36,775 nucleotides of DNA from a virus: positions 1-36,775 of IMG/VR virus record IMGVR_UViG_3300022200_000014; one strand, given 5' to 3'. The notes below the pieces were generated by a model, which was given only the letters and a program-made list of their open reading frames with translations, ran no database searches and was not told where the DNA came from. Numbering within the stretch: the first letter of the stretch is position 1; every line of letters starts with the position of its first letter. The position numbers and the translations under genes were made by a program. Positions 1 through 36,775 of the stretch are shown here, piece after piece.

Positions 1-127
1 TTGATACTGATTAATACCGGCCCAATACTCAAAGCAGAAATTAAAAAATGCAAAAACCTTGCGGTGAAACTTTGGGTTTCGAGTTAGTTTAATTTCAACC
101 TGGTATTGCTCGCCTGTTTTAAATTTG
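1..127. repeat. Left copy of 127-bp terminal direct repeat (circular closure overlap)
   Basis: Bases 1-127 are identical to 36649-36775. A single gene reads through the join without interruption, so the two ends are the same locus. A length of exactly 127 equals a common maximum assembler k-mer, so I infer assembly overlap of a circular or circularly permuted molecule, not a biological terminal repeat. A P22-like headful phage would be circularly permuted, which fits. Confidence 0.93.
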
Positions 128-201
128 GTTGTTTTATCAAATTCAATATCGCTTGCCGGCCTAAACACGCCACCAGCCTCTTTGATCATTTCAATTTTCA
201 T
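1..201 (-). CDS. DUF1367 family nin-region protein, N-terminal part (crosses the circular join)
   Basis: This is the N-terminal 67 codons of a 145-residue protein whose remainder is at 36648-36412. The start ATG at 201 has an AAAGG Shine-Dalgarno about 8 bases upstream. Residues about 41-60 carry RNPKFHRK followed by an aromatic stretch ending FEYW, the signature of DUF1367, a family found beside NinG in lambda-like phages. Its function is not established; position suggests a DNA recombination or metabolism role in the nin-type region. It starts 92 bases after the preceding minus-strand gene ends and overlaps ninG by one base (TAATG) at its far end. Family assignment is by recalled motif; the continuity across the join is seen directly. 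Confidence 0.8.
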   Translation of the reverse strand, partial: MKIEMIKEAGGVFRPASDIEFDKTTKFKTGEQYQVEIKLTRNPKFHRKVFAFFNFCFEYWAGINQYQ

Positions 202-230
202 GCTATTTACCTTTATGAATATTGTGTTAT

Positions 231-261
231 GCTCAAGTCTCTACTTTGATGTGACTTGAGC
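231..261. repeat. Perfect 8-bp inverted repeat, 15-base spacer
   Basis: GCTCAAGT (231-238) and ACTTGAGC (254-261) are exact inverted copies. They lie in the 92-base gap between the DUF1367 start (201) and the end of the small gene at 294, only 4 bases from the adjacent terminator hairpin. It could be an operator or the 5' hairpin of a short plus-strand RNA; nothing in the sequence decides this. Confidence 0.6.
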
Positions 262-265
262 CTTT

Positions 266-295
266 GCCCTAACCTAATACGTTAGGGCTTTTTTT
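266..295 (+). terminator. Strong rho-independent terminator, plus strand
   Basis: The stem GCCCTAAC (266-273) pairs perfectly with GTTAGGGC (281-288) around a 7-base loop, and seven T residues follow directly. On the minus strand the A-run comes first, so it works for plus-strand transcripts only. Every gene for more than 3 kb on either side is on the minus strand. The likeliest job is ending late plus-strand transcripts that pass the tailspike and run about 1.5 kb into the opposing arm; a short local RNA is the alternative. Confidence 0.85.
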
Positions 296-485
296 ATAGC
301 GCCATGAAAACCGACCATCCATGCCCACCAATAACAAAATACAAACCACGCTCATTAAATATATTATTAACACTGCAATACATAAAACCATCGAAGTGAG
401 CGTACCGATAAACACCATCACGATACAAAATGTGTGTAGCGTGTGGGTGTGGCAATGACCACGGTGTAACGTTGTTATTTTCCAT
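294..485 (-). CDS. Small hypothetical protein (63 aa)
   Basis: I do not recognise this protein. I place the start at 485, where ATG overlaps the stop of the methylase gene by 11 bases and a GAGTGG-type ribosome site lies just upstream; a longer 72-residue reading from 512 has no comparable site. The product is rich in aromatic residues and histidine (WSLPHPHATHILYRDG, then a GHGW near the C-terminus) and has no membrane segment. The coupled overlap with the methylase suggests co-translation. The plus-strand terminator lies right after its 3' end but in the opposite orientation. Confidence 0.55.
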   Translation of the reverse strand: MENNNVTPWSLPHPHATHILYRDGVYRYAHFDGFMYCSVNNIFNERGLYFVIGGHGWSVFMAL

Positions 486-1047
486 AAAACCCCACTCTAA
501 AATCATGTTCAATAACTCTTGAAGGTACTTTAAGGCCTATTGGTGTAATTATACCAATTGCACAACTAAACTTTGGCCCTTGTGGTTTTCCTTTTTTATC
601 AAGAAACGGCGTACCGTCCGGGCGCAAAAATTGGAGTCTAAAAGGCATTTCGATAAACGTGTCGCAAACTTCCTTTAACTTGCGGCGATAAGTCACTTCA
701 GAATTGTTTGGTATAATCATTACCGTTGTAGTGCTAAATAATTCAGCTTGCTCAACTGCCCTTTCGATAAAAGGCATAACACTACTAAACGGTGGGTTGC
801 ACCAGGCAAGTGAACGTTCAAGATCAAAGCCTTCGCTGTCATGGCCGCGCCAATCTTTAAGCATGGCATCGTCACCATCAACCAATGAAATATAGTAAGG
901 CGCTTTCTTTGTTTCATATAAACAGCAAACATCTATATCAAACTTACCGCCTATAAAGCTTTCAACCGAATTAATTAGCCACCACGGAGTTTGCGCTAAA
1001 TCCTTTTCGCTTTCTGGTGTTGTTGAATTACTGTTATCTACTGACAT
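475..1047 (-). CDS. Phage DNA N6-adenine methyltransferase (Dam family, PF05869-like)
   Basis: This 190-residue protein should transfer a methyl group from S-adenosylmethionine to adenine N6 in phage DNA. Motif IV reads NPPF at residues 84-87. The family-typical start of the domain is present as TPWWL (about 20-24), followed by FDIDVC. The start at 1047 is chosen over one 17 codons upstream because AGAGG lies 8 bases before it and it clears the preceding gene's stop at 1064. Dam-type phage methylases commonly protect DNA from restriction or mark it for replication; which applies here is not visible. The target (GATC is usual) is inferred from the family only. A second adenine methylase domain is present in the 3033-residue protein. 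Confidence 0.85.
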   Translation of the reverse strand: MSVDNSNSTTPESEKDLAQTPWWLINSVESFIGGKFDIDVCCLYETKKAPYYISLVDGDDAMLKDWRGHDSEGFDLERSLAWCNPPFSSVMPFIERAVEQAELFSTTTVMIIPNNSEVTYRRKLKEVCDTFIEMPFRLQFLRPDGTPFLDKKGKPQGPKFSCAIGIITPIGLKVPSRVIEHDFRVGFYGK

Positions 1048-1063
1048 GGTTAATCCTCTAAAG

Positions 1064-1444
1064 TTAACTTTTTTCTGTGTATTCAAGCTTTCTACCAATT
1101 TTTGTTATAGCGCTTCTAATCTGACCTAGACGCCTTGATGCTATTGCGGCTTTCCGCTTTAAGTCACGATGTTTAACACAGTGTTTGCATGGGTCTATAC
1201 ATTCAAACGAATCTGTAAAATTAGGTGAACTATACGGGTGGCTTTCTTCCATGCAATTTAAAAGATCTTCTCTAGCTCTTGTGTAACAGGACTGACCAAA
1301 GGCGTGAAAATTATTTCCTTCACCAGCTGTGTAAAACCCCTCGCACAAGTGAAATTCAATTAGGCTTTTTGCTTTGAGATCTGCTTTTTTATCGGCCCAA
1401 TAAGCATGAGCTGCGACCAAGTTCTCCAGCTTAGATTGTTTCAT
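1064..1444 (-). CDS. Hypothetical protein with Cys/His cluster (126 aa)
   Basis: I recognise only a general resemblance to conserved phage proteins that sit downstream of replication genes; no function is known to me. The N-terminus (KLENLVAAHAYWADKK) is helical and basic. Residues 82-92 carry C-x3-C-x2-C with two histidines, a plausible zinc site, followed by a basic helix (residues 93-118). An ideal AAGGAG ribosome site lies 8 bases before the start at 1444, and the gene begins 4 bases after the preceding stop. The zinc site and basic helix would suit nucleic-acid binding, but that is inference. Confidence 0.7.
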   Translation of the reverse strand: MKQSKLENLVAAHAYWADKKADLKAKSLIEFHLCEGFYTAGEGNNFHAFGQSCYTRAREDLLNCMEESHPYSSPNFTDSFECIDPCKHCVKHRDLKRKAAIASRRLGQIRSAITKIGRKLEYTEKS

Positions 1445-1448
1445 TTAT

Positions 1449-2027
1449 TTACTCCTTGCCTATTCTATTTCTAAAGTCTTGAAGCCCTTTAATAAAGGCG
1501 CTTTCTGGCTGCTGTTTTTTGTGGTTTACCAAATGAACACGACCAGGTAATTTATTTGGTAGCGCCTCAATCGGAGTTCGTTCAAAGTTTTGATAAGCGG
1601 CAACAAACTCTTTATGTGTCCACGCCATTTTATCTGTTTGTGTAGCGCATAGCTTTTGCCAACCTCCAATAGCCTGTACAGCGGCTAAAGCTTGCTTATC
1701 CTCCATTTTTAATGTGCCGTATGATCCTACCCTTGAAATCTCGCCTTCAATGACTTGCCATGCCATTTCCGCACGATCTTCGATAAGTCTTTCGGCTTGC
1801 TTAGTGGTCCCGTTAATAAACTTTGTTATGTTTGCCGGTTTTGGCGCAAACATACCGGTGTCGGGGCAAGCTATATGCGAATATAGCGCCTGCTCAAAAG
1901 TTACAATTGAATAAGGCTTAAAAAGGTTCCACCAAAGTTTTAGTTTTGCCTGGGTAAACTCTTCGCCATAGGTTTCAGATATAACTGAGATCAGCTCTTT
2001 GAATTTATTCTGCTCTTGGCTATTCAT
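1449..2027 (-). CDS. Replication-associated protein, DUF6475-like (position of lambda P)
   Basis: This 192-residue protein has the pattern I associate with DUF6475: an N-terminal helical stretch about the Q of QALYSHIACP, the short motif FAPKPANI (about 60-67), and a C-terminal IGGWQKLC element. Members sit next to phage initiator proteins, as here, so a helicase-loading or replication-accessory role analogous to lambda P is likely but unproven. The start is the ATG at 2027: AAGGAG lies 7 bases before it, whereas the TTG two codons upstream is too close to that site. It overlaps the upstream gene by 8 bases, showing coupling within the early minus-strand operon. Confidence 0.65.
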   Translation of the reverse strand: MNSQEQNKFKELISVISETYGEEFTQAKLKLWWNLFKPYSIVTFEQALYSHIACPDTGMFAPKPANITKFINGTTKQAERLIEDRAEMAWQVIEGEISRVGSYGTLKMEDKQALAAVQAIGGWQKLCATQTDKMAWTHKEFVAAYQNFERTPIEALPNKLPGRVHLVNHKKQQPESAFIKGLQDFRNRIGKE

Positions 2028-2271
2028 TGGCAAGCTCCTTTAGCAGTGCATCGGCTGCCATAACAGCTGTTTTGGCGCATTCTTCAAGCGAGTAAGTTTC
2101 AACGTGCCCACCATCAATCCAACCCTGCCTAGCCTGAAGCTCTGCCGCCATTAGTCGCATTGCAATAGCCTCTCTCTTTGTAAAACCATTATTGTCACAA
2201 TACAGCTCGTCACCGTTATAAAATGGCGTTGGTGACGATGGTTCTTGACCAAGTTCCTCGTGCTTTTTCAT
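2020..2271 (-). CDS. Small conserved phage hypothetical protein (83 aa)
   Basis: The second half has the pattern TKREAIAMRLMAAEL, then AKTAVMAADALLKEL, shared by many small phage proteins encoded near replication genes; their function is unknown to me. No membrane segment or zinc motif is present. GGAG lies about 10 bases before the start at 2271, one base after the stop of the initiator gene, and its 3' end overlaps the DUF6475 gene by 8 bases, so it is firmly part of the replication operon. Confidence 0.65.
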   Translation of the reverse strand: MKKHEELGQEPSSPTPFYNGDELYCDNNGFTKREAIAMRLMAAELQARQGWIDGGHVETYSLEECAKTAVMAADALLKELANE

Positions 2272-2272
2272 A

Positions 2273-3028
2273 TCAATCTAGCTCCACATCAATAATGTTA
2301 TTAAAAGATCTTTCAGTTGCTATGCTCATTTGCCTAGGCTTAGCTTGCTGACCTACGTTATCCCTAAACTGTTCAAACTTGTCAGGGCGACATATCAACT
2401 CAATATCGTTGTACTTGGTTTGATTGTCGTTTTGCCCCATATGGAAAGCCGACATAGAGCAATTAAATATAGCGGTCTTAAACTCGTCTACCTGGTAGCC
2501 TTCCTTTAAACGATCAGCGATAAGCTTTTCACGCTTTTTGTTTAGCCTGGTGGTGCCTCCTTTTTTCATGACATCCTTCCAGTAATTAAAGATTTCAAGA
2601 ACGTCATTGCCTGCTTTAGCTGGCTTAATCTTTTTAATATCACTATCACTATCACTATCACTATCACTATCACTATCACTATCGGGTTTTCTGGGTTTAA
2701 CTGGGTTTGTTTGGGTTTCCAAATAACCCACTGGGTTTGTTTGGGTTTGTTTGGGTTTGTTTGATTTATCTTGGTTTTTAGGTCTACCGCCCTTAGCGCC
2801 ATTGCGTTTGTTGCGCTCGACAATGCTAAGATATGTTTCTAAATTCCTTTCAAATTGAGCCTTAAAAGGATGAAAAGCAATTCTAAGCAATCCATCCAAA
2901 ACCACTTCTTCGCCATTATGATAAGCAGCAATGGCCTTAAACAACTTACCTGCTTGCTCGTCAGATAGTTCGGACAGAACAGTTAGGCTATCTTTGTATA
3001 GGATGAATGATTTTTTATTCTCACTCAT
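2273..3028 (-). CDS. Replication initiator-like protein (lambda O position), with low-complexity linker
   Basis: This 251-residue protein has a DUF6291-like N-terminal domain (about 1-90: YKDSLTVLSELSDEQAGKLFKAI), an unusual linker (about 90-135) and a C-terminal domain (about 140-230, including AFHMGQND and IELICR) typical of phage replication proteins. It should bind the phage origin and recruit replication factors. The linker contains NKPKQTQTNP-type repeats and eight alternating Asp-Ser pairs encoded by hexamer repeats; the underlying DNA repeats probably form the origin, as oriLambda lies inside O. The ATG at 3028 is preferred (AGGTGA 5 bases upstream) over the GTG at 3037, which overlaps the preceding gene. 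Domain names are from memory, the layout is seen. Confidence 0.7.
   Translation of the reverse strand: MSENKKSFILYKDSLTVLSELSDEQAGKLFKAIAAYHNGEEVVLDGLLRIAFHPFKAQFERNLETYLSIVERNKRNGAKGGRPKNQDKSNKPKQTQTNPVGYLETQTNPVKPRKPDSDSDSDSDSDSDSDIKKIKPAKAGNDVLEIFNYWKDVMKKGGTTRLNKKREKLIADRLKEGYQVDEFKTAIFNCSMSAFHMGQNDNQTKYNDIELICRPDKFEQFRDNVGQQAKPRQMSIATERSFNNIIDVELD
2639..2683. repeat. Hexanucleotide microsatellite, seven copies of ATCACT
   Basis: Seven uninterrupted copies of ATCACT (2639-2680) are followed by ATC. On the coding (minus) strand they give alternating Ser and Asp codons. Six-base units keep the reading frame, so copy-number change would only lengthen or shorten the acidic linker. The repeat is directly adjacent to the 10-bp repeats and may belong to the same origin region. 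Exact repeats of this kind are prone to slippage. Confidence 0.95.
2684..2758. other. Candidate replication origin: phased 10-bp iteron-like repeats in the initiator gene
   Basis: GGGTTT occurs at 2684, 2693, 2703, 2713, 2733, 2743 and 2753, almost all exactly 10 bases apart (one helical turn). A single inverted copy, AACCCA at 2725-2730, forms the palindrome AACCCACTGGGTT (2725-2737) between the two blocks. The full unit is TGGGTTTGTT. Because 10 is not a multiple of 3, successive copies are translated in different frames, so the conserved item is the DNA. Lambda-type phages place iterons inside gene O, hence the origin proposal. Binding is inferred. Confidence 0.6.
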
Positions 3029-3029
3029 A

Positions 3030-3230
3030 CTACTCACCTAATTTAATTAATTCCGAATAGCTCATATCCATAGCCTTAGCTAAACGCGATAGCGTTTTGG
3101 TGTTAGGGCTGGTTTTGCCACTCAGCGTGTGTGAAATAGTTGTTTCACTAACCTGAGAAAGCTCAGCTAGCTCTTTCTGGTTAATGCCTTTGTGTACCAT
3201 TGCGATACGAATTGATTTGCTTGTGCTCAT
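3030..3230 (-). CDS. Cro/Xre-type helix-turn-helix regulator (66 aa)
   Basis: A small HTH_3 DNA-binding protein. The helix-turn-helix spans about residues 18-38 (NQKELAELSQVSETTISHTL), and the whole product is little more than that domain, like Cro. There is no RecA-cleavable C-terminal domain and no divergent CI-like partner, so it is more likely a Cro-type early repressor than a lysogeny repressor. It is the first gene of the minus-strand arm and faces the plus-strand operon across a 150-base AT-rich region, which it probably binds to control both promoters. The ribosome site (AAAGGCGC about 8 bases upstream) is moderate. Confidence 0.85.
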   Translation of the reverse strand: MSTSKSIRIAMVHKGINQKELAELSQVSETTISHTLSGKTSPNTKTLSRLAKAMDMSYSELIKLGE

Positions 3231-3262
3231 TGTTAAGCGCCTTTATTGTTGAAGATTGGTAG

Positions 3263-3291
3263 ATTTTGGCCATTAAATTAAAATTAGTCAA
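3263..3291 (-). promoter_or_regulatory. Candidate sigma70 promoter for the minus-strand arm
   Basis: Read on the minus strand, TTGACT (complement of 3286-3291) is followed after 17 bases by CAAAAT (complement of 3263-3268). The -35 is nearly ideal, while the -10 matches only 4 of 6. It would start transcription near 3256, about 25 bases before the HTH gene at 3230. Surrounding AT-rich near-palindromes could hold operators. Confidence 0.45.
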
Positions 3292-3327
3292 TAGTTAAGG
3301 TAATTTAATTTATTTTAATTAATTATG

Positions 3328-3356
3328 TTGATTTTATTTTGCTGCTAATTTATAGT
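3328..3356 (+). promoter_or_regulatory. Strong sigma70 promoter for the plus-strand operon
   Basis: TTGATT (3328-3333), a 17-base spacer and TATAGT (3351-3356) match the consensus well. Upstream sequence from 3296 is almost entirely A/T, like an UP element. The start point would be near 3363, 18 bases before the first gene (ATG at 3381, AAGGAGG ribosome site). No other comparable promoter was found in the plus-strand arm, so this may serve the whole early recombination operon. Confidence 0.7.
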
Positions 3357-3380
3357 TCAATCATCAACAAGGAGGCGCAA

Positions 3381-3572
3381 ATGAACAAGTCATTAAAAAC
3401 AGCTTTAACGATATTGGCGGTGATAGGTTTTTTTAGTTTTGCTAGTCAAATGGATTACCAGGACGAAGTAAACGAGCAGGCCCACTACTGCAAAATGGTT
3501 GAAATGGATTTATGGCCAGAGTTCAAAAAGAATGTCTCTTGTGATAACTCAATCAAAGTAGAAGGTAAGTAA
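3381..3572 (+). CDS. Small membrane-anchored or exported protein (63 aa)
   Basis: This is the first gene of the plus-strand operon. The ATG at 3381 is fixed by AAGGAGG 5 bases upstream; an in-frame ATG 14 codons earlier lies before the predicted transcription start. Residues 1-23 are a signal or anchor (MNKSLKTALTILAVIGFFSF), followed by a short periplasmic-type tail with YCKMV and a second cysteine (VSCD), which could form a disulfide. Similar small proteins with a YC-x-MV pattern occur in many phages and have no known function to me. Being first in the early operon suggests a host-takeover or membrane role, which is inference. Confidence 0.65.
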   Translation: MNKSLKTALTILAVIGFFSFASQMDYQDEVNEQAHYCKMVEMDLWPEFKKNVSCDNSIKVEGK

Positions 3573-3573
3573 A

Positions 3574-3831
3574 ATGGAAAAATTAAAGGTTGTTATTTAC
3601 ATGAATCGCTCACAAGACGGGACCGTATACCCTGGCCTGTCTGATATGTCGCAATACGGTTGGGTTTTATTAGGCACTGAAGAGGTTGAAGTTACAGTCC
3701 CAGTGGTTGACGAAGCTCAAGTTCGTATTGATGCACTTAATAAGCAAGATGCAGCAATCAAAGCTGAAGCAAAAGCAAAGCGCTTGGCTATTGATGAAGA
3801 AATCAAAAAACTGAAGGAGTCTCAAAAGTGA
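3574..3831 (+). CDS. Small hypothetical protein with C-terminal coiled coil (85 aa)
   Basis: I do not recognise a named family. The N-terminal half looks like a compact beta-rich unit (KVVIYMNRSQDGTVYPGL, then YGWVLLG). Residues about 50-83 form a highly charged helix (AAIKAEAKAKRLAIDEEIKKL) likely to be a coiled coil. It starts one base after the preceding gene and its stop overlaps the GTG start of erf by four bases, so translation of the two is probably coupled. That links it to recombination by position only. Confidence 0.65.
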   Translation: MEKLKVVIYMNRSQDGTVYPGLSDMSQYGWVLLGTEEVEVTVPVVDEAQVRIDALNKQDAAIKAEAKAKRLAIDEEIKKLKESQK

Positions 3832-4565
3832 GCAAATCAGGATTAGTCGAACGAGAATCAAGTCAAGTTGCTACCCAATCGCAACACATGAACCTTATTC
3901 AAATAGCTATCGAAAAAGGTTCGGATATTGCGCAGCTAGAGCGCTTGATGGATTTGCAAGATCGTTACCTTGCCAATGTAGCTAAAAGCGAGTTTAACGC
4001 TGCAATGTCAGAGTTCCAAGGTGCATTACCGGTAATTGAAAAAGGCGGTGTTGTTGATTACACAACAAACAAGGGTCGCACATATTACCAATACGCAAAG
4101 ATTGAAGATATTGCTCACGCAATTAAACCAGCTTTGAAGTCTGCCGGACTTTCTTATCGCTTTACGCAGCGACAAGACCAGGCAAACATCACGGTAACAT
4201 GCATTGTAACGCATGTTGGCGGTCACTCTGAAAGCAGCGAGCTTGCTTCTACGCCAGATTTTAGCGGCGGCAAAGACCCGTTAAAAGCAATCGCTTCAGC
4301 AATTACATACCTTAGACGTTATACGCTAACCGGTATATTGGGTATTGTTGTCGGTGGTGAAGATGATGACGCCACTCTAGCAACAGAAAGTCAGCAAGAT
4401 AGCGGCTTATATCCAGACGAAGAGTTTAATAAAAACTTTAAAGCCTGGTCCCAAATGATTTTAGATAACAAAAAAACGGTTGACAGTTTACACGCCTTTT
4501 TATCAACAAAAGGCATCCAGTTAACTGAAGATCAATGTTCACGCTTAAAACAAGTAGGTAATTAA
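3828..4565 (+). CDS. erf: Erf-type single-strand annealing recombinase
   Basis: A 245-residue ERF-family protein (PF04404 type). It should bind single-stranded ends exposed by the exonuclease encoded next and anneal them, supporting recombination and circularisation of terminally redundant DNA, as P22 Erf does. The conserved core runs about 25-185: AMSEFQGALPVIEKGG, YYQYAKIEDIAHAIKPAL, the region around GLSYRF, and KAIASAITYLRRYTLTGILGI. The C-terminal 60 residues are variable, as is usual in the family. The start is GTG with AAGGAG 8 bases upstream, overlapping the preceding stop as GTGA. It sits directly before a YqaJ exonuclease, the classic two-component arrangement. Confidence 0.88.
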   Translation: MSKSGLVERESSQVATQSQHMNLIQIAIEKGSDIAQLERLMDLQDRYLANVAKSEFNAAMSEFQGALPVIEKGGVVDYTTNKGRTYYQYAKIEDIAHAIKPALKSAGLSYRFTQRQDQANITVTCIVTHVGGHSESSELASTPDFSGGKDPLKAIASAITYLRRYTLTGILGIVVGGEDDDATLATESQQDSGLYPDEEFNKNFKAWSQMILDNKKTVDSLHAFLSTKGIQLTEDQCSRLKQVGN

Positions 4566-4566
4566 C

Positions 4567-6441
4567 ATGCAATTAGTCAAAGTAGAGCAAGGCACAAAAG
4601 AATGGCACGAATTACGCGCCAAAAACATGACGGCTTCAGACGCTTCCGCAATGATGGGTGTAAGCAAGTACAAAAGCCGCAATCAATTACTGCAAGAAAA
4701 GAAGTTCGGCGTTAAAGAAGTGATCACACCTGCTAAGCAAGCTCTATTTAACAAAGGTCACGAAACCGAAGCGCAACAACGCGACTTGATTGAAATTGAT
4801 TTAATTGAAACGTTCGCGCCAGTGGTTTGCGTAACTGATGTTGATGGTGTTGGGTTGCTCGCATCGCTAGACGGATTGTCAGAAGATGGCAAAACCATTT
4901 TTGAACACAAGCTATGGAATGCCACGCTTGCTGAAAACGTTAGCAACAACGTACTTGAAGAAAGCCATTATTGGCAGTTAGAGCATCAATTGTTAGTGGC
5001 TGAAGCTGATGCCGTGTTATTTGTTGTGTCGGACGGAACACGAGATAAACGTGAAATGATGTATTACGGCTCAGCGCCAGAACGCCGCGAAAAGCTTATA
5101 GCAGGTTGGAAACAGTTTGCTGAAGATATGGTTACATTTGAAATGGAAGCCAAGCAAGAATTAGTTATTGCCGACTCGGTTCAGTTGCCGGTGATCACTT
5201 GTAGCGTTAACGGTTCGCAAATTGTGACCAATTTAGATTCGTGCCTGGTGCAAATTAAAGAGATTGCACAAATTGAAATGTCACGCGAGCTTTCAACAGA
5301 TCAAGACTTTGCTAACAAAGACCAGCTTAACAAAGACGTTAAAAAGGTTCGCGCAGAGCTAAAAGACCGTGTTGCAAAAGTAAAGGGTGAGTTTGTTAGT
5401 TATTCAGAGTTTGAGGCGCTAGCTTCAGAATTGGATAGCGTATTACAAAAGATGCAAAGCCACGGTGAAAAGCAAGTTAAAGACGCCAAAGAAGATAAAA
5501 AGTTAGCTATCATTAATGATGCTCGCTTAAACCTTCAGCAATACATTTTTGGTATTAACGATAAAATTGCGCCAATGAGCATTCACGATATTATCAATAT
5601 CAATCCAGACTTTGCAGGTGCAATGAAGAGCAAGCGCACAATTGAAAGCCTGCATGGTGGCGTTGATGATGTATTGGCAGCGTGTAAAGTTGAGATTAAC
5701 CAGGTTGTTGAACGTGTTATACCAAACCTTGAATTTTTGCGCGAAAACGCTAGTGAATATAAATTTTTATTCATGGACGCTCGCACACTAGTTAATCAAG
5801 AGGCTGAACCATTTAAGGCCGTTGTTACTATGCGCATTACTGAGCATAAGCAGCAAGAAGCCATTAAGCTTGAAGAGCAGCGCAAGCAAATTCAAGCTGA
5901 AGAAGAAGCCAAGGCGAAAGCAAAAGCTATACTATCTGCTAAGGCTGAAATGCTTATTCAGTCATGGAAAGATCTTTTGGAAGTTGCTTTGAACTCAGAT
6001 GACCCAATAGTTACAGGTGGCGTATGCAAGCAGATAGGAATGTCTAACTGTGATAAAAACATATTCCTTGATGACTTTGATAACGCGCTTTCTATTTATG
6101 ATGATTGCTACACGCAAATAAATAGTCATCACTCTAAAGTTGTGAGCAAGCACAACGAGACTTTAGAAGCGCAAAAGAAAAGCAAGCAGCCTGAAGTTTC
6201 TAGCGCACCGGTAACAGGCAAGATAATGAACGAAGGCTACTTCAAAGAGCCAGAGTTCAAAGCGCTTGGTGATAGCGAAGAAAGCTTTAAGGAGCAGTTT
6301 CAAACTGATCCAGTTCAAAGCAAAAAGCAAAACAACATCCCAATCGGTTTACTTGATGATCTAGCCGAGTGGTCAAACAGAAACGGTTTAACGCTCATGC
6401 AAACCGAACAGCTAGAAAACATCTTAAACAAATACTTCTAA
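4567..6441 (+). CDS. YqaJ-type viral recombinase exonuclease with long C-terminal extension
   Basis: A 624-residue protein. Residues 1-200 form a YqaJ (PF09588-type) PD-(D/E)xK nuclease: the N-terminal EWHELR / TASDAS motif (12-27), GHETEA (64-69), and the catalytic set D102 with E113-x-K115. It should resect double-stranded DNA 5' ends to give single strands for Erf. Stand-alone YqaJ proteins are commonly near 200-350 residues, so the remaining 400 are an extension. It is rich in helices and coiled coil (about 240-300 and 415-450) and may resemble DUF1351-type phage proteins. Whether the extension binds Erf, SSB or DNA is unknown. It starts one base after the erf stop; a hairpin follows its stop. 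Confidence 0.85.
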   Translation: MQLVKVEQGTKEWHELRAKNMTASDASAMMGVSKYKSRNQLLQEKKFGVKEVITPAKQALFNKGHETEAQQRDLIEIDLIETFAPVVCVTDVDGVGLLASLDGLSEDGKTIFEHKLWNATLAENVSNNVLEESHYWQLEHQLLVAEADAVLFVVSDGTRDKREMMYYGSAPERREKLIAGWKQFAEDMVTFEMEAKQELVIADSVQLPVITCSVNGSQIVTNLDSCLVQIKEIAQIEMSRELSTDQDFANKDQLNKDVKKVRAELKDRVAKVKGEFVSYSEFEALASELDSVLQKMQSHGEKQVKDAKEDKKLAIINDARLNLQQYIFGINDKIAPMSIHDIININPDFAGAMKSKRTIESLHGGVDDVLAACKVEINQVVERVIPNLEFLRENASEYKFLFMDARTLVNQEAEPFKAVVTMRITEHKQQEAIKLEEQRKQIQAEEEAKAKAKAILSAKAEMLIQSWKDLLEVALNSDDPIVTGGVCKQIGMSNCDKNIFLDDFDNALSIYDDCYTQINSHHSKVVSKHNETLEAQKKSKQPEVSSAPVTGKIMNEGYFKEPEFKALGDSEESFKEQFQTDPVQSKKQNNIPIGLLDDLAEWSNRNGLTLMQTEQLENILNKYF

Positions 6442-6447
6442 CCCAAG

Positions 6448-6466
6448 TGGCGGTTATTAACCGCCA
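6448..6466 (+). repeat. Intergenic hairpin 1 (after the exonuclease gene)
   Basis: TGGCGGTT and AACCGCCA pair perfectly over 8 bp with a 3-base loop. The stem is GC-rich but A-rich sequence follows, not a T-run, so this is not a canonical terminator. It lies in a 48-base gap, 23 bases before the next start codon. Confidence 0.75.
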
Positions 6467-6489
6467 AAACATCGAAGCGAGGATTTACA

Positions 6490-6882
6490 ATGTCAAAAAC
6501 TAACGTAAGCGATTTTATCAGCGAGTGTAACGCCGGGATCCTAATGGACAAGTTAGCGGTTTCGCTAAGCGCGGCAGCGTTATCACAAATCACTCATGGC
6601 ATTGGCAGTAAAAAAGCCAAGGTATCAATTGAGTTTACTTTTCAACAAATGGGCGACAATGACCAAGTGATTGTTTCTCACAAACTTTCAACTAGCAACC
6701 CAACTAAGCGCGGCAAAAAGTTTGAAGAAGATATTACCGACACGGCTTTCTTTGTTGGCAAAGGTGGCGAGCTAACTATCAATCAACCAAAGGAAGAGGA
6801 AAGTGGGCAATTTACGCTAAACTCTGACAACGTTGATCGTATTACTGGCGAGATTACTAACGTTCGCCGCCTTTCAAATTAA
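6490..6882 (+). CDS. Conserved phage hypothetical protein (130 aa)
   Basis: The product begins with a short helical region (SDFISECNAGILMDKLAVSL), then a mainly beta region (KVSIEFTFQQMG, VIVSHKLST, TAFFVGKGGELTI). I recall similar proteins of unknown function beside recombination genes in other proteobacterial phages, but cannot name the family. It is flanked by YqaJ and a YfdQ-like protein, each separated by a gap carrying a hairpin. GAGGA lies about 7 bases upstream of the ATG. A recombination-accessory role is inferred from position alone. Confidence 0.7.
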   Translation: MSKTNVSDFISECNAGILMDKLAVSLSAAALSQITHGIGSKKAKVSIEFTFQQMGDNDQVIVSHKLSTSNPTKRGKKFEEDITDTAFFVGKGGELTINQPKEEESGQFTLNSDNVDRITGEITNVRRLSN

Positions 6883-6894
6883 ACAACCCTAAAC

Positions 6895-6912
6895 GGCTGG
6901 TTAGCTCCAGCC
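6895..6912 (+). repeat. Intergenic hairpin 2
   Basis: GGCTGG (6895-6900) and CCAGCC (6907-6912) pair perfectly around a 6-base loop. It is followed by AAAACAG with no T-run, and lies 30 bases before the next start codon in a 60-base gap. Confidence 0.65.
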
Positions 6913-6942
6913 AAAACAGCCATTAAAATAGAGAGATTTACT

Positions 6943-7764
6943 ATGTCATTTACAAAAGAAGCAATTCAGCATTTAGAAAAGTCAGAAGTTCTAGACCGTC
7001 TTAACGTAGAGCTAGGTGGTATTGGGACAAAAGCGCCTGTAATTATTACCCCGGAAGGTTTTAGTTTATCTTGCTTAGAAAAACATATGGAAAACCGAAC
7101 CACTTACCGATTTGATTTTTCAACCAAATCAATTAAAGATTTTGGCGCGTACTGCAAAGAATTTGATATGGCTGGTGGCAAGTGCTTTGTAAATTCAGAT
7201 TGTATGTATGCTCAATCAATTTTTGACCTTGGAACATACGAAGCGCCACTTCATCAACTTCACAAGGCAACACTTCAGCTTGATAAGACCGCAGCATTTA
7301 AATCGCTTTTAAGTTTGTCGGGAAAGCATTTGTCTCAAAAAGACGCAGCTAACTTTGTCGAAGATTGGGCTGACAACGTTGTAGTCACATCTAAGGACGG
7401 TGTTGTTATGACAATCAACCAAGCTGCAAAGCAATTGAGAGAAATCACAATTGAGCAAGTGGCTAAGGTGGATAGCCAGGTAGGTGACTTTGGCGAGTCA
7501 ATGAGCGCATTTGAAAAGATTGAAGCCAAAAATCAAGAGCTGATCCCGGCGTCTATTAAGTTTACGTGCAGCCCTTATCACGGGCTAGGTATGCGAGAGT
7601 TTACAGTTCGCGTTGGCATTATAACTGGTGAACAAAAACCATCTATTAGCCTGCGTATTATTAAGCTTGAAGCGCAAGAAGAAGATATGGCCGAAGAGTT
7701 TAAAGAAATCTTGGTTGATATGTTTGCTGATACACAGTTAGCTACATTCATTGGCAAAGCATAA
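6943..7764 (+). CDS. YfdQ-like protein (DUF2303 family)
   Basis: This 273-residue protein matches the DUF2303 family (PF10065; E. coli prophage YfdQ) in length and layout. The N-terminal half has TYRFDFSTKSIKDFGAYCKEF, then the F-D-LGTYEAPLH region; the centre carries FKSLLSLSGKHLSQKDAANFVEDW; and the C-terminus is beta-rich (FTVRVGIITGEQKPSISLRI). The function of the family is unknown; it is often encoded near phage recombination and SSB genes, as here. A GAGAG ribosome site precedes the ATG. Hairpins occupy the gaps on both sides. Confidence 0.82.
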   Translation: MSFTKEAIQHLEKSEVLDRLNVELGGIGTKAPVIITPEGFSLSCLEKHMENRTTYRFDFSTKSIKDFGAYCKEFDMAGGKCFVNSDCMYAQSIFDLGTYEAPLHQLHKATLQLDKTAAFKSLLSLSGKHLSQKDAANFVEDWADNVVVTSKDGVVMTINQAAKQLREITIEQVAKVDSQVGDFGESMSAFEKIEAKNQELIPASIKFTCSPYHGLGMREFTVRVGIITGEQKPSISLRIIKLEAQEEDMAEEFKEILVDMFADTQLATFIGKA

Positions 7765-7776
7765 TCGTAAACCAAG

Positions 7777-7798
7777 GCCCACTAGCTTGCTGGTGGGC
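7777..7798 (+). repeat. Intergenic hairpin 3 (before ssb)
   Basis: GCCCACTAGC pairs with GCTGGTGGGC (one T-G pair) around a two-base tip, a stem of up to 10 bp. It is followed by TAACAGGAG, the ssb ribosome site, not by a T-run. It may influence ssb translation or mark RNA processing. Confidence 0.75.
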
Positions 7799-7816
7799 TA
7801 ACAGGAGTGAATCAAA

Positions 7817-8341
7817 ATGGCTAGAGGTATAAACAAAGTAATCTTAGTTGGTAATCTAGGTAAAGATCCTGAAGTTCGTTTCACGCCTAACGGCGATGCA
7901 GTGGCTATCTTCACGGTAGCAACATCAGAAACCTGGAAGGACCAACAAGGCGTACAGCAAGAGCGTACCGAGTGGCATAGTATTGTTGTATTTAGAAAGT
8001 TAGCTGAGATTTGCGGCGAGTATTTAAAAAAGGGCTCAAAGGTTTATCTTGAGGGCAAATTGCAAACTAGCAAATGGCAGGACCAGACTACTGGACAGGA
8101 CCGCTACAAAACTGAGATTGTTGTTAGTGAAATGCAAATGCTAGATAGTAATCCTAATGCTGGTGGACATAACCAACAGGCAGCGCCACAAGGAAACCCA
8201 AATAACCAAGGCGGCTACCAAAACAACCAATCTGGTTATCAGAATAACCAACACAACCAGGGCCATTCTGGTAACTACAGCCAAAGCAACAGCCAGGCTA
8301 ACAACCAACAAACAGGCGGTTACGGTAAAAATCGAGGTTAA
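7817..8341 (+). CDS. ssb: Single-stranded DNA-binding protein
   Basis: A 174-residue SSB. The OB fold covers residues 1-110 with the family start ([19 protein letters not shown]), WKDQQG and TEWHSIVVF. It should coat single strands during replication and recombination, working with Erf and the exonuclease. A Gln/Asn/Gly-rich tail (about 112-168) follows, as in bacterial SSBs, but the protein ends in GYGKNRG and lacks the acidic tip (usual DDDIPF-like) that host SSB uses to recruit partners. Missing the tip may stop it recruiting host SSB-interacting proteins. AGGAGTGA precedes the ATG. Confidence 0.92.
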
Positions 8342-8396
8342 TATGTATCAAGATAACACTCAATTTTTTGGTGAAGATAACAAGTAAGGGCAACCT

Positions 8397-8483
8397 ATGG
8401 ATAAGGATACTATTTTAGGCTTTAGAATAACTGTAGTGATCAGCGTGTTATTTTGGTCTGCGGTTTATATGGTGGCGATATGA
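8397..8483 (+). CDS. Tiny membrane protein (28 aa)
   Basis: A short reading frame of 28 codons: after nine residues the rest is one hydrophobic helix (ITVVISVLFWSAVYMV). AAGG lies 9 bases upstream of the ATG, and its stop overlaps the next ATG as ATGA. That coupled junction is the main reason to believe it. Small single-pass phage proteins can affect lysis or the membrane, but no function is shown here. Confidence 0.5.
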   Translation: MDKDTILGFRITVVISVLFWSAVYMVAI

Positions 8484-8707
8484 AAGCAATAACATCATTA
8501 GTAAACAGGCTAGCAGGCAATCAGGCTGGCAATGTGGTTCACACAAACGAAGCAAAAACGGCTGAAGAAGCTTTAGCGGTATTATCTAAGGAAGCTAGAA
8601 AGTCTTTAGTTGAAGCTGGTGTGTGGCGGCAAGAGTTCCACGGCAACGAGATTGTTGCTGTTATCGCTTGTTTTTCTGTTATGAAATCTGAGCTAGATAA
8701 CAAATGA
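8480..8707 (+). CDS. Small hypothetical protein (75 aa)
   Basis: I do not recognise it. The start at 8480 is set by the ATGA overlap with the tiny membrane gene upstream. The product is mostly helical (AKTAEEALAVLSKEARKSL), then a short hydrophobic stretch (IVAVIACFSVM). Its stop overlaps the next start by four bases, so three small genes are chained by ATGA junctions. No function can be inferred beyond its place between ssb and the lysis genes. Confidence 0.6.
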   Translation: MKAITSLVNRLAGNQAGNVVHTNEAKTAEEALAVLSKEARKSLVEAGVWRQEFHGNEIVAVIACFSVMKSELDNK

Positions 8708-8904
8708 ATAGCGTGATTAGAGTTGTATTTGTGCCAAAGAAGTTTAACGCAACTAAGCTAAGCTTAATTGATTACTTAATCGACACAGCAAACTATAATC
8801 AAGCTGAAAAGGTAGCCGTAAAGCAATTAGAGTTAGACGGCTTTAACATAGACGACTTCAACCCGGTGGTTATGGGTGAGCGTAAAATACTAAGAGGCGC
8901 TTAA
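8704..8904 (+). CDS. Small hypothetical protein (66 aa)
   Basis: No family is recognised. The sequence looks like a small alpha/beta unit: a beta start (VIRVVFVPKKF), a helix (LSLIDYLIDTANYNQAEKVAVKQL) and a C-terminal VVMGERKIL. It overlaps the upstream gene by ATGA. A hairpin spans its stop codon. It is the last gene before the endolysin. Confidence 0.6.
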   Translation: MNSVIRVVFVPKKFNATKLSLIDYLIDTANYNQAEKVAVKQLELDGFNIDDFNPVVMGERKILRGA

Positions 8905-8912
8905 TTGCGCCT
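8895..8912 (+). terminator. Weak terminator or attenuator spanning a stop codon (hairpin 4)
   Basis: AGGCGC (8895-8900) pairs with GCGCCT (8907-8912) around TTAATT, which contains the stop codon of the preceding gene. The downstream sequence TTTACTTTG is T-rich but broken, so termination would be partial. It separates the recombination block from the endolysin gene and may reduce early expression of lysis genes. Confidence 0.5.
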
Positions 8913-8933
8913 TTACTTTGAAAAGGAATAATT

Positions 8934-9434
8934 ATGAAACCGCAACAGCTAATGGACCACTTCATTAAGCCGGCCTTAAAATACATGGGCGGCAAGTACG
9001 ACTCAATCAATGCTAGATTTTTATTACTGGTTACCGCAGCAATGGAATCAGAATGTGGTTACTTTGTTAAGCAAGAGGGCGGTGGTCCAGCTTTAGGTAT
9101 TTGGCAGATGGAGCCAAAGACACACGCTGATATTTGGCGCGAGTGTGATGCTTTGCGTGTATCAACTTCATTTAATGTTGATATTATGTCGCTGGGCTGC
9201 GGTATTAATGAAACGTTAGAAGATGATTTAATTCGTTCGCCAATCTATGCTTGTGCTATGGCAAGACTTAAATATGCAATGGACAGAGCCCCATTACCAA
9301 ACTATACCGATTTAGATAATGTTTATGATTACTACAAACGCATATACAACACTGAAGGCGGCGCATCTACTCGCGTTAAATTCTATGAGGTATATAACCG
9401 ATTAAAGTTAGCAAGCGTATCGCTAAAGGATTAA
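8934..9434 (+). CDS. Endolysin, lysozyme/transglycosylase-like
   Basis: A 166-residue protein of the lysozyme-like fold. Glu38 in TAAMESE is the likely catalytic acid, and GGGPALGIWQMEP (49-61) matches the G-x-x-Q element of lytic transglycosylases and related phage proteins. It would cut peptidoglycan glycan strands at lysis. There is no signal peptide, so it should depend on a holin; a 3TM holin lies two genes downstream. AAAAGGA precedes the ATG. Alternative: a virion-associated muralytic protein, less likely given its place beside the holin and far from the virion genes. Confidence 0.75.
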   Translation: MKPQQLMDHFIKPALKYMGGKYDSINARFLLLVTAAMESECGYFVKQEGGGPALGIWQMEPKTHADIWRECDALRVSTSFNVDIMSLGCGINETLEDDLIRSPIYACAMARLKYAMDRAPLPNYTDLDNVYDYYKRIYNTEGGASTRVKFYEVYNRLKLASVSLKD

Positions 9435-9439
9435 TTATG
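9423..9439 (+). repeat. 17-bp direct repeat, copy 1 (stop plus ribosome site plus start)
   Basis: CTAAAGGATTAATTATG at 9423-9439 is repeated exactly at 9601-9617. Each copy includes the end of one gene, a ribosome site and the next ATG. The two copies bracket the 55-codon gene, suggesting its insertion or a duplication at that junction. Confidence 0.9.
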
Positions 9440-9604
9440 AATCAGCCAAGAAACGCCACGCATAAGCGCACAGGAAGTACACGCGAGTTCTATCAGAATG
9501 TTGTCGGCACTAATCTATTCAGACCTTACAGCTTAAAAACTGGAAAGATTATGAATAGATACGTTATCTTTAAACCTGCAAGCGATTCACTTGCAAAGCT
9601 CTAA
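9437..9604 (+). CDS. Small basic hypothetical protein (55 aa) between endolysin and holin
   Basis: A 55-codon gene beginning at the ATG at 9437 with AAAGGA about 7 bases upstream. The product is basic and not hydrophobic: NATHKRTGSTREFYQNVVG, then LFRPYSLKTGKIMNRYVIFKP. I do not recognise a family. It has no membrane segment, so it is not itself a holin or spanin. It is bracketed by the two copies of a 17-bp repeat, which suggests a cassette gained between the two lysis genes. Confidence 0.6.
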   Translation: MNQPRNATHKRTGSTREFYQNVVGTNLFRPYSLKTGKIMNRYVIFKPASDSLAKL

Positions 9605-9617
9605 AGGATTAATTATG
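9601..9617 (+). repeat. 17-bp direct repeat, copy 2
   Basis: This exact copy of 9423-9439 gives the holin gene the same leader as the 55-codon gene before it. The matching sequence ends at the start codon; the downstream codons differ. Confidence 0.9.
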
Positions 9618-10058
9618 TCATTCGACCCACTAAGCGCATTGTTCGACCTTGGCAAGATAGCAATTGAAAAGGTATGGCCGGACCCAGTAAAGCGAGCTGA
9701 AGAGTTGCGAAAACTTGAAGAGCTAAAGCAATCCGGCGACCTGGCAGTTATGCAAGCTGAAGTAAGTTTATTGCTAGGTCAGATAAGCATTAACTTAAAA
9801 GAGGCTGAGCATCAATCGCTATTTGTTGCCGGTTGGCGTCCGTTTGTGGGCTGGTGCGGTGGCCTGGCGTTTGCTTACTCTACAATACTTGAACCAATCG
9901 CCAGGTTTGTAGCTGTAATGGTTGGCTATGCTGGCGAGTTTCCTTCTATCAACAACGATTTAACGATGCAAGTTTTGCTTGGCATGTTGGGGTTGGGTTT
10001 AATGCGAACTTATGAGAAGAAAAACAGCATCGATAATAAAGGCTCAAAACCTGATTAG
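9615..10058 (+). CDS. Holin, 3TM superfamily
   Basis: A 147-residue membrane protein with the pattern of the phage 3TM holin family (PF11351 type). It has an N-terminal amphipathic region with the early motif KVWPDP (19-24), a charged helix, then GWRPFVGWCGGLAFAY (73-88) and a final hydrophobic segment with MLGLGLMRTYEK (124-135). It should form inner-membrane lesions that release the endolysin encoded 180 bases upstream. The ATG at 9615 is chosen because AAAGGA precedes it and the 17-bp leader repeat ends there; an in-frame ATG 8 codons upstream lies inside the preceding gene. Confidence 0.85.
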   Translation: MSFDPLSALFDLGKIAIEKVWPDPVKRAEELRKLEELKQSGDLAVMQAEVSLLLGQISINLKEAEHQSLFVAGWRPFVGWCGGLAFAYSTILEPIARFVAVMVGYAGEFPSINNDLTMQVLLGMLGLGLMRTYEKKNSIDNKGSKPD

Positions 10059-10064
10059 AAAATT

Positions 10065-10086
10065 AACCTATTCTCATTAATGGGTT
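10065..10086 (+). repeat. Intergenic hairpin 5 (after the holin gene)
   Basis: AACCTATT (10065-10072) and AATGGGTT (10079-10086) pair over 8 bp with one T-G pair and a 6-base loop. No T-run follows. It lies just after the holin stop in the 68-base gap. Confidence 0.55.
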
Positions 10087-10126
10087 ACAATATAAACTCG
10101 AAGGTATTAACTATGGAGTGTTTATT

Positions 10127-10219
10127 ATGTCTACTGGACAAAAGCCACGAGATCCAAAGCCTGTTAAACAGCAAGGGCGCAAGCCTGCTAACAAGCCAGG
10201 CAAAAGCAATACAAAGTGA
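10127..10219 (+). CDS. Very small Lys/Pro-rich protein (30 aa)
   Basis: A 30-codon frame starting at 10127 with GGAG 8 bases upstream, the best ribosome site in this stretch. The product is almost entirely Lys, Pro, Gln, Gly and Asn (GQKPRDPKPVKQQGRKPANK) and should be disordered and very basic. Function unknown. It lies in a different frame from a longer reading that could start at 10113; the ribosome site favours this one. Confidence 0.5.
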   Translation: MSTGQKPRDPKPVKQQGRKPANKPGKSNTK

Positions 10220-10229
10220 TTTAATTATA

Positions 10230-10661
10230 ATGGTGGCCTATATGTGCGCCATTTTTGCTTTTAAGCGAAAGATGCTAATACAAGTGCTAGTTTGCTTTGT
10301 TGTATCGGTAGCGTTTTTTCAATCTGATTTAATAGCTAAAATAGAGTCATACCAGGTACACGTTGTTTATCTGATTATATTCTCATTTGCGGCAAGGTAT
10401 TATTTCAGCGAGAAGTATAACAAGCTGTTTTATCCGTGTTTCGTTATGGTCATATTTCAGGGAGTGATGACGGCTGACGCTTTCGTTAATAACTATGAGA
10501 CAATTTTTTCTATTTATTACGAGATTAACACTGCAATTATTCATTGCGTTATCATTTCTGCGGATTTTTGGCGCAGAGGATACCGCTTCAATTGGAGACG
10601 CACTGTTAATCACATACGGGTTTTCGCGGCTAACACTTATAGTTTATCTTGGATATGTTAA
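10230..10661 (+). CDS. Multi-pass membrane protein (143 aa), overlapped at its 3' end
   Basis: This is a strongly hydrophobic product with about four membrane helices (MLIQVLVCFVVSVAFF; VHVVYLIIFSFAARYYF; CFVMVIFQGVM; INTAIIHCVIISADF), then a basic, unlikely-looking tail. The start is uncertain: the ATG at 10230 follows the Lys/Pro-rich gene but has a weak ribosome site, and an in-frame ATG at 10113 would overlap that gene. The last 167 bases overlap another membrane-protein frame (10495-10698) that joins neatly to the next gene. The two may be separate overlapping genes or one gene joined by a +1 shift, with a T6 run at 10503-10508 as a candidate site. Function unknown. Confidence 0.5.
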   Translation: MVAYMCAIFAFKRKMLIQVLVCFVVSVAFFQSDLIAKIESYQVHVVYLIIFSFAARYYFSEKYNKLFYPCFVMVIFQGVMTADAFVNNYETIFSIYYEINTAIIHCVIISADFWRRGYRFNWRRTVNHIRVFAANTYSLSWIC

Positions 10662-10698
10662 TATTAAACAAACATCACTCAACCGGACCAACAAATGA
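10495..10698 (+). CDS. Small two-helix membrane protein (67 aa), overlapping frame
   Basis: A 67-residue product with two hydrophobic segments (FFLFITRLTLQLFIALSFL and ALLITYGFSRLTLIVYLGYV) joined by a short acidic turn. It has no clear ribosome site at 10495, but its stop overlaps the next ATG as ATGA at 10695-10698, the junction type used repeatedly in this operon. That supports translation of this frame. It may be a separate gene inside the 3' part of the 10230 gene, or the true C-terminus of that gene reached by a +1 shift. Function unknown. Confidence 0.5.
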   Translation: MRQFFLFITRLTLQLFIALSFLRIFGAEDTASIGDALLITYGFSRLTLIVYLGYVNIKQTSLNRTNK

Positions 10699-11084
10699 CA
10701 GACGCAACATTAACCAAGCTATTGATTAAATCGAACGAGAACTTATCTAAGTCAGTGGGTGAGCTTAATGAGAAGTTTGGGCGGTTTGTTGAGATAGAAG
10801 CCGCAAGGAGTGAGCGCGAGAAACATCAGCAAGAAGAGATTCAATATCTTCAGGTAGCCACAAGAGAAACAAAAAAGAGTTTACAGCAATACAAAGACGA
10901 TAACGCCGAGGTGTTAAGGCGGTCAAATCGTTTATTCACATTAATGGATAGCGTATCAACCAAGATCATTACCGGTGTGGTTATTATCATATTAATCTCA
11001 GCGGGTATCGTTACATTGCCTAGCATGGTATCTAGTGCCAGCGAAAGCAAAAGCACAGGCGTACAGAGCCATGACAGCAAATAA
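10695..11084 (+). CDS. Coiled-coil protein with C-terminal membrane anchor (129 aa)
   Basis: Residues 1-85 are charged and helical (VGELNEKFGRFVEIEAARSEREKH and following), a probable coiled coil. Residues 91-108 are one hydrophobic helix (IITGVVIIILISAGIV), and a short polar tail follows. This layout puts the coiled coil in the cytoplasm, opposite to an inner-membrane spanin, whose anchor is N-terminal, so I do not call it a spanin. It overlaps genes at both ends (ATGA before; 14 bases with terS after). It may regulate lysis or aid packaging; neither is shown. Confidence 0.6.
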   Translation: MTDATLTKLLIKSNENLSKSVGELNEKFGRFVEIEAARSEREKHQQEEIQYLQVATRETKKSLQQYKDDNAEVLRRSNRLFTLMDSVSTKIITGVVIIILISAGIVTLPSMVSSASESKSTGVQSHDSK

Positions 11085-11718
11085 GAAATCAATTCAACTC
11101 ACATCAGAGCAATTAGATATGGCATCAAAGCTTACGCAGCTTCAGCGTAAGTTTGTTTTAGAGCTTATCAAACCAAAGACCTCACAACGCCAGGCATACT
11201 TAAATGCTGGTGGCACAGCTAAGACAGAATCAGCACAAGACCAGTCAGCAAGTCAAATCATAAGCAATCCTAAGGTTAAAGCCTTTTACAATTCTTTGCT
11301 TAGTTGTATCGCTTCAGATTCGATTATGAGCAAGCAGGAAGCGCTAGAAAGGCTTTCTAAGTCTGCCAGGGCAACAATACACGACATTTGTACGTTTAAG
11401 TTTGTAGAGGTTGTTAGTAAGGATTCTGAAGGTAACGAAAAGATTGAAATGAATACAGTATGGGAAATGAAATGTACTGATGAAATAGATCCTGTTATCG
11501 CGGCTTCAATCAAGTCAGTTACCTTTACCAAGTCGGGCCCAAAGATTGAAATGTACGATAGCAACGGTTCAATCAAGATCCTTGCTGATATGCAAGGCTG
11601 GAATGCTCCACGTAAACAAGAGATTACCGGCAAAGACGGCCAGGCTTTAGAGTTGAAAGCCGATGTAAGCGCACCGGAGATAGCCAGCGCCTTAGCTGGT
11701 TTGATGAGTAAACTATAA
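11071..11718 (+). CDS. Terminase small subunit
   Basis: A 215-residue protein of the Terminase_2 type (PF03592-like). The N-terminal DNA-recognition region has LTQLQRKFVLELIKPKTSQRQAYLNAGG (about 21-48), the typical LT..Q..F...Y....N.T.A..AG pattern, followed by SAQDQSASQIISNPKV. It should recognise the packaging site and deliver DNA to the large subunit; in headful phages the pac site often lies in this gene. The start at 11071 is chosen over an in-frame ATG at 11035 because that one lies well within the preceding gene. Its stop shares a base with the next start (TAATG). Unusually, a GIY-YIG gene separates it from the large subunit. Confidence 0.82.
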   Translation: MTANKKSIQLTSEQLDMASKLTQLQRKFVLELIKPKTSQRQAYLNAGGTAKTESAQDQSASQIISNPKVKAFYNSLLSCIASDSIMSKQEALERLSKSARATIHDICTFKFVEVVSKDSEGNEKIEMNTVWEMKCTDEIDPVIAASIKSVTFTKSGPKIEMYDSNGSIKILADMQGWNAPRKQEITGKDGQALELKADVSAPEIASALAGLMSKL

Positions 11719-12152
11719 TGATCAAAGCAAATAATCTAGAAAAAACAATAAGCGACAACCTGAACAGAATAGCTAAGGTGTTTGCAGATGAATTTACCTT
11801 GGACTCTATAGATCTAGTTAGGGAAGGCTTTGCCAATTACCTAAATGTAATAGTTGAGCATCCGTGTGATTCAAAATCTAGCGAGATCCCATTCAGTAAA
11901 TTCAATTGCGTTTATTTTTTAATGGACGGTGATTACGTTGCTTATGTTGGTCAGACGTCCCATCTTAGCGCAAGAGTATCAACTCACGTTGCTGACGGGA
12001 AAGAGTTCGATTCGGTTTCATGGGTTTGTGTGGAATCTAGCGAAATGCTATTGGTCGAAGCATTCAACATAGCGCATCACAATCCATCGTTAAATGTTGA
12101 AATGGCTGGAATGAAAGAGCTTGTTTTAATGGTTGCTAAAAGAGTTAGCTAA
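11718..12152 (+). CDS. GIY-YIG family nuclease between the terminase genes
   Basis: A 144-residue protein. Residues 64-126 form a GIY-YIG domain: V65-Y66-F67 (the GIY part), Y76-V77-G78-Q79 (the YIG part), R86 and H90, E114 as the metal-binding glutamate, and N126 after PSL. The key catalytic residues are therefore present. GIY-YIG enzymes cut DNA; small phage versions act as homing endonucleases, repair or resolvase-like nucleases. There is no obvious extra DNA-binding domain, only an N-terminal helical region. The TAATG join to terS and placement 13 bases before terL suggest co-expression with packaging genes, where HNH nucleases sometimes assist terminase in other phages; a packaging role here is inference. 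Confidence 0.72.
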   Translation: MIKANNLEKTISDNLNRIAKVFADEFTLDSIDLVREGFANYLNVIVEHPCDSKSSEIPFSKFNCVYFLMDGDYVAYVGQTSHLSARVSTHVADGKEFDSVSWVCVESSEMLLVEAFNIAHHNPSLNVEMAGMKELVLMVAKRVS

Positions 12153-12165
12153 AAGGTGGGATAGC

Positions 12166-13806
12166 TTGAGTGACGATATAATGCAGTGGGAACAATTAAC
12201 CGATGCTGAAAAGATAGCGGTTAAGATAGCAAGTGAAGCCTCTTTTGAGGCTTTTATGCGTATATTCTTCCAATTACTGCAAGGCCAGAAGTTTAAGAAG
12301 AACTGGCATCACACATACGAGTGCTTACTTGCTGAAGATGTTTATTACGGGAAGATTAAGCGCGGCATCGTTAACGTATCACCAGGCTCAACTAAAACCG
12401 AAATATGGTCTATCCACTGGATTGTATGGTGCATCATTAAATGTATGGCTGCGGACAAGCCAAGATCAAGCCGTTGGCTACCGCTTTCGTATTCTGACGA
12501 GCTAGTTAAAGAGAACGCCAAGCGAGTTAAAGAAATCATCGACTCAGAAGAGTTTCAAACCTTGTGGCCGCTAACAGTGGACCAAACAACTAAATCAAGC
12601 GCCAACTGGTGTTATCGTGACAAGAAAGGTAATCGCCACAGATTATATGGAACATCAACCGGGGGGCAGGTAACCGGTAGGCGTGGTGGTTACATGATTA
12701 AAGAGTTTAGCGGTGCGGTAATACTTGACGATCCTATGCCACCAAAGGATATGGACTCAGGCTTGTTGATGGATAAATCAAACAAGAAGCTAAACCGAGT
12801 TGTACGCTCACGACTAGCTCATGACGATGTACCAATCATCATGATTCAACAGCGCATCGCCAAGGGCGACAGTACCGACTTCCTTCACAGCGATAAAGCG
12901 CCAGATGATTACGATCAATTCAAAGTCCCGGCGCTAATCGACCAGGAATATATTGATAGCTTGCCTGAAGGTATGCGAGCAGCTTGCATACGAGACACGG
13001 GTTTTAACGGTAAGCGTTGTTCATACTGGCCGGACAAAGAGCCGACCAAAACATTATTGGCAATGGAAAAGGCAGACAACTATATGTTTAGTGCTCAGTA
13101 CCAACAAAAACCAGATGACGCCTTACAAGAAGGTGTTGTATACAAGAAAGAGATCGAGCGACTTATCGAAGAGGGCCGTTTTACTCATGTTCCTGTTGAA
13201 CCATCATTGCCGGTATTCACCTATTGGGATTTAGGTTTAAATGACGATATGGTTTTATGGTTGATGCAGCCACACGGTAAAGAGCTCAGGATGATAGCTT
13301 GTTACGGGAACCGTGACGAAGGTATGGAGCATTACATTAACTGGCTTCACGACTTCAAAGACAAGTACGGCATTCGTTTTGGTGAGCATTTAGCGCCACA
13401 TGACATATCGGTCAGAAACCTAATGACCAGGGAAAGCCGAATTGATACAGCCAACCGAATGGGTATCACCTTCAAGCTAGTACCACGATGCGAAAGTAAG
13501 CGCGAATCAATCAACGCTCTGAAAAAGTTATTTCCACGCCTATGGATTGATAAGGTCCGATGCGATACCGACATAAGCGGCGCAACTGGCGACCTAGCAG
13601 CTAAAACAGGCTGGAAAGGGTTAAAAGCTTTACGTAGAGAATGGGATCACAACAACGAAGTGTTTAAGGATGCAGTAGGGCCAAAGTGGGCTACCAACTT
13701 CACCGATGCTATTCAGCAAATGGGCCTACACTACAAAGAGCCAAAGCCAAAGCATGAAAATAAGCCTAGACCTAGACCCGCTTCAGGCGGTTGGCTAGGT
13801 GCTTAA
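12166..13806 (+). CDS. Terminase large subunit (ATPase-nuclease)
   Basis: A 546-residue packaging motor. The ATPase has a variant Walker A (SPGSTKTE, 72-79) and Walker B (VILDDP, 185-190). The C-terminal RNase H-like nuclease is marked by YWDLGLNDD and a later APHDI. The protein pumps DNA into the capsid through the portal and cuts headful lengths. The start is uncertain: TTG at 12166 follows AAGGTGGG at a good distance and clears the upstream stop at 12152; an ATG at 12181 is the alternative. The tail is Pro/Lys-rich. Its stop overlaps the next start (TAATG). Confidence 0.9.
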   Translation: MSDDIMQWEQLTDAEKIAVKIASEASFEAFMRIFFQLLQGQKFKKNWHHTYECLLAEDVYYGKIKRGIVNVSPGSTKTEIWSIHWIVWCIIKCMAADKPRSSRWLPLSYSDELVKENAKRVKEIIDSEEFQTLWPLTVDQTTKSSANWCYRDKKGNRHRLYGTSTGGQVTGRRGGYMIKEFSGAVILDDPMPPKDMDSGLLMDKSNKKLNRVVRSRLAHDDVPIIMIQQRIAKGDSTDFLHSDKAPDDYDQFKVPALIDQEYIDSLPEGMRAACIRDTGFNGKRCSYWPDKEPTKTLLAMEKADNYMFSAQYQQKPDDALQEGVVYKKEIERLIEEGRFTHVPVEPSLPVFTYWDLGLNDDMVLWLMQPHGKELRMIACYGNRDEGMEHYINWLHDFKDKYGIRFGEHLAPHDISVRNLMTRESRIDTANRMGITFKLVPRCESKRESINALKKLFPRLWIDKVRCDTDISGATGDLAAKTGWKGLKALRREWDHNNEVFKDAVGPKWATNFTDAIQQMGLHYKEPKPKHENKPRPRPASGGWLGA

Positions 13807-14000
13807 TGCGTAGCTATGGTGAAATAGCGGGAGTATCATTTCAGGCTAAAGGTTTTGATATTCACAATTTGGCGTATCATTACAGAATACGGGACGGTCA
13901 GCGCAGTGCTTCAGTCTATGTTAATACCATGCTCGAACTTAAAACCGAGATAAACCGATTTATTAAAGAGGATAGCGACCAATGGCAGACGAACTATTAA
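13806..14000 (+). CDS. Small hypothetical protein between terminase and portal (64 aa)
   Basis: The start at 13806 shares a base with the terL stop and has AGGTG upstream; the 3' end overlaps the portal gene by 19 bases. The product is mixed alpha/beta (FQAKGFDIHNLAYHYRIRDG, then VNTMLELKTEINRFIKED). I do not recognise a family. Tight overlaps on both sides argue that it is translated and needed in proportion to packaging proteins, but no function follows. Confidence 0.6.
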   Translation: MRSYGEIAGVSFQAKGFDIHNLAYHYRIRDGQRSASVYVNTMLELKTEINRFIKEDSDQWQTNY

Positions 14001-16114
14001 AGCCAGGCGATAAGAAATCTGCTAAGGCAACCAGCAAAGAAGATGAACAATCCGTATTGGCAACAGCCAGGAAGCGAGCGCGTGACGGCGCGACCTATTG
14101 GTCTGATAACTGGAAAGCGGCAGAAGATGATTTGTTGTTTCTATCTGGCGAACAATGGCCGGCAACAGTCAAGAATGATCGTGAACTAACCGGCAGACCT
14201 TGTATCACTAACAACGTATTACCAACATTTGTTGATCAGGTGCTAGGTGATCAGCGCCAAAACAGACCAGCTATCAAAGTTAGCCCGGTAGATTCTATTC
14301 GTGTTATGCCTTCAGGTGGCGATAAGCCTACTGATTTAAAGATTGCTAACACGGCAGGCACTCAAGATTATGGCTTAGCCGAAGTGTTTACAGGGTTAAT
14401 CAAAAACATTGAGTACAACTGTGATGCTGAAACAAGCTATGACATTGCGTTTCAATCGGCGGTTGAGTCTGGCATGGGATTCTTGCGTGTTCGCAGTGAT
14501 TACCTGAGTGATGAAACATTCGACCAGGATATTATTATTGGTCATATCGAAGATCAATTTTCGGTAACCATCGACCCGTCAGCCAAAGAGCGCGACAAGT
14601 CAGATATGAACTGGTGCCTTATCGATGACGTTATGGAAAAGTCGCAGTTTGAAAAGCTTTATCCTGATGCCAATACCGACCCGGTAGGCAGTGAAGGTGA
14701 TCAATCAACATGGTTTGCTGAAAACACGGTTAGAGTAAGTGAGTATTTCACTCGCGAACCAGTAGTTAAAGTTGTTTACCTGCTTAGTGATGGGCGCACA
14801 GTATACAAAGACGAGATAGAGCCAGTGCTTGACGAACTTGAAGCAAAGGGAATCGAAATAAAGCGCGAGCGCAAAGTTAATGCCCACAAGGTTTACTGGC
14901 GCAAGATAACCGGGTTAAACGTTTTAGAAGGTCCGATTGAGGTTAAGTGTTCAACTATTCCAGTGGTGCCGGTATGGGGTAAAGCGCTTACTATCAAACA
15001 AAAAACAATGTTTAGATCAATCATTCGCCACAGTAAAGATGCTCAGCGCATGGCTAACTATTGGGACAGTGCAGCAACTGAATCGGTAGCGCTTGCACCT
15101 AAAGCGCCGTTTATTGGCAGTGAGGGCCATGTTGAAGGCTATGAAACGCAGTGGTCAACAGCAAACACTAGCAACAGCGCATTGCTTACTTACGTTCCGC
15201 AATACCAAGGCGACCCAGGACCAAGACGCGAGCAGCCTTCAGCAGTGCCGGCGGCAGAAATCACACTGGCAATGAACTCGACAGACAAAATCAAGTCAAC
15301 GTTAGGCATGTATGACGCATCAATGGGCGCACAAGGCAATGAGACTTCAGGCAAGGCTATTGTGGCAAGGCAGCGCCAAGGTGACAGAGGTTCGTTTACC
15401 TTCATCGATAACTTAACTAAAGCCATTCGCCGTGTTGGTAAGATTTGTGTTGAAATGATCCCGCACATTTACGATACAGAGCGAGTCGTTCGATTAAAGT
15501 TCACTGACGAAAGCGAAGATTTTGTAAAGCTTAACGAGCAGATTCTTGATGAACAAACAAACAAATGGGTAACCATCAACGATCTAGGCGTGTCAAAGTA
15601 TGATGTAGTTGTTACTACTGGCCCGGCATATTCAACGCAGCGAGTAGAAGCGGCTGAATCACTAATGGCATTCGCTCAAGCAGTACCGGCGGCGGCTGGT
15701 GTTATTGCTGATTTGATTGCTCAAAACTTAGATTTCCCTGGCGCTGATATAATGGCTGAACGTCTTAAAAAGATTGTTCCACCTGAAGTATTGACGGCTG
15801 AAGAGCGCGAGACTATCGCCAAAGACCAGCCAGCACAGAAAGAGCCAACGCCAGAGCAGCAAATACAAATGGCAGAGCTAGACGTTAGAGGCAAAGAGGT
15901 TGAAGCCGACAACATGAAAGCTCAGGCCGATATAGCCAAAGCTGAAACTGAACTTGTTAAGGCGCAGCTACAAAGCGCTGAAGCTCAAGCGAAACTACAA
16001 GTGATTAACACCGGCGCAGCCAACGGAGATCAAGCTTATATGCAAGTTAAGCAGTTGGTGGCCCAGGCAATGGCAGAGCTAATGCAAGGTAATCAGGCTA
16101 TTAATGCTCAATAA
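13982..16114 (+). CDS. Portal protein, P22 gp1-like
   Basis: A 710-residue portal protein of the P22 type (PF16510-like), close to the 725 residues of P22 gp1. Family landmarks include YWSDNWKAAEDDLLFLSGEQWP near the N-terminus, CITNNVLPTFVDQVLGDQRQNRP, SYDIAFQSAVESGMGFLRV, and DPSAKERDKSDMNW. The C-terminal 120 residues are a Gln/Ala/Glu-rich helix, matching the long barrel of P22 portal. Twelve copies should form the DNA channel at one capsid vertex and bind the gp4-like protein. AGAGGA lies about 10 bases before the ATG. Confidence 0.92.
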   Translation: MADELLKPGDKKSAKATSKEDEQSVLATARKRARDGATYWSDNWKAAEDDLLFLSGEQWPATVKNDRELTGRPCITNNVLPTFVDQVLGDQRQNRPAIKVSPVDSIRVMPSGGDKPTDLKIANTAGTQDYGLAEVFTGLIKNIEYNCDAETSYDIAFQSAVESGMGFLRVRSDYLSDETFDQDIIIGHIEDQFSVTIDPSAKERDKSDMNWCLIDDVMEKSQFEKLYPDANTDPVGSEGDQSTWFAENTVRVSEYFTREPVVKVVYLLSDGRTVYKDEIEPVLDELEAKGIEIKRERKVNAHKVYWRKITGLNVLEGPIEVKCSTIPVVPVWGKALTIKQKTMFRSIIRHSKDAQRMANYWDSAATESVALAPKAPFIGSEGHVEGYETQWSTANTSNSALLTYVPQYQGDPGPRREQPSAVPAAEITLAMNSTDKIKSTLGMYDASMGAQGNETSGKAIVARQRQGDRGSFTFIDNLTKAIRRVGKICVEMIPHIYDTERVVRLKFTDESEDFVKLNEQILDEQTNKWVTINDLGVSKYDVVVTTGPAYSTQRVEAAESLMAFAQAVPAAAGVIADLIAQNLDFPGADIMAERLKKIVPPEVLTAEERETIAKDQPAQKEPTPEQQIQMAELDVRGKEVEADNMKAQADIAKAETELVKAQLQSAEAQAKLQVINTGAANGDQAYMQVKQLVAQAMAELMQGNQAINAQ

Positions 16115-16200
16115 GTGACATTTAACCTTGTTAGTATTATGATTAACAAAGCTACTAGCGGCTTATCACTAGGCAAAAATTCGTATAGGACTTATACGCC

Positions 16201-17082
16201 ATGACAGTAGAAACAAACCAAGACGAAACGGCAGGTTTTGTCACTTCATCAAGTGACCTGCAATTAGATGCATCAACAGAACAGGAAACGCATACAGAAG
16301 AAGAGCAGGCCAGCTTAGATACTGATGCTACTGAAGCTGATGAAAACACCGAAGGCAGTGAAGGTGATGATCCCGGTAAAGATTCTGATACCGCCGCACA
16401 AGATAAGACTAACAAGTCTAATGGTGTGCAAAAAAGAATCGACAAAGTAGTAAGGGAGCGTGAAGATTTACGCCGTCAAAACGAGGCTAAAGACAAACGC
16501 ATTGCCGAGCTAGAAGGCAAGGGGAAAGCTGATGTAGCTAAAGAGCCGGTAGAAGCCGACTTTGAAACGTATGACGCTTACCTTGATGCTTTAGACGCTT
16601 ACGACAACAAGCCCGAAAGCGTAGAAAGCAAGAAGCCTGAAGAAGCCAAAGACGAACCAGGTGCTTTAACTGATAATCAAAAAACGGCTATGGCTGTTAT
16701 TCGTGAATCGATTGAAGCGGCTAGCAAGCCCGATGATTTTGAAGCGGTAGCGCTAGATCCTAAAGTTCCTATTACTGGCGATATGCTTGAAGCTCTAGCC
16801 GAATGTGAAGATCCCGCAAAGGTCATGTATCACTTAGGCAAAAATGCTAACCTTGCTGCTGAGATTGCTTCTGGTTCGCCAGCTCAGCAAATGCGAGCAA
16901 TCGCAAAACTTGACCTGACGGTGACGAGCAAGCCTCCGAAGCCGACAAAAACAACTAACGCGCCTGATCCGATTGTTCCGGTTGGTGGTACTAGCGTTCA
17001 CGAAAAGGCAGTAGGTGAAATGTCATATTCTGAATACGAAGCTCACATGAACAAGAAAGAGCAGTCTAAAAAATCTTGGTAA
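16201..17082 (+). CDS. Scaffolding protein (P22 gp8-like position)
   Basis: A 293-residue, highly acidic protein. The first 75 residues are Asp/Glu/Thr/Ser-rich, a charged coiled coil follows (VREREDLRRQNEAKDKRIAE), and the C-terminus is basic (HMNKKEQSKKSW). That acidic-helical body with a short basic C-terminal hook, placed between portal and coat, is the hallmark of a scaffolding protein; in P22 the basic C-terminus binds coat protein. Sequence similarity alone is weak. The 86-base gap before it is the longest in the virion block before the coat gene and contains a small inverted repeat (TTGTTA/TAACAA at 16128-16149) and the short palindrome GTATA/TATAC. Confidence 0.8.
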   Translation: MTVETNQDETAGFVTSSSDLQLDASTEQETHTEEEQASLDTDATEADENTEGSEGDDPGKDSDTAAQDKTNKSNGVQKRIDKVVREREDLRRQNEAKDKRIAELEGKGKADVAKEPVEADFETYDAYLDALDAYDNKPESVESKKPEEAKDEPGALTDNQKTAMAVIRESIEAASKPDDFEAVALDPKVPITGDMLEALAECEDPAKVMYHLGKNANLAAEIASGSPAQQMRAIAKLDLTVTSKPPKPTKTTNAPDPIVPVGGTSVHEKAVGEMSYSEYEAHMNKKEQSKKSW

Positions 17083-17099
17083 ATTAAAAGGAAGCTATC

Positions 17100-18356
17100 A
17101 TGGCTGATCAAAAGAACAACCTATTAACGAGCGATATTATCGCTAAAGAAGCATTGCGCTTATTAAAAAACAACCTAGTGTTTGCTAAATGCGTATATCG
17201 CAACTATGAGCAAACGTTCGGCAAAGTGGGTGATACTATTCGCCTTAAAAAGCCTTTCCGTATTAAGTCACAAAGCGGTCGAGTGCTGTCAAAGCAACCA
17301 ATGGTTGATCAAACCATTCCATTTAAGATTGAGTATCAAGAGCATATCGGCCTTGAAATCACTGTTAAAGACAAGACGCTTGATATTACTCAGTTCTCTG
17401 AGCGCTACCTAAAGTCGGGTATGGTGCAGATTGCTAACAAGATTGACCGCACATTAGCTATGACGCTAAAGAAAGCATTCCACTCGTCTGGTACGCCAGG
17501 TGTTCGCCCAGGTAAGTATATTGATTTTGCTAACGCAGGCGCTAAGCAAACTACTTACGGTGTACCGCAAGATGGTATGCGTAACGCTGTACTTGATCCG
17601 TTTACGTGTGCCTCATTATCTGACGAAGTCACTAAGCTGTTTGAGTCTGCAATGGTTAAGGGTGCATATAGCGCAGGTTACAAAGGTAACGTAGCAAGCT
17701 ATAACACTTACGAAACTCAAAACTTGCCTAAGCATACAGTGGGTAACTATGGTGGCACTCCTTTAGTTGCTGGAGTTATCACCAATGGTAATTCAATCAC
17801 TACTGACGGCTGGACCGCTTCACGCACTGGATTACTTAAAGAAGGTGATGTAATTACTTTTGCTGGTGTTTATGGTGTTAACCCGCAAAACTATGAAACA
17901 ACTGGCTTCTTACAAGAGTTCGTTGTATTAGCTGACGTAGATTCTAGCGCTGGTGGTTTAGCGACTATCACTGTTTCACCTTCATTAAACGATGGTACGC
18001 TAACAACTACCAACGCTGACGGCGACACTATCAGCTTGGGTGCATTCCAAAACGTGACAGCATTACCAGCGGATAACGCGCCGGTAACTGTACTTGGTTC
18101 GGCAAACACTACTTATGAACAAAACTACTTGTTCCATAAAGAGGCTATCGCTTTAGCCATGATTGAATTGGAATTACCAGAGTCAGCAGTAGTTAAATCT
18201 AAAGTTGCCGACCCTGAAACCGGTTTAACATTGCTAATGACCGCAGCGTATGACATTACGCAACAGTCAGAGATTACCCGTATTGATGCTGTATGGGGTG
18301 CTCAAATGATTTACCCTGAACTAGCATTACGCTTATGGGGTGCAGCGACTAGCTAA
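17100..18356 (+). CDS. Major capsid protein, P22 coat (gp5) family
   Basis: A 418-residue HK97-fold coat protein of the P22 type (PF11651-like; P22 gp5 has 430 residues). Landmarks are the N-terminal LTSDIIAKEALRLLKNNLVFAK, GDTIRLKKPFR, QEHIGLEITVKDKTLDI and a central inserted domain (about 220-330, ITTDGWTASRTGLLKEGDVITFAG). P22 coat also carries an inserted domain. AAGGAAG precedes the ATG 17 bases after the scaffold stop. A strong terminator directly follows, which would set a high coat transcript level relative to downstream genes. Confidence 0.93.
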   Translation: MADQKNNLLTSDIIAKEALRLLKNNLVFAKCVYRNYEQTFGKVGDTIRLKKPFRIKSQSGRVLSKQPMVDQTIPFKIEYQEHIGLEITVKDKTLDITQFSERYLKSGMVQIANKIDRTLAMTLKKAFHSSGTPGVRPGKYIDFANAGAKQTTYGVPQDGMRNAVLDPFTCASLSDEVTKLFESAMVKGAYSAGYKGNVASYNTYETQNLPKHTVGNYGGTPLVAGVITNGNSITTDGWTASRTGLLKEGDVITFAGVYGVNPQNYETTGFLQEFVVLADVDSSAGGLATITVSPSLNDGTLTTTNADGDTISLGAFQNVTALPADNAPVTVLGSANTTYEQNYLFHKEAIALAMIELELPESAVVKSKVADPETGLTLLMTAAYDITQQSEITRIDAVWGAQMIYPELALRLWGAATS

Positions 18357-18373
18357 TAACTAGCCCAACAAAC

Positions 18374-18398
18374 AAGCCGGCCATTGTGCCGGCTTTTT
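18374..18398 (+). terminator. Rho-independent terminator after the coat gene
   Basis: AAGCCGGC (18374-18381) pairs perfectly with GCCGGCTT (18388-18395) around CATTGT; the stem runs directly into T residues to 18398. Genes downstream continue on the same strand without a visible new promoter, so it is probably partial, lowering tail-gene expression relative to capsid genes. Confidence 0.85.
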
Positions 18399-18438
18399 GG
18401 GTGAAAGCTTTCAACAAATATCATCAAAGGATCTTCCC

Positions 18439-18984
18439 ATGGAAAAAGTAATTAACCCAAAACGCCCTACATACCTATTCAGCGCTTCAGAGCCAAAAGG
18501 CAAAATGTTTGCATTAACCGATGAAGAGTTAGCAGCAAAATTAGATGACGGCTGGTTTGATACTCCGGCGCATTTAGAGTTGCCAGAAAATAACGACACT
18601 GGTGTAACGCTTGAACAAGTTGGTAACGCATCACCTGAAGATCTTGTCTCCCTGGTGACTTCATACGGCTTTATCGTGTTAACGCCTGAGCAATTAAAAG
18701 CTGAAGCCAATAAAATGGCGGCAGTCGCTTTCGATGTAACTAACCTTACTGATGAAGCCTTGCTTGCTGAAGCTGAGCGCCGTGGCTTAAAGGAAAGCTC
18801 AAGCGATAGCGTAACACCTGAATTTCAGTTAATGCGCGACCAGTTCGGTGAAGAGCCAGAGCGCTTAACTAAAGAAGAGTTAAAACTACTAGGTAACACT
18901 GATTACCAGTTAGGTTTAACAATGAACATGAGCGAAGCAACCATGATCGCTAAAATCACTGAAGCAATGAACGAAGGCGAATAA
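18439..18984 (+). CDS. Hypothetical protein between coat and gp4-like genes (181 aa)
   Basis: The start at 18439 is set by AAAGGA 8 bases upstream; an in-frame ATG at 18397 would overlap the terminator. The product is acidic, with an N-terminal PTYLFSASEPKGKMF, then two helical repeats of the form LTDEALLAEAERRG and LTKEELKLLG..Y.L, which resemble short helix-extended-helix DNA-end or peptide-binding motifs. P22 has no named gene in this position. A head-completion or connector-associated role is possible from location only. Confidence 0.65.
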   Translation: MEKVINPKRPTYLFSASEPKGKMFALTDEELAAKLDDGWFDTPAHLELPENNDTGVTLEQVGNASPEDLVSLVTSYGFIVLTPEQLKAEANKMAAVAFDVTNLTDEALLAEAERRGLKESSSDSVTPEFQLMRDQFGEEPERLTKEELKLLGNTDYQLGLTMNMSEATMIAKITEAMNEGE

Positions 18985-18986
18985 CT

Positions 18987-19736
18987 ATGACTACCACGGT
19001 AGGGGATATAATCCGCAGCTCTATGCGAAAGATTGGCGTACTAGCAGCCGGTGAACCCTTACCGGCTAACGAGGGCGATGACGCTTTAAAGGTTTTCGCC
19101 CAAATGGTAGACGCCTGGACCAATGAAACATTGCTTATCCCAGTGGTAAGCGTTGTAACCCACCAGCTAACTATAAATCAGTCTAGCTATACTATTGGCG
19201 TTTATCCTGAGCCAAAGCCTGATCCATTACCTGATAATCATATTGAAACGGCGAGGCCAGTAAAAATACTGTCATCGTTTATTCGTGATCAATACGATAC
19301 TGATTACCTGGTTACTCCAATGGCAGTTACTACCTTCTCAGGTATTAGCCGCAAAACAAACGAGTCTAGACCTTCATACATTTACATGCGTGAAGGTTGG
19401 CCGTTAAATGAATTGATATTTGACTCATTACCGTATGACAGCGAAACGCTTCACCTTGAAGTCATCCAGCCATTAAGCGGCATATTGCCTATTGCCTGTT
19501 TAACTGAAGTTATCAGCTTACCACCAGGCTATGAGCGAGCGCTTATCTATAACTTGTGTTTAGATTTGGCCGATGAATGGGGTAAGCAAGTAAGCAACAC
19601 GATTGCTATTCACGCGACCGAAGGCAAGAAGTGGTTGAAGCGCAACAACTACCGCGACATAGCGCTAAGGGTTGATCCCGCAATTGCTAGCCGTCAAAGC
19701 GGTTATGGCACATACGATATTACCGGCGGTCCATAA
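18987..19736 (+). CDS. Tail accessory factor / head completion protein, P22 gp4-like
   Basis: A 249-residue protein with the layout of the P22 gp4 family (PF11650 type): the N-terminal TVGDIIRSSMRKIGVLAAGEPLPANEGDDA helix pair, WTNETLLIP, and the C-terminal LPPGYERALIYNLCLDLADEWG. P22 gp4 (166 residues) binds the portal ring after packaging and starts tail assembly. This version is longer, with an additional central beta region. It begins 2 bases after the previous stop and shares a base with the next start (TAATG). Confidence 0.85.
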   Translation: MTTTVGDIIRSSMRKIGVLAAGEPLPANEGDDALKVFAQMVDAWTNETLLIPVVSVVTHQLTINQSSYTIGVYPEPKPDPLPDNHIETARPVKILSSFIRDQYDTDYLVTPMAVTTFSGISRKTNESRPSYIYMREGWPLNELIFDSLPYDSETLHLEVIQPLSGILPIACLTEVISLPPGYERALIYNLCLDLADEWGKQVSNTIAIHATEGKKWLKRNNYRDIALRVDPAIASRQSGYGTYDITGGP

Positions 19737-21109
19737 TGCAAAAAGAAATCCCATTAGCGGCGAATACTTCAGAGCAAGATATTTCAGGTAATGAATTACT
19801 TGTTAACGTTTACCCTAGAAGTTCCCAAGGCGGGAAGTATCCGTTTACGTTAATTGGTACGCCTGGGCTAGCCTTCTTTTGTGAATTGCCTACATATCCA
19901 GTATTAGGCCTACACAACAACAAAGGTCGAGTGTTTGCGGTTACTCCTACAAAAATGTATGAAATCTTTAAAACAGGTAAATACAAAGAGCTAGGTGATG
20001 TTGATTTAAAAGGCCGTGTATCGATGGAAGATAACGGCATTCAAGTTGTTGTTGTTGATGGTTACAAAGGCTTCTACTTTGACGCAGCATTAAACGAAGT
20101 TAAGCAGATCACTAGCGAGGCATTCTATCCAGCTACAACGGTTACCTATCAAGATGGTTACTTTCTTTTTGAGCGTAAAAACTCAGGCCAGTTCTTTATA
20201 TCAAAACTACTGAGCATTGAGTTTGATGGTTTGGATTATGCTACCGCAGAAGGGCAACCAGATAACCTGGTCGCGGTACTTAGTGATCATCGAGAAATAT
20301 TCTTGTTTGGTGAAGATACTATTGAGGTCTGGTATAACTCAGGCGCAAGTGACTTTCCATTTGAACGTAACCAAGGCGCATTTATTGAGAAAGGGTGCGG
20401 CGCACGTTATACCGTAGCAAAGCAAAACAACACGGTTTACTTTGTTGGATCTGATTTGATGGTGTACCAAATGAGCGGTTACACACCGGTACGCATAAGC
20501 ACACACGCAGTAGAGGAAACATTAAAGGGTGTTGATCTTAGCGACTCGTTTGCATATACGTATCAAGACGAAGGCCACTTGTTTTATGTGCTAACAATAC
20601 CGAGCAGAGATTTAACCTGGTGCTATGACATTTCTACCGGCGCATGGCATATACGCCAAAGCTACCAGTTTGGGCGGCACCAATCTAACAACGCCATTTT
20701 CTTTGACTCAAAAACATTGGTCGGCGACTTTCAGAACGGGCGCATATACCAAATGGCAAGCAATTATTATACGGATGACGGTGAGCCGGTTATTCGTGAA
20801 TTTGTATTGCCAACGGTAAATAATGGGCGAGAGTTTTTAACAGTGGATAGCCTAGAGTTTGATATGGGTACGGGTGTTGGGCTGAATCATGGCCAAGGTG
20901 TTGACCCTGAGTTGCGAGTTTATTTCTCTAAAGACTCAGGCAAGACGTATAGCCAAAATTTTAAGCGCGGCACCATTGGGAAAATGGGCCAATACTCTTG
21001 CCGGGCTAAAGTAAATCGTTTTGGTGCTGCTAGGCAGTTCACATTTAAAGTTGAAATATCAGACCCTATACCAATTGATATTGGCGGGGCGTGGGTTGAG
21101 GTGCGCTAA
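19736..21109 (+). CDS. Packaged-DNA stabilisation / tail hub protein, P22 gp10-like
   Basis: A 457-residue protein of the P22 gp10 family (PF11134 type; P22 gp10 has 472 residues). Landmarks: the start region with NELLVNVYPRSSQGGKYPF, LIGTPGL, DGYFLFERKNSGQF, FGEDTIEVWYNSGASDFPFER and WCYDISTGAWHIRQ. It should form the hexameric hub beneath gp4 that holds the needle and tailspikes and seals DNA in the head. Both ends are coupled by TAATG junctions. Confidence 0.9.
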   Translation: MQKEIPLAANTSEQDISGNELLVNVYPRSSQGGKYPFTLIGTPGLAFFCELPTYPVLGLHNNKGRVFAVTPTKMYEIFKTGKYKELGDVDLKGRVSMEDNGIQVVVVDGYKGFYFDAALNEVKQITSEAFYPATTVTYQDGYFLFERKNSGQFFISKLLSIEFDGLDYATAEGQPDNLVAVLSDHREIFLFGEDTIEVWYNSGASDFPFERNQGAFIEKGCGARYTVAKQNNTVYFVGSDLMVYQMSGYTPVRISTHAVEETLKGVDLSDSFAYTYQDEGHLFYVLTIPSRDLTWCYDISTGAWHIRQSYQFGRHQSNNAIFFDSKTLVGDFQNGRIYQMASNYYTDDGEPVIREFVLPTVNNGREFLTVDSLEFDMGTGVGLNHGQGVDPELRVYFSKDSGKTYSQNFKRGTIGKMGQYSCRAKVNRFGAARQFTFKVEISDPIPIDIGGAWVEVR

Positions 21110-21666
21110 TGGCAGATGCTAACCAGGTTTCAAAGCCTCCACTACAAACGGCTATAGTTGATCAGTCCGGGTTACTTACTCGCGCCTGGTCGGTTTGGTT
21201 TAGAGACTTATACAACCGAACATCATACAAGGGTGGTAATGCCATTGACGAAAACAAGGCGGCACTTGATAGTGAGCTACTTGATGTAAACTCTTCACTG
21301 GCTGAAGTTATCGAGCAGGTTAACGAAGATGGTACAGCGTTTGTTGCACACGTAAACGACAATGCAGCGCATGGGGCCAATGGTGATATAGTAGGCTTTA
21401 ATGATTTGGCTGAAGAAGATTTAGCCGGATTAGTTAAAAGGATGGTAGCAATAGCTGATGGTGTTGATTCAATAGTTGACATTGTAACGGATGATTTATT
21501 GCCAGCGCCGGCAGCTTATGATCAGGCATATACTGATTTAATGGCAACGCTTACCAATGAAAATAAAGCGGCTGTTAATCAGTTGTCTATTGATCTTAAT
21601 GCTGCTATTGCAGTGCTTAACAATCTACTAGCTGAAAGCAAAGCTTCAGGACAAATGACAGAGTAA
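21109..21666 (+). CDS. Probable tail needle or tail-associated coiled-coil protein (gp26 position)
   Basis: In P22 the gene after gp10 encodes the tail needle gp26; this 185-residue gene occupies the same place. Its N-terminus (PPLQTAIVDQSGLLTRAWSVWFRDLYNRT) is a conserved element I recall in many phage tail-region proteins. The rest is helical and low in aromatic residues (ENKAALDSELLDVNSSLAEVIEQV; LMATLTNENKAAVNQLSIDLNAAIAVL), consistent with a trimeric coiled-coil fibre. I see no proven homology to gp26 itself, so the needle assignment rests on order, size and shape. Confidence 0.55.
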   Translation: MADANQVSKPPLQTAIVDQSGLLTRAWSVWFRDLYNRTSYKGGNAIDENKAALDSELLDVNSSLAEVIEQVNEDGTAFVAHVNDNAAHGANGDIVGFNDLAEEDLAGLVKRMVAIADGVDSIVDIVTDDLLPAPAAYDQAYTDLMATLTNENKAAVNQLSIDLNAAIAVLNNLLAESKASGQMTE

Positions 21667-21675
21667 GGGTTCAAC

Positions 21676-22236
21676 ATGAGAGAGACAAATGCAAATCTTG
21701 ATGAAGGCCGATCGCTTGCCATAGTTGCGGCGGTTTCTTCAATGGACGTATTAGACCGAAGGGCAAAACTAGGAGCGCTTGAATCTGCAATGCTTCAAGA
21801 GGACCAAGTTAACATCCCCGTTAATCATCGTTTTAGTGGTGGCATATACGCTCGCGAAATAACTATTCCAAAAGGCACACTGTTAACTGGTCGCATTCAC
21901 AAGTTTGATCACTTTGATATTATGCTCAGCGGTGATGTATCTGTATCAACCGATACCGGCGAGGTTAAGCGGTTAACTGGCTTAAATATTATGGAAGGTA
22001 AAGCGGGTAAAAAACGTGCAGGTTACGCGCATGAGGATACTCACTGGATCACTTTCCACTGTGCTGAAGAGCGCGACCCTACAGAAATGTATCAGTTTTT
22101 AACTTGTGGCTCGTTTGAAGAGCTCGAAGATTTTAACCTAAGACTAGAACAGGCAATGGCTAAGCTAGCTAATGACGAAGCCGTATTGACTGACATAGCT
22201 AAATCAATAGTGAATAAGGGGGATTTATGTCAGTAG
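21676..22236 (+). CDS. Cupin-fold phage protein (186 aa)
   Basis: Residues about 51-130 look like a small RmlC-type cupin: HRFSGGIYAREITIPKGTLLTG, then H75-x3-H79 in RIHKFDHF, and a second half ending D121-T-H123-W. A helical N-terminus (about 12-40) and C-terminus (about 145-180) surround it. I recall similar proteins of unknown function near tail genes of other phages. Histidines in cupin positions could bind a metal or sugar. P22 has gp14 in this approximate position but I see no similarity. It overlaps the next gene by 10 bases. Confidence 0.65.
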   Translation: MRETNANLDEGRSLAIVAAVSSMDVLDRRAKLGALESAMLQEDQVNIPVNHRFSGGIYAREITIPKGTLLTGRIHKFDHFDIMLSGDVSVSTDTGEVKRLTGLNIMEGKAGKKRAGYAHEDTHWITFHCAEERDPTEMYQFLTCGSFEELEDFNLRLEQAMAKLANDEAVLTDIAKSIVNKGDLCQ

Positions 22237-22916
22237 TTGCAGCGGCGGTAATTGGTAGCGCGGTTGTTGGCGCGTACTCGGCCAGTAAATCAGCAAAAGC
22301 GCAATCTAGCGCAGCACAACAAGGCATGGATGCTGAAGAGCGCATAGCTTATGAAAACAGAGAATTACAGCGAGAGCTAGCAAACCAGCAGCGTGAAGAT
22401 TTTGCACCGTGGCGTGATGTTGGTGCGCAGGCTTTAGATAAGATTTGGGCCGGCGTTCAGTCTGGCGAATTTCAAGTAGGCAATATTGATGTAACCCAAG
22501 ACCCAGGCTATCAATTCAGAATGGACCAAGGTGTTAAGGCTTTGGATAGTTCAGCGGCTGCGAGAGGTCTTTTACTTAGTGGTGCGCAACAAAAGGGGAT
22601 CGCCGAATACTCGCAAGGATTAGCTAGTCAAGAATACGCTAACGCTTATGCTCGCGAGTCGAACGAGAAAGCGCGTCAATTTAATATCCTTTCTGGCTTA
22701 TCACAAGGCGGTCAATCTTCAGCAGCAGGGCAAGCGCAAGCCACCAGCCAACTAGCGGCGACTGAAGGTAATATAATGTCGAACCTAGGTCAGACTATGA
22801 ACCAAGGTTATCAAGCCCAAGGCCAAGCGAGAGCAGGCGCTTATCAAGGCATGGCGCAAGCAACAAACCAGGCGGCACAAAACTGGTTAACTTATAAAAC
22901 GATAGGAGCGTCTTAA
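22227..22916 (+). CDS. DNA ejection (pilot) protein, P22 gp7-like
   Basis: A 229-residue protein with the signature of P22 gp7 / DNA transfer protein relatives: an N-terminal small-residue hydrophobic segment (AAAVIGSAVVGAYSASKSAKA), REDFAPWRDVGAQAL, and DPGYQFRMDQGVKALDSSAAARG followed by LLSGAQQKG. The second half is Gln/Ala/Gly-rich and low complexity. P22 gp7 (229 residues) is packaged in the head and ejected to help DNA cross the envelope. The family match is good; the ejection role is by analogy. Confidence 0.82.
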   Translation: MSVVAAAVIGSAVVGAYSASKSAKAQSSAAQQGMDAEERIAYENRELQRELANQQREDFAPWRDVGAQALDKIWAGVQSGEFQVGNIDVTQDPGYQFRMDQGVKALDSSAAARGLLLSGAQQKGIAEYSQGLASQEYANAYARESNEKARQFNILSGLSQGGQSSAAGQAQATSQLAATEGNIMSNLGQTMNQGYQAQGQARAGAYQGMAQATNQAAQNWLTYKTIGAS

Positions 22917-22917
22917 C

Positions 22918-23793
22918 ATGGCAGCTAATCAGTATGGCATTGACCTTGGAGAAATCTACCGCACTAAAGCAGCGGTTGAAGGTGCGAGAACCCAAAACAA
23001 ACTATCATCATTACAGCTAAGCGAAGCAGAGCGAGAAGTAGCCCAGCGTCCAGAACGTGAGCGACAAGCTAACGAGCAACGCAATATGTTAACCGGATTA
23101 AGAAGCAAAGCCGTTGGCGGTGATGTTGACGCACAGCAGCAGTTACTAGCTTTAGATCCTGAAGGCGGCGCAAGCTTTATCAATGCTATAGGAACTATGG
23201 ACAAAACAAAGCGCGAAGCAGTTAAGCGAAGTGTTGATGAAATGGGGCAATTAGCTGGCTACGTGCTTCAAGGCAAAACACCGGAAGAGCAAAGCAGACG
23301 TTACGGTCTGATGCGACAAGGCGTCTCTAAAGAGGTCCAATCTAAATTACCCGAAAGCTTTGATCCTAACTTTATGGAATTGTCACTATCAAAAGCTATG
23401 GCAATGGATAAGATTTTAGAAAATCCTAAAGTGATCAAAGTCGGTGGTGAGGACGTTGTTTATAAGCAAGGTCGTGAAATTGAGCGAGCAGCAACGCCAG
23501 TTAAAGCGGCAAGCGGAACAGGTAGCGATGAATTAAAATCAGGTGATGAAAGCTTGATGTATAAGCAATCGGTTGAATTGTTAGGCGGCTTATTCGACCA
23601 GGCCGGTAACATAACAAACCTTGACCCAACGGTTAGAGGCAAAATCCAAGCTATCACTACCGAAGCAACTAAGATATTTCGTGCTGGTGGCGTTACACGG
23701 TCCGATGCAGTTGCGCAGGCAGCTAGTAAATTCGGAGTGCAAGTTCCAACCGCTAACAATATGAGCGATAATGATCCTCTAGGGCTACGCTAA
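22918..23793 (+). CDS. Probable internal/ejection protein (P22 gp20 position)
   Basis: A 291-residue, charged and mostly helical protein (LQLSEAEREVAQRPERERQANEQ; TPEEQSRRYGLMRQGVSKE). It begins 2 bases after the gp7-like gene and is followed 17 bases later by the giant polyvalent protein, so it sits where P22 gp20 lies between gp7 and gp16. No clear sequence match to gp20 is visible to me. The helical, soluble character and position make a second ejection protein or chaperone of the giant protein likely. Confidence 0.6.
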   Translation: MAANQYGIDLGEIYRTKAAVEGARTQNKLSSLQLSEAEREVAQRPERERQANEQRNMLTGLRSKAVGGDVDAQQQLLALDPEGGASFINAIGTMDKTKREAVKRSVDEMGQLAGYVLQGKTPEEQSRRYGLMRQGVSKEVQSKLPESFDPNFMELSLSKAMAMDKILENPKVIKVGGEDVVYKQGREIERAATPVKAASGTGSDELKSGDESLMYKQSVELLGGLFDQAGNITNLDPTVRGKIQAITTEATKIFRAGGVTRSDAVAQAASKFGVQVPTANNMSDNDPLGLR

Positions 23794-23809
23794 TTTAAGG
23801 AGAACCGCC

Positions 23810-26800
23810 GTGAGCGAGTTCATTAAAGACTTCAGAATAAAGAACCCACAGTATAACGATATGGCTGATGACCAGTTGGTTACAGCCCTTCACACTAAAT
23901 ACTATTCAGACATTCCTATTGAGCAATTCAATCAAAAAATTGGCTTTCAGTCTTTACCTGGTGCGCTAGATGTTACACCGGTACAGGCTTATGTTGCACC
24001 AATCGAGCAAGATAATTCACCTTTTCAGGTAAATTCTTTACTAGAACAAGATAATTATTTACAACCTAATCAACAGATAGATGCTTACACCGGCGCAGCG
24101 TCAAAGCCTATTGAGCAGAAATCAATGATTGAGTTGATAGGCGATAAGCTTTCTGAAATTGGCGGCGGCATTGCTTCAGGTGTTGAGGGCGCATATCCAC
24201 AAGCTAAGCTTCAAGTGGCAGGATTAATGCAGCGCGGCGAGCCAATGACCGCAGAACAGTTTGAGCAGAAAAAGAATAATATCGGCATGGGTATGTTTAA
24301 TACCTATGACGACTATTTAAAGTTTGACCAGGTTAACAGACCGCTTTCAAATTTACTCGCAGACAAGGGCAAGCAGATTGCCACAGATACCCGCACAGAT
24401 TTAAAGCCTAGCCAGTTTGAAAAAGGTTCGCCAGGTTATTACTCAGAAGCCATTGCCGGTTCGGTGGTAAACATGCTGCCAACATTGGGCGTATCATTAG
24501 TTGGTCGCCGCCCTGATATTGGCTTGGGTATTATGCTCGCCCAATCAAAAGGTGGCGCGTATGAGTCCGGCAGACTTGAAGGCTTAACACCTCAAGAAGC
24601 CGACACGTATTCATCAATGATTGCTGCAGCAGAAGCAATACCTTCAGCTATTCCAGTAATGGCACTTTTAAAGCCTACTGGCAAAATCCTAACCGATATG
24701 GCTACAGCAGGCATTGCCGAAGCAGGCCAGGAAGGGTTAACCCAAGCAATTCAAGCAGGCATAGACAAAGGTTACATTAAACCTGATATGACTATGGCCG
24801 AAGCTATCGACCGCATTACAGAGGGCGCGATCATTGGCGCGGGTGCTGGTGCAACTATGTCGGTAGCCACTTCAAAGTTTGCCGACTCTATGAACGAGCG
24901 CGAAAAACAAAAGTTAATTGAAACACAGCTAGAAGCCGAATTTGATAAGTCGCTACCTGATGCCAATCAAGCGGAGCTAGATGCTATGTCGCCAGATAAG
25001 GCGCAAATCAAATCAACACAAGCAAATATTAACCAACAAAATCAAACGCTTGAAGCAAAGCGGCAAACGCCTGAAATGGTCGTTACCGCAAATATTGAAC
25101 CTCAAGAAATAGATAAGGCTAAGCCAGCACAACAAGAGCCGGTTGATTTCACTCCACCAGCTAAGGAAGCGGAAAAGCCAACTAAGCAACAAGTAACCGG
25201 TAAGCAAGTTGTTGAGGCGCCAATTGACGAGATAACCATTAGCAAAGACGTTCCACAGTTTAAAGAAGGTGCAAACGTTAAAGGTGTAGTTGAGCCATTA
25301 GGCGGCAAGTTTGAAAGAACAGGTGTAGCGCCTATACAAATTTGGGTTCGTGAAGATGGTCGAAAAGAAGTGATCAGCGGTCGCCACCGCTTAGACCTGG
25401 CCGAGCGAAGCGGCGAGAAGTCTATACCGGCACAATATCATTATGAGGCTGAAGGTTTCGGAGCAGATCAAGCGGCCGTACTCGATGCCATGTTAAATAT
25501 CCGTGAAGGTCAAGGAAAGGTAAAAGATTATGTCGATTTCATCAAAGCAACAAAACCAAGAAAAGCCGAAGCCGAATCACAAGGAATACTGGCAAGGCAG
25601 ACGGGAAAGCGGGCTTTCACAATCGCAACTGAAGGAAGTGATGCGCTCATTGCCAGCCACAGAAACGATCAGCTAACCGATGAAGCAGCCACAAGAATAG
25701 CCGAAGCAGCGCCGAAGAGTGAAAAACTTCAGGCCGTTGGCATAAAGGCTATTCAAGAAGGCAAAACGATTGCTGTAGCTGAAAACATGGTTAAAGCCGT
25801 TAAGTATATGGCAAGCGAATCATCACAAGACAGCGGTGATCTGTTTGGCTTTGATGACTCAGCAATGGTTGAGGCTGAAAAGCTAGCAAAGGCAGCAGCG
25901 AAAAAACAAGCTGAAATACAAAAGACCTTATCAGCGGTCCAGGGCGCGGCAAAAAACCCAGCGCTTGCGGCTAAAGAAGGAGTGGACGTTAAAGATCCTG
26001 AAGCGGTTAAGGCTAGGATTAAAGCTTTGCACGATGAAAAGCGCGAGTGGTCCAACTGGCACACTAACCCAGCGCTAGTATCAGAGCTAAAAGGCAGTGA
26101 CTTTAATTTATCCCAGGAAACTGAATCACAACGGGCTAGCCGTGAAAAGTCTGAAGCCGAAGCAAGTAAGACCATTGAAGCCGAAGCAAAGCAAAGCAGT
26201 GATATGTTTGAAGCCGACAAGCAAGTCGATGATTTTACATTAACAGGCTCAGACCGTTCGGCTGATGTTGCGGCGGCATCAGGCCAAACGGATATATTTT
26301 CACAGCCAGAAGTTAAACCGGAGCCAAAAAGCAAAAAGCTAACGCCAGAAGAACGCGAAGCGTTTATGGATAGCCTTGAAGAAACTCAGGCAATGATTGC
26401 CGAAGCTGGTAAGCGTGACAAAACTAACCCACGCTATAAGTCTTACCTTGATTCACTTGAGGAAGGCTCCGAACCTAGTAACCCTGATTACATGGCTTTC
26501 ATTGTAAAAATGGGTAAAGAATACCGTAAATCAAAAGGTTTGCGCAGTGATGCTGAAATAGGGCTGGACAAAGGTTTTACTGATTTTATAGCCAGCGCTA
26601 CCGAAAAAACCAGAACAGTAACCCAGGAAGATGTAAGCGACCAGGTACTTGATAGTTTTGAAACAGCGGAGCAGGCTAGAAAATGGCTTGCTAATAACGC
26701 AAAGGATCCAGTATTTAGAGAATTAGCGGAAAGCCTAACAAACCTTATACCTTCAGATATTGAGTTTACTCATTCAAAGGAAGAAGCTACCAGTAGCGGA

Positions 26801-29800
26801 AGGGTTAAAGGCCGGTACACTTACAAAGAGGCAAGCGGTAACGTTATCGATAACAGAGTCATCATTTACCCAAAGGGTAAGAATGAATCGACTTTAACCC
26901 ATGAGCTTATTCATGCCGCAACGTCTTACACTATTCGCAACCCTGAAAACGACACGCAAAAGAAAGCCATTAAGGATATTGAAGATCTAATAGTTCACAT
27001 TAATGCGCGTCAGTATCTTTTTGCTGAAGGCATTACAACAGAAGAGCGCAACTCTTTACGGTCCGGCCTTGGTAATGTTGACGAGTTTGTTACTCACAGC
27101 TTGACGCACCCAGCGTTTCAACGTGCGTTAATGAAAATCAAGCTACCAAATGACAATGAAACCGTATTCACTCGATTAGCTAAAGCGATTAAATCAATGC
27201 TTGGCATAAAAATGAGTGACGGCTATTTTGAGCGAGCTATTGCGGCTTCATCTAAGCTAATCGAAGTCACACCAGGCAGAGAAAAAACTAAGCTTGAAAC
27301 TGAAAAGTCTACCTTCCCAATCGCTAAGGCTGATCCGGATGCAGCAGAAGTTATCGGAGGCAATGAAAAAACAGATAGAAAGATAACAAGCGCAACATAC
27401 GAAAGGGCAAAAAAACGAACAGAAAAAAGCGTTGAGGGCTTTGTAAGTGGAAGCGGTTCTGGCGGGAATATTCCTGTTAAGTATAAATATGCTGAACACC
27501 CACTGGCTGCGTTTGATCAGTTTAAAGCATCTATAAGGAATCAAACCGCGACAGCAGATGAAATAAAATCAAGTGCAAAAGAGTTGGTTGATAATAAAGA
27601 TTCTGTTATTGCGGCTATGAGTGAAAGAGCGTTCACTAAAGCAATGCTTCAGGAGATCACACGTTCGCCACGTTCAGACCTTAAAAAACCTCAGATGGTT
27701 AAGCAGGCTTTCGAGTCCATGCTTTCTTCTCACGTTATGGCTGATGCAACCTTTACCATTTTTGGAGGCTCAAAGTCTTATGAAGAACAGATACTAGAAA
27801 AGGTAAATAACCAGACACAAGCCGATGTTGATAAAAACTACGAGAAGCAGCGCGAATACCGGGCAGAGCGAGCGAAGCAAAAAGAAACTTTTGTTAAGTC
27901 GCTTACTAACCCTGAAACGCTACCAGAGTTAAAAGAGTTTATTCGTGTTCGCGGCAAAGACAAGATGACCGCTGAGCAGCTTAAAACTTATGACGAGTTT
28001 GTTGCCGAATCAATGCGCGAAGAAGGTACGCCGGTAATTGTAAAAGGCGAAGCGGAAGCCATTAAAACCGAACGAGCTCAAACTAAGCACACTAAAACCG
28101 GTGATGATCTGTTTGTCGTTAAAATGGTAGGCCGTGTTGAGAAGGACCACTTCAGAGAATTGAGCGCAAAAGCCAAACAATTGGGCGGCTATTACTCTTC
28201 ATTTGCAAAAGGTGAAGCTATCCCAGGCTTTCAATTCAAAACCACTGAAGCGGCAGACCAGTTTGAACAGTTGTTAAATGGTGCTGACGTAGACAAAAGC
28301 AACTTCCAAGAAGCTAAGGCCGAAGTGAAGCAGGCTAAGAATGCCGACAAGCTTTTAGATATGGCTCAAAAGCTAGAGGATAAAGCTAACGAAGAGATTA
28401 ACCGGCCACGACAAGCAAACACAGCTAGACGCGCATCAATGGCGGCTGGTGGCATTGAGAGAGCCGAGAAGCAGTTAGCACTTGCTAAGACTGTTAGAAA
28501 CATTGCCATTAAACTTCAGGAAGGCACAACGGTTCACTTAGGCAAGCTAAGCCAGGTAACACAGCTTGAAGAGTTAATATCAATTCAAAACAGAGCAATC
28601 CCAAGCACAATGTACGAACATGGTTCATTTGATGGTTACTCTATTAATCGACCACTAAAAGACGGTGTGACGGTTGAGGATTACATTAACCTGGTTGAAC
28701 TGCCTGTTATCGAATTGGATAAAGGCATTGTTGGAAGAATTGCTGAATCGCTGAAGGGTAAAAAAGGTTATGCGCGTTTAGCGGCTGAACTTTCAAGGTT
28801 ACCACAAGGCAAGCGCGAACATTTATACAAACTAACCACTGAGCAAAGTGAAAAGATACTAGCAGCCAATAAAGCCGGTTTAATCGACACGCATTTAAGC
28901 TGGCTACCGGACCAAGTATCAACTCTTTCGCGTTTGAACAAATTGGGTATCACCACTGGCGAGCAGTTACGTGCCGCTATTCGTGAACTTGATTCTATGC
29001 GAGTGGCAAAGCGACAAGCTGATCCTATCAAAAAACTTGAGCGCGATTTAGTCGGTAAGAAAATTGAAGGCTTTTTTCCGACACCGACAGAGCTAGTTGA
29101 TCAAATGATTGATTACGCCGACATTCAAGAAGGCCATGAAGTGCTTGAGCCTTCAGCGGGTAAAGGTAATATTGCCGACCAAATAAAAGTATCGGCACCA
29201 AACGCCACACTTGATGTTGTTGAATACAACGCATCACTAGCCGCACTGCTTGAAGCCAAAGGTTATAACGTTGTAGGTAATGACTTCTTACAATACAAGG
29301 GTAAGCAGTACGACCGCATTGTAATGAATCCACCGTTTGAAAACTTCCAGGACATTGACCACGTAAAACATGCTTATGACTTATTAAAGCCTGGCGGAAA
29401 GCTGGTGGCTATTATGGGCGCAGGCGTTAAGAACTCGCGCAGCAAAGCGGTTGAGTTTAGATCATGGCTTGATGATATGGGGTCTTATATCGAAGATTTG
29501 CCAGAGGGCAGCTTTAAAAATGCTGAGCGCTCAACTGGTGTTAACACGGTAATGGTCACTATTGAAAAGAATGATGATAACACGCTTAGTTATAAAACAA
29601 CTGACAGCAAAGTTTCAAAGCCGTCAAAAACCGGTGAGCGCATTTTTAACGCGCCAGGCCATAACTATATTGGAATGTTTAGATCGTCAGGCGTACCGCT
29701 AAGACAAGAAGCGGTTACCATCGAAGGCCGCACGATTAGAGTGCCAGATAAACCGCAGCGCATTGAGCCGATAATGAGCAAGTTAATTGAGATTACCGGT

Positions 29801-32800
29801 CGCCGCATTTATTTCGGAAAGCTTAAAGGAAAATCACAGCAAGGATTTTACCGTCCTAATGTTGGCGAGATACGCACACGCCGCAAAAATGACATTGAAG
29901 TTTTAGCGCATGAAATGGCCCATTACTTAGATGTTTATTCAAACGTTACGCTGCCAAACTTCCAAAGGCTTTACAAGGAGGCCCGTTATAACAATGAAGT
30001 TAAAGCGCTCAGTTATACGGATGCAACGCCAAGACTTCAGCAGATTGAAGGCTTTGCTGAGTTTGTACGCCTATGGCTAACCAACTCAAACGAAGCACAA
30101 CTAAGAGCGCCAGAGTTTTACAATGCGTTTAATGAATTACTAGCCAGAGATAAAAAGCTATCTAGCAAGATGCGCGATATGCAAGAGCTTATGCACAAGT
30201 TCTACTTCCAAGGCGCAGACAAGTTAGGGCAGGCGTTAATAGGTAAGGATCTTTCATTTGGCCATAGATTTAACGAATGGAAATACCGCCGCGATTCGCG
30301 CATTCGTCAACAGTCTATTGACCGCTTTCATGCTGCTAGAAAGGTTGAGCAAGAGCTAACCCGTAAAATTGGTACCGTTGGCGAGTCTGCCTGGAAACAG
30401 TTACGCATTGCCAATGGTGGCGCTGAAGGGATCAGCGATTACATTCTTAACTATGGCACCGTTCAGTTTGATGAAGCCGGAGACTTGAAGCCAAGCGGAG
30501 CAAGCTTGCACCAGGTACTTGAGCCAGTTAAAACCATTACGGTTAAGCCTGAGCACAAAGGCACTCAAAAAATTGATTTGTTGATGCGTTACTTTGTTGG
30601 TCGCCGCGCTTTAGAGCTGCATCGTCAAGGCCGTGAAAACCTGATACCAAAAGAAACCGCTAAAGAGTGGGCCCGTCTGGGTTCGGATTATCCTGTGTTC
30701 GAAACCATTCAAAAAGAATACCAGGCGTTTAACGATCGCATGATGGACTTTTACGAAGAGGCCGGAATGATCACGGCTGAAGGTCGAGCTATTATGCAAT
30801 CAATGAACAAGGACTATGTACCGTTTAACCGTATACGTGATCAGTTAGCTGGTGGTAAAGGTGGAAAAGGCGCAGGTTTCCAAAAACTAAAAGGTGGTAC
30901 CGCAAACTTAAACGACATACTTGTAAACATTCAAGACGGCATTGTTGCCAACGTTCAAGCGGCATTAACTAACCGGGCTAAGCAGCGACTTTATCAATAC
31001 ATTTCAAACCATAAAGACGGTGCTATCTTTGCGACTAAAATATCAACCGACTCAAAGCCGGTTCAGGTTTACGCCGATGATATGCAGGCAAAGATAAAAG
31101 AAGTGTTAGAAAACAACGGCATACAGTTTGAAGGTGATTTAGATTTAGCGAGTAAAGACCTGCTTACATTCTGGCAGCATGGCGTGGCACCAAAATTAAA
31201 CGAGTCGGGTAACATTGTTGATTCAGTGATCATCAATGGCAAGCCGAAGTATTACGAAGTTCAAGATCCATTACTTCAAGAAATGCTTGTCGCTATGAAC
31301 CCTGAAAGCTATAGCTCGTTTATGAATGTGATGTTTGGCGTTAAAAACTTCTTTACCCGTTCGATTACTTTAGGCATTGAATTTACCGGCGCAAACTTAG
31401 TGCGCGATACGGTAGGAGCAACGTTCCTAAGCAAAAACCACTTTATCCCGTTTGTAAGTTCTTTCCAGGGAATGTACTCGTTTTTTGCTAAAGATAAGTA
31501 TTACCAGGACTTTATACGTTCAGGTGGCGGACACTCAGGCAGGCTTGAAGGCGCAACACGCGACAGCCAAGCAAGACGCAGAGTTAAGCTTGACGAGTTC
31601 GGCGTTATGACAGGGCCAGAAAGATTACTAAGCACAATCGATAACTTAGCCAGCGCTTTTGAATATGGCACACGTATCGGTGAGTTTAGGCTTTCAAAGA
31701 AAAGCGGTAAGTCAGATATGGACGCAGGCTTTGAAGCGCGAGAAATATCAACTGACTTTAGCGTACACGGCGCTAATCATTTCTTAACCGGCTACATTCG
31801 CACAGTGCCATTTTTAAACGCCATGGTGCAATCACAGGACCGTGTTTATCGTGAAGCATTGGTAAGTAAAAAATACAATGGCAACCCTACCGGTATGGCT
31901 ATGAAAGCAATGTTAGGAATTACTTTGCCAACGCTATTGCTTTACCTGGTGAACAAAGACGATGAAGATTACAAGGAGATCCCCGACTATGAAAAGCGCA
32001 CAAACTGGCATATTAAAACGGGTGAAGGTCAATTTGTAAAAATCCCACGCCCTTATGATGTTGGTTTTGTTTACGCGACAATGCCTGAGTTGTTTTTTAA
32101 GTATGTTGAAGATGATAAGGGTAAGGAGTTTGCAGAAGGTATGATCTGGACCATGACGCAAATGTATGGAATCGATGGTGTTCCGGCTGCTATGACTGGC
32201 TGGTGGGATATTGTCAGAAACAAAAAATGGACAGGTGCGCCGGTAATACCACAAGCGCTTGCTGATGTTGAAGCGCCAGAGCAATACTCTTCAAATACTA
32301 GCGAGACATTTGTTCGTATGGGTGAAGCGTTAAACCTTAGCCCAATCAAAGCAGAGCATATGTTTAAGGCGTATACCGGATACCTGGGCGGTTACCTATT
32401 GGCAGGCACAGATCATTTGCTTTGGAATAAGGATGAGTTTGGCGAGAAGCCAGAAAGCAAACTATCTGAAAACGTATTTTTGCGCCGCTTCCTTACGCCA
32501 GAAGTAAGACCGGCAACCGCTAACATGGAAAAGTTTTTTGAATTAAAAGAGAAATCAGACAAGATTGTTTCTACATTTAAACAAACCATTGACGTTCGCC
32601 GCGCTATCAAAGGTCAAAATGGTGAAGGCAAATTTAAGGATGATAGTTTCTACGGGTTAAGCGGAAAAGAGAAAGCCGTTTTATTTGCGCTTAATGACTC
32701 AATGAACGACTTGATTAAAATCATGTACGGCAAAGAGGGCATAAAGACAGCAGAGTTACAAATAAAGTATGATAAGACTTTAACAGGCAAGGAAAAGCGC

Positions 32801-32911
32801 GAAAAAATGGATAAGCTATGGCTTACCAGGAACGATGCATTTAGTAAATACTATAATCAAGCTAATCAGGCACTACAAAAAGCCAAACGAGAAGCTAACC
32901 AGGAGAAATAA
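23810..32911 (+). CDS. Giant polyvalent protein (3033 aa): ParB-like, zincin, adenine methylase, zincin, LPD38-like domains
   Basis: One frame of 9.1 kb, GTG start with AAGGAG upstream. Visible parts: an N-terminal motif FIKDFRIKNPQYNDM (4-18) common to phage internal proteins; a Gly/Ala-rich hydrophobic region (about 135-355); a ParB-like fold with GRHR at 524-527; HELIH (1031-1035), a zinc-protease site; an LPD-type module around GGYYSSF (1459-1465); an N6-adenine methylase with FFPTP (1755-1759), LEPSAGKGN (1779-1787) and NPPF (1840-1843); a second zincin with HEMAH (2034-2038) and EGFAE (2080-2084); and an LPD38-like C-terminal region (about 2480-2950). This is the architecture called polyvalent proteins. 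It takes the P22 gp16 position, so it is probably ejected with the DNA, perhaps disarming host defences. No nuclease activity is proven. Confidence 0.85.
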   Translation: MSEFIKDFRIKNPQYNDMADDQLVTALHTKYYSDIPIEQFNQKIGFQSLPGALDVTPVQAYVAPIEQDNSPFQVNSLLEQDNYLQPNQQIDAYTGAASKPIEQKSMIELIGDKLSEIGGGIASGVEGAYPQAKLQVAGLMQRGEPMTAEQFEQKKNNIGMGMFNTYDDYLKFDQVNRPLSNLLADKGKQIATDTRTDLKPSQFEKGSPGYYSEAIAGSVVNMLPTLGVSLVGRRPDIGLGIMLAQSKGGAYESGRLEGLTPQEADTYSSMIAAAEAIPSAIPVMALLKPTGKILTDMATAGIAEAGQEGLTQAIQAGIDKGYIKPDMTMAEAIDRITEGAIIGAGAGATMSVATSKFADSMNEREKQKLIETQLEAEFDKSLPDANQAELDAMSPDKAQIKSTQANINQQNQTLEAKRQTPEMVVTANIEPQEIDKAKPAQQEPVDFTPPAKEAEKPTKQQVTGKQVVEAPIDEITISKDVPQFKEGANVKGVVEPLGGKFERTGVAPIQIWVREDGRKEVISGRHRLDLAERSGEKSIPAQYHYEAEGFGADQAAVLDAMLNIREGQGKVKDYVDFIKATKPRKAEAESQGILARQTGKRAFTIATEGSDALIASHRNDQLTDEAATRIAEAAPKSEKLQAVGIKAIQEGKTIAVAENMVKAVKYMASESSQDSGDLFGFDDSAMVEAEKLAKAAAKKQAEIQKTLSAVQGAAKNPALAAKEGVDVKDPEAVKARIKALHDEKREWSNWHTNPALVSELKGSDFNLSQETESQRASREKSEAEASKTIEAEAKQSSDMFEADKQVDDFTLTGSDRSADVAAASGQTDIFSQPEVKPEPKSKKLTPEEREAFMDSLEETQAMIAEAGKRDKTNPRYKSYLDSLEEGSEPSNPDYMAFIVKMGKEYRKSKGLRSDAEIGLDKGFTDFIASATEKTRTVTQEDVSDQVLDSFETAEQARKWLANNAKDPVFRELAESLTNLIPSDIEFTHSKEEATSSGRVKGRYTYKEASGNVIDNRVIIYPKGKNESTLTHELIHAATSYTIRNPENDTQKKAIKDIEDLIVHINARQYLFAEGITTEERNSLRSGLGNVDEFVTHSLTHPAFQRALMKIKLPNDNETVFTRLAKAIKSMLGIKMSDGYFERAIAASSKLIEVTPGREKTKLETEKSTFPIAKADPDAAEVIGGNEKTDRKITSATYERAKKRTEKSVEGFVSGSGSGGNIPVKYKYAEHPLAAFDQFKASIRNQTATADEIKSSAKELVDNKDSVIAAMSERAFTKAMLQEITRSPRSDLKKPQMVKQAFESMLSSHVMADATFTIFGGSKSYEEQILEKVNNQTQADVDKNYEKQREYRAERAKQKETFVKSLTNPETLPELKEFIRVRGKDKMTAEQLKTYDEFVAESMREEGTPVIVKGEAEAIKTERAQTKHTKTGDDLFVVKMVGRVEKDHFRELSAKAKQLGGYYSSFAKGEAIPGFQFKTTEAADQFEQLLNGADVDKSNFQEAKAEVKQAKNADKLLDMAQKLEDKANEEINRPRQANTARRASMAAGGIERAEKQLALAKTVRNIAIKLQEGTTVHLGKLSQVTQLEELISIQNRAIPSTMYEHGSFDGYSINRPLKDGVTVEDYINLVELPVIELDKGIVGRIAESLKGKKGYARLAAELSRLPQGKREHLYKLTTEQSEKILAANKAGLIDTHLSWLPDQVSTLSRLNKLGITTGEQLRAAIRELDSMRVAKRQADPIKKLERDLVGKKIEGFFPTPTELVDQMIDYADIQEGHEVLEPSAGKGNIADQIKVSAPNATLDVVEYNASLAALLEAKGYNVVGNDFLQYKGKQYDRIVMNPPFENFQDIDHVKHAYDLLKPGGKLVAIMGAGVKNSRSKAVEFRSWLDDMGSYIEDLPEGSFKNAERSTGVNTVMVTIEKNDDNTLSYKTTDSKVSKPSKTGERIFNAPGHNYIGMFRSSGVPLRQEAVTIEGRTIRVPDKPQRIEPIMSKLIEITGRRIYFGKLKGKSQQGFYRPNVGEIRTRRKNDIEVLAHEMAHYLDVYSNVTLPNFQRLYKEARYNNEVKALSYTDATPRLQQIEGFAEFVRLWLTNSNEAQLRAPEFYNAFNELLARDKKLSSKMRDMQELMHKFYFQGADKLGQALIGKDLSFGHRFNEWKYRRDSRIRQQSIDRFHAARKVEQELTRKIGTVGESAWKQLRIANGGAEGISDYILNYGTVQFDEAGDLKPSGASLHQVLEPVKTITVKPEHKGTQKIDLLMRYFVGRRALELHRQGRENLIPKETAKEWARLGSDYPVFETIQKEYQAFNDRMMDFYEEAGMITAEGRAIMQSMNKDYVPFNRIRDQLAGGKGGKGAGFQKLKGGTANLNDILVNIQDGIVANVQAALTNRAKQRLYQYISNHKDGAIFATKISTDSKPVQVYADDMQAKIKEVLENNGIQFEGDLDLASKDLLTFWQHGVAPKLNESGNIVDSVIINGKPKYYEVQDPLLQEMLVAMNPESYSSFMNVMFGVKNFFTRSITLGIEFTGANLVRDTVGATFLSKNHFIPFVSSFQGMYSFFAKDKYYQDFIRSGGGHSGRLEGATRDSQARRRVKLDEFGVMTGPERLLSTIDNLASAFEYGTRIGEFRLSKKSGKSDMDAGFEAREISTDFSVHGANHFLTGYIRTVPFLNAMVQSQDRVYREALVSKKYNGNPTGMAMKAMLGITLPTLLLYLVNKDDEDYKEIPDYEKRTNWHIKTGEGQFVKIPRPYDVGFVYATMPELFFKYVEDDKGKEFAEGMIWTMTQMYGIDGVPAAMTGWWDIVRNKKWTGAPVIPQALADVEAPEQYSSNTSETFVRMGEALNLSPIKAEHMFKAYTGYLGGYLLAGTDHLLWNKDEFGEKPESKLSENVFLRRFLTPEVRPATANMEKFFELKEKSDKIVSTFKQTIDVRRAIKGQNGEGKFKDDSFYGLSGKEKAVLFALNDSMNDLIKIMYGKEGIKTAELQIKYDKTLTGKEKREKMDKLWLTRNDAFSKYYNQANQALQKAKREANQEK

Positions 32912-32913
32912 TT

Positions 32914-35412
32914 ATGTCAGTAGCTATGATTGGCCCTAAGTTTTACGCATGGGACCGCAACGGTAAGCCTTTGGCGTTTGGCAAGCTTTACACTTATCAA
33001 GCGCGAACTAATTACCCGAAAGCAACTTACAACACTGAAGATCAGATCACAGAAAACACTAACCCAATTATTTTAAACGGGGAAGGTTACGCTGATGTTT
33101 ATCTTGACGGCGCATATAAAATGGTGCTCAAGGATAAAAACGATACTGAGATTTGGACCAGCGATCCGGTAACAGGGGAGCAGCTTGGAGAGTGGTCCGT
33201 TTGTCTGGCAGCATCTTATGTCAGCCCTTCGTCAATAATTGTGTCGGGTAATTTCTCTGCAAAATACAAGCCTGGCGGCAGAGTCAGAGTTGATAATGGA
33301 ACATCAAGTTATTCTTACGCAAATATACTTACGTCATCATTTGCAGGCGGTGAAACTACTATAGAGCTAAGCAGCCCGGTTGTGTCTACTGGGGTTTCTG
33401 GCGTATGCGTATCTTCTGTTACTCAAGATTCCATACCAGATAGCAATCCTGGCAACGTTAACGAGTTAAAAGCGTTTGGTTATTCGCAAGGGCAAGAGAT
33501 TAAAACAAAAGGATATTATGTCGCTGGTGATGGTGGAGGGGCTTCTTACTTGATAAAAACTGTAAGCCAAGCAGCATCTGACGATGATGTCATAGATGGT
33601 TATGGAAACCACTTAATGAGTAACGGGTGCGTTGCTATCCTTCAGGCTGGCAAAACGCTAATGCCGGCGAGATTTGGCCTTAAAGGTGGTGGGAATAACG
33701 ACTCTCAAGCGTTTATAGCGATGAAGAACATAGCTATTAAGAAAAAAGCTGAAATAGCTATAATTGGCGAGTTCTACAGTATTTTACCAGATATTTTATC
33801 GCTATCTGATGGGGAAAATTTAAAAATAACAGGGTTAGATCGTGAAAATTCAGGCATCAAGGCTTATGGCGCTGGTGACAATATGATTACATTGGCTGAA
33901 ACGTCAATGCTATCTATGAGTAATTTGTCTTTAAATGCAAGTGAGTTTGATTGCGGATTAATAAGAGGCTCTGCGACAGGCTCTGGTTTTGTAGGGGTTA
34001 GCGCTGACGGATGCTATTTTGACTGTTCAGGATCTGCCACTAAGCATGGAATTTTCTTATCTGGTAATTTGAAAAATGTCGTTATAACTAATAACATTTT
34101 TCAAGGAAGCTTAACCCCTTCAAGGGTTGGGGCTTTATATCAACTTCAGCGGTTATTATCTGTACCTGATGATGGGACTGATAGTGACGATACAAATCTG
34201 ATTGTAGTCAAATACAATACATTTAAGAACGGTGCAACTCAGTTTTCCACGTTTGGGACTGCGCAGGCGATAAGCCCTCTACACGTTGTAGGCAACACTT
34301 TTTTAGATGCCGAGTGCAGATCAATGCACCTTTACCATTCGGAAGAAAGCCTTATTAGCAAGAATTTAATCAAAGGATGTAAAGGCAGACGACCCACAAT
34401 AGCCGATAACAATATAGGTGGGGCTGTATGGTTGGATTTATACAGTCCTCTTGTAGACGGTTCAAGAAACTCTTCTATTTACTCTGACAACATAGTCAAG
34501 AAATGCAACGGTGTAGGAATATTTGTAGAAGAGTTTTCAGGAACGCTTTCCGGTTGGAGTGTGCTAGAAACTGGTATTTTCCTAGACGGATTCATTTATG
34601 ATAACTCTAACGGCTTTGCAACCACTGGCGGATTTGGGTTTGTTGTTACCGGAGGAAGTAAGCGGTTTACGTTGGCGTGTAGGGCAGACGGGAATGTTAC
34701 AGGAGTGGTAATTGATAGAAGCCTAGGCATAGCTCCTACGCTACAAATCGGGGTTGTAACAATATTAGGCAGTCACATTGATGAAAATAAAGAGCATGGT
34801 GTTTTAATTAGAAACCAAGTTAGAATGTTTCAGATGATAGGTGGTACATGCCTGGGGAATGGAAAGTCGTCATCCGGGAATTATGACGCAATACACATAA
34901 CAAGAGACAGCTTAGATTCAATAACAAGCTTTGAAGTTAAAGACGTTGTGTTTGATGACGAGTCAACAACGGTGGCGTCTAGGCACTGCATTAATAAAAC
35001 TTACGCAGGCGGTTACGGCGACATACAATCAAACAGATTAAACAGCTTATCAGAGTGGGTTAACTCAGGAGGAACTTTCGTTGGGCAGATTGAAAACAAC
35101 AACTGCATAGGAAGCAGGGGCTTTTTGTTGTCAGGTAGCGAACGATGGTATCGTAACAATAGAGGGTATAAAACTGAAGAGTACGCTAACCTTTTGGTTA
35201 CAAATGGCTTTGCCGAATACACTCATACTTTATCAGCTAGTGCAGACATGGCATTTGTTGCCGTAAAGGATAGCTCTACAACTCCGGTTATCATTGCTTC
35301 AAACGTGCTATCGTCAAAGGTTAGCGTGAGGCTTTATGATTCTGGCGGTTCCTTGTTAAATGTTGACAAAAATGTCTCGATAAAAGTTATGACTTCAAAA
35401 AGCCTAGGGTAG
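32914..35412 (+). CDS. Tailspike with beta-helix, receptor-binding
   Basis: An 832-residue protein. Residues about 1-90 are a head-binding-type domain common to phage tailspikes (FYAWDRNGKPLAFGKLYTYQ, YKMVLKDKNDTEIW). A linker region contains GGGASYLI. From about 250 to 700 the sequence has the short repeating strands with N-x-I/F pairs (VVITNNIFQGS, VVGNTFLDA, LISKNLIKGC) of a right-handed parallel beta-helix, as in pectate lyase and P22 tailspike. The likely role is binding and cutting a surface polysaccharide. The active site cannot be picked from sequence. The C-terminus is a beta-rich trimer cap. It is the last gene of the plus arm and its stop abuts the opposite gene's stop. Confidence 0.85.
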   Translation: MSVAMIGPKFYAWDRNGKPLAFGKLYTYQARTNYPKATYNTEDQITENTNPIILNGEGYADVYLDGAYKMVLKDKNDTEIWTSDPVTGEQLGEWSVCLAASYVSPSSIIVSGNFSAKYKPGGRVRVDNGTSSYSYANILTSSFAGGETTIELSSPVVSTGVSGVCVSSVTQDSIPDSNPGNVNELKAFGYSQGQEIKTKGYYVAGDGGGASYLIKTVSQAASDDDVIDGYGNHLMSNGCVAILQAGKTLMPARFGLKGGGNNDSQAFIAMKNIAIKKKAEIAIIGEFYSILPDILSLSDGENLKITGLDRENSGIKAYGAGDNMITLAETSMLSMSNLSLNASEFDCGLIRGSATGSGFVGVSADGCYFDCSGSATKHGIFLSGNLKNVVITNNIFQGSLTPSRVGALYQLQRLLSVPDDGTDSDDTNLIVVKYNTFKNGATQFSTFGTAQAISPLHVVGNTFLDAECRSMHLYHSEESLISKNLIKGCKGRRPTIADNNIGGAVWLDLYSPLVDGSRNSSIYSDNIVKKCNGVGIFVEEFSGTLSGWSVLETGIFLDGFIYDNSNGFATTGGFGFVVTGGSKRFTLACRADGNVTGVVIDRSLGIAPTLQIGVVTILGSHIDENKEHGVLIRNQVRMFQMIGGTCLGNGKSSSGNYDAIHITRDSLDSITSFEVKDVVFDDESTTVASRHCINKTYAGGYGDIQSNRLNSLSEWVNSGGTFVGQIENNNCIGSRGFLLSGSERWYRNNRGYKTEEYANLLVTNGFAEYTHTLSASADMAFVAVKDSSTTPVIIASNVLSSKVSVRLYDSGGSLLNVDKNVSIKVMTSKSLG

Positions 35413-35784
35413 CTAGCGTAAGTTCATAACAAAAAAATGCTTCATATCTTGGTACAAGTAAACGGATTTACTTGTATTATCTATAACGTAACCGTCAACT
35501 AGTAAAACCATATGAGCCTCGCCTTCTATGGTTTTTACTACTAGCTTTTCCCCTTTACCTAATACGCGTTGAATGTATAAGGCATAGTCCTCGCAATCGC
35601 CAATGAGTGATGTTACCCACTTATCTTCTACTCCGTATTGGTCCATATCGGTAATATAAACGTGATGCGACAAAGAAACAGTGTGCAAGTATTGCAATTG
35701 TTCTAGCCTGGTTTGTGGCCAATTGTTATTAACAGAGCAAGAAGTTAAAACGATTAATGTTAACGCTAATAAAATCTTGCTCAT
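35413..35784 (-). CDS. Lipoprotein with minimal transglutaminase-like cysteine protease fold (BTLCP/LapG-like)
   Basis: A 123-residue protein. A signal peptide ends in the lipobox LTSC with Cys16; Ser at +2 suggests outer-membrane sorting. The mature part (108 residues) has Cys64 in GDCEDYA, His91 in EAHMVLL and Asp102 in VIDN, the order and spacing of bacterial transglutaminase-like cysteine proteases such as LapG (COG3672/BTLCP type), though much smaller than usual. It may cut or modify a surface protein, or alter receptors against superinfection; neither is shown. The ATG at 35784 with AGGTGA 5 bases upstream is chosen over GTG at 35793. It is the last gene of the minus-strand nin-type arm and abuts the tailspike gene. 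Confidence 0.7.
   Translation of the reverse strand: MSKILLALTLIVLTSCSVNNNWPQTRLEQLQYLHTVSLSHHVYITDMDQYGVEDKWVTSLIGDCEDYALYIQRVLGKGEKLVVKTIEGEAHMVLLVDGYVIDNTSKSVYLYQDMKHFFVMNLR
35453..35476. repeat. Perfect 10-bp inverted repeat with 4-base loop near the convergent gene ends
   Basis: TACAAGTAAA (35453-35462) and TTTACTTGTA (35467-35476) pair perfectly around CGGA. It lies inside the lipoprotein coding region, 41 bases past the tailspike stop. Neither strand has a T-run directly after the stem (minus-strand T7 at 35431-35437 begins 15 bases beyond), so it is not a canonical terminator, but its place beside the convergence point suggests an effect on one or both transcripts. Confidence 0.7.
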
Positions 35785-35809
35785 TGTGATCACCTATTCA
35801 GTTTGAATT

Positions 35810-36412
35810 TTATTTAATTCGCTTAATTGCTTTACGGGTTATTTTTATGGCTCGCTTAATCCATTCTACATCAAACGTTTTAACGTCCGACTTGTGATCA
35901 CAAAGCCACTCGAATTTATCTATGCCAATTTTTTCAATTAACCTGGGCGTGTATTCGCCTATGTTGCCTGACAAGTGGTTATTACAAACAGAGCATTGCT
36001 TGTGCAAGTTGCTCAAATTAAATCGCAATGCCGAACTATGGCCACGACTGAAGTAATGCCCGGCATGATATTGACCGCCCCAATTAAAAGGCTTGTCACA
36101 GCTTATACAGCCTTCACTGGCATCACGCAGCCTTACATATTGATTAACTAAAGCCTGTAATTCTGACAGCCATTTGCTTTTTGGTTTAACGGCTTCTTTG
36201 CGCTTCCTTAATGCGCTTCTAGCGGCTTTTTCTTTTTGTGCTACCACTTGCTTGGTTTTAGCTTTTATTTTGGCGCTATCCTTTGCACGTTTATCGCTAG
36301 CATACTCTACAGCGTGATCTATTGAGCAAAACGAACCGGCAGGGACTTTAACGCCTGAATCAGTTAAGTGATATATTCCGCACCATTTACATTTTCTTTT
36401 TGAATTAGCCAT
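35810..36412 (-). CDS. ninG: NinG/Rap-like recombination protein
   Basis: A 200-residue protein of the lambda NinG family (PF05766), where lambda NinG is Rap, a Holliday-junction/branched-DNA endonuclease. It has an N-terminal zinc pair (C8-x2-C11, with C29), a basic helical linker (about 40-80, Lys/Ala-rich), and a C-terminal zinc-binding nuclease-like part: C102-x2-C105, HAGH (116-119), then C140-x2-C143-x2-H146. All ligands of the family pattern are intact. It should resolve recombination intermediates made by the Erf/YqaJ system on the other arm. Its ATG shares a base with the DUF1367 stop (TAATG). Confidence 0.88.
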   Translation of the reverse strand: MANSKRKCKWCGIYHLTDSGVKVPAGSFCSIDHAVEYASDKRAKDSAKIKAKTKQVVAQKEKAARSALRKRKEAVKPKSKWLSELQALVNQYVRLRDASEGCISCDKPFNWGGQYHAGHYFSRGHSSALRFNLSNLHKQCSVCNNHLSGNIGEYTPRLIEKIGIDKFEWLCDHKSDVKTFDVEWIKRAIKITRKAIKRIK

Positions 36413-36775
36413 TAGAAAAAACTCAATAGTTGATTATATGTGTTTTCATCCGCAGTTTTAAAAACGTGCTTCATTGCGGCCCTGGTCAACGCTAAGTAGC
36501 ACTCTTCAAATTCTTCTTGTGACATTGCAGAAAACGAAAGTGATTTAGCCTCAACACGCAAATCACCATGTATTGATACGAATTGATCATAGAAGCCAGC
36601 CAGCACAGTTAAGTGATTGCGGAAAACATCAAATTGTTTTGATTCACTTTGATACTGATTAATACCGGCCCAATACTCAAAGCAGAAATTAAAAAATGCA
36701 AAAACCTTGCGGTGAAACTTTGGGTTTCGAGTTAGTTTAATTTCAACCTGGTATTGCTCGCCTGTTTTAAATTTG
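36412..36775 (-). CDS. DUF1367 family protein, C-terminal part (continues through the circular join)
   Basis: This is the remainder of the gene that starts at 201; bases 36649-36775 duplicate 1-127 and should be counted once, giving a 145-codon gene plus stop across the join. The C-terminal part reads VLAGFYDQFVSIHGDLRVEAKSLSF-type beta/helix sequence followed by MSQEEFEECYLALTRAAMKHVF, a helix typical of the family's end. The stop shares a base with the ninG start. There is no frame break at the join, which supports correct circularisation. Confidence 0.8.
   Translation of the reverse strand, partial: KFKTGEQYQVEIKLTRNPKFHRKVFAFFNFCFEYWAGINQYQSESKQFDVFRNHLTVLAGFYDQFVSIHGDLRVEAKSLSFSAMSQEEFEECYLALTRAAMKHVFKTADENTYNQLLSFF
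36649..36775. repeat. Right copy of 127-bp terminal direct repeat
   Basis: This is identical to bases 1-127. Removing one copy leaves a 36,648-bp circle. Confidence 0.93.

Follow-up and report, generated by a model that had tools for sequence, protein, structure and literature searches.

The polyvalent proteins of phages described by Iyer et al. (2017, PMC5512222) combine an MPTase, an adenine methylase and an LPD domain and are encoded in a late-gene neighbourhood. DarB of phage P1 and the Bcep22-like DarB proteins, JC1 gp69 and BcepIL02 gp70, are likewise giant and methylase-bearing. In P1 DarB, 30 residues at the N-terminus are enough to direct the protein to the capsid (PMC9024508), and JC1 gp69, a DarB-like protein of 4515 aa occupying 22.1% of its genome, was represented by 51 peptides in purified virions (PMC9144972). 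Zincins are found in the N4 virion RNA polymerase (vRNAP), whose C1 domain carries HExxH (PMC12633501), and in PhiM1 gp48, a tetrameric ejection protein that forms part of a capsid-housed ejectosome (PMC11440229). The largest gene of Shewanella phage X14 holds a conserved methyltransferase domain (PMC9011153), and Vibrio phage VvAW1, which is P22-like, devotes 28% of its 38.7-kb genome to a 3640-aa DNA methylase / DarB-like protein.

We report the analysis of a giant gene of a small marine phage, the IMG/VR virus record IMGVR_UViG_3300022200_000014, of which the whole stretch analysed, referred to here as the window, spans 36,775 nucleotides; coordinates refer to its plus strand unless otherwise indicated. 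New here, as judged by comparison of sequences, is a slot whose contents relatives have swapped at least four times; it is flanked by a conserved head on one side and by the methylase-zincin-LPD38 core, also conserved, on the other.

The giant gene and its lineage

The giant gene is a single frame (23810-32911, +) with a GTG start, AAGGAG just 5' of it and no internal stop. It encodes 3033 aa with a predicted mass of 338 kDa, and both the GTG and the first residues of the protein are kept in relatives. Since the window carries a 127-bp direct terminal repeat (1-127 = 36649-36775), the genome has a closed length of about 36,648 bp, of which the gene makes up 24.8%; this bears out the original prediction of a 3033-residue protein taking some 25% of the genome.

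The late operon around this gene is P22-like, with a terminase large subunit, P22-type portal, scaffold, P22 coat (PF11651, 1.5e-42), adaptor, head closure and short tail fibre. These are followed by a gp7-like DNA-ejection protein gene (22227-22916; phrog_598, 9.6e-45), a gene at the P22 gp20 position that is syntenic in relatives (22918-23793; phrog_36852, 3.8e-112), the giant gene itself and a further large gene (32914-35412), a tailspike by position, whose counterpart in X14 is annotated as such. Placement of the giant gene at the gp16 position is confirmed by this order, in which it is third in the ejection cluster, as in P22. No sequence homology to P22 gp16 was found; a tblastn search with the head region listed 28 phage records, with P22 not among them. 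Elsewhere in the window, a small transglutaminase-like cysteine peptidase gene (C93/BTLCP, 1.8e-10; 35413-35793, minus strand) lies directly downstream of the tailspike-position gene; the early region holds a separate Dam-type adenine methylase gene (475-1098, minus strand; PF05869, 1e-19), giving the phage two adenine methylases; and a short repeat with a 10-bp period (CTGGGTTTGTTTGGGTTT), possibly origin iterons, lies at 2681-2768 within a putative replication initiation gene.

Orthologues of 2631-2741 aa occupy the same locus in Thalassomonas phage BA3 (BA3_0002), in X14 (Bocovirus) and in the Vibrio phages 1.183.O, 1.211.A, D478, 41E34.2 and vB_ValP_FGH, and the relatives compared also include 17 IMG/VR loci. 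The window protein is covered by PHROG 15406 (2210 bits) and belongs with the BA3/X14 giant proteins of that family, having the same locus and a matching head and core. The giant gene is thus one of the core genes of a podophage lineage that was already known. The BA3/X14 orthologues share its head, its position and its methylase-zincin-LPD38 core (about 69-79% identity over residues 1236-1935), whereas the window protein is some 300 aa longer and carries a zincin, zincin 1, in the second part of the slot (slot B), and the first part (slot A) differs in several relatives. VvAW1, a phage of similar size, shares with the window a head block (residues 193-367, 40%) and zincin 2 with the C-terminus (36%), but gives no BLAST match across window residues 1240-1925. 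So large a protein in a P22-like virion, which had been singled out as notable, is not exceptional, since it is a core product of a known lineage and is exceeded in size by those of VvAW1 and JC1.

The conserved head and core

Residues 1-47 (23810-23950) form a candidate capsid-targeting or ejection signal. Identity is 76-85% among close relatives and 52% (6e-7) with the N-terminus of the giant protein of Ruegeria phage 45A6, a phage that is otherwise different; because of this sharing, and because the first 30 residues suffice in DarB, we read them as a putative targeting signal. The head region proper (residues 60-430; 23987-25099) has hydrophobic stretches at 214-232 and 269-287, occurs as two divergent alleles within the BA3/X14 lineage and is common to the giants of VvAW1, Skulduggery, Itty13, Pondi and PTXU04.

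The core opens with a helical domain upstream of the methylase (residues 1236-1400; 27515-28009), delimited by alignment and by a model with pLDDT of about 70-90; the input to one of the structure predictions consisted of the window and the IMG/VR loci. A small domain of about 85 aa follows (residues 1405-1495; 28022-28294), modelled as a compact alpha/beta unit with the signature H-x-K-x-G ... AK-LGGYY ... PGFQF, for which no matching Pfam family or PDB chain was found. We regard it as an independent module because in Ruegeria phage 45A6 it follows the methylase instead of preceding it. The segment 1236-1940 has at least 568 relatives in IMG/VR, some of which may not cover this small domain; for the core as a whole, 259 phage records contain a match to at least a part. 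The suggestion that the unassigned stretches at about 700-960 and 1180-1420 may hold new domains is therefore upheld in part: residues 1405-1495 form an independent, uncatalogued domain and 1236-1400 a helical one that accompanies the methylase, while about 700-940 is mostly the tail of the ParB-like module and linker.

The N6-adenine DNA methylase (residues 1750-1935; 29057-29614) carries a SAM motif (EPSAGKGN, 1780) and NPPF (1840) in a Rossmann methylase fold, matches TaqI by profile and retrieves type I M subunits and TaqI as top hits in a fold search; it is very probably active. The best PADLOC match of this segment (residues 1714-1924; 28949-29581) is MADS mad2 (1.7e-20), above generic type II methylases. 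Zincin 2 (residues 1943-2210; 29636-30439) has HEMAHYLD at 2034-2041 and EGFAEF at 2080-2085, placed in the model on an HExxH helix and a Glu-bearing helix respectively, as in zincin metallopeptidases, and residues H2034, E2035, H2038, E2080 and E2084 are invariant in 27 sequences. Its profile gives weak matches in the PDB (0.03-0.16), and a scan of contigs from bacterial assemblies yielded only three relatives, all distant. Zincin 2 has an Asp three residues past the HExxH, as does one phage MPTase group of Iyer et al. (PMC5512222). In the methylase and zincin 2, dN/dS against relatives is about 0.04-0.06, which shows that selection keeps them. Towards the C-terminus, the LPD38-like domain that had been predicted is certain, matching Pfam PF18857 at 5.5e-45 (residues 2718-2890; 31961-32479).

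The protein combines at least two unrelated enzymatic or DNA-binding domains with an LPD-class domain and is encoded among virion genes, like the phage-type polyvalent proteins of Iyer et al. (2017); its designation as such is supported by a methylase, two zincins and LPD38 in one chain at the gp16 position. It differs from the proteins they describe in having no helicase, in its uncatalogued domain at 1405-1495 and in slot exchange at the level of the lineage. The SF2 helicase module of DarB-like antirestriction proteins gave no match in the window through Pfam, PHROGs or NCBIfam, and BcepIL02 gp70 is only 27% identical to it over the methylase (4e-5). The motifs on which the domain assignments were founded lie at their predicted residues (SGRHR 523, HELIH 1031, NPPF 1840, HEMAH 2034, EGFAE 2080) and exceed chance, the zincin residues being invariant in 39 and 27 relatives and the methylase a clear family match; the HExxH and NPPF sites all fall inside confidently modelled, enzyme-like domains, contrary to the structural outcome that would have counted against the original prediction.

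The exchangeable slot

Residues from about 430 to 1235 are replaced block-wise among relatives, with head and core kept. In the window, slot A (residues 470-760; 25217-26089) holds a tentatively assigned ParB-like module, which is replaced in relatives. The module is conserved, but PHROG 3264 matches it only weakly (E 0.009); of 20 relatives, 5 match ParB_N (0.011 at best), and there was no ddrB-ParB and no PDB match. Slot B begins with a linker and helical segment (residues 760-944; 26087-26641), delimited by alignment and by an intermediate relative, and continues with zincin 1 (residues 945-1134; 26642-27211).

The exchange is clearest between phages that are otherwise nearly identical. BA3 and the relative L016 agree at 96% over the head and 98% over the core, and slot A is an unassigned module in the former and ParB-like in the latter. 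Similarly, L007 and L019 (head 90%, core 98%) carry a HEVGH zincin and a ParB module, respectively, the place of ParB in L015 is taken in L013 by a GNAT module (Pfam Acetyltransf_1, 4e-4), and L130 combines ParB with GNAT-like modules. Mapped onto the core tree, the slot-A type changes four times, each change being forced by well-supported branches; shuffled labels average 4.7 changes, so the result shows repeated replacement and not clustering. Slot B is variable too, and L022 represents an intermediate form of it. The alternative slot-A modules include the HEVGH zincin of L007 (about 570-720), a LYRETN...LALGQG module in L004 (about 540-680) and a helical module in L018 (about 590-830); of these three only the L007 zincin is recognisable, by its motif. 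Two further readings were discarded: an ART assignment of the BA3 slot module finds no support in Pfam, and the recurring linker motif GSDRxAD...GQ..LF, considered as a possible processing site, was seen just three times among 1.2 million residues, with no match in phages.

Zincin 1 carries HELIH at 1031-1035 and a third-ligand candidate, E1092; the H/E/H residues and this downstream Glu are invariant in 39 relatives, and pLDDT in the model is mostly above 90. A family profile built from the 39 sequences matches, in the PDB, the internal virion protein 9sfn (5.7e-42), PhiM1 gp48 (8vb2, 1.9e-15), gp10 (23sg, 1.9e-12) and N4 vRNAP (11fw, 5.8e-8). A fold search of the PDB places N4 vRNAP and 8vb2 at the top, followed by a zincin protease, with individually weak E-values of 0.03-0.13. 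Of the 26 matches found in a viral library at E <= 0.001, those with names are for the most part virion RNAPs, internal core or structural proteins and polyvalent proteins. By profile and predicted fold, zincin 1 is a zincin (MPTase) of the N4 virion RNA polymerase type. N4 vRNAP has an RNA polymerase domain, which the window protein lacks, having a methylase instead. Beyond the motif, zincins 1 and 2 show no detectable likeness to each other.

Apart from one contig with 100% identity, no close relative of the window carries zincin 1. The closest copy known belongs to Vibrio phage 1.205.O (57.9 kb), a phage that has its own giant protein of 3130 aa; identity between the two phages is 52% over zincin 1 (66% in DNA over 647 nt) and 32% over the core. 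This gap suggests transfer of the module, the alternative being different rates of evolution.

Packaging, function and meaning

Packaging of the giant protein in the virion and its ejection are, from its homologies and gene position, highly probable. Ejection is strongly suggested by the homology of zincin 1 to solved ejection proteins. DarB and JC1 gp69 have been shown in virions. In Salisaeta icosahedral phage 1 (SSIP-1, L033), the protein with the core, at 35% identity, is gp43, and its annotation is that of a structural protein. SSIP-1 is tailless and icosahedral, and its possession of the same methylase core indicates that the module crosses virion types.

The best explanation, which we hold to be reasonably probable, is that the giant protein is polyvalent and packaged in the virion, where it would be the third of the ejection proteins and the largest; the phage itself is P22-like and belongs to the BA3/X14 (Bocovirus) lineage. 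The conserved N-terminus would target the protein to the capsid, from which it would leave with the DNA, and the hydrophobic head may aid membrane passage or anchoring. The core methylase, clear from its fold, could mark adenines of the DNA on its entry, ahead of expression of the phage's own Dam; the chances of this counter-restriction role appear about even and, because the phage also encodes a stand-alone Dam, the need for a methylase in the virion is something that we infer. Zincin 2, with its invariant active site, would cut the polypeptide into working parts, an assignment that we make tentatively and against which counts the N4 vRNAP, which carries such a zincin yet is packaged unprocessed (PMC5512222). 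The middle, as the comparisons show, is the exchange site at which lineages recombine in alternative modules, in this case a ParB-like module plus an N4-vRNAP-type zincin, and these may be host-specific helpers or counter-defence effectors.

A different use of the zincins, as effectors directed at host proteins, such as those of restriction or defence, which they would cut in place of the phage polypeptide, is among the alternatives listed by Iyer et al. (2017; PMC5512222) and would suit the occurrence of zincin modules in the exchangeable slot in two lineages. We consider it rather unlikely, for zincin 2 in particular, whose constancy in the lineage is a better fit to a general role such as processing. 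Slightly less likely still is that the protein is mainly a building block of the ejectosome, part of a transient DNA conduit, in which the zincins are structural or act at the assembly stage. The closest solved relatives of zincin 1 are indeed ejectosome proteins, the gp16 position and hydrophobic head would fit, and N4 vRNAP is packaged uncleaved (PMC5512222); however, the catalytic H/E/H/E residues are invariant over 27-39 diverse sequences, the methylase is under strong purifying selection and the variable slot contents are unlike a fixed conduit. That the protein is not packaged at all, but is an intracellular late enzyme lying beside the ejection genes incidentally, is improbable: one published reading does assign the gene to a module of transcriptional regulation (PMC9011153), but several unrelated phages have homologues that are virion proteins, and the position after the ejection genes is constant. 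An assembly chimera as the origin of the zincin-1 cassette is the least credible, since, although the only other copy among close relatives is in the identical contig, whose sample may be related, the frame stays open, homology to 1.205.O runs collinearly and in frame, and slot B of L022 is of an intermediate form.

Giant ejected proteins are already known, and the swappable middle is the new part. We propose, with some reserve, that the packaged polyvalent protein serves as a chassis for delivery, in which the targeting head and the methylase-protease core are constant and an internal slot swaps counter-defence or take-over enzymes, much as bacterial polymorphic toxins swap effector domains, and that the swap helps to decide which hosts can be infected. 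The analysis also points to an uncatalogued domain of about 85 aa beside this methylase in many phages, and the zincin links podophage polyvalent proteins to solved ejectosome proteins. A curiosity of size thereby becomes a testable system, in which near-identical phages such as BA3 and L016 differ in one module of a probably injected protein, and comparison of natural phages that differ in the slot can show what the modules do.
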